A DNA stretch of 64,000 nucleotides, taken from the NCBI GenBank assembly GCA_021774625.1, contig JAJFIV010000001.1:124001-188000 (forward strand). Reading direction: 5' to 3'. The position numbers and the translations under genes were made by a program. Numbering within the stretch: the stretch's first letter is position 1; every line of letters begins with the position of its first letter. A model generated the notes under the pieces. That model searched no databases and was not told where the DNA came from. It saw only the letters and a list, made by a program, of their open reading frames with translations. Shown piece by piece: positions 1-64,000 of this stretch. Source of the DNA: Alphaproteobacteria bacterium. Its GTDB lineage: Bacteria > Pseudomonadota > Alphaproteobacteria > Sphingomonadales > JAKSBY01.

Positions 1-74
1 CCTTTCAGCACACGGATATTGCGGTCCCCCTGGATAAAGGTCCGGCTGACATTCTGGATTTGCAGCGCTGCCAT
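1..74 (-). CDS. lolD: LolD N-terminus (lipoprotein-release ABC ATPase), partial
   Basis: Only the first 24 or so codons lie in the window, reading MAALQIQNVSRTFIQGDR and onward; the gene runs off the left edge. Its ATG overlaps the TAA stop of the upstream permease gene by one base, so the two are translationally coupled. The start of an ABC ATPase directly after a LolC/E-type permease is the known lolC-lolD order, in which LolD powers release of lipoproteins from the inner membrane. The Walker motifs lie outside the window, so the call rests on position and the typical N-terminus. Confidence 0.7.
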   Translation of the reverse strand, partial: MAALQIQNVSRTFIQGDRNIRVLK

Positions 75-1318
75 TATTCGTACCTCAGGACTTCAACGGG
101 ATCGAGGCGCGATGCCCGCCAGGACGGCGGCAGGGTCGCCAGCAGCGACAGGAGCAAAGCTATGCCCAGTGTCGCAATCACTTCTCCCATATCCATCTTG
201 GCCGGAATTTCCGACAGGAAGCGCACTTCCGGATTCCAGAGCTCCGTCCCGGTCAGGGCCTGCAAAAACTGACGGATTGTTTCGATATTCTCCACAAAGG
301 CTACACCCAGCAGAAATCCGCCCAGCGTCCCGACAATGCCGATGCTCGCTCCGGCAATAATAAAAATCCGCAGCACGGACACCTGGCTCGCTCCCATGGT
401 GCGCAGAATCGCAATATCCCGTGATTTGTCCTTCACCAGCATGATCAGGCTGGAAATAATATTGAGCGAGGCCACCAGGATAATCAGGGTCAGAATGATG
501 AACATGACATTGCGCTCCACATCCAGCGCACCGACCAGCGCCGCGTTAAACTGACGCCAGCCGGTGGCAACGCCCTGATCGCCGATGATGTCAATCACCG
601 GCTGCATGATGCGGTCCACATCCTCCGGATTCTCGAGGAAAATTTCGATACTGCTGACCGCGTCGGGCAGGCGGAAATAACGCTGCGCCATATCGAGCGG
701 CATGCCGATAAAGCTGGAATCATAATCGAACACACCCATATCGACGGTCGCCGCAATGGTAAAGGCTACTCCTCGCGGCAGCGAGCCGAGGGGCGTCGAA
801 GTGAATTTGGGGGAAAGCAATGTTACTTCATCCCCCGCCATCAGGCCTAGAGAGCGGGCCAGGCGATGTCCCAGAATCACGCTATATTCGCTGTCCAGAT
901 CGTCCAGTGACCCGGTTACTACGGTCGCATTAACCAGATTTTCCTCCGTCAAATCCTCCGCCGCGACGCCACGGACAATGGCGCCGGAGGCCAAACCGCG
1001 ATTGATCGCCATCACCTGGCCCTGAATGAAGGGCGTGGCGCTTTTAACGCCGGGAATGGCGCGAATACGCGCCGTCAGATCCTCATAGGCACGGATTTCG
1101 CCGCTATAGCCATTGACAACGATATGACCATTATAGCCGAGGATTTTATCCAGCAGTTCGGCGCGAAAGCCGTTCATTACCGCCATCACGATGATCAGTG
1201 TGGCGACCCCCAGACTGATACCGAGAAAGGCGATAATGGCGATGATCGAGATAAAACTGTCCTGCCGTCTGGCCCGCAAATAGCGGAAGGCAACCATCCA
1301 TTCAAAGGCCTGCGGCAT
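74..1318 (-). CDS. lolC: Lipoprotein-releasing ABC transporter permease, LolC/LolE family
   Basis: Inner-membrane permease of the LolCDE complex, which extracts mature lipoproteins and hands them to the carrier LolA. The 414-residue protein has the family layout: one membrane helix near residues 18-45, a large periplasmic domain, then three C-terminal helices at about 275-297, 320-345 and 377-400. The C-terminus LDPVEVLRYE is typical. It starts two bases after proS and overlaps the downstream lolD start, so proS-lolC-lolD form one minus-strand operon. Alphaproteobacteria commonly have a single LolC/E-type permease; whether this is closer to LolC or LolE cannot be settled by eye. Confidence 0.93.
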   Translation of the reverse strand: MPQAFEWMVAFRYLRARRQDSFISIIAIIAFLGISLGVATLIIVMAVMNGFRAELLDKILGYNGHIVVNGYSGEIRAYEDLTARIRAIPGVKSATPFIQGQVMAINRGLASGAIVRGVAAEDLTEENLVNATVVTGSLDDLDSEYSVILGHRLARSLGLMAGDEVTLLSPKFTSTPLGSLPRGVAFTIAATVDMGVFDYDSSFIGMPLDMAQRYFRLPDAVSSIEIFLENPEDVDRIMQPVIDIIGDQGVATGWRQFNAALVGALDVERNVMFIILTLIILVASLNIISSLIMLVKDKSRDIAILRTMGASQVSVLRIFIIAGASIGIVGTLGGFLLGVAFVENIETIRQFLQALTGTELWNPEVRFLSEIPAKMDMGEVIATLGIALLLSLLATLPPSWRASRLDPVEVLRYE

Positions 1319-1320
1319 AG

Positions 1321-2631
1321 CTAACCCGCCAGTCTGGTTAAAACATCATCCGGCGACAACTCGAGTCTTTCACCGGTGGCCCGGTTTTTCACTTCGACAA
1401 TGCCGGACTTGACTCCGCGCGGACCAATTGCCGTCTGCCACGGCAGACCGATCAGGTCCATCGTGGAAAATTTTGCGCCCGCCCGCTCATCCCGGTCATC
1501 ATAAAGGACTTCTATACCGGCGGCAGAAAGCTTGTCATAAAGATCGTCGCAAGCATTCGCGCAGGCGGCATCATCAACACGGAGGTTAAGCAGGCCGACC
1601 TTGAAAGGCGCAACACTTTCCGGCCAGATAATCCCGGCCTCGTCGTGGCTGGCCTCAATGATCGCGCCAACCAGGCGGGAGACACCGATACCGTAGGAGC
1701 CCATCTGAACGGTCACAGCCTCACCATCCGGTCCCTGAACCGCAGCGCCCAGCGGCTTCGAATATTTATCCCCGAAATAGAAAATATGGCCAACCTCTAT
1801 ACCGCGGCGGGATTTGAGATCAGCCGCCGCAACAGGGCAGCCGGCGGGATCGTGCTTTTCATCGGTCGCCGCATAAAGGCCTGTCCAGTGGTCGACAACA
1901 GATTGCAGGTCGTCCTGACCGGCATTTTCGATCAGCGCATCGAAGGTCTCGAAATCCTTGTGGTAGAAAACCTCGCTTTCGCCTGTTTCCGCCAGTACGA
2001 TAAATTCATGGGACAGATCGCCGCCAATCGGGCCGGTATCCGCCGCCATCGGAATAGGCTTCAGACCCATCCGGGCGAAGGTCCGGAGATAGGCCACGAA
2101 CATGGCGTTATAGGAGCGCCGGCCGGCCTCATCGTCGAGGTCAAACGAATAGTTATCCTTCATCAAAAATTCGCGTCCGCGCATCACGCCAAAGCGGGGC
2201 CGGATTTCATCCCGGAACTTCCATTGAATATGATAAAGATTCTTCGGAAGGTCTTTATAACTCTTAATGTTATTTCTGAAGATATCAGTGATAAGCTCTT
2301 CATTTGTCGGACCATATAGCATCTCACGATCTTGCCGATCCTTGATCCGCAGCATCTCCTTGCCATAGTCGTCATAGCGCCCGCTCTCAACCCACAGATC
2401 GGCCGCCTGAATGGTCGGCATCAGCATTTCCTGGGCACCGGCCCGGTCCTGTTCCTCACGCACGATCTGCTCGATTTTCTTCAGCACCCGAAAACCCAGC
2501 GGCAGCCAGGAATAAATCCCCGCACTGGCCTGCCGCACCATGCCGGCGCGCAGCATCAGCCGGTGCGACACAATCTGTGCCTCGGTGGGATTTTCCCGCA
2601 AGGTGGGCATAAAATACTGACTTAAACGCAT
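1321..2631 (-). CDS. proS: Prolyl-tRNA synthetase (short alphaproteobacterial type)
   Basis: Class II aminoacyl-tRNA synthetase that charges tRNA-Pro. The 436-residue form has motif 1/2 sequence near [20 protein letters not shown] and goes from the catalytic core to the anticodon-binding domain at about residues 340-436. It lacks the roughly 180-residue editing insertion of the E. coli enzyme, as is usual in alphaproteobacteria. I placed the start at [10 protein letters not shown]; an open frame extends 22 codons upstream but runs into a long hairpin, and those residues look non-coding. First gene of the proS-lolC-lolD operon. A tRNA-Pro gene lies at the far end of the window. Confidence 0.96.
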
Positions 2632-2656
2632 AGCATTTTGTCCTGTGGACGCATCA

Positions 2657-2728
2657 CCAGCCCGCTCCCCCGGCCCAACCACCCGCCAGGATACCAAATG
2701 GGGTGGTTGGGCCGGGAGAGCGGGCTGG
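2657..2728. repeat. Long near-perfect inverted repeat between atm1 and proS
   Basis: Two 28-base arms, 2657-2684 and 2701-2728, are reverse complements at 27 of 28 positions, separated by a 16-base loop. The stem is very GC-rich (it begins CCAGCCCGCT). It lies between the 3' end of the Atm1-like gene and the proS start, both on the minus strand. It could end transcription from the exporter gene or be a copy of a dispersed palindrome. No T-run follows on either strand, so it is not a standard intrinsic terminator. Confidence 0.85.
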
Positions 2729-2754
2729 CTAGGCGCATTTCAGTGCACAAACAT

Positions 2755-4575
2755 TTACGGGTCCTTTTGCAGTTCCGCAAGTTTTTCCTGAGCCAGCGCC
2801 GCCTCCTGCTGGCGGGCCCACATGGCGGCGTAGATTCCGCCCCGCGCCAGAAGCGCGTCATGACGTCCACGTTCGGTAATTTTCCCGTCTTCAAGCACCA
2901 GGATTTCATCGGCGTCAATGATGGTGGAAAGCCGGTGGGCAATGACCAGGGTGGTGCGATTTTTGGTGAGATTCTTCAGGGAGTCCTGAATTTCCCGCTC
3001 GGTCTGGGTATCAAGCGCCGATGTGGCCTCGTCCAGCAGCAGAATGGCCGGGTTTTTCAGAATGGTCCGGGCGATGGCAACCCGCTGCTTTTCGCCGCCG
3101 GAAAGTTTCAGGCCGCGCTCGCCGACCATGGCATCATAGCCATCCGGCAGTTTGGCGATAAAATCATCAATCCGCGCCAGCTTCGCCGCCCCGGCGATCT
3201 GATCCATGCCGGCCGCCGGATCGCCATACTGGATATTATAGCGGATGGTGTCATTAAACAGCACCGTATCCTGCGGCACAATGCCGATGACCGCCCGCAG
3301 GCTGCGCTGCGTCACATCGCGGATATCCTGACCGTCGATGGTCACTTTGCCGGCGGCAATATCGTAAAAACGGTATAGAATGCGGGAGAGGGTGGATTTA
3401 CCCGCGCCGCTTGGCCCGACAACGGCCACGGTCTTTCCAGCGGGCACGGTGAAGGAAATATCCTTTAAGATCTGCCGCCGTTCCTCATAGAAAAAGGACA
3501 CATTGTCGAAAATAATTTCGCCGCCCCCTATCTGCAAGTCCGGCGCATCCGGCTTGTCCTTGATCTCCGCCTCGCGGTCCATAAGGTCAAACATATATTC
3601 CATATCCACCAGGCTCTGCTTGATTTCGCGGTAAACAAAACCGAGAAAATTGAGCGGAATAAAAAGCTGGATCAGCAGCGTATTGACCAGCACGAAATCA
3701 CCGATGGTCAGACGCCCGTCCACATAGCCGACGGTCGCCAGGACCATAATACCGACCAGTCCAAGATTGATAGTCAGCGATTGCGCGGCATTCAAAAGCG
3801 CCAGGGACGACTGGCTTTTGACGGCGGCATCGCGGTAACGGCGCAAGGCAACGTCATAGCGGCCGGATTCATGCTCTTCATTGCCGAAATATTTGACCGT
3901 TTCGAAATTCAGCAGACTGTCGACGGCCTTGGTGTTGGCCACATTATCCTGCTGGTTCATGTCGCGGCGGAATTTCAGCCGCCATTCGGTCATCAGCAGG
4001 GTCAGGGCAATGTAGCCAATCACGCTCGCCAGCAGAATGACCAGAAACCAGCCGCCGAAATTCACATAAAAAATACCGGAAACCAGGAAAATCTCGACAA
4101 TGGTCGGCAGGATGCTGAACAGCATAAAACGCAGCAGAAAATCGATGCCCCGTGTCCCCCGCTCAATCGACCGCGCGAGGCCGCCCATGCGCCGTTCCAG
4201 ATGAAAGCGCAGCGACAGCCGGTGAATATGCTGAAAAACCTCAAGCGCGATGGTTCTGAGCGCATTCTGCCCCACCTTGACAAAGATCGCATCCCTGAGC
4301 TCGCCAAACAGAATCGCTCCAAACCGGGCAAGCCCATAGGCAACAATCAGGCCGATAATAACGGAAAGCGTCTTTTCCGCCTCCCCCGACAGCCCGTCAA
4401 TGGCATATTTATAGAGAAATGGCGTAAAGACGGTGATTGCCTTGGCGCCAAGCAGGAAGAAAATGGCGAAGACCACGCGGACCTTCAGTTCCGCCTGCCC
4501 CTTCGGCCACAGATAGGGCAGAAACCGGCGGATCATCCGCCATTGCGCGTTTTTTTCGGTTGTTTCATCAGTCAT
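2755..4575 (-). CDS. atm1: ABC exporter, Atm1/ABCB7 type (ATPase fused to membrane domain)
   Basis: Half-transporter of 606 residues with an N-terminal membrane domain (helices spread over about 25-330) and a C-terminal ATPase. Walker A GPSGAGKS, signature LSGGEKQRVAIAR and Walker B ILLLDEATSALD are all intact. The stretch VKYFGNEEHESGRYD and the following ALLNAAQS resemble the glutathione-binding cavity helices of the Atm1 family, whose members export glutathione-linked sulfur or metal adducts. A Novosphingobium homologue is the best-known bacterial example. It stands alone on the minus strand, divergent from 4672. A general multidrug exporter is the alternative, but the helix motifs favour Atm1. 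Confidence 0.88.
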   Translation of the reverse strand: MTDETTEKNAQWRMIRRFLPYLWPKGQAELKVRVVFAIFFLLGAKAITVFTPFLYKYAIDGLSGEAEKTLSVIIGLIVAYGLARFGAILFGELRDAIFVKVGQNALRTIALEVFQHIHRLSLRFHLERRMGGLARSIERGTRGIDFLLRFMLFSILPTIVEIFLVSGIFYVNFGGWFLVILLASVIGYIALTLLMTEWRLKFRRDMNQQDNVANTKAVDSLLNFETVKYFGNEEHESGRYDVALRRYRDAAVKSQSSLALLNAAQSLTINLGLVGIMVLATVGYVDGRLTIGDFVLVNTLLIQLFIPLNFLGFVYREIKQSLVDMEYMFDLMDREAEIKDKPDAPDLQIGGGEIIFDNVSFFYEERRQILKDISFTVPAGKTVAVVGPSGAGKSTLSRILYRFYDIAAGKVTIDGQDIRDVTQRSLRAVIGIVPQDTVLFNDTIRYNIQYGDPAAGMDQIAGAAKLARIDDFIAKLPDGYDAMVGERGLKLSGGEKQRVAIARTILKNPAILLLDEATSALDTQTEREIQDSLKNLTKNRTTLVIAHRLSTIIDADEILVLEDGKITERGRHDALLARGGIYAAMWARQQEAALAQEKLAELQKDP

Positions 4576-4671
4576 GCGGGAAATTCACCGGTTGAAATGG
4601 GGCTTTTTTACTCTTCGTTAAACGCGATACAGCATAGTGGCCAGCGGGGGAAGACAGGCAGTACCCCGCAT

Positions 4672-5148
4672 ATGGTAAAGAGCGCAACCAAATCAAGCCA
4701 GGCGACGATTTCCCTGGACCATGCTTTGGAACAGGTTTCCGCAGGCTTTTCAGAAGCAACTCTCCCGGACAATCTGTCTTTTGGCTTTCATTGGAACAAT
4801 TTGCAATGGCATCTGAATGCGCAGGAACTGGACGGGGCTTTTTCGCTCTCCCTGCAAGCGTGTCTTGGTCTGATTCCCTTCACCGCAGAAGATTCGCACC
4901 GCCGCCAGGCTGCTCTGCAGTCCCTGCTTGACTGGCCGCCCGCAGAAAATAACCGGCTGTCCGTTAACAGGGAAGGCACCGTGACACTATCCCTCGAAGG
5001 ACGGTTCGAAGACGACCATCATATCGGCAACCTGATGATGGCGGCGCTGCTCATGCTGATCGGAATTAAGGACAGCGCCGCAAACCTTGCCGGAAACCTG
5101 ATTCCAAATCCGCGAAAAGAAACCGCCGGCAAGAAACGGGCCGCCTAA
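4672..5148 (+). CDS. Small protein of unknown function, possibly YbjN-like
   Basis: A 158-residue protein with no signal peptide or membrane helix. I chose the ATG at 4672; the open frame upstream is antisense to the exporter gene and reads as noise. The pattern of two helices flanking strands, with LSVNREGTVTLSLEG and a hydrophobic helix IGNLMMAALLMLIG, recalls the type III chaperone-like fold of YbjN proteins, but this is an impression. A GC-rich hairpin (GCGGGG pairing with CCCCGC) sits just before the ATG and no clear Shine-Dalgarno is seen. Its stop codon overlaps the stop of the convergent LysM gene. Confidence 0.6.
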   Translation: MVKSATKSSQATISLDHALEQVSAGFSEATLPDNLSFGFHWNNLQWHLNAQELDGAFSLSLQACLGLIPFTAEDSHRRQAALQSLLDWPPAENNRLSVNREGTVTLSLEGRFEDDHHIGNLMMAALLMLIGIKDSAANLAGNLIPNPRKETAGKKRAA

Positions 5149-6185
5149 CGGCGCTGGCCGTTCTTTTTACCGTTTGAACCGGGCAGGTTAAATAACTGAC
5201 CCGGATAAATCAGATTCGGATCACGGATCTGGTCGGCGTTCTCCTGGAAAATCATGGTATAGTGGTAACCCACACCATAAAGCTCGCGGGCTATATGCCA
5301 GAGATTATTGCCCTTCAGGACCAAAACCTTGCTTTCCGCCAGCGTTGCCTGAATGGGCTCGCCGCGGGAAAATGGCTGTTCGATGCGAAGCTGCACGTCG
5401 CCGACGCCTATTACCTGATCAAGCCGCATGGTGTGCTCGCCTTCAGAAATTTCCTCACGGGGCTCCAGTGTCCACAGGCCATTATCGTCGGCGCTGGCGT
5501 CGCCGATAAAAACATTATCCAGATAAATCCGCACCGTCGCCCGCGGCAGCGCCCGGCCGGATATCAGCGCGTCGCCGCTGGCATCATAATCAAGCGTATC
5601 CACCGTCAGGCTGTCACCAATTTCTCCGACCGCCTTGGAGCCGGGCTTTTGCAGCACACGGCTGGCGCCCTGCCCATCGCGGGGCGTCAGCACTGCCACC
5701 ACCCCGTCGGACTGGTTATCAACAAAGCGCTCATCTTCGCGTTCCGGGATCGAAAGCACCACGATATCCCTGGATTGCAGGGCTTCGACCCCGCCAAGGC
5801 GGGAGGAAAGACTTAATTCTGCGGGTCCTGCCTTCAGCGGCTGTTCCAGAATGACCACCCATTCACCGTTGGTATCGGCGGTGGCGGTGGCTATCAGTTC
5901 TTCGTCCGCGAAAATCTCGACATTGCTGCCCGGCGCGGCGCGGCCGGCAATAACTCCGGTGCCGCCCCGGCTGATCCGGACCACATCGAAACTCGGACCG
6001 GGGTCAGCGGCGGGGCCGCCATTAGCGGCCACCGGGTTATCCTGTCCGCCTGATCCGGCAACATCATCCACCGGAATTTCACCCTGACGCAAAAACACCA
6101 CAATCGCAGCAATAATTGCCGCCGCACAGAGAAGAGCAAATATTCCCAGCCGCAAACTGTTATATTTTTTGTCTTGCTCGTCCAC
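5145..6185 (-). CDS. Membrane-anchored protein with C-terminal LysM domain
   Basis: 346 residues with one N-terminal membrane helix (about 13-33, LGIFALLCAAAIIAAIVVFL) and most of the chain outside the cytoplasm. Two Ig-like or adhesion-like segments (around 70-130 and 200-270, each with an ALPRATVRIYLDN or AAPGSNVEIFADE pattern) lead to a LysM domain at about 285-335 (NNLWHIARELYG to YPGQLFNLP). LysM binds peptidoglycan, so a periplasmic wall-associated role is likely. The start is GTG with a weak ribosome site. The gene is monocistronic and converges on the unknown gene at 4672. Confidence 0.82.
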   Translation of the reverse strand: MDEQDKKYNSLRLGIFALLCAAAIIAAIVVFLRQGEIPVDDVAGSGGQDNPVAANGGPAADPGPSFDVVRISRGGTGVIAGRAAPGSNVEIFADEELIATATADTNGEWVVILEQPLKAGPAELSLSSRLGGVEALQSRDIVVLSIPEREDERFVDNQSDGVVAVLTPRDGQGASRVLQKPGSKAVGEIGDSLTVDTLDYDASGDALISGRALPRATVRIYLDNVFIGDASADDNGLWTLEPREEISEGEHTMRLDQVIGVGDVQLRIEQPFSRGEPIQATLAESKVLVLKGNNLWHIARELYGVGYHYTMIFQENADQIRDPNLIYPGQLFNLPGSNGKKNGQRR

Positions 6186-6402
6186 TCTCAGTTACCATTG
6201 TCAAGAAATGTATTGGCGGCGTTTACGGAAGTGATACCTATTATAACGCATAGTGATAAATTATAGAGAATATTAATAAAAGTCATATGAATTTCACTTT
6301 AATTCAAGATACCCATCTTATGAAGCACCAGGTTTGTTCCTATCAAGAGATCGGCCATCTCGTCTTAACGCACAATGAACGAACCGCCGCAGGAATGAAA
6401 AA

Positions 6403-6987
6403 ATGAAAGCCGTTAAAAGTATATGCGTTTATTGCGGGTCACGCACCGGACTGGACTCTTCCTACCGTGAGCTAGCGGAAGACTTGGGCAAGATCATGGC
6501 CGACCGCGGCATCCGTCTTGTTTATGGAGCCGGCAGCATCGGCCTGATGGGCGTCATTGCCCGGCGCATCCTTGAGGAGGGCGGCCAGGTCACCGGCATT
6601 ATACCGGGACATCTGGACGAGGCGGAAGTCAGCCTGAAGGGCCTCACCGAGCTCCATGTGGTTGAAAATATGCATATCCGCAAGAAAATGATGTTTGACC
6701 GGTCGGATGCCTTTGTGGTGCTTCCCGGCGGGCTCGGCACGCTGGATGAATTGTTTGAAACCACGACCTGGAAGCAGCTCGGCCTGCATGGCAAGCCGAT
6801 TATTGTGGTCAATCACAAAGGGTACTGGGACCCCTTTGTCCGGCTGGTGGAACATGTGGTGGACCAGGGCTTTGCCGGCGCCCACAGCCTTGGCCTTTAT
6901 CAGGTGGTGGACAGCGTCGATGAGATTTTCCCGGCGCTGGAAGCCGTACCGCAGGCGCAACGAGCCTCGCAGTCAGAGCTTTTCTGA
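6403..6987 (+). CDS. LOG family protein (nucleotide 5'-monophosphate phosphoribohydrolase)
   Basis: 194 residues with the LOG signature PGGLGTLDELFE near residue 107 and an N-terminal Rossmann motif (CVYCGSRTG). Characterised family members cleave the N-glycosidic bond of AMP or cytokinin ribotides, releasing the base and ribose 5-phosphate; older annotations call them lysine decarboxylases, which is wrong. The gene has its own AT-rich upstream region (6186-6402), divergent from the LysM gene. It precedes icd by about 210 bases and is probably transcribed separately. Confidence 0.9.
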   Translation: MKAVKSICVYCGSRTGLDSSYRELAEDLGKIMADRGIRLVYGAGSIGLMGVIARRILEEGGQVTGIIPGHLDEAEVSLKGLTELHVVENMHIRKKMMFDRSDAFVVLPGGLGTLDELFETTTWKQLGLHGKPIIVVNHKGYWDPFVRLVEHVVDQGFAGAHSLGLYQVVDSVDEIFPALEAVPQAQRASQSELF

Positions 6988-7036
6988 AACCTTTAGTGTT
7001 TTGAATATGGCCGGGCTTCAACAGGTGGCTGCGCGG

Positions 7037-7052
7037 CACTCAGCCCGAACGG
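7037..7052. repeat. Copy of a 16-base dispersed repeat shared with 51879-51894
   Basis: The string CACTCAGCCCGAACGG occurs here, between the LOG gene and icd, and again exactly at 51879-51894 upstream of amiC. Here the surrounding element is degenerate (no matching terminal inverted repeats), whereas the second site is intact. This fits a dispersed intergenic palindromic element. Confidence 0.6.
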
Positions 7053-7133
7053 GGCGAGGGTGTGCCGAAAGGCGGGAGCATAAGCTCATTCGCCACATCT
7101 CCAGCAGCAGCAATCATTATAAGCTGCATTCGG

Positions 7134-7161
7134 TTGACAATTAAGTGCCGGGTGTTAATTT
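7134..7161 (+). promoter_or_regulatory. Possible icd promoter
   Basis: A perfect -35 box TTGACA (7134-7139) is followed 16 bases later by TAATTT (7156-7161). The predicted transcript start would be about 30 bases before the icd ATG, which carries an AAGGA ribosome site. The -10 box is weak, so this is only a candidate. Confidence 0.4.
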
Positions 7162-7198
7162 CCCGGAACTCCCGGGCCAATCAATTAAGGAACACCTC

Positions 7199-8416
7199 AT
7201 GAGCAAAATCAAAGTTGAGAATCCGATCGTCGAAATAGATGGCGACGAAATGACCCGGATCATCTGGCAATGGATCCGTGAACGCCTGATTTTGCCCTAT
7301 CTGGACATTAACCTCCTTTATTATGATCTCTCCATCACGTCCCGGGATGAGACCGGCGATCAGATCACCGTTGATGCGGCGGAAGCCATTAAGAAGCATG
7401 GCGTCGGCATCAAATGCGCGACCATCACGCCGGATGAAGCGCGGGTAGAAGAGTTCGGCCTCAAGAAAATGTGGCGCTCCCCTAACGGCACCATCCGCAA
7501 TATCCTCGGCGGCACGGTTTTCCGGGCGCCCATTATCATGTCGAATGTGCCAAGGCTGGTCCCCGGCTGGACAAAACCCATCGTCATCGGCCGCCATGCT
7601 TTTGGCGACCAGTACCGGGCGACGGATTTCCTGATCCCCGGCAAGGGGCGGCTGACCATGCGCTTTGAGCCGGAAGATGGCGGAGAGGCAATTGAGAAAG
7701 AGGTCTTCCAATTTCCATCCGCTGGTGTCACAATGGGTATGTATAACCTGGATGACAGCATCACCGACTTTGCCCGCGCGTCTCTGAACTACGCCTTCAA
7801 TCTTGGCTGGCCGCTTTATCTCTCCACCAAAAACACGATCCTCAAAGCCTATGACGGCCGCTTCAAGGATATCTTCCAGTATATTTACGAAACGGAATTC
7901 AAAGATAAATTTAAGGAAAAAGGCATTGTTTATGAACATCGCCTGATCGACGACATGGTGGCCTCGGCGCTGAAATGGGACGGCGGCTTTGTCTGGGCCT
8001 GCAAGAATTATGACGGCGATGTGCAGTCGGACACCGTGGCGCAGGGTTTCGGCTCCCTGGGCCTGATGACTTCCATCCTGATGACGCCGGATGGCGACAC
8101 GGTGGAGTCAGAAGCCGCCCACGGCACCGTCACCCGGCATTACCGCCAGCATCAGGAAGGCAAGGAAACATCCACCAATCCCATCGCTTCCATCTTCGCC
8201 TGGACCGGCGGCCTCAAGCATCGCGGCAAAATCGACAATACGCCCGATGTGGTGAAATTCGCCGAAACGCTGGAACGGGTCTGTGTCGACACCGTCGAAT
8301 CCGGCCATATGACGAAGGATCTGGCTTTGCTGGTCGGCCCCGAACAGGCCTGGCTCACCACCCAGCAATTCTTCGCCAAAATCGACGAGAATCTGCAGGC
8401 GGCGCTGACTGGCTGA
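7199..8416 (+). CDS. icd: NADP-dependent isocitrate dehydrogenase
   Basis: TCA-cycle enzyme converting isocitrate to 2-oxoglutarate and CO2 with NADP. The 405-residue protein is the eukaryote-like homodimeric form common in alphaproteobacteria, with the substrate loop [19 protein letters not shown] near residues 94-112 and [13 protein letters not shown] near 132. I took the ATG at 7199 ([11 protein letters not shown]), preceded by AAGGA; an 18-codon upstream extension in the same frame is leader sequence. Monocistronic, with a candidate promoter at 7134 and a palindromic element downstream. Confidence 0.97.
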
Positions 8417-8425
8417 TCATAACAT

Positions 8426-8506
8426 TGTCATTCCCGCGCAGGCGGGAATCCTGTTTCCCCTTCCCAGATGGTCGATCCATGGACTCCCGCCTTCGCGGAA
8501 GTGACA
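8426..8506. repeat. Composite palindromic intergenic repeat between icd and btuF-like gene
   Basis: Arms 8426-8451 (TGTCATTCCCGCGCAGGCGG onward) and 8481-8506 are reverse complements at 22 of 26 positions. Each arm is itself a small palindrome (TTCCCGCGCAGGCGGGAA in the left arm). The element fills the gap between two convergent genes and could form a cloverleaf-like RNA fold. It resembles the extragenic palindromes dispersed in many proteobacterial genomes and may also act as a two-way transcription stop. Confidence 0.75.
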
Positions 8507-8507
8507 T

Positions 8508-9428
8508 TCACCACTTCTTCCATTTGCCAAAATTATCCGGCGGGAAAATATCCGGGTGGAAGATTTCAGCGAGGATTTTCAGGGATGTGAGAAAGCCTGG
8601 GCCGGGCCGGTTGAAATAGTGATGGCCGTCAGCGTAAAAGACTTGGCCGGACTGGACCGCGCGCAAACCCTGCCAGCTGGGATTTTGGCTGATCTCACGC
8701 AAATCCCGCTCACAGGCGTCAAGCTCGAAGCCGCAGGGGGCAACGAAGATCAGGTCGGGGTCGGCCTGTTCCATGTCATCAAAACTGGTCCACGGGGATT
8801 TTTCGCCGGCCCGGCTGATCAGGTTGATGCCGCCGGCCATATCCACCAGTTCCGGCATCCAGTTGCCGCCAGCCATCAGGGGATCCAGCCATTCGATAAA
8901 GGATACGCGCGGCTTTGTTCCGGCCTGATGGGCTTTAGCGGCGATGGCCTGCATGGCTTCGGTGATACGCTGGATGAAGACTTCGCCCTCCGGCTCCCGG
9001 CCCAGCGCTTCGGCAATCTTGCGGGTATCGTCCCAGACGCCGGCCAGGTCCGTCGGCATCAGCGTTACTATATCGGGTAAATAGTCCAGCCATTGCTCGA
9101 CCGCGGCCAGCAGGCCGGCTTCACTGACGCCGCAGACCTGACAATGGGACTGGGTGATAATGACATCGGGCTTCAGCGCCTTCAGTCTTTCGCCATCAAT
9201 CCGGTACACGCCAAGCGCCTCCTCTAGAACCGCCCGGACCCGGTCTTCAATCTCCCGGCTGGTGCCGTCGGGATCGAATTTCGGTTCCGACAGGCGAGGT
9301 AATATTTTTACATCTGCCGGTGTATCGCATTCATGGGAAACCCCGACCAGATTCCCAAGCCCGCCGAGTGCGACCACCATTTCCGTCGCGCTGGGCAGCA
9401 GCGAAATCACCCGCAGGTTATCTGACAT
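8508..9428 (-). CDS. Cobalamin-binding (BtuF-like) protein without signal peptide
   Basis: 306 residues of the periplasmic-binding-protein fold used for corrinoids and siderophores: ISLLPSATEMVVALG at the N-terminus, DVIITQSHCQVCGVS near residue 95 and FIEWLDPLMAGGNWMPELV near 185. Classical BtuF is exported, but this one starts directly with the first strand and has no signal sequence, as in a group of cytosolic relatives whose role is unknown. It lies 9 bases after der at the end of the panB-yfgM-bamB-der run. No permease or ATPase is adjacent, so transport cannot be assumed. Confidence 0.82.
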   Translation of the reverse strand: MSDNLRVISLLPSATEMVVALGGLGNLVGVSHECDTPADVKILPRLSEPKFDPDGTSREIEDRVRAVLEEALGVYRIDGERLKALKPDVIITQSHCQVCGVSEAGLLAAVEQWLDYLPDIVTLMPTDLAGVWDDTRKIAEALGREPEGEVFIQRITEAMQAIAAKAHQAGTKPRVSFIEWLDPLMAGGNWMPELVDMAGGINLISRAGEKSPWTSFDDMEQADPDLIFVAPCGFELDACERDLREISQNPSWQGLRAVQSGQVFYADGHHYFNRPGPGFLTSLKILAEIFHPDIFPPDNFGKWKKW

Positions 9429-9437
9429 GGCCGGACC

Positions 9438-10862
9438 TCACTTTTTCGGTCGAAAGGGATTTTTGGTCTTTCGGAAAAGAAAGCGGATGGGCGTGCCCCA
9501 CAGGTTGAAGGCTTTACGCAGTTCATTTTCCATATAGTTGATATAGCTTGCGGGCAGCACTTCCGGCCGGTTGGCAAACAGCGCAAAGGTCGGCGGGCGG
9601 GCCTTGATCTGCGCCCCGTAACGGATTTTGATGCGGTTGCCCTTGGGCGCCGGCGGCGGATGTTTGTCGATGGTCGCGGCCAGCCAGCGGTTAAAGGGCG
9701 AGGTCGAAACCCGGCTGTTCCATTGGTCATAGGCCTTCATCACCGCCGCCATCAGCTTTTCAACGCCCTTGCCGGTGCGGGCGGAAAAATAGACGACGGG
9801 CAGGCCCTTGGCCCGCGGCATGGTGCGTTCGATCACATCATCGATTTTCGCGGTGACTTTCGACCGGTCTTCCGGCAGGTCCCATTTATTGACGCCAATC
9901 ACCAGCGCCCGGCCCTCCGTGATCACCCGGTCAGCGATCTTGACATCCTGTTTCTCAAACCCCAGTTCCGCGTCCAGCAGCAAAACCACCACATGGGCAA
10001 AACGAATCGCCCGCAGGCTGTCGGCGACGGACAGTTTTTCCAGCTTGTTGATGACCCGGGCTTTTTTCCTGAGACCCGCCGTGTCGAACAGCTTTATCGC
10101 CCGGCCCTGGTAAGCCCAGTCGATACCGATGGAATCCCGGGTCAGGCCCGGTTCCGGTCCGGTGATCATCCGGTCTTCGCCGATCATATGATTGATCAGC
10201 GTCGATTTTCCGGCATTGGGCCGGCCGACAATGGAAAGATTGACCGGCCCCCTGGTTGCCTGTTCGGCCTCGCGGAATTCATACTCGAGATCGCCTTCCT
10301 CAAGATCATGGGGAAAGGCCGCGGTTTCCTCCTCATCCTGTGTACCGGGCGACGTATCAAGGCCAAGCTTGTCTGCCATGCCGAGGAAAGCCTGATACAG
10401 CTCGGCCATCCCTTCCCCGTGTTCCGCCGATATTGGGACCGGTTCGCCGAGACCCAGCGAAAATGCCTCATAAAGCCCGGCCTCACCGGCTTTGCCTTCA
10501 CATTTGTTGACGGCAAGAATAACAGGGATGGATATCTTCCTGATCCAGTCGGCGAAATGCTGATCCATAGGGGTGACACCGGCGCGGGCATCGATCAGCA
10601 TCAGGGCAAAATCAGCGGCGGCAAAGGCTGATTCCGTCTGTTTTCGCATGCGGCCGGACAGCGTCGCCGCAGCCCCTTCTTCCAGGCCCGCGGTATCGAC
10701 GATGCGGAAACTGAGATCGCCGACATGGCCGTCCCCTTCCCGCCGGTCACGGGTCACGCCGGGTGTGTCGTCGACCAAAGCCAGTTTCTTGCCGGCAAGG
10801 CGGTTGAACAGCGTCGATTTCCCGACATTGGGCCGGCCGACAATTACCACTGTGAAAGACAT
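9438..10862 (-). CDS. der: Ribosome biogenesis GTPase Der (EngA)
   Basis: Tandem-GTPase needed for 50S ribosome assembly. The first G domain has GRPNVGKSTLFNRL near residue 7 and VNKCEGK near 118; the second has GRPNAGKSTLINHM near 214 and VNKWDLPED near 325. The C-terminal KH-like domain follows, ending in a lysine-rich tail. At 474 residues it matches the usual length. It sits 22 bases downstream of bamB, the order seen widely in proteobacteria. Confidence 0.97.
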   Translation of the reverse strand: MSFTVVIVGRPNVGKSTLFNRLAGKKLALVDDTPGVTRDRREGDGHVGDLSFRIVDTAGLEEGAAATLSGRMRKQTESAFAAADFALMLIDARAGVTPMDQHFADWIRKISIPVILAVNKCEGKAGEAGLYEAFSLGLGEPVPISAEHGEGMAELYQAFLGMADKLGLDTSPGTQDEEETAAFPHDLEEGDLEYEFREAEQATRGPVNLSIVGRPNAGKSTLINHMIGEDRMITGPEPGLTRDSIGIDWAYQGRAIKLFDTAGLRKKARVINKLEKLSVADSLRAIRFAHVVVLLLDAELGFEKQDVKIADRVITEGRALVIGVNKWDLPEDRSKVTAKIDDVIERTMPRAKGLPVVYFSARTGKGVEKLMAAVMKAYDQWNSRVSTSPFNRWLAATIDKHPPPAPKGNRIKIRYGAQIKARPPTFALFANRPEVLPASYINYMENELRKAFNLWGTPIRFLFRKTKNPFRPKK

Positions 10863-10884
10863 GTTTCCTGCTTCCGCTCCGGCC

Positions 10885-12222
10885 CTACCGATAGGCGATC
10901 AGATCACCGCCATCGGTCAGCACATAGAGGGTTTCATTGGCGACAACCGGCGGGATCACGGTGCCGCCGGGAATTTTTTCGCCGCTCAAAATATCTCCGT
11001 CATAGGGCGACAGGCTTAAAAGATAGCCTTCCGATGAGGCCACCAGCAAACGGTCGCCGGCCAATACCGGACCGGACCAGTAGATCAGGCCCTTGCGGTC
11101 ATTGGCATTGCGGAATTTTTGCAGTTGCGTGATCCAGCGCACCCGGCCATCGCGCAGAGAAACCGCTGCGATCTCGGCTTCCGTGGTGACAACGAACATG
11201 AAATCCCCGGCAATCCAGGGCGTGTTGATGCCGCCGATATTGGATTCCCAGACCCGTTCGCCGCTGCGGATATCGATGGAGACCAGACGGCCCGCATGGC
11301 TGATGGCGTAAACCCGCCCCCGGTCGATGATCGGCTGGCCATCAATATCGCTCAGGGTCGCAAGAGCCGTCATGCGCGCCGTGCGGGTCAGGGCATCCTG
11401 CCACAGGATACGGCCGTTATCGGCCCGCATCGCCATCAATTCGCCCGAGGAAAAGGCCCCGATAACCGTATCCAGCTGCACTGCCGGACTCGCCGCGCCC
11501 AGCACGCCGGCATTTTCCGCAATGGCAACCTGTTCCCAGATGACTTCCCCTGTCTCCGCAACCAGGGCAATCAGCTGATTGTCATGGGTCATCACAAAAA
11601 CCCGGCCCTGAGCAACCGTCGCCCCGCCGCGAATTGGGATATTCTTGTCATAACGCCACAATTCCCGGCCTGAACCGGCATCAAGGGCGGCGACAAATCC
11701 ATAGCCGGTGGTCACAAAAACCCGGCCGCCGCTATAGGTCACACCGCCGCCATAGGCCAGACGGCGCTTTTGGCCTTCTTTTTTCAAACGGTGCGACCAG
11801 ATGCGGCGCCCGTTGGCGGCATCGATTGCGCTGACTTCGGCATTGGTATCGACGACATAAAGCACCCCGTCCGCAATCACCGGCCCGCTTACCAGCCGTT
11901 CATATTTTCGCGATCCCGCACCGATGGAGGTTTTCCAGACCTGTTTCAGGCTGTCGCCCAAAGCAAGATGATGCATGACATGGGGCGGCACTCCGCCGGG
12001 CTGGGCCCAGTTGGTATTCCGGTAAGGCGCCGGCAACGCAACCCGCACCGATGCAATGGTCGGGTCGGCCTCCAGTTGCTGTTCGAAGGTGAGAACGGAA
12101 ATCCGCTCCCCCGGCAATTTGGGCTTGGCAGTCTTGCCGCCGCACGCGGCAACCGCAAGGCTGAGGGAAAGGCCGGCCGCAAACTTCCATGCGGCGGACC
12201 GGTTCGCGATCTTTAAACTCAT
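10885..12222 (-). CDS. bamB: Outer membrane assembly lipoprotein BamB
   Basis: Beta-propeller lipoprotein of the BAM complex, which folds proteins into the outer membrane. The signal sequence ends in a lipobox (LAVAACGG), placing the acylated cysteine near residue 28. The body shows repeated PQQ-like blades such as GVLYVVDTNAEVSAIDAANGRRIW and GRVFVTTGYGFVAALDAG. Length of 445 residues is somewhat above E. coli BamB. Its ATG overlaps the upstream yfgM-like stop (ATGA), so the two are coupled, and der follows. Confidence 0.93.
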   Translation of the reverse strand: MSLKIANRSAAWKFAAGLSLSLAVAACGGKTAKPKLPGERISVLTFEQQLEADPTIASVRVALPAPYRNTNWAQPGGVPPHVMHHLALGDSLKQVWKTSIGAGSRKYERLVSGPVIADGVLYVVDTNAEVSAIDAANGRRIWSHRLKKEGQKRRLAYGGGVTYSGGRVFVTTGYGFVAALDAGSGRELWRYDKNIPIRGGATVAQGRVFVMTHDNQLIALVAETGEVIWEQVAIAENAGVLGAASPAVQLDTVIGAFSSGELMAMRADNGRILWQDALTRTARMTALATLSDIDGQPIIDRGRVYAISHAGRLVSIDIRSGERVWESNIGGINTPWIAGDFMFVVTTEAEIAAVSLRDGRVRWITQLQKFRNANDRKGLIYWSGPVLAGDRLLVASSEGYLLSLSPYDGDILSGEKIPGGTVIPPVVANETLYVLTDGGDLIAYR

Positions 12223-12989
12223 TGGCTGCTGTCTCCTTGTGCGTCGCCGCCGTCAGGATTGCCGGCCGCAGCCTCGTCGCCGGTCTCCCCTGTATTTTCC
12301 TGTTGTTGTATGTTGCCCGTTGCGTCTTCCCCAAGAATAGCCAGCATCTGCTGTGCGCGGCCGCGGAGAGTTTGCGGCGCAGCCGTGTCAAATGCAATTG
12401 TCGAAAAATTGATCCGCGCAGACTCGATATCCCCCGCCTTGAAATCAACAAAGCCCAGCGCTTCGGTTGCCGAATAGAACCACGGACCGCCGGGCACCGC
12501 CAGCGGCCGCAACCGGCTTCGAAGTTCGTCCGGCGCCGCCGTGTCCATCAGATTGAACGCGGCGTGAAGCGAGGCGAAGGACCGCAGCAGCTCATCATCC
12601 GCAGAAGCGGCCACCGCATCATAAAGGGCGGCCGCCTGTTCCATATTGCCGGCTGCGGTCAGCGCCGATGCTTCATTCAGACGCGCCAGCAGGCCGTAAC
12701 CGCCGCCGGCTTCATCGGCAAGTTTTGAAAAGGCTTCCACGGCATCCGCATACTGAGCCTGATCAAACAGCGCAGACGCTTCGGCAAAAGCCTTGCTCTG
12801 CTCCCGGTGCAGATCTTCCTGCTGGCCAGACCAGTAGCGCCAGCCAGCATAGACGATGAGAAAAATCCCAACGATAATAGCAATATAGGGGCCAAATTTC
12901 TTAAAAAATTCCAACATTTTATCACGTTGGACTTCTTCATCGACCTCACGAAAAACATCGGACAAACCAGTCGCTCCTTCCGCACTCAT
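12219..12989 (-). CDS. YfgM-like tetratricopeptide protein (translocon-associated)
   Basis: 256 residues with a cytoplasmic N-terminus SDVFREVDEEVQRDK, one membrane helix at about 29-49 (YIAIIVGIFLIVYAGWRYW) and a periplasmic TPR-like region with alternating FAEASALFDQAQYADAVEAF repeats. YfgM is a partner of SecYEG and periplasmic chaperones and is regularly encoded next to bamB. I chose the ATG at 12989; two earlier in-frame codons (TTG, ATG) exist but no ribosome site decides between them. The C-terminal tail is rich in D, E, G and Q and probably disordered. Confidence 0.85.
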   Translation of the reverse strand: MSAEGATGLSDVFREVDEEVQRDKMLEFFKKFGPYIAIIVGIFLIVYAGWRYWSGQQEDLHREQSKAFAEASALFDQAQYADAVEAFSKLADEAGGGYGLLARLNEASALTAAGNMEQAAALYDAVAASADDELLRSFASLHAAFNLMDTAAPDELRSRLRPLAVPGGPWFYSATEALGFVDFKAGDIESARINFSTIAFDTAAPQTLRGRAQQMLAILGEDATGNIQQQENTGETGDEAAAGNPDGGDAQGDSSQ

Positions 12990-13083
12990 GCGGATCATCA
13001 ATATTCAAATTCGGCGCTACAATAAACAAAGGCAGCGGCAATAGCAAACGATTGACGCAGCAATTGCCATCCGGTTTCCGCGG

Positions 13084-13902
13084 TTATTTTTTCCGCTTGT
13101 AGGTGTGCTCTTCGCTGGGAAAGCGCCGCTCCCTGACGTCTTCAGCAAAGGATTTGGCGGCATCCGCTATTATTGTCCCGAGGTCCGCATAACGTTTCAC
13201 GAATCTGGCCGTGCGCGGAAACATGCCCAGCATATCATCGGTAACCAGAACCTGACCGTCACAGGCCTTTGATGCGCCGATGCCGATGGTGATATTGCCG
13301 ACCTTTTCGGTGATTTCTCCGCCCATCGTGTCGGCCACCCCTTCAATCACAGTTGAAAAGGCCCCGGCCTGATCGACGGCAACCGCATCATCGATGATGC
13401 GCTGATATTCCCCTTCCGCCATACCGCGGGCCGCATAGCCGCCAAAGGCGTTGACCGATTGCGGGGTCAGACCGACATGCGCCATCACCGGAATCCCGCG
13501 TTTGGTCAGAAAGAAAATGGTGTCCGCCATATGAACGCCGCCTTCCAGTTTCACCGCGCCTGCGCCGGTTTCCGCCAGGATTCGTGCGGCGTTGCGGAAA
13601 GCAACCTGCGGACTTTCTTCATAACTGCCAAAGGGCATATCGATCACGATCATGGCCTTCCGGCTGCCCCGGACCACCGCGGCGCCATGGGCAATCATCA
13701 TGTCCAGCGTTACCGGCAGGGTCGAGTCATAACCGTAAAATACCATACCGACGGAATCACCGACCAGCAGAATATCGCAATGATCATCCAGCATTGAGGC
13801 CATCGCAGCTGTATAGGCGGTCAGCGCAACGACCGGTTCGCCGCCCTTCATCGCCCGGATTTTCGGCGCGGTCAGGCGTTTGACAGCCATATTTGCGGAC
13901 AT
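13084..13902 (-). CDS. panB: 3-methyl-2-oxobutanoate hydroxymethyltransferase
   Basis: First committed step of pantothenate synthesis: transfers a hydroxymethyl group from methylene-tetrahydrofolate to 2-oxoisovalerate. The 272-residue protein shows the PanB motifs [26 protein letters not shown] (44-69), AVKLEGG near 117 and [13 protein letters not shown] near 137. The start has a GGGAG ribosome site. It lies 94 bases upstream of the yfgM-bamB-der group and may share transcripts with it. panC and panD are not in the window. Confidence 0.96.
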
Positions 13903-13943
13903 AAGCCTGCTCCCGTTTGATACGAATGTGCCTTATATAGGAC

Positions 13944-14627
13944 TCATCGATCTATTTTTACACGATATTCTGGCGAGCCGTCCCAGATAATCCGCCAGCG
14001 CGCACCCGGCCTGACATTCTGCACCAGCTGCGGATGAAAAGCGGCCAGACAGGTGCCGCCTTTTTGGCGCACGGATGAATAGATAATACCGCGGGCGCCT
14101 TCTTTCCGCAATTCAGCCGCCAGCCCCTGTCCCGCCGGATAGGCCGTTGCCGGATCTTTCCCGAGATAAGCGGGACTGCCCTTTATGCCGCGCAGGTCAT
14201 GGAAGTCGCCGATAAAGCCGGCCAGCAATGCCTGGTAGACCGAGACATCCTCAAAAATATTGATATAGGCCAATTCCCGGGTTTTATGAAAAGCGACTTC
14301 TGCGATGGCGGTTTTATCGTCAAACGCACAATACCAGGCGCCGCGGTTCGCATCATTGAAACGATTGCCCGCCGCCCTTGTGTAAGCGAAGGCCGCATTA
14401 ATATGCGACTGCCCCCAGACATTGAAGGCCAGTTCGCGGGGATCAAGACCGGAGATACCTGTATTCTCGGCCTTCAGACGCCGATTGGTCAGGCCTTCGA
14501 TCACTGCCAGGATTTCCAGTTCATCCTCCGTATCGGCAAGCGGGCCGAGCACCGGCGGTTTGTAATAGGCGCTCGGGATCAAACGGACAGTGGCCTGTTC
14601 GCTGATCGTCGTCACAGGTGGTGTCAC
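13944..14627 (-). CDS. RES-domain toxin of a type II toxin-antitoxin pair
   Basis: 227 residues of the RES family, whose characterised members degrade NAD and arrest growth. The conserved Arg (about residue 15, in VRLIP), Glu (about 110, in AIAEVAFHKT) and Ser (about 184, in GIIYSSVR) are all present, so the active site looks complete. It overlaps the upstream antitoxin gene by four bases, giving tight coupling in the order antitoxin then toxin. It lies between panB and the arsenic genes, in a stretch that looks accessory. Confidence 0.88.
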   Translation of the reverse strand: MTPPVTTISEQATVRLIPSAYYKPPVLGPLADTEDELEILAVIEGLTNRRLKAENTGISGLDPRELAFNVWGQSHINAAFAYTRAAGNRFNDANRGAWYCAFDDKTAIAEVAFHKTRELAYINIFEDVSVYQALLAGFIGDFHDLRGIKGSPAYLGKDPATAYPAGQGLAAELRKEGARGIIYSSVRQKGGTCLAAFHPQLVQNVRPGARWRIIWDGSPEYRVKIDR

Positions 14628-15067
14628 AGGCCGCCCCGCAAGGCATCGACATAATTGCGGACCTCCATGATGGCAGGCAAACCGCCCTTGATCATCACCT
14701 CAACGGGTTTACCGCCGCCAAACAGCGGGCCGGTATTGCGCAGACTGACCCAGCGGTCCGCCACCGCATCGCCGAAATAAAGATGCAGCGCCTTATAAAG
14801 GCCGGTCATGGCGCTGATCCGCATCAGCTGATCACGGTTGAGACGCCCCGCCCATTCGCCGGTTTTGATCCGCGCCCAGGTGCGGGGACTGACGGCAATC
14901 AGAGCGGCGGCAATGCCGTTATTCAATTCCCATAAAGCTGCGATACGAGCATAAGCCCTGGTTGCGACACCGGCGATACGGTCGGCGTCATAAACCTCAA
15001 GCCCGCCGCCCGGAAGTGCAAATTCCGGCTGTATCTGCTGTAAGGCCATATCCATTGTTCTTGCCAT
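14624..15067 (-). CDS. Xre/MbcA/ParS-type antitoxin (DUF2384) partner of RES toxin
   Basis: 147 residues; the N-terminal two thirds resemble a helix-turn-helix of the Xre type (SPRTWARIKTGEWAGRLNRDQLMRISAM) and the C-terminus holds the DUF2384 toxin-binding segment (GPLFGGGKPVEVMIKGGLPAIMEVRNYVDAL). It neutralises the RES toxin and probably represses the operon. I start it at ATG 15067; a TTG 36 bases upstream in frame overlaps the -35 box and cannot be translated from the promoter I see. ATGs at 15055 and 15049 are alternatives. Confidence 0.87.
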   Translation of the reverse strand: MARTMDMALQQIQPEFALPGGGLEVYDADRIAGVATRAYARIAALWELNNGIAAALIAVSPRTWARIKTGEWAGRLNRDQLMRISAMTGLYKALHLYFGDAVADRWVSLRNTGPLFGGGKPVEVMIKGGLPAIMEVRNYVDALRGGL

Positions 15068-15103
15068 ATGGCTTAATATAATCCGCCATGTGGCAAATGT
15101 CAA
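15061..15103 (-). promoter_or_regulatory. Toxin-antitoxin promoter with inverted-repeat operator
   Basis: On the minus strand TTGACA (15098-15103) and TATATT (15075-15080) are separated by exactly 17 bases. An inverted repeat, TTGCCATATGGC (15061-15072) and GCCATGTGGCAA (15085-15096), is centred on the -10 box, the expected place for autorepression by the antitoxin. Transcription should begin near 15068, leaving the ATG at 15067 with almost no leader. Confidence 0.75.
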
Positions 15104-15127
15104 TAATGACGGCTATTCCTCCCTGCC

Positions 15128-15140
15128 CCCACTCGATTGT
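15128..15140. repeat. Imperfect copy of the guaA 3' end (attachment-site-like)
   Basis: Bases 15128-15140 match 17130-17142, within the last codons of guaA, at 12 of 13 positions (ten in a row, CCCACTCGAT), in the same orientation. The two copies bound the arsenic genes, an arrangement expected of a site-specific insertion into guaA. The match is short, so chance cannot be excluded. Confidence 0.5.
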
Positions 15141-15494
15141 TGGTAAGCTATTTTTTTATATTTCAGTTTGTTAAGGCTACATATCGCCCAGTACCGTGAA
15201 AAAACACCAACCTCAGAAAGTCATAAAAAAATCGCTGTATACCTCCAAGCCTGCCATTCGCCTCTGAACAATTACTCGGATGATGCGATATTCAAGCAGC
15301 CCCTGACAACTGTACCCAGGGCACGCCAGCCGGTGGATTGCGCCTCACTCGAACTCCTCGGGACGCGCCGCTCCTTTACTGCTGGCGGCAACAGGAATTA
15401 AGCGTAAGGCGCTTCGGATGGGCTTTCGTGCCCGGACGCTTTTCTGACATGACATCGGAACCAAGGATGAAAACCGGTGGGGAGCAAAATCGGT
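15141..15494. other. Gene-free stretch at the outer end of the arsenic segment
   Basis: About 350 bases with no convincing gene. The open frames on the plus strand here (15168-15401 and the start of 15338-15616) lack ribosome sites and recognisable motifs. The first 60 bases are AT-rich (a TTTTTTTATATTT run near 15151). I looked for an integrase or transposase remnant in it and recognised none. Confidence 0.6.
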
Positions 15495-16535
15495 CTAGGC
15501 AAAATGCTGACGTGTTCTATTTGCGAACGCTACAAGCGAAAGCATCACTGGCACTTCGACCAAAACACCCACGACGGTCGCCAACGCTGCGCCGGAATGC
15601 AAGCCAAACAGGCTAATTGCAACTGCAACGGCCAGTTCGAAGAAATTTGACGTCCCTATCAGGGCAGCCGGAGCGGCGGTGTTAAACGGTACGCGCCAGA
15701 GGTACCCCCATCCATACGCAACGACAAAAATACCGTAGCTTTGAATCAGCAGCGGGATAGCGATCAGAGCAATGACCATTGGCTTGTCCAAAATGGTCTG
15801 CGCCTGAAAGCCGAACAACAAAACCACTGTGGCCAGAAGCCCCATGATAGAAAACGGCTTGACCTTAGCTGTAAGACTGCTGATCCGCTCGTCGTTGCCG
15901 GAGCCATCCATCATTTTGCGGGTCATATAGCCTGCTACAAGAGGAATGACGACATAGAGCACAACGGAAAGCAGCAAGGTTTCCCAAGGCACTACGATGT
16001 CCGTGACGCCAAGCAGAAAGGCTGCTAGTGGCGCAAAGGCGAACACCATGATGATGTCGTTGATGGAGACTTGTACCAATGTGTAATTGGCATCGCCCCG
16101 TACAAGCTGACTCCACACAAAAACCATAGCGGTACATGGCGCAACGCCAAGCAGGATCATTCCGGCGATGTATTCCTTGGCCGTTTGCGGATCAACCAAT
16201 CCGGCAAATACATATTCGAAGAAGAAAATCCCAAGCGCCGCCATGGTGAAGGGCTTGATTAGCCAGTTTACAACGAGCGTTATGCATAAGCCTTTGGGTT
16301 TTTTGCCAACATCTTTCAGAGAAGCAAAGTCGACATTGACCATCATGGGGTAGATCATAACCCAGATGAAAACGGCAACCACCAGATTGACGCTGGCATA
16401 TTCGATGCCGGCAATTGCCGCGAAAAGGTTCGGCGACGCAACGCCCAAACCGACGCCAGCCGCAATACAAAGGGCAACCCACAATGACAGATAGCGCTCA
16501 AATAATCCCATCGGTGATGTCGTATCAGTGCTCAT
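15495..16535 (-). CDS. acr3: Arsenite efflux transporter, ACR3 family
   Basis: Ten-helix inner-membrane protein of 346 residues that expels arsenite. The family-defining cysteine is Cys134 in [14 protein letters not shown], and [15 protein letters not shown] and [15 protein letters not shown] are further ACR3 hallmarks. Its ATG overlaps the stop of the arsC fusion gene by four bases. The DNA looks less GC-rich than its neighbours, fitting transfer. No arsR regulator is nearby, so expression may depend on read-through from guaA or on a regulator elsewhere. Confidence 0.93.
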
Positions 16536-17128
16536 AACAATTCTTTCTCTATCCGGTCTTTGAGCATCTGAAACGCATCATCAAATGCCTTTTCTATTTC
16601 TTCTTCCGTGCCTTCTGCTTTAGCGGGGTCAGGCGTGCTCCAGTGTTTCTTTTCATATTTACCCAGGAATATCGGACAACTTTCACTGGCAGCCTGATCG
16701 CAGACCGTTATGACCAGATCGAAGCTCTGGTTTTCGAATTCGTCCCACGATTTACTTCGTGGATCGCCTGCGTTGATTCCATGACGCTTCAGCGTCTCGA
16801 TTGCTTTGGGGTGGACATAGCCAGCCGGAAAGCTGCCTGCACTCACGGCTTTGAATCGCCCTTCACCCATCTGATTAATGAGTGCTTCGGCCGTAACGGA
16901 ACGACAGGAATTTCCCGTGCAAAGAACAAGAACATTCTTCATCGTTTTGTAGGCTTCCCAGGCAATGCCGGAGGGATCTTCAGCCCATGACTTGTCGGAG
17001 CGGGCGGAGCAACAAACAGTCTCGCCTTCATCAAAGACGGACATACCCGCGCTCCTAAGCCGTTCGCGTAATTCTTGCAGCTCCCCCTTATCGTCAACTT
17101 GCAATCCAAGATGATCTACTCCCGTCAT
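16532..17128 (-). CDS. arsC: Truncated ArsI-like domain fused to thioredoxin-type arsenate reductase ArsC
   Basis: The C-terminal 134 residues, from the internal Met at 16942, are a complete ArsC of the low-molecular-weight phosphatase fold: P-loop CTGNSCRS with Cys8, and Cys81 and Cys89 (ArsC numbering), the triad that relays electrons to thioredoxin. The 62 residues before it match the second half of an ArsI/CadI vicinal-oxygen-chelate enzyme ([27 protein letters not shown]), keeping one His, the Glu and the Cys pair but lacking the first half with the other metal ligand. The ATG at 17128 overlaps the guaA stop. ArsC may also start on its own at 16942. Confidence 0.88.
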
Positions 17129-18672
17129 TCCCACTCGATGGTGCCGGGGGGTTTGGAGGTGACATCGTAGACGACGCGGTTGACGCCGCGGACCTCATTG
17201 ATGATGCGGGTGGCGGTGCGGCCAAGGAAATCATGGTCGAAGGGATAATAATCTGCCGTCATGCCGTCGGTTGAGGTGACGGCGCGAAGCGCGCAGACAA
17301 AATCATAGGTGCGGGCGTCCCCCATTACGCCGACAGTGCGGACCGGCAGCAGAACGGCGAAGGCCTGCCAGATGGCGTCATAGAGGCCGGCATTCTGGAT
17401 TTCCTCCAGATAAATGGCATCGGCCTTGCGGAGAATATCGCATTTTTCCTTTGTGATACCACCGGGGATGCGGATAGCCAGGCCAGGCCCCGGAAAGGGA
17501 TGACGCCGGACAAAGGCTTCGGGCAGACCCAGTTCCCGGCCCAAAATGCGGACCTCATCCTTGAACAGTTCCCGCAAGGGTTCCACCAGTTTCATCTTCA
17601 TGCGCTCGGGCAGGCCGCCGACATTGTGGTGGGACTTGATGGTGACGCTCGGCCCGCCGGTAAAGGAAACGCTTTCAATCACGTCGGGATAAAGCGTGCC
17701 CTGAGCCAGGAATTCCGCATCGCCGGCTTTTTTGGCTTCCTCATCGAACACATCGATAAACAGCCTGCCGATGGTTTTGCGTTTTTTCTCGGGGTCCGTT
17801 TCGCCCGCCAGCGCGCCCAGAAACAGATCACTGGCATCCCGGTGGATCAGCGGGATATTGTAATGACCGCGGAACAGATCGACGACCTGTTTGGCCTCCC
17901 CCAGCCTTAAAAGCCCGTGATCAACAAACACACAGATCAACTGATCCCCGATGGCTTCATGCAGCAGCACCGCGACGACAGACGAATCCACGCCGCCGGA
18001 AAGGCCGCAAATGACTTTGCCTTTGCCAACCTGTTGGCGGATTTCCGCGATTTTATTGTCCTTGAAGGCAGCCATGCTCCAGTCACCGCGGCAGCCGGCA
18101 ATCTCAGTCACGAAAGTCCTGATCAGCGCTGCGCCCTGTGGGGTATGGACCACTTCCGGATGAAACTGTACGCCGTAAAAGCGCCGCTTGTCATCGGCAA
18201 TGGCGGCAAAGGGCGCGCCGTCGCTTTTACCGACAATGCGGAAGCCATCGGGCAGCCCTTCCACCCGGTCGCCATGGCTCATCCAGACCTGTTCCTTGTC
18301 ACCCGGCCGCCAGGTATCGCCAAACAGCTCGCAGCTATCGGTGATGTCCAGGAACGCGCGGCCGAATTCCTGATGATCGGAGGTTTCCACCCGGCCGCCC
18401 AATTGCGCGACCATGGTCTGCTGGCCATAACAGATGCCGAAAACCGGCAAGCCCATTTCGAACAGCTCCGCCGGCGCCCGCGGCGTGTCCTGATGGGTGA
18501 CCGATGCCGGCCCGCCGGAAAGAATAACGCCCCTGGGCTGAAACGCCCGCAGCTTTTCCGCCGCCATGTTAAACGGCGCTATTTCGCAATAAACCCCGGC
18601 CTCCCTCACCCGCCGCGCAATCAGCTGGGTAACCTGCGATCCGAAATCAATAATGAGAATCTGGTCCTGCAT
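17125..18672 (-). CDS. guaA: GMP synthase (glutamine-hydrolysing)
   Basis: Converts XMP to GMP with ATP and glutamine. The N-terminal class I amidotransferase has the nucleophile in GICYGQQTM near residue 80 and the His-Glu pair in FHPEVVHTP near 170; the ATP-pyrophosphatase P-loop [11 protein letters not shown] is near 225; the C-terminus ends [13 protein letters not shown] use the ATG at 18672; an earlier in-frame TTG adds three residues. The ORF is intact at 515 residues. Its 3' end is a known insertion hotspot for genomic islands, and here the arsenic genes begin within its stop codon. Confidence 0.97.
17130..17142. repeat. guaA 3'-end copy of the attachment-like repeat
   Basis: This is the inner partner of the repeat at 15128-15140, located in the codons for the last residues of GuaA. 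It is the native sequence; the far copy is the presumed duplicate left by insertion. Confidence 0.5.
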
Positions 18673-18807
18673 GGCGCGCAAGCTAATGCCAAGCGCCGGG
18701 TGAGTCTAGAGCCTTTAACGGCTCTCATCCTCCGTACAAACGGTAAGCCGTCCGTTCCCCCTGAATGACGCACGACAGGCGGCCTTGTCGAAGGGTGGGG
18801 CCGCCGT

Positions 18808-19296
18808 CTAATTTTTTGACGGCTTGTCATCCGATGACGTCACGGCGGCCGCGAGATATTCTTTGATGGCCTCGTTGACGGTTGCGGTTTCTTCACAACC
18901 TGCAGCGCCGCAGATTCGCTTGATTTTTGTCAGTGCGGCTTCGGCTTTCTCCACATCGTCCTTTTTCAGCAGCGCCAGCGCCTGCGCGCTCAGGCTTTTG
19001 ACATGGTTGGAATCGATGGAAAGCGCCGAGCGGTAGAATTTAAGGGCGCGCCCGGGCCGTTCTAGCCGCTCATAGGCCTGACCCATTTTATAATAGGCAT
19101 CGACATTTTTCGGGCTCGCCGTGATTGCGCGTTCATAGAACAGGATGGCGTCATCCCAACTGCCCTGACCGGCGGCAATGTCGCCCGCCCTGACCAGTTC
19201 AATGGATCGCGCGGCATAATTTTCCGGCGCGGCAAATGCCGCGGGGGCCGACACCAGAACGAAAACCAGGCCGAGGCCCAAAATTACCATACGCAT
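18808..19296 (-). CDS. Exported tetratricopeptide-repeat protein
   Basis: 162 residues with a clear signal peptide (MRMVILGLGLVFVLVSAPAAFA, cleaved after AFA) and three TPR units between about 35 and 115 (DDAILFYERAITASPKN, GRALKFYRSALSIDSNH, EKAEAALTKIKR). Two cysteines in CGAAGCEE near residue 134 could form a disulfide in the periplasm. AAGGAG precedes the ATG. TPR proteins mediate protein-protein contacts; no partner can be named. It lies between rsmB and guaA on the same strand. Confidence 0.85.
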   Translation of the reverse strand: MRMVILGLGLVFVLVSAPAAFAAPENYAARSIELVRAGDIAAGQGSWDDAILFYERAITASPKNVDAYYKMGQAYERLERPGRALKFYRSALSIDSNHVKSLSAQALALLKKDDVEKAEAALTKIKRICGAAGCEETATVNEAIKEYLAAAVTSSDDKPSKN

Positions 19297-19346
19297 TCTT
19301 TATTCTCCTTATTCACTCGCTATCCATACCGGTTGTTTGCCGCATT

Positions 19347-20636
19347 TTAACCGGAAAATTCCAAAACTGCAGTAAAAAAACCGTCAGTTCCATGCCGCCC
19401 CGGTGTTAGCAACAGACTGTGGTCATTCCGTGACCAGCTTTCAGGAATGGATGATAAGCCCAAATCTTTAAAAATCTGCCGGTAATCCAGCAAACGCCAG
19501 CCTTTATTTTTGTCGAGAAATTCATCGACCTGCGCTTCATTTTCGGCCTCCAGGATTGAACAGGTCATATAAATCAGCCGGCCCTTCGGCGCCGTGAGGC
19601 TTGCCCCCTGTGCCAGCAATGTCCGCTGCAGTTCAAGAGTTTCCCCAAGCCGCTCCCGGGTCAGGCGCTGGCGCAGTTCGGGATTGCGCCGCCAGGTCCC
19701 GGTGCCGGAACAGGGAACATCCAGCACCACGCGGTCCAGTTTCCGCGAGGTGTCCCGCGGCGGCTTTTCAAGAATTTGAATGTTGCGGGTCCCGGCCCGT
19801 TGCATGCGCTTTTTCAGCTCGCCGATGCGTCTTTTATCCGGATCATAGGCATAAATCTGGCCTTTATTTTCCATCCCGGCGGCCAGCGCCAGCGTCTTGC
19901 CGCCTGCCCCGGCGCAAAGATCAACCCCCTGCATGCCGGGCCTTAAATCACAAAGCAGGGCCGCGATCTGCGCCGATTCATCCTGAACCTCGATATGACC
20001 GGCCCGAAACAAGGCATGCCGGGACAGTGGCTGCGGGGCTTCAAAGCGAATACCGCAGGGAGCATAGGCCGTCAAACCCGGTGTCATGCCGTCCGCTTTC
20101 AGGCGCGCCAGAACCGCCCCCCGGCCGGTCTTCAGACTGTTCACCCGGATATCAAAAGCCGCCCGCCCGGACATGGCCTGCATTTCCGCCTCGAATGCCG
20201 CCCCAAACTGCTTAGCAAGCGGCTCCACCAGCCATTCGGGAAGATTCAGCCTGGCATGGACCGGCGGTTTCGCCCCGGATTCCCCCAACGCCCTGATCAG
20301 GCCCTGCTCGTCTTCGTTTAAAATTTCCAGGCCGTATGGACCTGCGCCGAAGGCGCTTTCGTCAAAGACGCCTTCATCCATCAGGGCAGTGATCAGCAGC
20401 ATTCTCGGCGTTGCGGCGAACCCTGCCTGTTCGACCCGCCATTTCAGCAGCCCGTAACCGCGCAGCATGCCATAGACCCGGCCGGCAATGTTCCGGCGGT
20501 CCTTTGATCCGGCATAACGGCGTTTGCGGAAATAATGGGCGATCAGATCATCCGCTGCCGGACCCCCGGTTTTCCAGCTATTTTGAATCCCGGCAACAAG
20601 ATCGGCAACGGCCTGAAGCCGCGCGGATGGAGTCAT
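19347..20636 (-). CDS. RsmB-family rRNA cytosine-5 methyltransferase
   Basis: 429 residues of the RsmB/Nop family that methylates cytosine at C5 in rRNA. The N-terminal NusB-like domain (about 1-130) is followed by the SAM-binding motif [19 protein letters not shown] near 235 and the two catalytic-cysteine motifs [13 protein letters not shown] near 305 and [11 protein letters not shown] near 360. The arrangement is that of E. coli RsmB (C967 of 16S rRNA), but the exact target base cannot be read from sequence. The start overlaps the tpiA stop by four bases. Confidence 0.9.
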
Positions 20637-21400
20637 CGAGCATCGGCACGGTAAGCATCGATGATGCCATTAAAATCATCCGCCTTCAGACTGGCGCCGC
20701 CGACCAGCGCCCCGTCCACATTCGTCACGGCCATTAGCTCGCTGGCGTTGGAAGGCTTGACCGACCCGCCATAGAGAATACGGAGGCCCTGACCGGCGCC
20801 GCCAAAGCGCTCGAAAAGCCTGGTGCGGATCATGCCATGCACCTCGGCCACATCCCCCGCCGTCGGCGTGCGGCCACTGCCGATCGCCCACACCGGTTCA
20901 TAGGCAATGACTGTTTTCGCCGGATCCGCCGTACCGGGGATTGATTTTTTCAGTTGGCCGGAAACCACGTCCAGCGTTTTTCCCTGATCCCGCTCGGCCT
21001 CGGTTTCGCCGACACAGATAATGGTGGTCAAATCCTCGCCCTGCCCCGCCGCAGCTTTTTGGGCCACCAGTTCGCTGCTCTCCCCATGATCGGCGCGGCG
21101 CTCCGAATGGCCGACAATAACGTAAGAACAACCGCAATCCCTGAGCATTTCGGCGGAGATATCGCCGGTATGCGCCCCGCTTTTTTGCGGGTGGCAATCC
21201 TGAGCGCCCAGATCAACGGCGCTGCCGGCAAAAAACGCGGCCAATTCCATCAGTAGGGTAAAGGGCGGGCAGATCAGCACATCGCAAGACGCGCTTCGTT
21301 CCTTCAATAGGGTCGACAGCCGGCCGGTCTCGGCTAGACTGGTCTTCAGACCGTTCATTTTCCAGTTGCCGGCAACCAGTGGCCTGGGTTCCATGCTCAT
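20633..21400 (-). CDS. tpiA: Triosephosphate isomerase
   Basis: Interconverts dihydroxyacetone phosphate and glyceraldehyde 3-phosphate in glycolysis. The 255-residue protein keeps the catalytic Asn-Lys (GNWKMNG, near 11), His (VIVGHSERR, near 97) and Glu ([11 protein letters not shown], near 170), plus the phosphate loop YGGSVKPSN near 215. First gene of the tpiA-rsmB pair, back to back with ppiD. Elsewhere tpiA is often beside ppiD and trpE in alphaproteobacteria, as it is here. Confidence 0.97.
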
Positions 21401-21567
21401 GTTAATATTCCTTGAAATTTGCGTTTGTCAGGATGTAGCAAAGGATACGGGGGAACGCTAGCCGCAATCATCAATCATTTTGCCGCTTTCCGGTTGCAGG
21501 ATAGCGGGGCACGGACTATGATCCGCCGCCAAAATGTTATCCCTGTTTGTCTATACTGGAAAAGACC

Positions 21568-23490
21568 ATGTTACGATCCATCCGCAGCGGTTTGAATTCA
21601 TTTTTTGTCCTGGCTCTGCTGGGACTGCTGATTGCCAGCTTTGCCATTTGGGGCATCGGCGATCAGGTGAGTGGCGTTGGCGCCCAGAATGCGGCGGAAG
21701 TGGAGGGAGCGGATATTCCCCTTCAACAATATTATCGGGCGTTTCAGATCCGTGTGCAGAATCTGCAGGAACAGTTCGGGACAACGATTGATACCCAGCA
21801 GGCCATATCCTTCGGCCTTCATCAGCAGGTGCTGCAGGAAATGATCCAGCAGACCGCCTATAATCAGCATGCTTTAAAATTCGGGCTGACGGCCAGCGAT
21901 GAACAGGTGGCGGAAGCGATCCGGGAAATCCCGGCGCTGCATGACGCCGATGGCAATTTCAGCCGTTTCCTTTACGGTCAACTGCTTAATTCCAACGGAC
22001 TGACGGCTGACGGGTTCGAGAAAACCGTCCGCCGGGATATCGCCCGTCAGCAATATCTGGCCTCATTGGGCGCGGCCCGCCCGGTGCCCGAACTGATGCT
22101 CGGGACCCTTTATGAATTTTACGGCGAAAGCCGGGCGGCGGACCTGATCACGGTTCCCCTGTCCGCGGTTGGTGAGATTGAAGCCCCCGCAGATGCCGTT
22201 TTACAGGCTTATTTTGAAGACCATCAAAATCAGTTTCTGACGCCGGAATACCGCAGCATCTCTGTTGCCGCAATTACCCCCGAAGACCTGATGCCGGAAA
22301 TCGCCGTGACCGAAGAGGATGTCCAGGCCGAATATGACAATCGCCGTGCCCTTTACATCATCCCGGAAACCCGCACGGTTGAGCATATCGTCTTTCCATC
22401 GGCGGAAGAGGCGCAGACATTCACCAATCGGGTCCGCGCCGGCGAACTGTTTGGCGACGTGGTCCAGGACATGACCGAATTTTCCGGCACGGACGTCTCG
22501 CTTGGCGATGTCACCCAGGATGATATTGATGATGATTTTAATGCCGAAGCGGCGGCGGCCGTTTTCGCTCTGGAGCTCGGGAGCGTGACAGACCCCGTTC
22601 AGGGTCAGTTCGGCTGGGATGTCTTTCAGGTCACCAAAGTGACCGCCGGCTCGACCCAGACTTTTGAGGATGTCAGGCAGACCATCCGGCGGGAGGTTGC
22701 CCGGGAAAGAGCGATCGACAGCCTGTTTGATATTGCAGAACAGGCGCAGGATGTGATCGCTTCCGGCGCGTCCCTGAGTGAAGTGGCCGAGGCAACGGGC
22801 ATTCCCGCCGTTACCGTCGAAAAAGTTGGCCGTGACGGTCTTGACCCCGAAGGACGGCTGGTGAATGTAACGCCCAACATTCTGCCTTATCTGCAAGCCG
22901 CCTTCACTTTCACGCCGGAAACCGAGCTTGACCTGCTGGAGACCGGCAATGACGGTTATTACATGGTGCAGGTTCACACCATCTTTGAGCAGGAGCCCCG
23001 ATCCTTCGCGGAAGCCCAAACCGACGTGCTCAACCGCTGGCGCGCGGAAGAACGGGGAAGACGGGCGCGGGAAAAAGCCCAAGCCATCGTGGAATCCCTG
23101 CAAGATGGCGCGGCGGCTGCGGCGCTGGCAACCGCCGCGGGCGGCACCCTCAATCAACAGCCGGATATCCGGCGCGGCAATCTGCCGGGCAGTCAGCCGT
23201 CGGGGCTGTCGCAGGAACTTATCGATCTTGTTTTCTCACTGGATGTGGGCGAGGCGGGGATGCGCGAAGCAGCGGACCGCAGCGGCTATGTGGTCGCCAT
23301 CACCACCGCCGTTAACCGCGCAGCGGACCGTCAGGACCCGCAGGTTCTTCAGCAACTGAAAACCGCGCTCGGCAGAAATATCGCCAATGATATCATGGTC
23401 CAGTACCAGACTGCCATGAACGCCCGGATCAGGCTGCAGATCAACGATGCCGCAATCCGCACGCTGTTCAATCTCGACGACCAGCCCTAA
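21568..23490 (+). CDS. ppiD: PpiD-like membrane-anchored periplasmic chaperone
   Basis: 640 residues: a short cytoplasmic start MLRSIRSG, a membrane helix at about 10-32 (FFVLALLGLLIASFAIWGI), a SurA-type N-terminal chaperone region (35-165) and a parvulin-like segment at about 255-360 (ETRTVEHIVFPSAEEAQTF). PpiD helps proteins leave the Sec translocon; its own parvulin domain is often inactive. I start at ATG 21568 with GGAAAAG upstream rather than the TTG at 21547. trpE follows after five bases, so the two are co-transcribed. Confidence 0.92.
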   Translation: MLRSIRSGLNSFFVLALLGLLIASFAIWGIGDQVSGVGAQNAAEVEGADIPLQQYYRAFQIRVQNLQEQFGTTIDTQQAISFGLHQQVLQEMIQQTAYNQHALKFGLTASDEQVAEAIREIPALHDADGNFSRFLYGQLLNSNGLTADGFEKTVRRDIARQQYLASLGAARPVPELMLGTLYEFYGESRAADLITVPLSAVGEIEAPADAVLQAYFEDHQNQFLTPEYRSISVAAITPEDLMPEIAVTEEDVQAEYDNRRALYIIPETRTVEHIVFPSAEEAQTFTNRVRAGELFGDVVQDMTEFSGTDVSLGDVTQDDIDDDFNAEAAAAVFALELGSVTDPVQGQFGWDVFQVTKVTAGSTQTFEDVRQTIRREVARERAIDSLFDIAEQAQDVIASGASLSEVAEATGIPAVTVEKVGRDGLDPEGRLVNVTPNILPYLQAAFTFTPETELDLLETGNDGYYMVQVHTIFEQEPRSFAEAQTDVLNRWRAEERGRRAREKAQAIVESLQDGAAAAALATAAGGTLNQQPDIRRGNLPGSQPSGLSQELIDLVFSLDVGEAGMREAADRSGYVVAITTAVNRAADRQDPQVLQQLKTALGRNIANDIMVQYQTAMNARIRLQINDAAIRTLFNLDDQP

Positions 23491-23495
23491 GCCGG

Positions 23496-24983
23496 ATGGA
23501 TATTTCGCCGCACCTGCCGGCTTTCGCTGACAGATACGCATCCGGCAAGGCGCAAATTGTTTCGGTCAAACTTGCCGCGGACCTGGAAACGCCGGTTTCG
23601 GTTTATCTCAAACTGACCGGCGGTGCTGATGTGGGTTTTTTGCTGGAATCGGTTGAAGGCGGCGCCAACCGGGGCCGCTATTCCTTCATTGGCATCAGAC
23701 CGGACCTGTTCTGGCGGGCCAACGGCGATCAGGCGGAAACCGCCATGGACCTCAAGGCCGGCTTTCAAAAAGCCGGGACGGATATTTTTACGTCTTTCCG
23801 CGATACCCTGGCCGAATGTCAAATCGACCTGCCGCCGGATGCTCCGCCGATACTGGCAGGGCTTGTCGGTTATATGGGGTATGACATGGTGCGGCAGATG
23901 GAAAGGCTGCCCGCCGCAAAACCCGACCCGTTGGGCGTGCCGGACGCGCTTTTCATGCGGCCCACGGTGATTGCCATCTTCGACAGTGTGGAAGACAGCC
24001 TGACCATCCTGACCCCGGTCTGGCACAAAACCGAGATCACCGCGGAAGACGCCTACGGGCACGCCGCAGCACGCATAGAGGCGGTTCGCAGCGCCCTGGA
24101 CAGCCCCCTGCCCCGGCGCGGCAAGCCTGTGATCCCTGAACGGTTTGCCGAGCCCAGGTCCAACACGCCGCGCGCCGATTATCTCCGGATGGTCGCCCGC
24201 GCCAAAGACTATATTGCCGCCGGCGATATTTTTCAGGTGGTGCTCAGCCAGCGTTTTACGGTTCCGTTCCCGCTGCCGTCCTTCGCCCTTTACCGGTCGC
24301 TGCGGCGGACCAATCCGTCGCCTTATATGTTTTATCTGAATTTTGGCAATTTCGCCGTGGCCGGCTCCAGCCCGGAAATCCTTGTTCGCCTGAATGACGG
24401 CAAAGTGACCGTCCGCCCCATTGCCGGAACCCGGCGGCGCGGGGCAAATTTTGATGAAGACCGGAAAAATGCCGAAGACCTGCTCGCCGATCCCAAGGAA
24501 CTGGCCGAGCATCTGATGCTGGTTGACCTTGGCCGCAACGATGTCGGCCGGGTCGCCATAAAAGGCAGCGTGGAAGTCACGGCGCGCAATATCATCGAAT
24601 ATTATTCCCATGTGATGCATATCGTATCCAACGTCACGGGCGATATCGCGCCGGGTTTCGACGGCGTTGACGCTTTCAAGGCGGGATTTCCCGCCGGCAC
24701 TGTTTCCGGCGCGCCAAAAATCCGCGCCATGGAAATTATTGATGAACTGGAGGCCGACAAACGGGGCATTTATGCCGGCGGGGTCGGCTATTTCGCCTCC
24801 GGCGGCGGGTCGGATACCTGCATTGCGCTGAGGACCGGTATTATCAAGGACGGCATGCTGCATATCCAGGCTGGCGCCGGCATCGTCGCCGACAGCGATC
24901 CGGACAGTGAATATCAGGAATGCCGCCACAAAGCCCAGGCCTTGGTCAAAGCCGCCAAAAACGCCTTCCGTTATATTGATTAA
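23496..24983 (+). CDS. trpE: Anthranilate synthase component I
   Basis: Condenses chorismate with ammonia to anthranilate, the first step of tryptophan synthesis. The 495-residue protein has the chorismate-binding hallmarks PIAGTRRRG near 308, LMLVDLGRNDVGRVA near 340 and AGTVSGAPKIRAMEIIDELE near 400. An N-terminal LLES motif (VGFLLESVEGG) is present, the usual tryptophan feedback site. Its amidotransferase partner trpG lies 2.5 kb downstream beyond two minus-strand genes. Coupled to ppiD; no leader peptide or attenuator seen. Confidence 0.97.
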   Translation: MDISPHLPAFADRYASGKAQIVSVKLAADLETPVSVYLKLTGGADVGFLLESVEGGANRGRYSFIGIRPDLFWRANGDQAETAMDLKAGFQKAGTDIFTSFRDTLAECQIDLPPDAPPILAGLVGYMGYDMVRQMERLPAAKPDPLGVPDALFMRPTVIAIFDSVEDSLTILTPVWHKTEITAEDAYGHAAARIEAVRSALDSPLPRRGKPVIPERFAEPRSNTPRADYLRMVARAKDYIAAGDIFQVVLSQRFTVPFPLPSFALYRSLRRTNPSPYMFYLNFGNFAVAGSSPEILVRLNDGKVTVRPIAGTRRRGANFDEDRKNAEDLLADPKELAEHLMLVDLGRNDVGRVAIKGSVEVTARNIIEYYSHVMHIVSNVTGDIAPGFDGVDAFKAGFPAGTVSGAPKIRAMEIIDELEADKRGIYAGGVGYFASGGGSDTCIALRTGIIKDGMLHIQAGAGIVADSDPDSEYQECRHKAQALVKAAKNAFRYID

Positions 24984-24986
24984 CGG

Positions 24987-25017
24987 AAAAAATAACGGCC
25001 CCGTTTGACGGGGCCGT
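24987..25017 (-). terminator. Intrinsic terminator of the PEP-CTERM-like gene
   Basis: Perfect 10-base stem ACGGCCCCGT (24995-25004) with ACGGGGCCGT (25008-25017) and a 3-base loop. On the minus strand it is followed by TTATTTTTT, a full intrinsic terminator just after the gene at 25043. It may also slow plus-strand transcription leaving trpE. Confidence 0.85.
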
Positions 25018-25042
25018 CAAAGTGTAACTTGAAAAGTCGTTA

Positions 25043-25573
25043 TCAGATTGAGCGTCGGCGTCTGCGCGCAAGGCCGAGACCCATAAGCCCAAAACCGAGG
25101 ATTGCAAGCGCCGCCGGAGCGGGAACGGCGTGCCATTCACCTGCAATGCCAACACCGCCGAAGTCCAGACCGAAGCTGATAAAATCAAGGGGCGCACCAT
25201 TTTGACCGTCCTCGAAAATGATATCAGTGCCGACCAACTGGCCGCCGGCAAATGTCAGGGACGGGAAAAAACCATCGAAGAAATCAGTGTCCATAGTTTG
25301 ATCAAAGCTCGTGTTGCCAACATCGATCATGAGCTCATTGCCGGTACCGTCACCAAACGGGATTTGACCATTCGGATCGCCATTCCAATAGGCCCAGAGA
25401 AAAACCAGATCGCCGACTTCCAGCGCAAAAGGATTGTCGGTATCGGCCTCCGTGATCCAGCCTTCGATATGGAATTCATTATCAAAAATATTGATGGTAT
25501 TGGCACTGGCCACCCCGGAAAAACCAGCAAGCAAGGTAACTGCCAATGCGGCAAACAAAGTCTTGAGTCTCAT
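25043..25573 (-). CDS. Exported protein with PEP-CTERM-like sorting signal
   Basis: 176 residues with an N-terminal signal peptide (cleavage after VASA, about residue 24) and a C-terminal tripartite sorting tail: VPAPAALAI, a hydrophobic helix and GLARRRRRSI. This is the VPxPA/PEP-CTERM class, normally cut and anchored by an exosortase in bacteria that make exopolysaccharide. The middle is acidic and beta-rich and contains no domain I recognise. GAGGGG precedes the ATG and a strong terminator follows the stop, so it is a single-gene unit. No exosortase is in the window. Confidence 0.85.
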   Translation of the reverse strand: MRLKTLFAALAVTLLAGFSGVASANTINIFDNEFHIEGWITEADTDNPFALEVGDLVFLWAYWNGDPNGQIPFGDGTGNELMIDVGNTSFDQTMDTDFFDGFFPSLTFAGGQLVGTDIIFEDGQNGAPLDFISFGLDFGGVGIAGEWHAVPAPAALAILGFGLMGLGLARRRRRSI

Positions 25574-25726
25574 TACTTTTCCCCTCTATGGTTACTTCAT
25601 GGTATTTTCCATCTTCCGAGCAAATACCATGCCAGAAAACTAACCCATTGAATAAATGAGATTTTTATAAATACTTCGAAATGTTGCGGGTAAAAGTGTA
25701 AAGAATTCCGACGGTTTTGCCATTTG

Positions 25727-27316
25727 CTATGGGGCTGCGGCTGCTACGCGCTGAGGTTTGGGCTTGTTCTTAATCAGTTCGGAAAGTGAGACCAGTTCAA
25801 TGCCGCTGGCTTCCAGCCCTTTCGCCCAGTCATGCAGAACATCCATGGTTTCCGGATAGGGATGGCCGATGGCGATCACCTGACCGCGGCGGACCGCAAG
25901 ATGTTCAACAACGGTCAATTGACGGCGAATAGCCGCGGGATTGCGGATATTATCCAGGAAAACATCGCGTTTGGCGTGCGCCATGCCAATCTCGCCGGCG
26001 ATATCCTGACCGACTGTATCCGGACTGGTGCGGGAGTCGAGGAAGTACAGGCCGCGCTCCTGAAGCGCCCTCAGAACCGCCCTCATGTCTTTGGAGTTTT
26101 CTGTAAAGCGGCTGCCCATATGATTATTGACGCCGACAAAGCCGGTAAAGCGGGACAGATTCCAGTCCAGCCGTTCCAGCAGTTGTGTCTTATTTTCGCC
26201 GGTCATCAGAGCCAGCGGACCAGGATCAACACTGGCTTCCTTGGGTTCCATCGGCAAATGGACAATCAGTTCGTGCCCGCCGGTCCGCGCCTGTGCCGTC
26301 TGTTCCTTTAAATCTGGCGCATAGGGCAGAAACGCGAGCGTCACCGCCGCAGGCAGTTCCGCCGCCCGCCGGGTATTTTTCCGGTCCATGCCCAGATCAT
26401 CGATTACGATGGCAATCCGGGCGCTGGGCGCTTGCTTGATTTTCGCGGCCGGCGGCATGATTTTAGCCACCTCTGTTTTGGCCGGCGATGGCGAAATTAC
26501 GGGTTCCGGCAGCTTCACGGGAACCGGCTTCGAGGCCACCGGCACCGGTCTGGCTTCCGCTTTCCGCCAAACGGGCATGGCCGGAATCGTCACCTTTTCG
26601 GCAAAGACAATGGCACGGCTTTCCGACGCCCGGTCCGGCAGATGCGTGAAAAGGACAGTACCTGAAAGGCTGACCAGCCCGGCATAGGCGCCATACGCCG
26701 CTAGGCGCAGAGCCGGTTTTACCCCGCTGCCGACAAGCTGCCGGAAGCCCCGCCAAAACGCGACAAGGCCGTCCTGAAAGCGCTGCCAGAGCACAGCAAG
26801 ACTGTCCTGAAAATTCTCCCAAAACGTAATAATGCCGTGCTGAAAGCGTCGCCCATATGTCACAATGCCGGACGAAAAGCGTAGAAGAAATGCACCAAGG
26901 CTGTGCTGAAATCGCCGCCAGAGCACAACAAGATTGTTTTGAAAGCACAAAATTTTGCGCCCTTGCCGTTTCACGGCATTTTGCGCGCGCCTGCGCCCGG
27001 CGGATATCATTGCCGTCACGACCGGCCATAAGGGCTTGCGGGCAGGTTTTGTTTTTTTTGTTTTTGCAGGGAGAGGGGGCGCAGCAACCACTTTGGCGGG
27101 CGCTTTCACTTTGGGGAGCGTTTCGCCCGCTGTTTTTTTCAGAATGGCCGCCCTGCGGGATTGTGTCCGGGCCGCAGGCTGTACGGGGATTGTTTCGGCG
27201 GCACCGGCGTCAATTGCCGCCCGCATTTCCAGGTCCAGAAGACTTGGCGTCCTGAACTGTTTTTTTGTTTTTGCCCGCACCACTGATGCCCTACATTTGG
27301 CCGCCTGAATTTCCAT
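25727..27316 (-). CDS. Divergent polysaccharide deacetylase with N-terminal repeat region
   Basis: 529 residues. The C-terminal half (from about 285) is a divergent polysaccharide deacetylase domain of the YibQ type: IAIVIDDLGMDRKNTRRA, LIVHLPMEPKEA, NNHMGSRFTE and GHPYPETMDVL. Ahead of it come a basic N-terminus, six tandem 11-residue repeats at about 127-192, a membrane helix near 197-220 and a Pro/Ala-rich linker. The deacetylase would act in the periplasm. Family members are often next to the carboxyl-terminal protease gene, but not here. The repeats are unusual for the family. I chose ATG 27316 over the GTG at 27328. Confidence 0.86.
   Translation of the reverse strand: MEIQAAKCRASVVRAKTKKQFRTPSLLDLEMRAAIDAGAAETIPVQPAARTQSRRAAILKKTAGETLPKVKAPAKVVAAPPLPAKTKKTKPARKPLWPVVTAMISAGRRRAQNAVKRQGRKILCFQNNLVVLWRRFQHSLGAFLLRFSSGIVTYGRRFQHGIITFWENFQDSLAVLWQRFQDGLVAFWRGFRQLVGSGVKPALRLAAYGAYAGLVSLSGTVLFTHLPDRASESRAIVFAEKVTIPAMPVWRKAEARPVPVASKPVPVKLPEPVISPSPAKTEVAKIMPPAAKIKQAPSARIAIVIDDLGMDRKNTRRAAELPAAVTLAFLPYAPDLKEQTAQARTGGHELIVHLPMEPKEASVDPGPLALMTGENKTQLLERLDWNLSRFTGFVGVNNHMGSRFTENSKDMRAVLRALQERGLYFLDSRTSPDTVGQDIAGEIGMAHAKRDVFLDNIRNPAAIRRQLTVVEHLAVRRGQVIAIGHPYPETMDVLHDWAKGLEASGIELVSLSELIKNKPKPQRVAAAAP
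26741..26938 (-). repeat. Six tandem 33-base units encoding 11-residue repeats
   Basis: The units read NNLVVLWRRFQ, HSLGAFLLRFS, SGIVTYGRRFQ, HGIITFWENFQ, DSLAVLWQRFQ and DGLVAFWRGFR. The shared pattern is polar-polar-Leu/Ile-x-x-aromatic-Trp-x-Arg-Phe-Gln. Related DNA blocks such as CTGAAAGCG recur with the same 33-base period, pointing to recent duplication. An 11-residue period can form an amphipathic helix or hendecad coiled coil. The block lies just before a membrane helix. Confidence 0.9.
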
Positions 27317-27470
27317 GCTTGTATACACGCAATCATATAGAGGAAAAACGGCAAGATTCGGTTAATGATGGTTAGATGCTTTTTATTTGCGCCCTTACCG
27401 CCTAAACTCGCTCGCGATTCGTTTGATATAAATTAATATAAAACATTAATAATATTCGGTAACTATTTGA

Positions 27471-28055
27471 ATGTACATGCTAATTGATAGTTATGATAGC
27501 TTCACCTATAACCTGTTCCATTATTTCCAGGAATTGGGCGCCGATGTGCTTGTCGTGCGCAACGATCAGATCACTGTGGATGAGGTTATGGCCCGCGCGC
27601 CGGAAGGCATCATCCTGTCTCCCGGGCCCGGCAGACCGGACAATGCCGGGATATTGCCCGGACTGATCCCTGCGGCAGCGGGTAAAATCCCCGTTCTCGG
27701 CGTCTGTCTCGGTCATCAGGCCATGGCGCAGGCATTCGGCGGCAGGATCATCCGCGCCCCGCAACTGATGCACGGCAAGACCAGCGCCATTTATCATACC
27801 GGCGCGAGCATATTTCAGGGCCTTCCGTCCCCTTACACCGCCACCCGTTATCATTCGCTGATTGTGGAAAGGGAAAGCCTGCCCGCGTGTTTTGACGTGA
27901 CGGCGGAAACCGAAGACGGCGTTATCATGGGGATAGCCCACCGGGATTACCCGCTTTATGGTGTTCAGTTCCATCCCGAGAGCATTGCGACCGAACACGG
28001 TCACGCCCTTTTAGAGAATTTTCTAAAACTCAGCAGACAGGATATCGCCGCATGA
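27471..28055 (+). CDS. trpG: Anthranilate synthase component II (glutamine amidotransferase)
   Basis: 194 residues supplying ammonia to TrpE. The class I amidotransferase triad is complete: Cys in [15 protein letters not shown] near 80, and the His-Glu pair in [13 protein letters not shown] near 170. The start is ATG 27471 (a second ATG lies two codons in); no clear ribosome site is visible in the AT-rich upstream region. It opens the trpGDC-moaC-moeA run, whose genes overlap or nearly touch. Confidence 0.95.
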
Positions 28056-29077
28056 CCGGCCTCAAACCTGTGATTGCGAAGCTGGCCGACGGCCATACGC
28101 TGAGCCGGACTGAATCCGCGGATGCCTTCCGGCTGATTATGTCCGGCGATGCGGACAGCGCGGAAATGGCGGCGTTTGTCATGGCGCTGCGGGTGCGCGG
28201 CGAAAGCGTCGATGAGATCACCGGGGCGGCCGAAGTCATGCGGGAAAAGGCGCTGAATATTGCGGCGCCCGACGGCGTGGTCGATACCTGCGGCACCGGC
28301 GGCGACGGTCTCGGCACCTACAATATCTCGACCGCCGCCGCCATTGTCGCGGCGGCGGCGGGCGTACCGGTCGCCAAGCATGGCAATAAGGCGGTTTCCT
28401 CCAAATCCGGTTCCGCCGATGTGTTGACCGCCCTTGGCCTTAATCTGGATATCACAAAAGAAGCCGTCGCACGCTCTATCCGGGAATGCGGCATCGGTTT
28501 TCTGATGGCCCCCCGGCATCACAACGCCATGCGCCACGTCGCCCCGGTGCGCCAGGCATTGGGCGTGCGCACAATTTTCAACCTGCTCGGCCCGCTTTCC
28601 AATCCCGCCAATGCGAAATTCCAGTTGATCGGGGTTTTTCACCCGCGCTGGCAGGCGCCGATGGCGGAAGTCCTCAAGGCGCTCGGCTCCGAACGGGTGT
28701 GGGTGGTGCATGGCTCCGACGGGCTTGACGAAATCACTACGACGGGCCCGACCGCCATTGTTGAACTGCGTAACGGCTCCATCGACCGTTTTACCATCAC
28801 GCCGGAGGAAGCCGGGCTGCCCACCGCCAACGCCGCCGAACTCAGGGGGGGCACGCCGCAATACAATGCCGATGCCCTGAAAGGCCTGCTGGAGGGGAAA
28901 AAAAGCGCTTACCGTGATATTGTGCTGTTCAATGCCAGCGCCGTTCTGCTGATTGCCGGCACAGTGACGGATTTGAAGGAAGGCGTGATTATGGCCGCCG
29001 AAAGCATCGATAGCGGCAAAGCCCGCGCCACTTTTACAAACTGGGTGAAACTTTCCAATGAGCGGGCTCATGTCTGA
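28052..29077 (+). CDS. trpD: Anthranilate phosphoribosyltransferase
   Basis: Joins anthranilate to PRPP in tryptophan synthesis. The 341-residue protein contains the PRPP motif [17 protein letters not shown] near 79, [17 protein letters not shown] near 108 and the anthranilate-site Arg in [17 protein letters not shown] near 172. Its ATG overlaps the trpG stop by four bases, and trpC overlaps its 3' end. Confidence 0.97.
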
Positions 29078-29864
29078 TATTCTGGCGGAAATCTGTGAAG
29101 TCAAACGCGCGCATATCGCCGGGCGCAAGAACGAACACAGTTTCGCTGACCTTGAACGCGCAATCAAGGACACCGCGCCGCCGCGCGGCTTTGCCGATGC
29201 TCTTTTCTCCAGGAAAGATGACGGCCGTTACGGGCTGATCTGTGAAATCAAGAAGGCGAGCCCGTCCAAAGGACTGATCCGGGCTGATTTCGACCCGCCT
29301 GCCCTTGCCAGGGCCTATCAGGCGGGGGGGGCGGCCTGCCTTTCCGTGCTGACCGATGCGCCCTATTTTCAGGGCCATGATTCCTATCTGAAGATGGCGC
29401 GCGCGGCGGTCAGCCTGCCGGCCCTGCGTAAGGATTTCATGCTGGATCCCTACCAGATCGCCGAATCCCGGGCCCTGGGGGCGGACTGTATTTTGCTGAT
29501 TCTTGCCGCGCTTTCCGACAATCAGGCCGCAGAACTGGAAGCCGCCGCGTTGCAGTATGGCATGGACGTCCTGATCGAAGTCCATGACCGGGCGGAACTG
29601 GAGCGCGCCTTTCTGCTGAAAAGTCCTCTGCTCGGCATCAATAACCGTAATCTGAAAACGCTGGAAGTGGATACGCAAACCACGCTGGATCTGGCGCCGA
29701 TGGCGTCCGCCGGCTATCATGTCATCGGCGAATCCGGACTGCTGGTTAAGGCGGATCTTGACCGTCTGGCAACCGTCGGCGTCACCAGTTTTCTGATCGG
29801 CGAATCGCTGATGCGCCACGAGGATGTGGAACAGGCGACCCGCGCTCTGATTGAGGACCGCTGA
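29070..29864 (+). CDS. trpC: Indole-3-glycerol phosphate synthase
   Basis: Ring-closing step of tryptophan synthesis, on a TIM-barrel of 264 residues. Catalytic Lys in [11 protein letters not shown] near 56, Glu in [10 protein letters not shown] near 163 and phosphate motif GINNRNLKT near 184 are seen. I use ATG 29070 ([13 protein letters not shown]), eight bases inside trpD; another ATG lies at 29058. It is monofunctional, with no fused trpF, and trpF, trpB and trpA are elsewhere. A run of eight G at 29324-29331 lies in the coding sequence. Confidence 0.96.
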
Positions 29865-29865
29865 T

Positions 29866-30342
29866 ATGACCAAACTCACGCATCTTGATAAGGATGGCAG
29901 GGCCCGCATGGTAAATGTGGGAGCGAAAGCCGTGACCGAGCGGATGGCCGAAGCCCGCGGGCGCATCACCATGCAGCCGGAAACCCTGCAACTGATTTTG
30001 GATGGCAATGTTCCCAAGGGCGATGTGCTGGCAGCGGCCCGTATTGCCGGGATAATGGCGGCAAAAAAAACCCATGACCTGATCCCGCTTTGCCATCCAT
30101 TGGCCTTATCGTCGGTGAGCGTGGATTTCACGCCTGACACTGCAGCAAACGCCCTGGAAATATCCGCGCGAGTGACAGTGTCCGGCAAGACAGGCGTGGA
30201 AATGGAAGCGCTGACCGCAGTCAGTATCGCCGCCCTCACCCTTTATGATATGTGCAAGGCCGCTGATAAAGGCATGATAATTTCCGATATTCGCTTAACT
30301 CATAAATCTGGTGGGAAATCAGGTATTTATAATGCGAAGTGA
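29866..30342 (+). CDS. moaC: Cyclic pyranopterin monophosphate synthase accessory protein MoaC
   Basis: Second enzyme of molybdenum-cofactor synthesis, forming cyclic pyranopterin monophosphate from the MoaA product. 158 residues with [18 protein letters not shown] near 17, the active-site loop [13 protein letters not shown] near 70 and [14 protein letters not shown] near 130. The ATG at 29866 follows the trpC stop by one base, so translation is coupled. The trpC-moaC-moeA order is a conserved alphaproteobacterial arrangement. Confidence 0.96.
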
Positions 30343-30351
30343 AGAATTAAC

Positions 30352-31545
30352 ATGATTAGTGTTGAAGACGCCCTTGCCCGCATACTGGCTGCTGTTCCGA
30401 CCCTGAAGGCGGAAGATGTGCCGCTGGAAAATGCGCTGGGCCGGGTCCTTGCCGATGATCTGACTGCCAGACGGACCCAGCCGCCTTTTGACGCATCCGC
30501 CATGGATGGCTATGCGGTGCGGGCGGAGGATGTTTCGGACATTCCGGCCATCCTCACAGTAATTGGCGAAGCTCCTGCGGGCAGCCGGTTCGATGGCGTG
30601 GCAGGCCCCGGCGAGGCGGTACGGATTTTCACAGGCGGCCCCGTGCCAAAGGGCGCCGACACCATCATTATTCAGGAAAATGTCACGGCGGATGGCAACC
30701 GGATCACCATCAATGAAAGTGCCGGGAAAGGCCGCCATATCAGACCGGCGGGACAGGATTTTCAGAAAGGAGATACGGTTCTCAATGCAGGGCGGCTTTT
30801 GAGCCCCCGGGAAATCGGCCTGGCTGCGGCGGCCAACGCCGCCATATTGCCAGTCACCAGACGACCAAAAATCGCGATTCTCGCCACCGGGGATGAACTT
30901 GCAAAGCCAGGGGATCTGGCCGGACCCAACCAGATTATCAATTCCAACACATACGCGCTGGCCGCCCTGATCCGAACGCGGGGCGGGGAAGCCATCGATC
31001 TTGGCATTGCCCGCGATAATGAGCCGTCAATCCGCGCTCAAATTGGACAGGCCAAAGGTGCGGATATGCTGATCACCATAGGCGGCGCATCGGTGGGTGT
31101 GCGCGATCTGGTAAAGGGTGTGCTGGAATCCGAAGGCATGAAACTGGATTTCTGGAAAATCGCCATGCAGCCTGGAAAACCGCTGATTTTCGGCACGATG
31201 GCAGAGATGCCGGTGATCGGCCTGCCGGGCAATCCGGTTTCCGCCTATGTCTGCGCCGCCCTGTTCCTGATCCCTGCCATTGACCGGTTTCTGGGCCGCA
31301 CGCCACCGGGGCTTATTCCTTTCCCTGCGCGGCTGGGATGCCCCCTGCCCGCCAATGGCAGCCGCCAACTCTATCTGCGCGGCAAAATCGGTCACGACTT
31401 TGATGGCGCACTTACCGCTTACCCCTATGACCGGCAGGATTCGTCCCTGATGACCGTGCTTGCTGAAGCCGATTGCCTGATCCTGCGCCCGCCGCATTTC
31501 CCGGAATCTAAGGCAGGTGACCCGGTCTTGATTTTACAATGGTGA
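30352..31545 (+). CDS. moeA: Molybdopterin molybdenumtransferase MoeA
   Basis: Inserts molybdate into molybdopterin. The 397-residue protein has the MoeA N-terminal domains (PPFDASAMDGYAVRAED near 44, FTGGPVPKGADTII near 95) and the MoCF-binding core (ATGDELAKPG near 180, ITIGGASVGVRDLV near 240, LPGNPVSAYVC near 290). It begins nine bases after moaC. lexA follows after its own promoter. Confidence 0.96.
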   Translation: MISVEDALARILAAVPTLKAEDVPLENALGRVLADDLTARRTQPPFDASAMDGYAVRAEDVSDIPAILTVIGEAPAGSRFDGVAGPGEAVRIFTGGPVPKGADTIIIQENVTADGNRITINESAGKGRHIRPAGQDFQKGDTVLNAGRLLSPREIGLAAAANAAILPVTRRPKIAILATGDELAKPGDLAGPNQIINSNTYALAALIRTRGGEAIDLGIARDNEPSIRAQIGQAKGADMLITIGGASVGVRDLVKGVLESEGMKLDFWKIAMQPGKPLIFGTMAEMPVIGLPGNPVSAYVCAALFLIPAIDRFLGRTPPGLIPFPARLGCPLPANGSRQLYLRGKIGHDFDGALTAYPYDRQDSSLMTVLAEADCLILRPPHFPESKAGDPVLILQW

Positions 31546-31563
31546 AATTACTGCCTGTTTCTC

Positions 31564-31592
31564 TTGACCTTTTCCAGGAACTAAAATAGAAC
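31564..31592 (+). promoter_or_regulatory. lexA promoter with SOS box
   Basis: TTGACC (31564-31569) and TAGAAC (31587-31592) are spaced by 17 bases. The alphaproteobacterial LexA site GAAC-N7-GAAC (31578-31592, the complement of GTTC-N7-GTTC) covers the -10 box, so LexA should repress its own gene and release it after DNA damage. The start codon lies about 25 bases beyond the expected transcript start. Confidence 0.88.
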
Positions 31593-31625
31593 ATAAGCGC
31601 AACGGATTTAAATTGGGAGGGTGTC

Positions 31626-32327
31626 GTGCTGACCCGCAAACAACAACAACTGCTGATGTTTATCAATGACCGGCTGGAAAAAGACGGTGTATCGCCCTCT
31701 TTTGAGGAAATGAAGGAAGCCCTTGGTCTAAAATCAAAATCCGGCATTCACCGGCTGATTATCGCTTTGGAGGAACGGGGCTTTCTGCGCCGCCTGCCCC
31801 ACCGCGCGCGCGCGCTCGAGGTGATGAAATTGCCGGAATCCGCCTCCGGCGCCCAGACCGCCGTAGCCAAACCGGAAAAACCGAACAATGTGGTTGCCGG
31901 CAATTTTTCCAAACCGCGCCCGGTGCGGGAACCCATTGTGGAGCATGCGGCGGAAATCCCGCTGCATGGCAAGATTGCCGCCGGCACGCCGGTTGAGGCG
32001 ATCCAGAATGTGGACAGCTATATCACCGTGCCGCCGGATTTGCTCGGCGCCGGCGAACATTATGCACTGACCGTCTCTGGTGATAGCATGCAGGATCTCG
32101 GCATTCTGGACGGTGACACGGCAGTGATCAAACGCTGCGACGTTGCGGAAAACGGCGCCGTGGTGGTCGCCCTTGTCGACCAGGAAGAAGCTACCCTGAA
32201 AACGCTTTATAAAAAAGGCGCTCAGGTCGCCCTGCAGCCCGCCAACAGCAGCTACTCCACCCAGTTGCTGGCCGGCAACCGCGTCACTATTCAAGGAAAA
32301 CTGGTGGGCCTGATCCGGCGGTATTAA
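31626..32327 (+). CDS. lexA: SOS repressor LexA
   Basis: 233-residue repressor. N-terminal winged helix (LTRKQQQLLMFINDRL to IHRLIIALEERGFLRRL), self-cleavage site Ala119-Gly120 in GKIAAGTPVE, and protease dyad Ser154 (SGDSMQDLGILDGD) and Lys192. The linker between the domains is longer than in E. coli LexA (202 residues), as usual in alphaproteobacteria. The start is GTG with a strong GGGAGGG ribosome site at 31615. The promoter carries its own SOS box. Confidence 0.97.
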   Translation: MLTRKQQQLLMFINDRLEKDGVSPSFEEMKEALGLKSKSGIHRLIIALEERGFLRRLPHRARALEVMKLPESASGAQTAVAKPEKPNNVVAGNFSKPRPVREPIVEHAAEIPLHGKIAAGTPVEAIQNVDSYITVPPDLLGAGEHYALTVSGDSMQDLGILDGDTAVIKRCDVAENGAVVVALVDQEEATLKTLYKKGAQVALQPANSSYSTQLLAGNRVTIQGKLVGLIRRY

Positions 32328-32342
32328 CAACTGAAGCCGGTA

Positions 32343-32377
32343 ATTCCCGCACTTCGATACCGGCCGTCGGCGGGAAT
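32343..32377. repeat. Hairpin between lexA and the small ORF
   Basis: ATTCCCGC (32343-32350) pairs with GCGGGAAT (32370-32377) around a 19-base loop. It lies between two converging coding regions and could stop transcription, but no T-run follows. Confidence 0.5.
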
Positions 32378-32381
32378 ATCC

Positions 32382-32474
32382 CTATCCGGTCCCGCTCTGC
32401 CCATTGACATTCTGCGCCAATATCAGCGGCAAGACTGCCGCCATTGCGGCCAGGGAAAATATTTTCGGATTCAT
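32382..32474 (-). CDS. Possible 30-residue hydrophobic peptide
   Basis: A short frame reading MNPKIFSLAAMAAVLPLILA and then ten polar residues. It is preceded by a strong ribosome site (AGGAG, seven bases before the ATG). The hydrophobic stretch could be a membrane segment or a signal peptide with almost no mature part. It lies downstream of the small membrane protein gene on the same strand. It might be a small membrane peptide or a chance frame; I do not recognise it. Confidence 0.35.
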   Translation of the reverse strand: MNPKIFSLAAMAAVLPLILAQNVNGQSGTG

Positions 32475-32539
32475 CTTTAACTCCTGTGTTTGCTAAAAAC
32501 ACTAACGGCAGAGAGGGAGGAAATGTTCCGAAGATGTGT

Positions 32540-32779
32540 TCAGCCCGGTTTTCTGGTTAATCCATAAAGGCTGATGGCTGCCCAGGCGGCTTCGATCACG
32601 AAAGCCGGCAGATTGAAGTCATAGAAAAGGGAAACAAGAATGGCGCTGGCGCCGAGGAAATTCAGCAGAGAAAAAAGTTTATTGGCTGCCCTCATACGGT
32701 TCAATTGCAAAGCGGCATAGGCACCAAGGATCATCAGAACGCCGACACCGCCGATGATATCCGGCCAGGTAATATCCAT
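32540..32779 (-). CDS. Small three-helix membrane protein, CBU_0592-like
   Basis: 79 residues, nearly all membrane: helices at about 6-26 (DIIGGVGVLMILGAYAALQL), 36-53 (LFSLLNFLGASAILVSLF) and 56-74. The pattern fits the uncharacterised CBU_0592 family of bacterial small membrane proteins. It starts seven bases after the RidA-like gene, so the two share a transcript. No function can be assigned. Confidence 0.75.
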   Translation of the reverse strand: MDITWPDIIGGVGVLMILGAYAALQLNRMRAANKLFSLLNFLGASAILVSLFYDFNLPAFVIEAAWAAISLYGLTRKPG

Positions 32780-32786
32780 CAGGGGA

Positions 32787-33323
32787 TTAGCCTTCCACCT
32801 CTACGATCATTTCAATTTCCACCGCAATCCCGCGCGGCAGGGACCCCATGCCGACCGCGGCCCTGGCATGTTTGCCTCTCGGCACGCCAAAAACTTCAAC
32901 CAGCAGATCAGATGCGCCATTGATAACCTCAGGCTGATTGCCGAATTCCGGCGTGGCGTTGACCATGCCAATGACACGAACAATGCGTTTCACCTTTGAG
33001 AGATCCCCGATTTCCGCCTTGAGAGATGCCAGCAAACTGACCGCCGTTAGCCGGGCGGCGGCGTACCCTTCCTCAATTGTCAGATCCGCGCCAACCTTGC
33101 CTGTAACCAGACTGCCGTCAGGTCTCGTCGGCCCATGCCCGGCCATGAATACCAGATTGCCGGTGCGCACGGAGCGGACAAAATTGGCGATCGGTGGCGT
33201 GAGCGCGGGGAGCGTGATCCCCATCGCGGCAAGTTTCTCTTCCGGGCTTTGACCCTGTGCCTGAACGCTCAGCGGCAGCAGAAAAACAGCAGTAATGGTG
33301 AATAGAAGGCGGCGTACAGTCAT
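32787..33323 (-). CDS. Exported RidA-family protein
   Basis: 178 residues with a signal peptide (MTVRRLLFTITAVFLLPLSVQA) followed by a YjgF/RidA domain (NLVFMAGHGPTRPDGSLVTGKVG, AAVGMGSLPRGIAVEIEMIVEVEG). RidA enzymes hydrolyse reactive 2-aminoacrylate and need a conserved Arg near the C-terminus; here the matching segment reads GMGSLPRG, so Arg-like chemistry is unclear. Being exported is unusual for RidA, but a YjgF subfamily with signal peptides exists. The start at 33323 has AGGGGA upstream; 57 codons upstream in the same frame look non-coding. Confidence 0.82.
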   Translation of the reverse strand: MTVRRLLFTITAVFLLPLSVQAQGQSPEEKLAAMGITLPALTPPIANFVRSVRTGNLVFMAGHGPTRPDGSLVTGKVGADLTIEEGYAAARLTAVSLLASLKAEIGDLSKVKRIVRVIGMVNATPEFGNQPEVINGASDLLVEVFGVPRGKHARAAVGMGSLPRGIAVEIEMIVEVEG

Positions 33324-33497
33324 TGAAAAATCCCCTGATAATCTAGCATTCCCAATGGGTAGCATAAAACCGGACCATGTCCATGAGATTCGTATTTTTT
33401 CGTTCAGCTTCCGTTCAGGTTGCGGGGAATAACACTGGCGCCATCGACAATGTGGCCGGGTTCCGGCAGCGAAACCAGCTTTAAAAGGAAGCAATAT

Positions 33498-34106
33498 ATG
33501 ACTCTCAATAAATATTCGGCGGCAGCGGCTCTCGCCGTTGCGACAATGGCAGCGCCGGCCTTTGCCCAGGACGACAAACCATTTGACGGATTTTATCTCG
33601 GGGCGGAAGCCGGTTATGACCGTTTCAAGGTGGATAATGAGATTTCAGGCCTTATCGACACCAAGGACTCCTCAATCTATTATGGCGGTATTTTCGGCTG
33701 GCGAGAACAGACCAGCAGCAATTTAGTCTACGGGATCGAGGGACGTTTTGGCGACAACACCGCTAAAGTGAAAGGCACGATCAGCGATGGCATGGAAAGT
33801 GTGGATCTCAGGGTGACCAATGGCCGCCAGATCGGCGTTGACGCCATTATCGGCACGCTGGTGAACGAAAACACACTGCTGTTTGCCTCCGGGGGTTATG
33901 TGAACGGCAAGCTGACCGTCAAACTGGAGGATAATTCCATTATCGGGCCGCTCAATCTCTCGGATTCCGACCATGGTTTCCGGGTCGGCGGCGGCGCGGA
34001 ATTCCGCCTCAACGATCAGTTCAATTTCCGGGTGACCGGCCACTATCAGGATGTCGGCAGCACCTCAAATCTGCAGGTGCTCGCCGGTGTGATTCTGCCG
34101 TTCTAG
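33498..34106 (+). CDS. Outer-membrane beta-barrel protein
   Basis: 202 residues with a signal peptide (cleavage after AFA, about residue 23) and an eight-stranded barrel pattern of the OmpA/Omp25 type: GFYLGAEAGYDRF, YYGGIFGWREQ, ALFASGGYVNGK-like strands and a terminal Phe (LAGVILPF) that BAM recognises. ATG 33498 has AAAGGAAG upstream. It is followed by a strong terminator at 34131 and is monocistronic. No peptidoglycan-binding domain is present, so it is a small surface barrel of unknown duty. Confidence 0.87.
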   Translation: MTLNKYSAAAALAVATMAAPAFAQDDKPFDGFYLGAEAGYDRFKVDNEISGLIDTKDSSIYYGGIFGWREQTSSNLVYGIEGRFGDNTAKVKGTISDGMESVDLRVTNGRQIGVDAIIGTLVNENTLLFASGGYVNGKLTVKLEDNSIIGPLNLSDSDHGFRVGGGAEFRLNDQFNFRVTGHYQDVGSTSNLQVLAGVILPF

Positions 34107-34130
34107 CAATCATAACAGCGGATGCGATGA

Positions 34131-34162
34131 AGGGCCGGGCATCAAATCCCGGCCCTTTTTTT
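34131..34162 (+). terminator. Intrinsic terminator after the barrel-protein gene
   Basis: Stem AGGGCCGGG (34131-34139) with CCCGGCCCT (34148-34156), 8-base loop, then a run of seven T. The T-run overlaps the last bases of the convergent mmsA gene. Confidence 0.92.
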
Positions 34163-35666
34163 AACTCAGCGTCGGTATCACGAATTCCGCCCCTGACCGA
34201 ATCCCCTGCGGCCAGCGGGAGGTGACGGTTTTGGTCTTGGTGTAGAAGCGTACGCCGGCCTCACCGTGCTGATTGATGTCGCCAAAGGCGCTGTCTTTCC
34301 AGCCGCCGAAGGTGTGGAAGGCCACCGGGACGGGGATCGGGACATTGATTCCCACCATGCCGACTTCCACATTGTCCACATATTCGCGCGCCGCATCGCC
34401 GTCGCGGGTGAAAATGGAGGTGCCGTTGCCGTAGCGGTGTTTGGTCGGGAGCGCGGCAGCCTCCTCGAAGTTTTCGGCGCGGACAATCTGCAGCACCGGG
34501 CCGAAAATTTCTTCCTGATAGGAGGTCATGCCGGGCGTCACATTATCGAACAGGCTGCCGGCCATGTAATAGCCGTTTTCATAGCCCTGTTTCGAGCAGG
34601 TATAGTTCCGGCCGTCAAGCACCAGATCCGCGCCTTCCCTGACGCCCATATCGATATAGCCGGCAACCTTTGCCCGGTGCTCAGCCGTGACCAGCGGGCC
34701 GATTTCGGTATCGGCGTCCAGCGACGGGCCGATCTTGAGTTCCTCGACCTTCGGTTTCAGGCGTCTCACGATTTCATCAGCCAGCGCCTTGCCGACCGGC
34801 ACCGCCACCGGATTCGCCATGCAGCGTTCGCCAGCCGAGCCATAGGCCGAACCGATCAGGGAATCGGTCACCAGATCCAGATCGGCATCGGGCAGGATGA
34901 TCGCGTGATTTTTCGCCCCGCCCATGGCCTGCACCCGCTTGCCATTGGCCGTACCCGTCGCGTAAACATATTTGGCGATCGCCGTGGAGCCGACGAAGCT
35001 CACCGCCTTGACGCGGGAATCGGTCAGCAGCGTATCAACCGCTTCCTTATCGCCATTGATCACATTCAGCGCGCCTTCCGGGGCCCCGGCCTGAAGCATC
35101 AGTTCAGCCAGGCGCAGCGGCACGCTCGGATCTTTTTCCGACGGTTTCAGCACCACCGTATTGCCGCAGGCAAGGGCAATGCCGAACATCCACATCGGGA
35201 TCATGGCCGGGAAGTTGAACGGCGTGATGGAGGCGACGACACCGAGCGGTTTGCGGATCGAATAAACATCGATGCCGGAGGCCACGCCGGTGGAATATTC
35301 GCCTTTCATGAAATGCGGAATGCCGCAGGCAAACTCGATCACTTCCAAACCGCGCTGAACATCACCCATGGAATCGGCCAGCACCTTGCCATGCTCGGCG
35401 GACAGTGCTTCGGCGAGCGATTTCTGTTCCGCCTTCGCCAGTTCCAGAAATCTGAACATCACGCGGGAGCGTTTCACCACCGAGGTCGATGACCATTCAG
35501 GAAAGGCTTTTTCTGCGGCCGCTATGGCCGTTTCCACATCGGATTTGGAACCGAGATTGACTCGTGCCTGCACCTCGCCGGTGGACGGGTTGAACACATC
35601 GCCAAAGCGCTCCGATGTGCCATCAAAGCTTTTGCCATTGATAAAATGCTGGATCGTCCTGGTCAT
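34161..35666 (-). CDS. mmsA: CoA-acylating methylmalonate-semialdehyde dehydrogenase
   Basis: Aldehyde dehydrogenase that oxidises methylmalonate semialdehyde (from valine or thymine breakdown) to propionyl-CoA. 501 residues with TPFNFPAMIPMWMFGIALACGNTVVLKPSEKDPS-type cofactor region near 150, and the catalytic cysteine in GSAGERCMANP near 285. The FNFPAM and ERCMA motifs separate it from ordinary aldehyde dehydrogenases. I use ATG 35666 (MTRTIQHFINGK). It stands alone; other valine-catabolism genes are not nearby. Confidence 0.94.
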   Translation of the reverse strand: MTRTIQHFINGKSFDGTSERFGDVFNPSTGEVQARVNLGSKSDVETAIAAAEKAFPEWSSTSVVKRSRVMFRFLELAKAEQKSLAEALSAEHGKVLADSMGDVQRGLEVIEFACGIPHFMKGEYSTGVASGIDVYSIRKPLGVVASITPFNFPAMIPMWMFGIALACGNTVVLKPSEKDPSVPLRLAELMLQAGAPEGALNVINGDKEAVDTLLTDSRVKAVSFVGSTAIAKYVYATGTANGKRVQAMGGAKNHAIILPDADLDLVTDSLIGSAYGSAGERCMANPVAVPVGKALADEIVRRLKPKVEELKIGPSLDADTEIGPLVTAEHRAKVAGYIDMGVREGADLVLDGRNYTCSKQGYENGYYMAGSLFDNVTPGMTSYQEEIFGPVLQIVRAENFEEAAALPTKHRYGNGTSIFTRDGDAAREYVDNVEVGMVGINVPIPVPVAFHTFGGWKDSAFGDINQHGEAGVRFYTKTKTVTSRWPQGIRSGAEFVIPTLS

Positions 35667-35837
35667 GATATGTCCTTTAATTTGCCCCCGGTTTTGCCTG
35701 ACAATACTCAAGAAGACCGCCTAATACCATACGGGAATAGGTATTTCATGGGGCAACAGACAAATTTGCAAGATCGTAACAGCCTTGCTTTACCCCGAAA
35801 AATATTCAAAAAGGGTCTGATAATCCATGCGCAATGA

Positions 35838-36857
<1,020 letters not shown>

Positions 36858-36903
36858 GGCCGGCTTAAGAGTTCTTTCATCCTAAAAATTTTATATTTGC
36901 GGG

Positions 36904-39865
<2,962 letters not shown>

Positions 39866-39876
39866 CGTTCGCCTCC

Positions 39877-40464
39877 TCAGCGGACATCCGTCACATTGCC
39901 ATTTTCGATCACCGTTGTCGTGCGGGCGCCATTGCTGTAGCGGGTGGTACCGCGGGTCCGGGCGCGATTACCCCGTTGCGACGTCACGCGGCCACCCTGC
40001 CCGTTAGCCGCCCGATGGCGGCCCTGCGCCCGTTGTCCGGCCCGGTGGGCATCGGAAAATCCGCGGCGGCCGGTGGTCCGCCCGCTGTCAAGCGCATGCA
40101 GATATTCCGCCAGAATGTGGATCAGCAATTCGCAGCGAGTCATGAGCTGCGGTTTATTGGCTGGTGGCGTTTCCGGGTATTGTCCTAGATCCCCGACATC
40201 CATTTCGCGCCGATCATAACGGTCGCCAATCACATCATTCTGTCCGCTCCCGACCCTGATGGTCAGCTCTTCCGTATGGCCGGTCAAACGGTCGAACATA
40301 TCCGTGAACGGAAGCTGAGCCGGCGCTGGCGGACCTGCGGCCCGGCGGAGATTGCCGTTGGCGTCCGCAAAGACCTCAAGCCGCAGGCAGGCCGCAAGCA
40401 TATTTATGAATGTGGTGACATGCTGGTCACCATTGGAACCAATCCCCTGTAGTCTCACTGTCAT
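39877..40464 (-). CDS. Protein of unknown function with His/Glu-rich helix
   Basis: 195 residues. The N-terminal half is a mixed domain (TVRLQGIGSN to NDVIGDRYDRREMD); a helix LLIHILAEYLHAL near residues 110-122 has an HxxxExxH pattern followed by FSDAHRAG, which could bind a metal, but this is not a standard HExxH zinc site. The C-terminal 60 residues are Arg/Gly/Thr-rich and probably disordered. ATG 40464 has AGGGA upstream. It precedes the tail-anchored gene by 11 bases and is divergent from the amidases. Unrecognised. Confidence 0.65.
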   Translation of the reverse strand: MTVRLQGIGSNGDQHVTTFINMLAACLRLEVFADANGNLRRAAGPPAPAQLPFTDMFDRLTGHTEELTIRVGSGQNDVIGDRYDRREMDVGDLGQYPETPPANKPQLMTRCELLIHILAEYLHALDSGRTTGRRGFSDAHRAGQRAQGRHRAANGQGGRVTSQRGNRARTRGTTRYSNGARTTTVIENGNVTDVR

Positions 40465-40599
40465 GTCCCTGTTCTCCCGGTGGAGAAAAGAGAATACCAT
40501 AACGGCATAAAAAAGGCGAATGCATGCACGGACTTGTCAACGGCATGCGGGAATGCCATGGTTTCCGCAAAATGTATATCATCAGTATGAGGACGGGAC

Positions 40600-42420
40600 A
40601 TGACGGAAGCATTCGATCTTTCAACGGAAAAAGATCTGCAATCCTTTCAGGAGGATTTGGCGGCAACCAGGCGGCAATTTCTGCTGGGCGGGGCCGCGGG
40701 GATGGCTGCGTTAAGCGCGGGGATAACGGTGCCGGCGACCGCTTTCGCGCAGCAGAATGATGAGCCCCCCGGCGCAAAAGAAGAACAGCCGGCCGAACTG
40801 ACCGCCGCCGATATCGAGGGGGCTGAACGGGTGATGGCGGTTGATTATACGCCTGATCAGCGCACGGCGGTCCTGGAGAATATCAATGGCCAGCGGGAGG
40901 CGATGAAAACCATCCGCGAACATGCTTTCAATAATGGCGAGGCCCCGGCGCCGGCCTTTGACGCGCGGCTGCCGGGCAAGGACTACGGAACCCAGAAAAA
41001 CAGGGTGCGGATCGCCAAAAACAGCCCCGGCCCTTTACCGTCGTCCGAAGAAGATATTGCTTTTGCCCCCCTCACCCACCTGGCGCACTGGGTCAAAACC
41101 AAATCCATATCCAGCCGCGATCTGACCGGCCTTTATCTGGGGCGCATTGAAAAATACGCGCCGCGCCTGCTTAATTTTGTGACCGTCACCACTGACCTGG
41201 CCCGCGAACAGGCGGAACAGGCGGACCGGGAAATCGCCGCCGGAAATTATCGCGGCCCGCTGCACGGCATTCCCTATGCGGTAAAAGACCTGGCCGATAC
41301 CGCCGGCATCCGCACCACCTGGGGCGCGGAACCCTATAAGGACCGGATCGCCACGCATGACGCCGCCCTTGTGAAAAAATTACGCGAAGCCGGTGCTGTG
41401 CTGCTCGGCAAGGCAAGCTCGGGGGCGCTGGCGTTCGGGGATGTCTGGTTTGGCGGCATGACCCGCAATCCGTGGAACACGGAAGAAGGATCATCCGGCT
41501 CCAGCGCCGGACCGGGCAGCGCCACTGCGGCAGGTCTTTGCGGCTTTGCTATCGGTACGGAAACGCTGGGCTCCATCATATCGCCCGCCAACCGCAACGG
41601 TGTAGCGGGTTTGCGACCCACCTTCGGCCGGGTCTCCCGCGCCGGTCTGATGGCGCTTTCCTGGTCACTGGACAAGGCAGGACCGCTATGCCGCCGGGCC
41701 GAGGATACCGCGCTGGTGCTGGCCGCAATCAACGGATTTGACGCCGCCGATGCGTCCACTGTGGGTATGGGTTTTGACTATGACGGCCGCAAGGATCTGA
41801 AGGATATCCGCATCGGCTATATCCCGGCCGCCTTCGAGGGAGATGGCATTTCCGATATTGACCGCAATGCGCTGGATGTGGCGCGGCGTCTGGGCATTGA
41901 TCTGAAGGAAATCACCCTGCCGGACCTTCCTTACGGCGCAATGTCTCCGATTATCCGCGCAGAATCCGCCGCGGCCTTCGATGCCTTCACACGCTCAGGC
42001 GACGTTGACCGGCTGAAATATACCGGTCCGTCGTCCCGCGGTACCGGCTGGCGGGCGGTGCGCATGCTGTCCGCCGTCGATTACATCAATATGGAGCGCC
42101 TCCGGCGTCAGGTGATGCAGGCAATGGACAGCGTATTCAATGACGTCGATGTTATTATCGGCCCCAATTATACCGCCAACATGCTGATGATCACCAATTA
42201 TACCGGGCATCCGCAACTGGCCTTCCGCGCCGGGTTCTTCGATACGCCGACCCGCACAATATTCGGCTCGGTGCCCGATGAAAATGCCGCCAAACATTCC
42301 GTACCGCAGGATTTCAGTGTCTTCGGGCGGTTGTTTGGCGATGGGGATGTCATCCGGGTCGCATCTGCGCTGGAGCAAGCGATAGGTGTAGCCGACCGCA
42401 GGCCGCCGCTTGCATCTTAA
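40600..42420 (+). CDS. Tat-exported amidase (amidase-signature family), first copy
   Basis: 606 residues with a twin-arginine signal (RRQFLLGGAAGMAALSAG, cut near AFAQ). The amidase-signature core begins near 150: catalytic Lys in PYAVKDLADTAG near 229, the GSSGSSAGPGSATAA loop near 297 and the nucleophile Ser in GTETLGSIISPA near 324. The Ser-cisSer-Lys triad looks complete, so it should hydrolyse an amide or ester in the periplasm; the substrate is unknown. Its closest relative is the next gene, 53 bases downstream. Confidence 0.9.
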   Translation: MTEAFDLSTEKDLQSFQEDLAATRRQFLLGGAAGMAALSAGITVPATAFAQQNDEPPGAKEEQPAELTAADIEGAERVMAVDYTPDQRTAVLENINGQREAMKTIREHAFNNGEAPAPAFDARLPGKDYGTQKNRVRIAKNSPGPLPSSEEDIAFAPLTHLAHWVKTKSISSRDLTGLYLGRIEKYAPRLLNFVTVTTDLAREQAEQADREIAAGNYRGPLHGIPYAVKDLADTAGIRTTWGAEPYKDRIATHDAALVKKLREAGAVLLGKASSGALAFGDVWFGGMTRNPWNTEEGSSGSSAGPGSATAAGLCGFAIGTETLGSIISPANRNGVAGLRPTFGRVSRAGLMALSWSLDKAGPLCRRAEDTALVLAAINGFDAADASTVGMGFDYDGRKDLKDIRIGYIPAAFEGDGISDIDRNALDVARRLGIDLKEITLPDLPYGAMSPIIRAESAAAFDAFTRSGDVDRLKYTGPSSRGTGWRAVRMLSAVDYINMERLRRQVMQAMDSVFNDVDVIIGPNYTANMLMITNYTGHPQLAFRAGFFDTPTRTIFGSVPDENAAKHSVPQDFSVFGRLFGDGDVIRVASALEQAIGVADRRPPLAS

Positions 42421-42473
42421 TTCATCAAATGTCACGCTGCAAAAAACAACTGACCAATATATGAGGGGCTTTC

Positions 42474-44330
42474 ATGTCTGACAGTTTAGAAACCGGTTCT
42501 TTCCGGCTTGAAGAAAATGATCTGATCAAAATCGAAAACCAGCTGGTGACCAGCCGCCGGAAATTCCTGGCGGGCTCCGCCGCCGTGGCGGGGATGGCGC
42601 TAACCACTGCTGCCTGCGGTCAACCCGGCGAGACAGAAAAGAAGGAAGGCTCCGGCCAATCCCTCGCCACTGCTGTCGGCAATGGTGCGGAGGCGGATGC
42701 CGGAGACGTCACGAAGGCTGACCTTGCCGCTGCGGAAAAAATCATGGGTGTTGAAAACACCGGCGCCGAGCGCGATCAGATCATGCGCACCATCGGCGAT
42801 CAGATCACCGCCGCCAGGCAGGCCCGCGGTCTGAAAGTGCCCAACACGCTGGCGCCCGCCCTCACCTTCGATCCGCGTCTGCCCGGCAAAACATATGGCA
42901 CAAGCGGCAATATGGTCCGGGTGGCCGCCGGTGATCCCGGTCCGCTGCCGGCGGGCGAAGAGGATATCGCCTTTTCGCCCCTGACATCGCTTTCTCACTG
43001 GATGCGGACGCGGGCGATTTCCAGTCTTGATCTGACCAACCTTTATCTGCGCCGCATTGAAAAACATGCGCCGAAACTGGAAAATTTCGTCACCGTCACC
43101 GCTGACCTTGCCCGCGCTCAGGCGGAACAGGCGGGCCGGGAAATTGCCGCCGGGAATTACCGCGGCCCGCTGCACGGCATTCCCTACGGCCTGAAGGATC
43201 TGGCGGATACCGCCGGCATCAGGACCACCTGGGGCGCCATGCCCTATAAAGACCGGGTGCCGGAAAAGGATGCACGGATCACCGTGCTGCTGCGGGAGGC
43301 CGGCGCTGTCCTCTTGGGTAAAACGACGCTCGGCGCCATTGCCTATGGCGATCGCTGGTTCGGCGGCATGACCCGCAATCCCTGGAATACTGAAGAAGGC
43401 TCATCGGGCTCCAGCGCCGGTTCCGCGTCCTCGACCGCTGCCGGGCTCGTCGGCTTTGCCATCGGTACGGAAACCCTGGGTTCCATTGTCAGCCCGTCGC
43501 AGCGCAACGGAACCACCGGACTGCGCCCGTCCTTCGGCCGGGTGTCCCGCGCCGGCGCCATGGCGCTCTGCTGGTCGCTTGATAAATTCGGCCCGATCTG
43601 CCGGGGTGTCGAGGACACCGCGCTCGTTCTCGGCGCGATTAACGGTTATGACACCAACGATGCGTCCTCGGTGGATCAGGATTTTTCCTACGATGGCGCA
43701 AAATCCATTTCCGGCATGAAGGTCGGCTATGTGCCGGCCTGGTTTGAAGGTGACGGCGCCAATGACGTTGACCGTAACGCACTGGAAGTTCTGAAAAGCC
43801 TCGGGGTCAATCTGGTGGAAATCTCAATCCCCGAAATGCCGGTTGGCACTCTGGTTCAGGGTTTGCTCGCTGAATCGGCAGCCGCCTTTGAAGAACTGAC
43901 CCTGTCCGGCGAAGACGCCAGCATGGTTTGGCAGGATGACCAGGCGTGGCCCAATTCCTGGCGGACAGTGCGCTTTCTGTCGGCGGTGGATTACATCACC
44001 ATCGACCGGTTCCGCCGCCGGGTGATGCAGGAGCTGGATAACGTCTTTTCCTCAGTCGATGCCGTATTCGGGCCGAATTTCGCCGGCGGCATGCTGGTAA
44101 TGACCAATTTCACCGGCCAGCCGCAACTTACGCTGCGCGCCGGGTTTGTGGACATCCCGACCCGCACCCAGTCCGGCACTGGCACCACTGAAAATCCGGC
44201 GCTGCATCGCGTGACGCACAATGTCAGTTTCTGGGCCCCGTTATACCGCGAGGAAAATGCCCTGCTGCTCGGCCGGGCGCTGGAAGCCGCTCTCGGAGTT
44301 GCCGGTGAAAGGCCGCCACTGGAGATTTAG
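42474..44330 (+). CDS. Tat-exported lipoprotein amidase, second copy
   Basis: 618 residues, clearly paralogous to the previous gene over the whole length (shared AAGNYRGPLHGIPY and LKDLADTAGIRTTWG). The Tat signal RRKFLAGSAAVAGMAL ends in a lipobox TAACG, so this copy is probably lipid-anchored whereas the first is soluble. Catalytic Lys near 241, GSSGSSAGSASSTAA near 309 and GTETLGSIVSPS near 336 are intact. The pair arose by tandem duplication and then split in location. Possible substrates are peptide amides or aryl amides; nothing in the context decides. Confidence 0.9.
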   Translation: MSDSLETGSFRLEENDLIKIENQLVTSRRKFLAGSAAVAGMALTTAACGQPGETEKKEGSGQSLATAVGNGAEADAGDVTKADLAAAEKIMGVENTGAERDQIMRTIGDQITAARQARGLKVPNTLAPALTFDPRLPGKTYGTSGNMVRVAAGDPGPLPAGEEDIAFSPLTSLSHWMRTRAISSLDLTNLYLRRIEKHAPKLENFVTVTADLARAQAEQAGREIAAGNYRGPLHGIPYGLKDLADTAGIRTTWGAMPYKDRVPEKDARITVLLREAGAVLLGKTTLGAIAYGDRWFGGMTRNPWNTEEGSSGSSAGSASSTAAGLVGFAIGTETLGSIVSPSQRNGTTGLRPSFGRVSRAGAMALCWSLDKFGPICRGVEDTALVLGAINGYDTNDASSVDQDFSYDGAKSISGMKVGYVPAWFEGDGANDVDRNALEVLKSLGVNLVEISIPEMPVGTLVQGLLAESAAAFEELTLSGEDASMVWQDDQAWPNSWRTVRFLSAVDYITIDRFRRRVMQELDNVFSSVDAVFGPNFAGGMLVMTNFTGQPQLTLRAGFVDIPTRTQSGTGTTENPALHRVTHNVSFWAPLYREENALLLGRALEAALGVAGERPPLEI

Positions 44331-44344
44331 AACAATATGGATAA

Positions 44345-45385
<1,041 letters not shown>

Positions 45386-45394
45386 AACCAGGTC

Positions 45395-47467
45395 CTAGCC
45401 ACCCAACGGCTCCATATGCCGTTCCTTTTCAAGCATGGTCAGCAGTTCCTCGGCCCGGACGGCTTCCGAGCATAAAAAGCCCTGGTAAATATCGCAATTT
45501 TCCTCAGCCAGAATCTTTAACTGCTCATTGGTTTCAACGCCTTCCGCAAGGATTTTCATTTTAAGCGAATGACCCATGCCGATGACGGCGCGCACCATGG
45601 CCCGCGCTTCGTCACTCTCGGTCAGGTCTTCAATAAAGCTGCGGTCGATTTTCAGATAGTCAAAGGGCAAGCGCTTCAGATAATTAAGTGAGGAATAGCC
45701 GGTGCCGAAATCATCCAGCGCGAAGCGGACTCCCCATTGGCGGATCGTTGCCATAGCTTCCAGCGCCGAGTCCACATCATCCATAACCAGTTCTTCCGTC
45801 AGTTCGACGGTCAGGCACCCGGCATGAAATCCGGTTTCTTCCAGCACTGCCCTCAGGGTATTGGGCAAAGCCTTTCGTTTGAACATACCGGCGGAGAGAT
45901 TGACCGAAAGCTGGATCGGGCCGAAGCCCTGCCTGAACCAGGAGGCTGCGTCCCGCATTCCCCGTTTCAGGACCCATTCGCCAATATCGCGCATCAGACC
46001 GGCTTCTTCAGCAAGGGCCAGAAAAGCCCCCGGCGCCATCAGGCCGAATTCAGGATGCTGCCAGCGGACCAGGGCTTCCACGCCGGTGATCCGGGCAGAG
46101 GCCAAATCCATCTGCGGCTGGTAAAAAAGCTCCAGTTCATCCGACGTCAGTGCCTGACGCAAACTGCTTTCCAGCGCAATTTTCTCGCGCTCGCTGGCGG
46201 CAAAGGCCGGAGAATAAAACTGGTAGCGGTTGCTCAATTGCCCTTTGACATGCATCAGCGCGGAATGGGCCTGCTGGAAAAGCACGTCGCCGCTATCGCC
46301 ATCCAGTGGCGACAGGGAAATTCCGGCGCTCACCGTCAAAAAAATATCCTGCCCATTAACTTGAAACGGAACCGAGGCGACCTCCAAAATCTCACGCACC
46401 TTCCCGATCATGCCGCGGATCTGGGGAATCCCGGTAAAAACCAGGATATATTCATCCCCCTCCATGCGGGCAATCAGCGGACGCTCCTGTTGCGGATCAG
46501 GGTGTTCAGAATTCTGTCCCTGAAAATGCTTGAGAAACCGCTGTTCAAGTTCGCGAAGTATGGACTGGCTCACTTCCCGTGAATGGGTCGCTGCTATGCG
46601 CTTAAAGCGATCGACATTCACCGCGACAATACCGGTAAGGCCGCCGCCTTTGACCTGCCCGGATAAGCTTAGATCAATAAACCGGCGAACCTGATCCCAT
46701 TGCGCAAAAGCCTGTTCCGGCAGCCGGCGTTCCCAGCCGGGATGATCAATATGAACCACACCCTTGATTTGCCTCACCTGCCCGTTCTGCCCCGAAATAC
46801 GAACAAGCCGGTGGGTATAAACGACCGCTGCTCCTTCCTCATCTTCCATGCGGTAGCGGTAAAGCGAGCATAGCCCTTCTTCGGCAACGGTCTGCAGCGT
46901 ATCGCGAAAGACGGTGCGCTCCGCTTCGGGAACATGCTGCAAAAATTCGCTGAGGGCAGTCAGGCGCAGCGATGCGCCGCCGCCCATGACCATCCGCAAA
47001 GCCTGCGACACGTGAACCATACCGGTCTGCGGGTTCCAGACCCAGAAGGCTTCGCCGGCAGAATCAGGCATATCGAAATCCCTTTTCCCGGCCGCCAGGG
47101 CGGCATGCCGGCTGAGAAGCAATTGCAGGCGGGCATCGATTTCAGCCGCCGGCATATCCAGGGTCAGAAAATCGATAACGCCGGCCGCCGGAACTCCGGA
47201 AAAATCAAAGTCCGCCCCTCCGGCCAACAGTGCGACGATAAAATGATTGGAGCCGTTATAGGCTGTTGCAATTTCATCCAGGCAATCCTGCCAGGCCGTC
47301 TGATCCAGAGAATAATCCAGCAGAATGAGCGGGGACGCCTGAAAATCCAGTGCGGAAACAAAAGCATTGAGTTCCAGAATGACGTGAACCGGTGTTTTGA
47401 TCCGGGCAAGCCGGTCCTGCCATGGCGGGCCGCTGATCCCGGACAGAACGGCAATAATATCGGTCAT
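45395..47467 (-). CDS. PAS-GGDEF-EAL protein, probable cyclic-di-GMP phosphodiesterase
   Basis: 690 residues: a receiver-like domain without clear phospho-acceptor (1-125), a PAS-like region (135-235), GGDEF (about 255-415) and EAL (about 425-680). The diguanylate-cyclase motif reads EGDEY near 337 rather than GGDEF, so synthesis is probably lost, while the EAL site is complete (EALVRW near 464, ELTEELV, DDFGTGYSSLNYL, KIDRSFI, AEGVETNEQL). It most likely degrades cyclic di-GMP, lowering it to favour motility; a flagellar-type gene is divergent from it. Confidence 0.9.
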   Translation of the reverse strand: MTDIIAVLSGISGPPWQDRLARIKTPVHVILELNAFVSALDFQASPLILLDYSLDQTAWQDCLDEIATAYNGSNHFIVALLAGGADFDFSGVPAAGVIDFLTLDMPAAEIDARLQLLLSRHAALAAGKRDFDMPDSAGEAFWVWNPQTGMVHVSQALRMVMGGGASLRLTALSEFLQHVPEAERTVFRDTLQTVAEEGLCSLYRYRMEDEEGAAVVYTHRLVRISGQNGQVRQIKGVVHIDHPGWERRLPEQAFAQWDQVRRFIDLSLSGQVKGGGLTGIVAVNVDRFKRIAATHSREVSQSILRELEQRFLKHFQGQNSEHPDPQQERPLIARMEGDEYILVFTGIPQIRGMIGKVREILEVASVPFQVNGQDIFLTVSAGISLSPLDGDSGDVLFQQAHSALMHVKGQLSNRYQFYSPAFAASEREKIALESSLRQALTSDELELFYQPQMDLASARITGVEALVRWQHPEFGLMAPGAFLALAEEAGLMRDIGEWVLKRGMRDAASWFRQGFGPIQLSVNLSAGMFKRKALPNTLRAVLEETGFHAGCLTVELTEELVMDDVDSALEAMATIRQWGVRFALDDFGTGYSSLNYLKRLPFDYLKIDRSFIEDLTESDEARAMVRAVIGMGHSLKMKILAEGVETNEQLKILAEENCDIYQGFLCSEAVRAEELLTMLEKERHMEPLGG

Positions 47468-47555
47468 GAGACACTCCTGCAGCGTGCCGCCACTTTATGC
47501 CCCGCGCTTGCTCAATGCAAGGGCCGAAAGCTTTCGCGGAAGTTAACTATATTTA

Positions 47556-47571
47556 TTAACAAGGACTTAAC
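47556..47571. promoter_or_regulatory. CtrA-type binding site upstream of the flagellar rod-like gene
   Basis: TTAACAAGGACTTAAC matches the alphaproteobacterial CtrA full site TTAA-N7-TTAA exactly. It is about 65 bases before the ATG of the flagellar gene at 47635 and about 90 bases from the start of the GGDEF/EAL gene, so it could act on either. Confidence 0.6.
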
Positions 47572-47634
47572 AGGCATTATGGCATTCTACATACGGCGCA
47601 ACAGAAGCTGCGCAGAATGCCAAAATGGTGTAAA

Positions 47635-48045
47635 ATGATCAACAATGTGATCAAAACCGGTTTGTCCGGGCTGGTGGCGGCCTCTTCCCGTCTGCAGGTT
47701 TCCGCCAACAATATTGTCAATGCGAACAGCGTTTCGCCAACCGGCAGTTTTGCCGATGCGGCGCGGGTATATCAGCCGCAGCGGGCTATCAACACGCCGC
47801 TCGCCGGTGGCGGCGTAAAGACTTCGACCGCAACGCTGAGCCCGCCGCAGGTCCCTGTTTTCGCGCCGGATTCACCGCTTTCTGATGGGAATGGTTTCGT
47901 CAATATCCCCAATGTTTCTCTGGCCGAAGAAATTGTGCAGCTTAAAATCGCGGCGCAAGCCTATAAGGCCAGCGCAACCGTCATCCGCACCGCAGATGCA
48001 TTGCTCGAAACCCTGACGGAAGCCACAAAGAAATCTGACGCCTAG
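47635..48045 (+). CDS. Short flagellar rod/hook-type protein (FlgC-like)
   Basis: 136 residues with the flagellar rod N-terminal motif (SGLVAASSRLQVSANNIVNANS, residues 10-31) and the matching C-terminal helix (VSLAEEIVQLKIAAQAYKASATVIRTADALLETL, near 95-130). FlgC and FlgB proteins have the same end-to-end layout at 130-140 residues. ATG 47635 follows TGGTGTAAA, without a strong ribosome site. No other flagellar gene is in the window, so it may be an orphan paralogue. A CtrA-like site lies upstream. Confidence 0.83.
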   Translation: MINNVIKTGLSGLVAASSRLQVSANNIVNANSVSPTGSFADAARVYQPQRAINTPLAGGGVKTSTATLSPPQVPVFAPDSPLSDGNGFVNIPNVSLAEEIVQLKIAAQAYKASATVIRTADALLETLTEATKKSDA

Positions 48046-48061
48046 AGTCTTTTCATCATCG

Positions 48062-49193
48062 CTAATCCAGATCGGCCAAGTCCGCTTTGGGGGCGCCATG
48101 AACGCGGGCGGCGAGGGCCGCCGACATGAAGGGGTCGAGATCGCCGTCCAGAACCACCTGGGGCTGGCCAGATTCGACGCCGGTGCGCAAATCCTTCACC
48201 ATCTGATAGGGCTGCAGAACATAGGAACGGATCTGGTGGCCCCAGCCGATCTCTGTCTTGGCCGCATTGGACGCATCGGCTTCCTCTTCGCGTTTTTGCA
48301 GTTCCAGCTCATAGAGCCGGGCTTTCAGCATTTTATGGGCCGTCGCCCGGTTTTTATGTTGCGAGCGCTGATTCTGGCACTGCACGACAATCCCGGTGGG
48401 AATATGGGTGATGCGGACGGCGGAATCCGTGGTGTTTACATGCTGGCCGCCTGCGCCCGACGCCCGGTAGGTATCGACGCGCAGATCCTTTTCCTCAATT
48501 TCCACATCGATGGAATCGTCAATAACCGGGTAAACCCAGACGCTGGCGAAACTGGTATGCCGCCGGGCATTGGAATCGAAAGGCGATATCCGGACGAGCC
48601 GGTGCACACCGCTTTCCGTTTTGACCCAGCCATAGGCATCCTCGCCCTTGATCAGCAGGGTCGCCGATTTGATGCCCGCCTCTTCACCGGGATTCAACTG
48701 GACCAGTTCGACCTTGAAGCCCCGCCGTTCCGCCCACCGGGTATACATGCGCTGCAGCATGCTGGCCCAGTCCTGGCTTTCGGTGCCGCCGGCGCCGGAG
48801 TGAATTTCAAGATAGGTGTCGTTACCGTCCGCTTCACCGGACAACAGGCTTTGCAGCTCCATTTTTGCGGTTTTGGTTTCCAGCTTCTGCAAAGCGGCTT
48901 CCGCTTCTTTGACCAGGTCCGGATCTTCTTCCGCTTCTCCCAGTTCCAGCAATTCCATATTATCCGCCAGATCTGCTTCAATGACAGCGAGCCCGTTCAG
49001 CGCATCATCAAGCCGGGTGCGCTCCCGCATCAGCTTTTGCGCCTTTTGCGGATCATCCCAGAGATCGGGTTTTTCAGCGGCTTCGTTGAGCGCGCCTAAG
49101 CGTTTTTTGGCGTTATCGACGTCAAAGATGCCTCCTCAGCAGCACCAGAGACTGCTGGATTTTATCGACAACGGTTTCGATTTCTGCGCGCAT
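48062..49193 (-). CDS. prfB: Peptide chain release factor 2 (programmed +1 frameshift)
   Basis: RF2 releases peptides at UGA and UAA. Reading starts at ATG 49193, runs 23 codons and meets an in-frame TGA at 49124-49122; the ribosome shifts +1 at CTT-TGA-C and continues from GAC at 49123 to 48062. The joined product is 376 residues, the normal RF2 length. GGQ loop [20 protein letters not shown] and the stop-codon region are intact. An ATG-only reading from 49030 would miss the first 50 or so residues. The frameshift lets RF2 levels self-regulate. Confidence 0.97.
49121..49136 (-). promoter_or_regulatory. RF2 frameshift signal
   Basis: AGGAGG (49136-49131), three bases, then CTT TGA C. The internal Shine-Dalgarno and spacing match the E. 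coli prfB signal. Low RF2 leaves the UGA unread and raises frameshifting. Confidence 0.97.
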
Positions 49194-49228
49194 AGTATCC
49201 GGCCCTCTTATACTCTGACCGGCGGGAT

Positions 49229-51706
49229 CTAATAAATGCCTTCGGCGCCCCGCCGAGAACGGGCATTGATTTGCAGCATACGGGTCGGATCGTCAAGTAC
49301 CGCGAGTTCGCCTGTGGGTTCAGTCCCGGGAATGAAGGCTTCGAAAATGATATTTTTATCCCCCGGCAGAGCCGGCTGGCCGGTTTCCGCATTCACCCGG
49401 ACAAGACGAATACCGGGCGGAATCCGAAACGGAATGGGCGCTTTTCCCTTCAAAGCTTCTGCCATAAAGGCGCGGAAAACAGGGGCCGCAATGCTGGAGC
49501 CCTCCTCGCCATTGCCCAGGGAACGGGGCCGATCAAACCCCGCAAATACGCCCACAACAAGGTCGGGCGAAAAGCCGACAAACCAGGCGTCGAACGAATC
49601 ATCGGTCGTGCCTGTTTTACCGGCGAGCGGAATGCCCAGCGAGCGGATGCTGCGCCCGGTGCCGGAACGCACCACGCCTTCGAGCATTGAAACGGTCTGA
49701 TAGGCGATGCGGGGATCGACCACCTGTTTGCGTTCATCGGGGATGGCGGGCTCGTCCTGTCCCCGCCATTCCTCGGCATTGCAGGTTTCACAAATCCGTT
49801 GGTCATGTTTGAAAATGGTTTTGCCGCGCCGGTCCTGGATACGGTCAATCAGAGTAGGCTTCACCTGTTTGCCGCCATTGACCAGCATGGCATAGGCTGT
49901 GGTGAGTTTCAGAAGCGATACTTCACCCGCACCCAGCGCCGTCGCCAGATTGGGCTGGACATTTTTACCGATATCAAAGCGATTGGCATAATTGATCACC
50001 TTATCCATACCGATATATTGCGCGAGGCGCACCGTCATCAGATTGCGTGACTTCTCAAGGCCGAGCCGCAAGGTAGATGGCCCGTAAAATTTATCGGATG
50101 AGTTTTTTGGCTTCCATTTTCCCTGCCCCTCGCCCTGGTCGATGACAAACGGAGCATCAAGAACCAGGCTGGACGGGGTAAAACCTTCGTCCAGCGCAGC
50201 GGCATAGACAAAAGGTTTGAAAGCGGAGCCCGGCTGACGCTCCGCCTGGGTCGCCCGATTATATTCGCTGGTCTTATAGTCGTATCCGCCGACCATGGCC
50301 AACACCCGGCCCGTATGGGGATCAAGCGCCACCAGGCCGCCCTCGATGGCAGGAATCTGTTGCAGACTGTAGGTCGCAACAGAACCCAGCGGCGCACCTT
50401 CATTATCCACAAAACCGGCAATTTCCATTTTTCCAGCATTTATAATGCTTTTCACCGCAATGACATCCCCCACATTCAGAACATCCGCAATGTCTTCAAT
50501 GCCCGGCCCCAGCCTTTCCTGCGGCCGCCAGGCCCGCGCCCACTTCACTTGTTCGAACGGCACAAAGCCGTAGCTTTCACCTTTCAGGCCGACAATCGCA
50601 CCTTCGGCCCGAAGTTCCAGCACCACGGCATGATGCCAGTCATCAATCCCGAGGGGTTGGTCGATTTCTTCAAGCTGAGCCGGCCAGCCGTCACTGACGG
50701 TGATTTTGCCGAGGGCGCCGCGCCAGCCATGGCGGCGGTCATAGGCGACCAGTCCTTCGCGCAGGGTCTGCTCGGCAATGGCCTGCAGTGAGGGCTCCAA
50801 CGTGGTTCGAACGGAAAGCCCGCCTTCGTAAAGGTTTTTATCACCGTAGATTTTATAAAGCTCGCGACGGATTTCCTCTTCGAAATAATCGGCGCGGAAA
50901 ATGCTGTCCTGCCGCCCCTGCCGGGTGACCAGGGGGCGGGCCTGGGCTTCCTCTTTTTCCTCACGGGTAATGAAACCGTTTTCCGCCATCTGCGCCATAA
51001 CCCAGTTGCGCCGGGCCACCGCCCGCTCGTAATTGCGTACCGGGTGGTAATTGGCCGGCCCCTTTGGCAGCGCTGCCAGATACGCCGCTTCTTCAATTGT
51101 CAGTTCATCAAGCGGTTTATCGAAATAATTGAGCGCCGCGGCGGCAACCCCGTGCGATCCGGAGCCGAGATAAATCTCATTGAGATAAAGTTCGAGAATC
51201 TGATCTTTTGTGAACGCTTTTTCGATGCGGGCGGCGATGATCGCTTCCTTGATTTTCCGCTCCGACGTCTGATCGGCCGTCAAAAGAAAATAGCGGGAAA
51301 CCTGCTGGGTAATGGTCGATGCGCCGACCAGCCTTTTGTTGGTGGCGACATTTTTCACATTGGTCAGCATGGCCCGCGCGATACCGAAATAATCGAAACC
51401 GGAATGCGTGTAGAAATTTTTATCTTCGGCGGACAGAAACGCCTCTATCACCCGTTCCGGCATCACATTGATGGGCACAAAAAGCCGCTTTTCCCGGGCA
51501 TATTCGGTCAGAAGGCTGCCATCACCGGCATGTATGCGGGTCATCACCGACGGTTCATAATCCGCCAGCTGCCGGTAATCGGGCAAATCCTTGCCGTAAT
51601 GGTGCAAAGCGTAAAGAAACACACCGGCGCCGGCCAGCGCCGTTATGGCAAGCAGGCCGAAACCGCCTCCCAAAACCCATAAAAAGATTTTTTTACGCCG
51701 TGTCAT
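49229..51706 (-). CDS. mrcA: Penicillin-binding protein 1A
   Basis: Bifunctional peptidoglycan synthase of 825 residues. One membrane helix at about 8-30, then glycosyltransferase motifs (AEDKNFYTHSGFDYFGI near 93, GASTITQQVSRYF near 127, KDQILELYLNEIYLG near 171), an OB-like insert (300-410) and the transpeptidase with Ser-x-x-Lys in PGSAFKPF near 475, SRN near 533 and KTGTTDDSFDAWF near 690. I start at ATG 51706 (MTRRKKIFLW); the 24 upstream codons are leader sequence. It lies 36 bases upstream of prfB on the same strand. Confidence 0.96.
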   Translation of the reverse strand: MTRRKKIFLWVLGGGFGLLAITALAGAGVFLYALHHYGKDLPDYRQLADYEPSVMTRIHAGDGSLLTEYAREKRLFVPINVMPERVIEAFLSAEDKNFYTHSGFDYFGIARAMLTNVKNVATNKRLVGASTITQQVSRYFLLTADQTSERKIKEAIIAARIEKAFTKDQILELYLNEIYLGSGSHGVAAAALNYFDKPLDELTIEEAAYLAALPKGPANYHPVRNYERAVARRNWVMAQMAENGFITREEKEEAQARPLVTRQGRQDSIFRADYFEEEIRRELYKIYGDKNLYEGGLSVRTTLEPSLQAIAEQTLREGLVAYDRRHGWRGALGKITVSDGWPAQLEEIDQPLGIDDWHHAVVLELRAEGAIVGLKGESYGFVPFEQVKWARAWRPQERLGPGIEDIADVLNVGDVIAVKSIINAGKMEIAGFVDNEGAPLGSVATYSLQQIPAIEGGLVALDPHTGRVLAMVGGYDYKTSEYNRATQAERQPGSAFKPFVYAAALDEGFTPSSLVLDAPFVIDQGEGQGKWKPKNSSDKFYGPSTLRLGLEKSRNLMTVRLAQYIGMDKVINYANRFDIGKNVQPNLATALGAGEVSLLKLTTAYAMLVNGGKQVKPTLIDRIQDRRGKTIFKHDQRICETCNAEEWRGQDEPAIPDERKQVVDPRIAYQTVSMLEGVVRSGTGRSIRSLGIPLAGKTGTTDDSFDAWFVGFSPDLVVGVFAGFDRPRSLGNGEEGSSIAAPVFRAFMAEALKGKAPIPFRIPPGIRLVRVNAETGQPALPGDKNIIFEAFIPGTEPTGELAVLDDPTRMLQINARSRRGAEGIY

Positions 51707-51857
51707 TGTGTTTTCTGAACCCTCACCCGATGCTCTGGTCTGCCTCGTATCAAACGCCAAACCATTAGAAAAGTTCAATCGTTAACGAATTCTCTACACC
51801 GTTTGTCTATTTAAGCGCAAATTATGTCTCAGGTAAGGCAAATCACCTGTAGCCGGG

Positions 51858-51962
51858 CTTCGATACGAGGCTTTGCCTCACTCAGCCCGAACGGACTATT
51901 TTGGCTCCAACTCGCTCCTGTCGGTTTATCCTGAGCGCCCAGCCCAGCGGGGCGTATCGAAG
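51858..51962. repeat. Dispersed palindromic repeat between amiC and mrcA
   Basis: Perfect 10-base ends CTTCGATACG (51858-51867) and CGTATCGAAG (51953-51962) enclose about 85 bases containing CACTCAGCCCGAACGG, which also occurs at 7037. The layout (CTTCGATACG, CTCAGCCCGAACGG, ATCCTGAGCGC, CGAAGG) is that of a common family of intergenic elements in alphaproteobacteria. Confidence 0.75.
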
Positions 51963-51982
51963 GATGGAGTATTGATCGAACC

Positions 51983-53221
51983 TTAGCGTTCTGATTCCAG
52001 CGCATCAAAATAGCGGTCGATGGCGAGCGTCAATGCTTCGGAAAGCCGCCGCTTGCCATCCTGTGAAACCAGCAGTTGGGCATCCTGTTTGTTGGAAAGG
52101 TAACCAAGTTCAAGCAGGACAGAAGGCACATCAGGCGCTTTCAGCACGACGAATCCGGCAAAACGGTGCGAATTGGTGCGGACAACCCAGTCATTGGCCA
52201 GCAACGGGACCAAATAATTCGCAAAGCGGGCGGAATAATTCATACTTTCTCGCTGAGTGAGGTCAATCAGGATACTGGTGACCTCCGCGGTTTCCTGACT
52301 GAGATCGATACCGGCAATCAGGTCCGCCTTGTTTTCCTTAGCCGCCAATGCCGCCGCTTCAGTATCCGATGCATTTTCCGACAATGTATAGACCGTCGCC
52401 CCGCGAACCCGGGAATTCCGGATGGCATCGGAATGAATGGAAAGAAAAAGGTCCGCTTTTGCCCGCCGGGTCACTTCGATCCGTCTGCGAAGCGGCAGAA
52501 AAATATCCCGGTCACGGGTCAAAACGACACGATAACGCGGGTTCTTTTCAATCGCTTTTTTTATTTCCAGCGCCATATCCAGCACAACTTTCTTTTCCTG
52601 CACGCCGATCACGCTGGTTGTCCCCGGATCAACACCGCCATGACCGGGGTCGAGGACAATGACGTAAGGGCCTGTCCGGGCGCGGTCGCCGGGACTTGGC
52701 TGAATGGCGATTTCCGGCGTCGTGTCAGAGCGCGCAATGGGCTTGCGGGCGCTGGCCAGAAAACTCTGGCGGCCGGCCGCATTAAGATCAAGCACCAGCC
52801 GATAACCGTATGGCCCCTGCGGTTCCAGGAGAAAAACCTTCTGCACATCGGCGGGCCCGGACAGGTCAAGCACCACCCGTGACGTCCCCGGTTCAAACAG
52901 GCCGAAACGGTAGCGTTCGATCAGGCCACGGCCCTTGCCGGCCCCTTGTTCGTCGGCCCGCCAGCCCATTTCCGGCAGGTCGATAACAACACGGTAAGGG
53001 TCGGGCAAAGTAAAAACGCTGTAGGAAACCGCGCCAGTGATATCGAGGACAAACCGGGTTTTACCGGCATTCTCCCCGACACGGACCCCTGTCACTTCCG
53101 CCGCCCGGGCAAAGACACTCAGGGTGACAAAAAAGAAAAAGATCAGTCCGGTCAAACCAGTCCGCAGCAAAGCCAGCCCTTTCGGCAATTCCATGCGGGG
53201 AAAAATTAACCCGCAATCCAT
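51983..53221 (-). CDS. amiC: N-acetylmuramoyl-L-alanine amidase with AMIN domain
   Basis: Periplasmic amidase that cuts peptide stems from glycan strands during daughter-cell separation. 412 residues: signal peptide (LLRTGLTGLIFFFFVTLSVFARA), AMIN targeting domain (about 50-155, with TRFVLDITGAVSYSVFTLPD), and zinc amidase domain with VLDPGHGGVDPGT near 190, the IHSDA motif near 260 and the catalytic Glu in LLELGYLSN near 372. I chose ATG 53221, which has GGAG six bases upstream; ATG 53194 is an alternative. It precedes mrcA on the same strand. Confidence 0.93.
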   Translation of the reverse strand: MDCGLIFPRMELPKGLALLRTGLTGLIFFFFVTLSVFARAAEVTGVRVGENAGKTRFVLDITGAVSYSVFTLPDPYRVVIDLPEMGWRADEQGAGKGRGLIERYRFGLFEPGTSRVVLDLSGPADVQKVFLLEPQGPYGYRLVLDLNAAGRQSFLASARKPIARSDTTPEIAIQPSPGDRARTGPYVIVLDPGHGGVDPGTTSVIGVQEKKVVLDMALEIKKAIEKNPRYRVVLTRDRDIFLPLRRRIEVTRRAKADLFLSIHSDAIRNSRVRGATVYTLSENASDTEAAALAAKENKADLIAGIDLSQETAEVTSILIDLTQRESMNYSARFANYLVPLLANDWVVRTNSHRFAGFVVLKAPDVPSVLLELGYLSNKQDAQLLVSQDGKRRLSEALTLAIDRYFDALESER

Positions 53222-53269
53222 GAATGCTCCATGAACAGGCCTAAAATAACCGAAAAATAAAAAAAACAA

Positions 53270-53650
53270 AGCCTCATTGAGAGTTAGCGATTGTATATCA
53301 AGAAACCAGTGGTTAGATTAGACGCATAGGTTTTCCGTCTCCATTAACGGGGGCGCACAATCAGAGGTCCGGAATCGGTTTTCCTTACCTCAGAAGCCCT
53401 GGCGCCAAAAGCCATTAGTGGATGACAGGTGGGATATTGACTCACAGTATGACTAACTATCCAGAATATGAACCGCCCAACAGCAAAAGCGGCGAGGCCA
53501 CTATTGGCCGCCGCGATTTGCTTACGGGCTCCAGGGCTTTTTTCGAACCAATATATATTTCAAACACACAGAAAAACACCAATGCCAGCGCGCCTCAACC
53601 CGAAGACGGGTTCAGCCGCGAGCGCGGCGTTGATTACGGAGTTTCCTTAT
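53270..53650 (+). promoter_or_regulatory. Long leader region ahead of rne
   Basis: About 380 bases between the divergent amiC gene and the rne start, with no convincing gene (a 98-residue frame at 53422 lacks a ribosome site). RNase E is known to control its own mRNA through a long 5' leader in other bacteria; here GGCCACTATTGGCC near 53494 and several short palindromes could form such structures. The amiC promoter must also be inside. Confidence 0.5.
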
Positions 53651-56068
53651 ATGTCTACGAGAATGTTGATCGATGCGCGCCATGTGGAAGAAACGCGCGT
53701 CACCATTATCCGGGGTAATCGCGTTGAAGAATTTGATTATGAATCCGCTCATAAGCAGCAGATCAAGAGCAATGTCTATCTGGCTAAAATCACGCGGGTA
53801 GAACCGTCGTTGCAGGCCGCCTTTGTCGATTATGGCGGAAACCGTCACGGTTTTCTTGCTTTCAGCGAAATCCATCCGGATTATTACCAGATTCCAACCG
53901 CCGACCGCGAAGCCCTGCTTGCGGAAGAGGCGGAAGTCTCCCGCAATGTCGATGACATGGCCGAAGAAGTGCCGGAGGAGACAGATGAGGCGTCATCAGA
54001 AGAAAATGGGGATGATGAGGATGGGCCGCAAAGCCGGGTCGAGCAGATTGCCGGAGAAGATGAGATCGAGGAAAGCATCCGCCGCAACAAATTGAGAAAT
54101 CTCCGGCGGCGCTATAAAATTCAGGAAGTCATCAAACGCCGCCAGATCATGCTGGTTCAGGTGGTTAAGGAGGAACGCGGCACCAAGGGCGCAGCTCTGA
54201 CCACCTATCTTTCGCTCCCCGGCCGCTATTGCGTTCTGATGCCCAACACCACACATGGCGGCGGCATCAGCCGTAAAATCGCCTCGCCGGCGGACCGCAA
54301 ACGCCTGAAAGGCATCATCCAGTCGCTTGAAATTCCGGACGGCATGGGCTGTATTGTCCGCACAGCCGGCGCCAACCATACCAAGGCGGAAATCAAGCGC
54401 GACTATGATTATCTGCTACGGCAATGGGAAGATATCCGCGAACTGACGCTGAAATCCGTTGCCCCCACCCTGATTTATGAAGAAGGCAATCTGATCAGGC
54501 GTTCGATCCGCGATCAATATACCAAGGAGGTCGATGAAATTCTGGTCGAAGGCGAAGAAGGCTATCGCCATGCCAAGGATTTTATGAAACTGCTGATCCC
54601 GAGCCATGCCAAAAAGATCAAGCAGTATAAGGATAAGACCCCGCTTTTTCATCGCTACCAGGTGGAAAGCCAGCTGGATTCCATGTATTCGCCCGAGGTT
54701 TCCCTGAAATCCGGCGGCTATATCGTGATCAACCCGACCGAAGCGCTTGTTTCCATCGATGTCAACTCCGGCAAGGCGACCAAGGAGCATAATATCGAGG
54801 AAACGGCGCTGAACACCAATCTGGAAGCCGCTGACGAAATTGCCCGCCAATTGCGGCTGCGCGATATGGCCGGCCTGATCGTTATCGACTTTATCGATAT
54901 GGAATACCGCAACAATAACCGCACGGTCGAGCGCCGCATGAAGGAAGCCCTGAAGAATGACAGGGCCCGCATCCAACTGGGACGGATCAGTTCGTTCGGT
55001 CTGATGGAAATGTCCCGCCAGCGCCTGCGCCCCGGGATCCTCGAAGCCAGCACCTCCCTGTGCAAAACCTGCCATGGCACCGGGCGGGTCCGCTCCATCG
55101 AATCCTTCGTCCTGCAAATTCTCAGGCTGATTGAAGAAGAATGCATCCGTGATCAGGTGCCTTATTTATTTGTGGCGCTGCCAAGCGACGCGGCGATTTA
55201 TATTCTGAATAAAAAACGCTCCAGTCTCACGGATATTGAACAGCGTTATAGCACCAATATCGAGGTGTCTGCCCGGGACGATCTGATGGCGCCGCAGCAC
55301 GAAATACGCAGCGGGACCAGCGCCGCGGCAGAAGACAGCACGAAAAGAGAGGCCCCGAAACAGACCGCAAAGCCCCAAAGAAAAGAACAGGACGGGGGCC
55401 AGAAGCCCCGGCGCAAACGCGGCGGGCGCAGACGGGACGAGCAAAAAACCAATGGCGGTGATGCTCAGCAAGCCCAGGCTGAAACCGGCCCGCCGTCCCA
55501 GGAAAACAAGCCGGGCGATCAGCAGGCCAGAAAACCGGGCGGTGACAGTGCCGACGGTGTGAAAAAGAGGCGCCGCCGCGGCCGCCGCGGCGGCCGTAAA
55601 CAGAATACCGGCGATCAGACTCAGAATCAGACCGCGAACGCTGAAACGCCACAGGGTGAAGGAAAGCAGGGTGAAGGAAAGCAGAGCCCGGCAGCCGAGC
55701 CGCACGCAGCGGCAAAACCGCACAATGGCGAAAAACCCGCGGACACCAGACCTGTTGAGGCAAAAAGCGCGGACACAGCTGGCAAGGCCGGGGAAAAAAC
55801 CGGACAGCCGCGCCGTCGCCAACCCCGCCGCCGGACCCCAAAGGCTGAAACCAATGGCAGTGCGGCGAAGGCGGCGGCTGAACCAAAAACGCCTCCAGCT
55901 TCCGTAAAACCCGGTAAAACCGAGGAAAAAAGTAAGACAACCGCAACGAAAGATGTCGAAAAACCTGCCCGGGCCGCTTCCGAAAAAGCCGGGATGCCGG
56001 CGCCGCAAGATGCACCGGCAGGGCCCAAAAAAGAGCGCAAAGGCTGGTGGCAGCGGCCTTTTGGTTAG
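53651..56068 (+). CDS. rne: Ribonuclease E
   Basis: Central endoribonuclease for mRNA decay and rRNA/tRNA processing. 805 residues from ATG 53651. S1 RNA-binding domain at about 35-170 (NVYLAKITRVEPSLQAAFVDYG) is split by an acidic insert (EEVPEETDEASSEENGDDED), typical of alphaproteobacteria. The catalytic aspartates are in SIDVNSGKATKEHN near 370 and VIDFIDMEYRNN near 414, and the zinc-link CKTCHGTGR near 470 joins the dimer. From about 555 on it is disordered, with Arg-rich blocks (KPRRKRGGRRR, KKRRRRGRRGG) and an aromatic end (WWQRPFG) for RNA and partner binding. Confidence 0.96.
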   Translation: MSTRMLIDARHVEETRVTIIRGNRVEEFDYESAHKQQIKSNVYLAKITRVEPSLQAAFVDYGGNRHGFLAFSEIHPDYYQIPTADREALLAEEAEVSRNVDDMAEEVPEETDEASSEENGDDEDGPQSRVEQIAGEDEIEESIRRNKLRNLRRRYKIQEVIKRRQIMLVQVVKEERGTKGAALTTYLSLPGRYCVLMPNTTHGGGISRKIASPADRKRLKGIIQSLEIPDGMGCIVRTAGANHTKAEIKRDYDYLLRQWEDIRELTLKSVAPTLIYEEGNLIRRSIRDQYTKEVDEILVEGEEGYRHAKDFMKLLIPSHAKKIKQYKDKTPLFHRYQVESQLDSMYSPEVSLKSGGYIVINPTEALVSIDVNSGKATKEHNIEETALNTNLEAADEIARQLRLRDMAGLIVIDFIDMEYRNNNRTVERRMKEALKNDRARIQLGRISSFGLMEMSRQRLRPGILEASTSLCKTCHGTGRVRSIESFVLQILRLIEEECIRDQVPYLFVALPSDAAIYILNKKRSSLTDIEQRYSTNIEVSARDDLMAPQHEIRSGTSAAAEDSTKREAPKQTAKPQRKEQDGGQKPRRKRGGRRRDEQKTNGGDAQQAQAETGPPSQENKPGDQQARKPGGDSADGVKKRRRRGRRGGRKQNTGDQTQNQTANAETPQGEGKQGEGKQSPAAEPHAAAKPHNGEKPADTRPVEAKSADTAGKAGEKTGQPRRRQPRRRTPKAETNGSAAKAAAEPKTPPASVKPGKTEEKSKTTATKDVEKPARAASEKAGMPAPQDAPAGPKKERKGWWQRPFG

Positions 56069-56174
56069 GATTTGCCAGGAGCGGCCTTATTTATGACAAA
56101 AGCGGTCACAATCATGTTGATTGACTGTATCCCTGACTTTTCTTAAATTACAGGGGAACCGCAGGAGTAATATT

Positions 56175-57548
56175 TTGCCTCATATTGTTCGCACGTTTTT
56201 TGTGATGGCCTGTGCATTCTGGATATCGGCGCAGTCATTGGCGGTTAACGAGGCCGCAGCACAGTCCCTGCTGCGCGACGCGGAAGCGGAATGGTTTTTA
56301 CGGGAAATCAGCACCCCCATTCTGCTGGCTGCCGGTCTTGAGCCCCGGGCCGTCAATATTTATCTGATCAATGACAGATCCTTAAATGCCTTTGTGTCAA
56401 GCGGACAGAATATCTTTATTCATTCCGGACTGGTTCTTGCCGCCGACAATGTTGACGAACTGATCGGCGTTATCGCCCACGAAACCGGGCATATTTCCGG
56501 TGGGCATCTGACCCGCTTTTCCGACAATATCCAGGGGGCAAATGCGATCAGCATCCTCAGTCTGGTATTGGGCGCGGCAGCCATTGTTGCGGGATCACCG
56601 GATGCGGGAATAGGCATTATTGGCGGCGGTCAACAGGCGGCGGTCCGTAATTTTTTGAGCTACAATCGCGTTCAGGAGGCATCTGCAGACCAGGCCGGCG
56701 CGACCTTTTTGGAACAGGCGGGTGTTTCCGGCCGCGGGCTTATCAGCTTTTTCGATAAATTGCGCGATCAGGAATATCTGCTTTCCGTCAACCAGGATCC
56801 CTATGTCCGTTCGCATCCGCTGACCGGCGACCGCATTGCCCGTCTTGAAAGCCGGCTTGAACAGTCGGCCTATCTCGATAAGCCGCCCGACCCGGTTCAC
56901 GAATACTGGTTTCAGCGCATGAAGGCAAAGCTTGCCGGATTTTTAAACCCGCCGCATGCCACGCTGCAGATATACCCGCCCTCGAATACCAGCATCCCCG
57001 CCCGCTATGCCCGCGTTTATGCCTATAACAAGGATCTGGACTGGGATAAGGCGCTGGCCGAGGCGGACAGTCTGATTGCCGAAGTGCCGGACGATCCGTT
57101 TTTCCATGAAATCAAGGGGCAGATCCTGTTTGAAAACGGCCGGGTCGAAGAGTCGATTCCGGTCTTTAAAAAGGCCATCGCCATCGCCCCCAACCAGCCC
57201 TTGATTTTGACGGCCCTTGGGCATGCCCTGGCGGCGCCTGAAAAGCCGGAATATGACACGGAGGCAAGGAAGGTTCTGGAAAAAGCCGTCTCGGTTGACC
57301 GGGAAAACCCGTTTGCCTGGTATCAGCTGGCCATCATTTATGGCCGGTCCGGCAATGTCGCCCTGGCGGATCTGGCGACAGCGGAACGCTACAGCATGTT
57401 CGGCCAGGCGCGGGAAGCCGCTTATTATGCAAACCGCGCCATCAATAAGCTGGACGAAGGCACGCCCAACTGGGTGCGCGCCCAGGACATTCTTCTTTAT
57501 GCCCAGGCTGATATTGAGGAAAATGGCGGCCGCAGACGCAGAAGGTGA
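56175..57548 (+). CDS. M48 metalloprotease with TPR domain, BepA-like
   Basis: 457 residues with signal peptide (cut near NEAAAQS), zinc site HETGH near residue 102 plus the downstream EASADQAG glutamate near 170, and C-terminal tetratricopeptide repeats from about 285. BepA degrades misassembled outer-membrane proteins such as LptD. I chose a TTG start at 56175 since AGGAG lies seven bases ahead and the preceding 18 codons in the ORF have no ribosome site; an ATG at 56205 is the alternative. A DsbA-family gene follows after seven bases. Confidence 0.88.
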   Translation: MPHIVRTFFVMACAFWISAQSLAVNEAAAQSLLRDAEAEWFLREISTPILLAAGLEPRAVNIYLINDRSLNAFVSSGQNIFIHSGLVLAADNVDELIGVIAHETGHISGGHLTRFSDNIQGANAISILSLVLGAAAIVAGSPDAGIGIIGGGQQAAVRNFLSYNRVQEASADQAGATFLEQAGVSGRGLISFFDKLRDQEYLLSVNQDPYVRSHPLTGDRIARLESRLEQSAYLDKPPDPVHEYWFQRMKAKLAGFLNPPHATLQIYPPSNTSIPARYARVYAYNKDLDWDKALAEADSLIAEVPDDPFFHEIKGQILFENGRVEESIPVFKKAIAIAPNQPLILTALGHALAAPEKPEYDTEARKVLEKAVSVDRENPFAWYQLAIIYGRSGNVALADLATAERYSMFGQAREAAYYANRAINKLDEGTPNWVRAQDILLYAQADIEENGGRRRRR

Positions 57549-57555
57549 TTTTCCG

Positions 57556-58356
57556 ATGACAGTATCAATCCCGGCAGCCTGGTCAGCAATCCGGGCTATT
57601 GCGGTCCCCATTCTGATCTTCTTTTCCGCCCACGCGGCCTTGGCGCAGAGCCAGCCTTTGAGCCCCCTCGAAAAAGATGAGATCAAAAGTGTGGTGCGGG
57701 AATATATCCTGGAAAACCCGGAAATCATCGTTCAGGCCATCGGCATTCTGCAGCAAAGAGAGCGGGAGAATGCCGCGGCGCGCACCGTGGCGGCCATACA
57801 GTCCAACCGGGCCACACTGGAAAATGATGGCATCTCGCCGGTAATGGGCAATCCTGATGGCGATGTCACCATTGTCGAATTTTTTGACTATCGCTGCATC
57901 TTCTGCCGCCGGGCATTTGAAGATGTGCACCGTCTGGTTGATGAGGATAAAAATATCCGGCTGGTCTACCGCCAGTTCCCGATCAAGGACGAACCCGGAG
58001 CGCCGGCCGTTTCCAAGCGCGCCGCGGAAGTGGCGCTGGTCGCCGCCAAACACGGGAAATTCGACGCCTTCCATGAACGCATGATGGCCGTCGATTTCAG
58101 GACTTTGACCATCGATAAGGTCATGGATTTTGCAGCGGAAGCCGGATTGGACATAGCGGCGGTTGAACAGGAAATCACCAGCGCCTATGTGCAAACCGGG
58201 ATTCGGTTGACCTATGAGCTCGCCCAGCAGATTGGCGTCACCGGCACGCCGGGTTTCGTCATCGGCGATCAGCTGATCGTCGGCGCACAGGGTTACGACG
58301 CCTTGAAACAGGCGGTCGCACAGGTGCGGCAAAAGCGGACGGCAGACGCGCCGTAA
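57556..58356 (+). CDS. DsbA-family thiol:disulfide protein (Com1/BdbD-like)
   Basis: 266 residues with signal peptide (cut near ALAQ) and thioredoxin fold with the active-site CIFC near residue 113-116 in DYRCIFCRRAF. A helical segment before it (EKDEIKSVVREYILENPEII) is common in the DsbA_N/thioredoxin4 subgroup. The cis-Pro loop reads VTGTPGFVIG near 230. It oxidises or isomerises disulfides in the periplasm. The pairing with a BepA-like protease seven bases upstream makes sense because LptD needs disulfides; this is an inference from context. Confidence 0.9.
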   Translation: MTVSIPAAWSAIRAIAVPILIFFSAHAALAQSQPLSPLEKDEIKSVVREYILENPEIIVQAIGILQQRERENAAARTVAAIQSNRATLENDGISPVMGNPDGDVTIVEFFDYRCIFCRRAFEDVHRLVDEDKNIRLVYRQFPIKDEPGAPAVSKRAAEVALVAAKHGKFDAFHERMMAVDFRTLTIDKVMDFAAEAGLDIAAVEQEITSAYVQTGIRLTYELAQQIGVTGTPGFVIGDQLIVGAQGYDALKQAVAQVRQKRTADAP

Positions 58357-58364
58357 AGCGGCTG

Positions 58365-59075
58365 TTACTTATAGCCCATCCAGCGAAAATCACGTTTTCC
58401 AAAACGATAGAAAATCAGCCAGATACCGGAGATGGCGGCGATCAAAGCGATAATGGATGTGACAATGATCAGCGGGTGATTGAAATCCGTCCGGTTTTCA
58501 TAATCCATTATATGCAGCATCCAGAAAAAATCATAGAGCCGCCAGGTATCGTTGCGTCTTGCGGCAACGCGGCCCGTTAGCGGGGAGACATAGAGCCGCG
58601 TATTCTCCCCATCGCCCATGGCAATGCGCCAGACCGGAAGGGGCCCGCGATATTCCGCATTATGGGCGTCAATCAGGGAGGCGGAGACGGTCCCGGCAGC
58701 CTCCGCAAAATCGGCACGGGCAATTTTTAGCGCCCATTCCTCATTCAAGGGGGTCAGCGTTCCACCACTTTCGGCATCAACCAGAACCACATCGCCCGCC
58801 AGCCGCGACACCTGATAAACCGGGCGATCAAGCAATATTTTCAGTTCCACGCTTTGCGCCGCGCCGGCGGATTCCAGAATTTCAGCAACGGGCAGCAAGG
58901 TATGTCCCGCCGTCAGGGCAACCGCTTCCCGCGCACGGATATTGTGTTCACCGCGCACAATATCGATGGGAAACCAGCTCATCACCAGTCCACCGAGAAC
59001 CCATAAAAATAACTGGATGCCGACAATCAGCGCGATCCATTTGTGTATTTTGGTCATCAAAACCGGCAGTTTCAT
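58365..59075 (-). CDS. PepSY-domain membrane protein
   Basis: 236 residues, two membrane helices at about 15-36 (IVGIQLFLWVLGGLVMSWF) and 195-217 (LIIVTSIIALIAAISGIWLIFY), with a periplasmic PepSY-like domain between them (RLYVSPLTGRVAARRN, DTWRLYDFFWMLHIMDY). The W-x-L-H-x-M pattern near 182 is a hallmark of PepSY membrane proteins of metal and redox loci. It is divergent from the copper genes that start at 59146. A copper or iron transport or reduction role is likely by context only. Confidence 0.82.
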   Translation of the reverse strand: MKLPVLMTKIHKWIALIVGIQLFLWVLGGLVMSWFPIDIVRGEHNIRAREAVALTAGHTLLPVAEILESAGAAQSVELKILLDRPVYQVSRLAGDVVLVDAESGGTLTPLNEEWALKIARADFAEAAGTVSASLIDAHNAEYRGPLPVWRIAMGDGENTRLYVSPLTGRVAARRNDTWRLYDFFWMLHIMDYENRTDFNHPLIIVTSIIALIAAISGIWLIFYRFGKRDFRWMGYK

Positions 59076-59145
59076 ATTCCGTCCGCCTTATATCGCCATA
59101 TTTTCCTTGCAAACGGGCCATAGCGGCGCAATCGTGTCAAGCATC

Positions 59146-59529
59146 ATGAAGAATCTGTTCGGTCTTTTCCTGATTTTTTTAATGGCGGCATCGCCGGCAG
59201 CCGCTTTCGCCTGCCAGTGTCACCCTGCCCCTCAAGCGGAAATGACGGACAGCACTGAACACACCCTTCATATGGCGGATATGAAGAGCAAACCGGGTCA
59301 CGACATGCACCCGGGAGAAAGCGTCTGCACCTGCGGGGATCTGATTCAGGCCATTGCGAAGAATGCGAAATCCAAGGCGCCTGAACCGGCGCAGCCTGAT
59401 CAGGCTGCGGTTCTTTTCTACAGGAACATGGCCTTTCATACCCAACAGGTCATAGTGACCCATGATCAGGTCAGGACCTTGAAGCCTGACAGACCCCTTT
59501 ACATGACCACCGCCCGTCTGCGGCTCTAA
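59146..59529 (+). CDS. Small exported protein with Cys, His and Met residues, copper locus
   Basis: 127 residues with a signal peptide (MKNLFGLFLIFLMAASPAAAFA). The mature part has CQCHPAP just after cleavage, HTLHMADMKSKPGHDMHPGE near 45 and CTCGD near 60, a set of Cys, His and Met residues suited to copper binding. The C-terminus is basic. It resembles the small exported proteins often found beside copper-efflux genes. First gene of the copper operon. Confidence 0.7.
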   Translation: MKNLFGLFLIFLMAASPAAAFACQCHPAPQAEMTDSTEHTLHMADMKSKPGHDMHPGESVCTCGDLIQAIAKNAKSKAPEPAQPDQAAVLFYRNMAFHTQQVIVTHDQVRTLKPDRPLYMTTARLRL

Positions 59530-59608
59530 CCCGTTTTCTCCCTCATTGAATCATCGGGCTGTCCATTTGGGCGGCCCAGACATCCTGTTGTTTTTGGAAG
59601 ATCGTAAG

Positions 59609-59851
59609 ATGAAAAAGATATCGCTTTTTGCTGCGGCAACCGTATTTTTCACGGTCGGCTGCACAGTGAGCCCGGAGCCGATGGCGCTGCCTGTCGACCA
59701 TCCCGCCGGGCTGCAGTCTGTTACAAGCCCGTATCATCCGCCGGAGAATCCTTTTCTCCACCATCAGAAGCCACCCCCCGGCCAGCCTGCGCATGATCAG
59801 GAAGGGCATGATCTCGAGGGGCATGGGGAGGATGACCATGATCAGCCCTAA
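59609..59851 (+). CDS. Small His-rich lipoprotein of the copper locus
   Basis: 80 residues with a lipobox in the signal sequence (FFTVGC, Cys about residue 18) and a His/Asp-rich tail (HHQKPPPGQPAHDQEGHDLE). Possible metal-binding lipoprotein. Its last 14 bases overlap the TolC-family gene, a coupling that suggests joint production. Not recognised beyond this. Confidence 0.7.
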   Translation: MKKISLFAAATVFFTVGCTVSPEPMALPVDHPAGLQSVTSPYHPPENPFLHHQKPPPGQPAHDQEGHDLEGHGEDDHDQP

Positions 59852-61178
59852 AGGCTTGCCGGTTCTCGCCGCGTTGATGCTTGGCGCCTGCGCCGGTTTA
59901 ACAACGGCAGAGGATCGGCAGGCGGTCACCGCCGAGATCAGCCACCGCCTTAATCTCGCCGCGCCGCAGGAAACGGTCGCGGCTCTGGTTGCGGATGGAC
60001 TGACCGCTGACCGCGCCGTTCAGCTAGCCCTGATGAACAATCCTGGCCTGCTGGCAGTTTATGAGGAAATCGGCATTTCCGCCGCCGATGTGAGCAAGGC
60101 GGGCCGGCTGCCTAATCCGGTCATTGCCGGCGCCGTCCGCTTTGGCGAAACGAGGCCGGAGATTGATCTTGATTTTGCTCTTCAGTTCCTCAATATACTG
60201 ACGCTGCCGGCGCAAAAAAGCCTTGCCAAAATCGGCCATGAAGAGCGGATTCAACACGTCACCGCCAGAGCCCTCGCTGTTGCCCGGGAAACCCGTTCCG
60301 CCTTTCTGCATTTTCAGGCGGCAACCCGCAAGCAGGAAGCTTTGAAACGCGATCAGGAGGCGGCGGAGGCGGGCTACCGCCTTGCGGGGAGGTTGCGGGA
60401 TGCCGGAAACATATCGGAATTGCAGCTTTCTCTGGAACAAAGCGCCTTCGAAGAAGCCCGTTTCCGTTACGCTGCCGGCATCCGGGATATGACGGCCACC
60501 CGGGAGCGGGTCACGGTGCTGCTCGGCCTGTGGGGAGAAAACACTGGCTGGTCCGCCGCAACCGCTCTGCCGGAATTGCCCGCGGCTGACCCGGCGCTCG
60601 AAAATCTGGAAGCTTTGGCCCTGGAAAACCGCCCGGAGCTGATGGCGGCCCGCCGTTCCTTCGACCGCATGGCGAAAGCCCGCGATCTTGCCTACAAACT
60701 CCGCTGGTTCGGCAATGTGGAGGCGGGAGTGTCGGCGGAACGGGGCGACGAGTGGACGATCGGCCCTGCCGTAACCCTGGAACTGCCGCTTTTTGATCAG
60801 CATCAGGCAGACCTTGCCCGTTCGGATGCAGAGGTGCGCCAAAGTCTCCACAGACTATCGGAAATCGCAGTCCAGATTCGGTCGGACGTGCGTCTTGGCC
60901 GCGAACAGCTGATTATGGCGCGCCGGACAGCGGAACATTATTTGGGCGAAACCCTGCCCCTGAAAGCGCGGATCGTTCAGCTTACCCTGCAGCAATATAA
61001 TTACATGCTGATGGGCGCGCCCGATGTGCTGCTGGCCCGCAGGGAAATGATTGCTGCGGAACTCGCCGCCATCGATGCGGTTCATGATTACTGGGTCGCC
61101 CGCAGCGATCTGGAATTCGCCACCGGCGGCCGCCTTAGCCTGTCATCCCTATCCAATCCTGTGAATCACGGAGAATAA
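59838..61178 (+). CDS. TolC-family outer-membrane factor lipoprotein
   Basis: 446 residues with lipobox signal (LMLGACAG) and two long helical outer-membrane-efflux repeats (LALMNNPGLLAVYEEIGIS near 60 and ALENRPELMAARRSFD near 270). TolC proteins form the outer channel for metal or drug efflux. I start at ATG 59838 with GGGGAGG upstream; other ATGs in the frame are earlier but lack this. No pump or adaptor (CusA/CusB) lies within the window, so it may serve a pump encoded elsewhere. Confidence 0.85.
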   Translation: MISPKGLPVLAALMLGACAGLTTAEDRQAVTAEISHRLNLAAPQETVAALVADGLTADRAVQLALMNNPGLLAVYEEIGISAADVSKAGRLPNPVIAGAVRFGETRPEIDLDFALQFLNILTLPAQKSLAKIGHEERIQHVTARALAVARETRSAFLHFQAATRKQEALKRDQEAAEAGYRLAGRLRDAGNISELQLSLEQSAFEEARFRYAAGIRDMTATRERVTVLLGLWGENTGWSAATALPELPAADPALENLEALALENRPELMAARRSFDRMAKARDLAYKLRWFGNVEAGVSAERGDEWTIGPAVTLELPLFDQHQADLARSDAEVRQSLHRLSEIAVQIRSDVRLGREQLIMARRTAEHYLGETLPLKARIVQLTLQQYNYMLMGAPDVLLARREMIAAELAAIDAVHDYWVARSDLEFATGGRLSLSSLSNPVNHGE

Positions 61179-61180
61179 CC

Positions 61181-62425
61181 ATGTGGGCCCGCAGACAGAT
61201 TTTAAAAACAGCCCTTCTCAGCACTGCCGGTATATTGGTCGGCAAAAATATGGCCCGGGCGCAGGAGAGCGCCGCGCCGCAGAAACAATCGGGATCACCC
61301 TGGCCTGTAAAACCGCTCAACGGTTCGGTTCTGCCTTATCGCATGATGGACGGTGTAAAGGAATTTCATCTGACCGCCGAAGCCTTCGATCAGGAATTCG
61401 CCCCCGGCATGAGCGTCAAATGTTGGGGTTATAACGGCGCAACCCCCGGCCCGATGATCGAGGCGGTTGAAGGCGACAGGGTGCGGATTCTGGTCACCAA
61501 TCATCTGCCGGAACACACCACCATCCACTGGCACGGCATCCTCTTGCCTTGCGGCATGGATGGCGTGGGCGGCCTTACCCAGCCTCATATCGGGCCCGGC
61601 GAGACTTATGCCTATGAATTCACTCTGCGCCAGCACGGCACCTTCATGTACCACCCCCATGCGGATGAAATGGTCCAGATGGCAGTCGGCATGATGGGCA
61701 TGTTCGTGGTCCATCCGAAAAACCCCGCCGGACCCCTGCCGGACCGGGATTACGCCATCATGCTGCATGAATGGGCGATCCATCCGGGCACCTACCGGCC
61801 GGATCCGGCGGTGATGCTGGACTTCAACATTTTCACCATGAATGGCAAGGTTTTTCCGGCGATCCATCCCTTGGTGGCGGCCGTGGGCGACAGAGTGCGC
61901 ATCCGGCTCGGCAATCTCAGCATGAACCAGCATCCAATGCATCTGCACGGTTATCATTTCAGGACTGTGGCCACGGACGGCGGCAGCATACCGGACAGCG
62001 CCCAGTGGCCGCAAACGACCGTGCCGGTGCCGGTGGGTTCGACCCGCGACATCGAATTCGTTGCCAATGAACCGGGCGACTGGGCTTTCCACTGTCATAA
62101 ATCCCACCACACCATGAACGCCATGGGCCATGATATCCCAAACCTGCTCGGTGCCGATCAAACCGGCGTCGAAGAGGATATCCGGCGTCTTGTCCCCGGT
62201 TATATGGCCATGAGCCGGGACGGCATGGCGGATATGCAGAGAATGGCCCGTCATATGCCGGGCCCGGAGAACACCCTGCCAATGATGACGGGAGACGGCC
62301 AGTTCGGCCCCATCGAGATGGGCGGGATGTTCACGGTGCTGAAAGTGAGGGAAAAACTGGGTGCCGCCGGTGATCCCGGCCCCTATGACTTCCCCCCGGC
62401 AACGCTGGCCAAGAGGATTATCTGA
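61181..62425 (+). CDS. Multicopper oxidase (copper tolerance)
   Basis: 414 residues with a twin-arginine signal (MWARRQILKTAL). All four copper-binding motifs are seen: HWHGI near 106, YHPHADEM near 158, HPMHLHGYHF near 250 and HCHKSHHTMNAMGHDI near 304. This oxidises Cu(I) to less toxic Cu(II) in the periplasm, passing electrons to oxygen. It lies two bases after the TolC-family gene. Met-rich tail (MADMQRMARHMPGPENTLPM) near 350 is typical of copper oxidases. Confidence 0.93.
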   Translation: MWARRQILKTALLSTAGILVGKNMARAQESAAPQKQSGSPWPVKPLNGSVLPYRMMDGVKEFHLTAEAFDQEFAPGMSVKCWGYNGATPGPMIEAVEGDRVRILVTNHLPEHTTIHWHGILLPCGMDGVGGLTQPHIGPGETYAYEFTLRQHGTFMYHPHADEMVQMAVGMMGMFVVHPKNPAGPLPDRDYAIMLHEWAIHPGTYRPDPAVMLDFNIFTMNGKVFPAIHPLVAAVGDRVRIRLGNLSMNQHPMHLHGYHFRTVATDGGSIPDSAQWPQTTVPVPVGSTRDIEFVANEPGDWAFHCHKSHHTMNAMGHDIPNLLGADQTGVEEDIRRLVPGYMAMSRDGMADMQRMARHMPGPENTLPMMTGDGQFGPIEMGGMFTVLKVREKLGAAGDPGPYDFPPATLAKRII

Positions 62426-62455
62426 GCCTTTCGCATTCAACAAAGGATTTTAAAA

Positions 62456-63358
62456 ATGACCCTTCATCCCGTTTTCGTTCATTTCACAATTGCGCTTCTT
62501 TTTGTTTCTGCCGTGCTTGCCGTGACGGCGGGATTGGCCGCGGACAAGCCCTGGTCCGCAACAGCCAGAGCCGCCGCCCGGTGGAATTTCGCCATCGGTC
62601 TCGGCCTGACCATATTAACCGCCGCGGCCGGTTTTTACGAATATTTCACCGTGGATCATGATACACCCTCCCATCTTGCCATGACCGGCCATCGCAATAT
62701 CGCGCTGATAACCGTGACTGGCTTTCTTGCGCTGGGGGTTTGGGTTTGGCGGGCGGGCGGAGAAAAAACATTTCGCTCTCCGGTTTTTATCACCGCCCTC
62801 TCTCTTGCGGCGGCCCTGCTCGGCTTTACCGGCTATTTGGGCGGCGAACTGGTCTATCGGCACGGCCTCGGCGTGGCTTCTCTGCCCGCCGCCGAAGGCG
62901 TGGGCCACAGCCACAGCCATGACGGCGAAGAAGCAGATAGTCATGACGAAGAAACCCACGCCGCGGCGGGGGATCATCCGGCCGCAGAGCCCGACAGCGC
63001 CGAAGCCGCTCTCAATGCTTTTCATGCGGCCTTAAAGGCTGGCGACGGAGAAAGGGCGCTCGGTTTTCTTGCACCGGATGTTCTGATCCTGGAATCAGGC
63101 GGTGCGGAACGGTCGCGGGACGAATATGCGGGCCATCATCTCGGATCCGATATGGCGTTTCTGAAAAATATGACCGATACCCTGATCAACCGCGAGCTGC
63201 TGCAACTGGATAACCGGGCCGTAATTCTCTCGACAGGCCTTACTCAGGGAACATTTCGCGGCGAAGACATAAAGCTGTCCACGGCGGAAACGGCAATCCT
63301 TGAGAAGCGCGGCAACCGGTGGATCATCACCCACCTCCATTGGTCTTCCCGCGCCTGA
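62456..63358 (+). CDS. DUF2231 membrane protein fused to NTF2-like domain
   Basis: 300 residues. The N-terminal 145 residues form four membrane helices of the DUF2231 type (HPVFVHFTIALLFVSAVLAV at the start, TGYLGGELVYRHG near 125). A His/Glu/Asp-rich linker (GHSHSHDGEEADSHDEETH, about 150-170) leads to an NTF2/SnoaL-like domain (about 180-300; LNAFHAALKAGDGERALGFL, LEKRGNRWIITHLHWSS). DUF2231 proteins occur in copper loci with unknown duty. The fusion of this fold with an NTF2-like domain may deliver or sense metal. Confidence 0.85.
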   Translation: MTLHPVFVHFTIALLFVSAVLAVTAGLAADKPWSATARAAARWNFAIGLGLTILTAAAGFYEYFTVDHDTPSHLAMTGHRNIALITVTGFLALGVWVWRAGGEKTFRSPVFITALSLAAALLGFTGYLGGELVYRHGLGVASLPAAEGVGHSHSHDGEEADSHDEETHAAAGDHPAAEPDSAEAALNAFHAALKAGDGERALGFLAPDVLILESGGAERSRDEYAGHHLGSDMAFLKNMTDTLINRELLQLDNRAVILSTGLTQGTFRGEDIKLSTAETAILEKRGNRWIITHLHWSSRA

Positions 63359-63383
63359 GGCGAACAGGAAAATCGCTGGAAAT

Positions 63384-63460
<77 letters not shown>

Positions 63461-63650
63461 ACATAGGGTTTCCGGGGGTTTAAGCCATTCCCGCACAAAG
63501 CGCAAATGGAATATTAGAGAACGAAACGGAAAAATGTGACATAAGAATGGCACAATTTATGGCACACTAATTTCTTGATGTTATCCTGGAAAATTGGCTC
63601 TGATCAAAACACTATTTACAAACTCCTTTAGTAAAGAAAGTTGGACACCT

Positions 63651-63944
63651 CTAAAAACCGGTTAATTCCAGAGGTATGTTATTGATTTGGGTGCTTTTTT
63701 GTTGTTTTGGTGCGGACCATGGATATTTTGGCCTGTTTTTCGTCCTTATACTGGCTCTGTTTGCCCTATCCGGGCAAGCCGGGCGCGACACTTTCCATCC
63801 GGCGGGCGCGATTATCCTGCTGATCCAGACCAGGTGCTTCATATTATAGGCGATATTGGCCATGCCGATCTTTAAGCGGGCGCGCTCTATGCCGATGGTA
63901 AGGATGAACAAGCCCATCTGCCCCCCACTGCTCCGCAGTTCCAA
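63651..63944 (-). mobile_element. C-terminal fragment of an IS5-like transposase
   Basis: A frame of 97 residues whose core (IGIERARLKIGMANIAYNMK) matches the end of IS5-family transposases. The rest of the protein would lie at higher coordinates, but the frame breaks before the window edge and the DDE residues are absent, so it looks like a relic unless the part outside the window is in another frame. It may be the edge of an element beside tRNA-Pro. Confidence 0.65.
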
Positions 63945-64000
63945 GCAGATTGGCCTTCACAAAAGGAGTCCTTGGCGGTTACATAAAAGGTGGCTGCGTT

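Follow-up and report, generated by a model that had tools for sequence, protein, structure and literature searches.

A predicted amphipathic helix of tandem 11-residue units in an SddA-like deacetylase of an alphaproteobacterium

In Escherichia coli, YibQ deacetylates denuded peptidoglycan strands and has been renamed SddA; its zinc ligands are D31, D32, H78, and H123 (PMC12440217). A catalytically active SddA variant that fails to localize to the septum causes no chaining, which indicates that placement matters for the E. coli enzyme (PMC12440217). The same source already noted one inactive envC-linked protein, ATU2773. Known 11-mer helices, such as those of perilipin 4 and alpha-synuclein, bind lipid surfaces (PMC5889406).

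The window analyzed here, a stretch of 64,000 nucleotides from an alphaproteobacterial genome, encodes a protein of the divergent polysaccharide deacetylase family that has an array of short tandem repeats ahead of a probable membrane helix (Table 1). The preliminary description had named it a YibQ-like deacetylase, and this identity holds: aa 307-518 match Pfam PF04748 with 273.6 bits, against a curated cut-off of 27.5. Foldseek finds 2QV5 (E 4.5e-22) and 2NLY (E 1.0e-16), with TM values by target of 0.86 and 0.91; these are the closest solved structures by sequence and by fold. Residues D310, D311, H357, and H403 are invariant in alignments of 12 and of 30 sequences. Since the four zinc ligands of SddA are present, the protein would be expected to catalyze SddA-type deacetylation, with both substrate and activity predicted from sequence.

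Table 1. Features of the deacetylase gene and its product, in window coordinates
Feature	Position	Strand	Basis or remark
PF04748 gene (divergent polysaccharide deacetylase, YibQ/SddA-like), 533 aa from GTG; alternative ATG at 27316	25727..27328	-	
Basic N-terminal region, aa 1-100, mostly low confidence	27029..27328	-	Charge and pLDDT
Predicted continuous helix holding the repeats, aa 101-200	26729..27028	-	AF2 full-length model; two helices when the fragment is folded alone
Unit 1, FQNNLVVLWRR	26912..26944	-	
Unit 2, FQHSLGAFLLR	26879..26911	-	
Unit 3, FSSGIVTYGRR	26846..26878	-	Gly replaces Trp
Unit 4, FQHGIITFWEN	26813..26845	-	
Unit 5, FQDSLAVLWQR	26780..26812	-	
Unit 6, FQDGLVAFWRG	26747..26779	-	
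Break between helices, aa 201-204	26717..26728	-	AF2 model
Weakly hydrophobic helix at aa 205-229, probably the single membrane span	26642..26716	-	Hydropathy and AF2 model
PF04748 catalytic domain, aa 307-518	25775..26410	-	Pfam E 9.5e-82, AF2 model, Foldseek
Zinc ligands D310, D311 (SddA D31, D32)	26396..26401	-	Alignments; ligand identity from PMC12440217
Zinc ligand H357 (SddA H78)	26258..26260	-	Alignments; ligand identity from PMC12440217
Zinc ligand H403 (SddA H123)	26120..26122	-	Alignments; ligand identity from PMC12440217

Six 11-residue units follow one another directly at aa 129-194 (26944..26747 of the window, on the minus strand) and make up the array, in a register that starts on Phe. 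The block was originally drawn at 26741..26938, which is exactly six 11-codon units in its own register (aa 131-196). The repeats themselves hold up, but the consensus given at that time was drawn too tightly: Phe is present in 6/6 units and Trp in only 4/6, 3/6 unit ends carry Arg-Phe-Gln, and the position described as aromatic reads L, F, Y, F, L, F.

Residue identity within the block is 0.322 at lag 11, a value reached by none of 20000 composition shuffles (lags 5-24 scanned), and base identity at lag 33 is 0.588, reached by none of 20000 codon shuffles. The 33-base units have a mean pairwise identity of 0.602, against 0.505 expected under synonymous resampling that followed the codon usage of ten genes in the window (0/2000 as high). 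Residues repeated at lag 11 use the same codon in 13 of 16 cases, against 7.5 expected (Trp and Met excluded). Units 1 and 5 are identical at 27/33 bases, and the least similar pair has 14/33 in common. The preliminary description had called the 33-base blocks related; their likeness exceeds what the encoded residues demand, so the array was built by tandem duplication of a 33-base unit. At scores of at least 30, Tandem Repeats Finder leaves the array unlisted, which shows it to be diverged. Elsewhere in the window, there is a perfect 15-base tandem repeat, CAGGGTGAAGGAAAG, with 2.2 copies (55652..55684).

Hydrophobicity in the block has one dominant period, at 98.5 degrees (3.65 residues), with a power of 15.3 against a mean maximum of 4.4 in shuffles (0/2000 reach it); there is no such hydrophobic period in the 128 residues preceding the block. 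The hydrophobic moment is 0.52 per residue at 98.18 degrees, and the mean hydrophobicity is 0.61. On an 11/3 wheel, F lies at 0 degrees, L/I at 33, L/F/Y at 327, and W at 65, forming one stripe, and the charged residues lie at 164-262 degrees. Across the six units these face columns read FFFFFF, LLIILL, LFYFLF, and WLGWWW. The amphipathic period first proposed for the repeats is thus a strong helical one with a single hydrophobic face. pN is 0.24 in the four face columns against 0.44 in the other seven, and 9 of 330 four-column choices are equally low. pS is also lower in the face columns (0.37 vs 0.56 elsewhere), which leaves the pN contrast no more than suggestive of selection on the face.

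Structure prediction, proposed earlier as a check on the block, places the repeats in a single helix. The full-length AlphaFold (AF2) model, made with 30 sequences, has a continuous helix at aa 101-200 (block pLDDT 63-82), a break at aa 201-204, a second helix at aa 205-229, and a catalytic domain with pLDDT 92-98. Folded alone, the fragment gives helices at aa 101-157, 162-200, and 205-228 with low confidence (mean pLDDT 58.8), and the repeat helix is interrupted at aa 158-161, within unit 3. The block helix itself is accordingly a predicted one. The arrangement around it is as originally described, with a basic N-terminus before the repeats (net charge +23 across aa 1-128; pLDDT below 50 across aa 40-101 in the AF2 model) and a membrane helix after them, which is weak (best 19-residue Kyte-Doolittle mean 1.45).

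On balance we lean towards a cytoplasmic, juxtamembrane amphipathic helix that would lie on the inner membrane and help to anchor or place the periplasmic enzyme. Eleven residues correspond to three helical turns, so that F, L/I, L/F/Y, and W would be kept on one stripe, about 100 angstroms long. By the positive-inside rule a basic flank stays on the cytoplasmic side, and the basic flank before the repeats would put the helix there. It would most likely lie flat against the inner face of the cytoplasmic membrane, beside the weak membrane anchor. The surroundings of units 4-5 are about neutral or negative in charge (18-mer scores -0.12 to 0.5), and lipid binding there would therefore rest on the hydrophobic residues. 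The helix may thereby hold the periplasmic domain, or concentrate it, at certain sites on the membrane, of which the division site is a plausible one; the domain is a putative zinc-dependent enzyme of the SddA kind that would deacetylate the glycan strands of peptidoglycan. Septal placement is carried over by analogy from E. coli SddA and is plausible for the window protein. In this account the topology, the membrane binding, the placement, and the substrate are all what we infer.

The 11-residue period also matches a hendecad, a right-handed coiled coil, through which the enzyme could dimerize or form larger oligomers on the cytoplasmic side, directly beneath the membrane. The core positions of a hendecad are a, d, e, and h, and L5, L/F8, W9, and F1 are readable as such a core; the single long helix predicted by AF2 is consistent with this as well. 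However, the face is aromatic-rich (F 6/6, W 4/6), which is unusual in a coiled-coil core and common at membrane surfaces. We consider a coiled coil possible, with a rather low probability, and it stays a real rival because the face columns also fit its core.

Comparison with relatives bears on whether the array matters at all. At E 1e-3 the protein has matches in 45 of 60 genomes (its own among the 60), and at 1e-40 it has matches in 78 of 296 genomes of the order and 201 of 385 of the class. We read the N-termini of the 29 best-ranked loci of the 60-genome search besides the window's own, of 16 of 20 additional stretches (the other 4 were not recognized by the motif script), and of 20 more, comprising 19 with open frames of at least 500 aa among the matches listed in the class search, plus G389. 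Another 80 named loci were added from a contig scan with conserved catalytic patterns; these patterns contain a zinc-ligand His, and the named-scan loci are therefore biased towards intact zinc sites. In total 134 distinct ORFs were scored (135 rows, with the window twice), including envC-locus copies and dropping ORFs with unrecognized motifs.

The median pre-membrane length among the 134 distinct ORFs is 31 aa, against 208 in the window protein, where each ORF was started at the first ATG or GTG of its open frame, so that the lengths are upper bounds. Homologues of equal length without repeats, raised in the preliminary description as the case that would make the pattern a chance one, are thus not what we find; most are much shorter before the membrane helix. 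The best 60-residue power at 96-101 degrees is 15.3 in the window, 10.9 in genome G027, 9.7 in G037, 9.0 in G535, and 5.0 in the next of the 134. Besides the window, only G027 and G037 have long pre-membrane stretches that we accept as amphipathic. The G535 ORF (L062) passes the periodicity threshold but contains no 11-residue repeat (best lag-11 0.12). The long region before the membrane helix of G015 shows no amphipathicity at 98-100 degrees, and in G021 the long region stands after the membrane helix; we rejected all three as further cases. Judged by these N-termini, the repeat block is missing from most orthologues. The earlier view that YibQ-like deacetylases have no such block fits most relatives, but the family is not wholly free of one, as G037 and G027 have longer amphipathic pre-membrane regions.

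Other kinds of repeats occur in PF04748 ORFs. In the G021 ORF (L051), a region of about 390 aa that lies after the membrane helix and ahead of the catalytic domain contains imperfect internal repeats, and a G009 ORF (L024) has RQDNRP four times in tandem directly before the catalytic domain. In three genomes (L061, L066, and L067 in G455, G327, and G552), the basic N-terminus of the orthologue contains Ala/Lys/Ser-rich low-complexity repeats whose length differs among the three.

A search with the repeat in its own genome gives one match, the array itself. Among 296 genomes of the order, 26, one of which is the genome of the window, show matches at E <= 0.1, and the best other match has E 0.0017 (38% over 40 aa). 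This count is about the chance expectation for 296 genomes, and we rejected the idea of a mobile or shared module. Matches to plasmids (3 records at E 0.2-0.5) and to PDB sequences (one match, E 1.5) are at chance level; PDB sequences are the set in which homology to 11-mer proteins was sought.

The G037 orthologue (L050 5098..7353, minus strand) is found at the trp locus, like the window gene. Its amphipathic pre-membrane region is about 380 aa long, with a decayed 11-residue/33-base periodicity. Five successive 90-residue stretches have their maxima at 98-100 degrees, and for none of them do more than 6/1000 shuffles reach the observed peak. Across aa 51-420, lags of 11 residues (z 3.6) and 33 bases (z 2.9) stand out most strongly, relative to other lags of its own sequence. 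To judge by these periods, the region looks like an older, decayed 11-residue array. We found no relative of this N-terminal region in the other 28 genomes of its family, and G037 is not among the matches listed for the window repeat in the order. The G027 pre-membrane region is amphipathic in parts, and its top lag is 22 residues/66 bases (z 2.8, 2.1), not 11.

On a quick tree of 85 domains, in which several forks are weak, the window, G027/G015, and G037 are drawn apart. The tree label "ext" was also given to G015, with its non-amphipathic region, and the group table gives 1 change for "ext" only because it leaves ungrouped rows uncounted. The scattered carriers would fit separate gains of the amphipathic region; repeated loss may be the alternative.

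These comparisons weigh on the possibility that the array is an expanded juxtamembrane linker of no selective importance, which looks amphipathic because one chance unit was copied. The clear duplication at the DNA level agrees with such an expansion, as do the absence of the array from most orthologues and order-wide matches that are no more than chance. However, the units have diverged, down to the 14 shared bases of the least similar pair, and have kept their hydrophobic face, and there is a similar, seemingly older 11-residue region at the corresponding place in G037, as well as an amphipathic helix in G027. The kept face and the G037 case make neutral expansion less likely, and we regard it as improbable. 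That the block is threaded through the membrane as hairpins, instead of lying on its surface, is very hard to credit: its mean hydrophobicity is close to the value for the membrane helix after it, but charged residues occur at least every 11 residues, polar residues lie on one face, and the repeats contain no uncharged run of 19 residues.

Around the gene, the plus strand carries a PpiD-like gene and trpE, followed on the minus strand by a PEP-CTERM-like gene and the PF04748 gene, and then on the plus strand by trpG, trpD, trpC, moaC, moeA, and lexA. The PF04748 gene thus has trpE on one side and trpG on the other, both on the strand opposite to its own (window 23496..28055), and is in no operon with envC. 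The arrangement recurs in many relatives, which supports orthology. The small protein encoded between trpE and the deacetylase gene (25043..25573, minus strand) has a PEP-CTERM-like end, at 19.9 bits against a Pfam cut-off of 20.7.

The genome contains two matches to the protein at E 1e-3. The second (L032 3178..4305, G000:C32) is in an operon with the order envC-ctpA-X-rppH, in which we take the neighbors to be homologues of these genes from their sequences and their likeness across loci, and not from a family scan. This copy has V, G, M, and D at the four ligand positions, and all four zinc ligands are gone. The other genome compared from the window's family, G001, has an envC-type copy as its sole match at E 1e-3. 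There are 29 loci with envC/ctpA/rppH neighbors, 25 of them distinct. H357 is missing in 23/23 distinct copies of this kind from whole-genome searches, all from the window's order, and 0/23 have all four ligands; on the quick tree these copies (23 of the 85 domains) separate from the rest. Two envC-linked copies from the named scan (L143 and L151, both in records titled Deltaproteobacteria) have an intact zinc site.

The zinc site is also intact in 117/117 loci with trp or ppiD neighbors (106 distinct) and in 30/30 loci with neither kind of neighbor in view (28 distinct); 56 of the 106 and 16 of the 28 distinct loci come only from the scan with ligand-His patterns, and most of the rest are best matches to a query whose site is intact; the intact counts are therefore biased. 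PMC12440217 raised the question of a homologue that is linked to envC and has no zinc ligands; the presence of a zinc-intact second copy at the trp locus in many of the genomes examined bears on it.

Because the zinc site is gone from the envC-linked copy, the PF04748 protein of the trp locus may be the working glycan-strand deacetylase of these bacteria. In a joint reading that we put forward as speculative, several lineages would independently have gained a cytoplasmic, amphipathic 11-residue array. By sensing or binding the inner membrane, the array would place this periplasmic enzyme from across the membrane, and its length would determine how strong the placement is. If this is true, a periplasmic wall enzyme would be placed by a helix across the membrane, and the length of the array would be a simple dial.

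The window protein has PF04748, the four zinc ligands, and the predicted periplasmic location of the domain in common with SddA, the septal denuded-strand deacetylase (PMC12440217). SddA has a signal peptide and is encoded in the envC operon, and the available parts of that report describe no such helix. Unlike SddA, the window protein has a long basic region, predicted to be cytoplasmic, an 11-residue array, and a membrane helix, and its gene is located between trpE and trpG. ATU2773 (2QV5) is the closest solved structure to the window protein by sequence and fold. PMC12440217 describes it as an envC-operon protein without the zinc ligands; its counterpart here is the other copy in the genome and not the window gene. 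The G037 orthologue has the same trp locus and domain and an 11-residue amphipathic pre-membrane region, which differs in its length of about 380 aa and its strongly decayed repeats.

Perilipins and alpha-synuclein resemble the window protein in having tandem 11-residue units that form a 3-11 helix with one hydrophobic face, a likeness of working and not of membership; perilipin 4 is weakly hydrophobic and very long (PMC5889406). The window repeats have the continuous hydrophobic stripe at the 3-11 period that characterizes 11-mer helices, and would by this likeness bind lipid. Unlike those of the perilipin and synuclein kind, the units studied here are bacterial, fewer, and tethered to a membrane helix, and their hydrophobicity and aromatic content are far higher. 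We found no report of a PF04748 enzyme joined to an 11-mer lipid-surface helix in the open-access literature, of which our coverage is incomplete. The enzyme family is known, and so is this kind of lipid-surface repeat; the reading of the array as a membrane-surface helix is plausible but unproved. The window protein would bring together a peptidoglycan-deacetylase family and an 11-mer lipid-surface helix in one protein.
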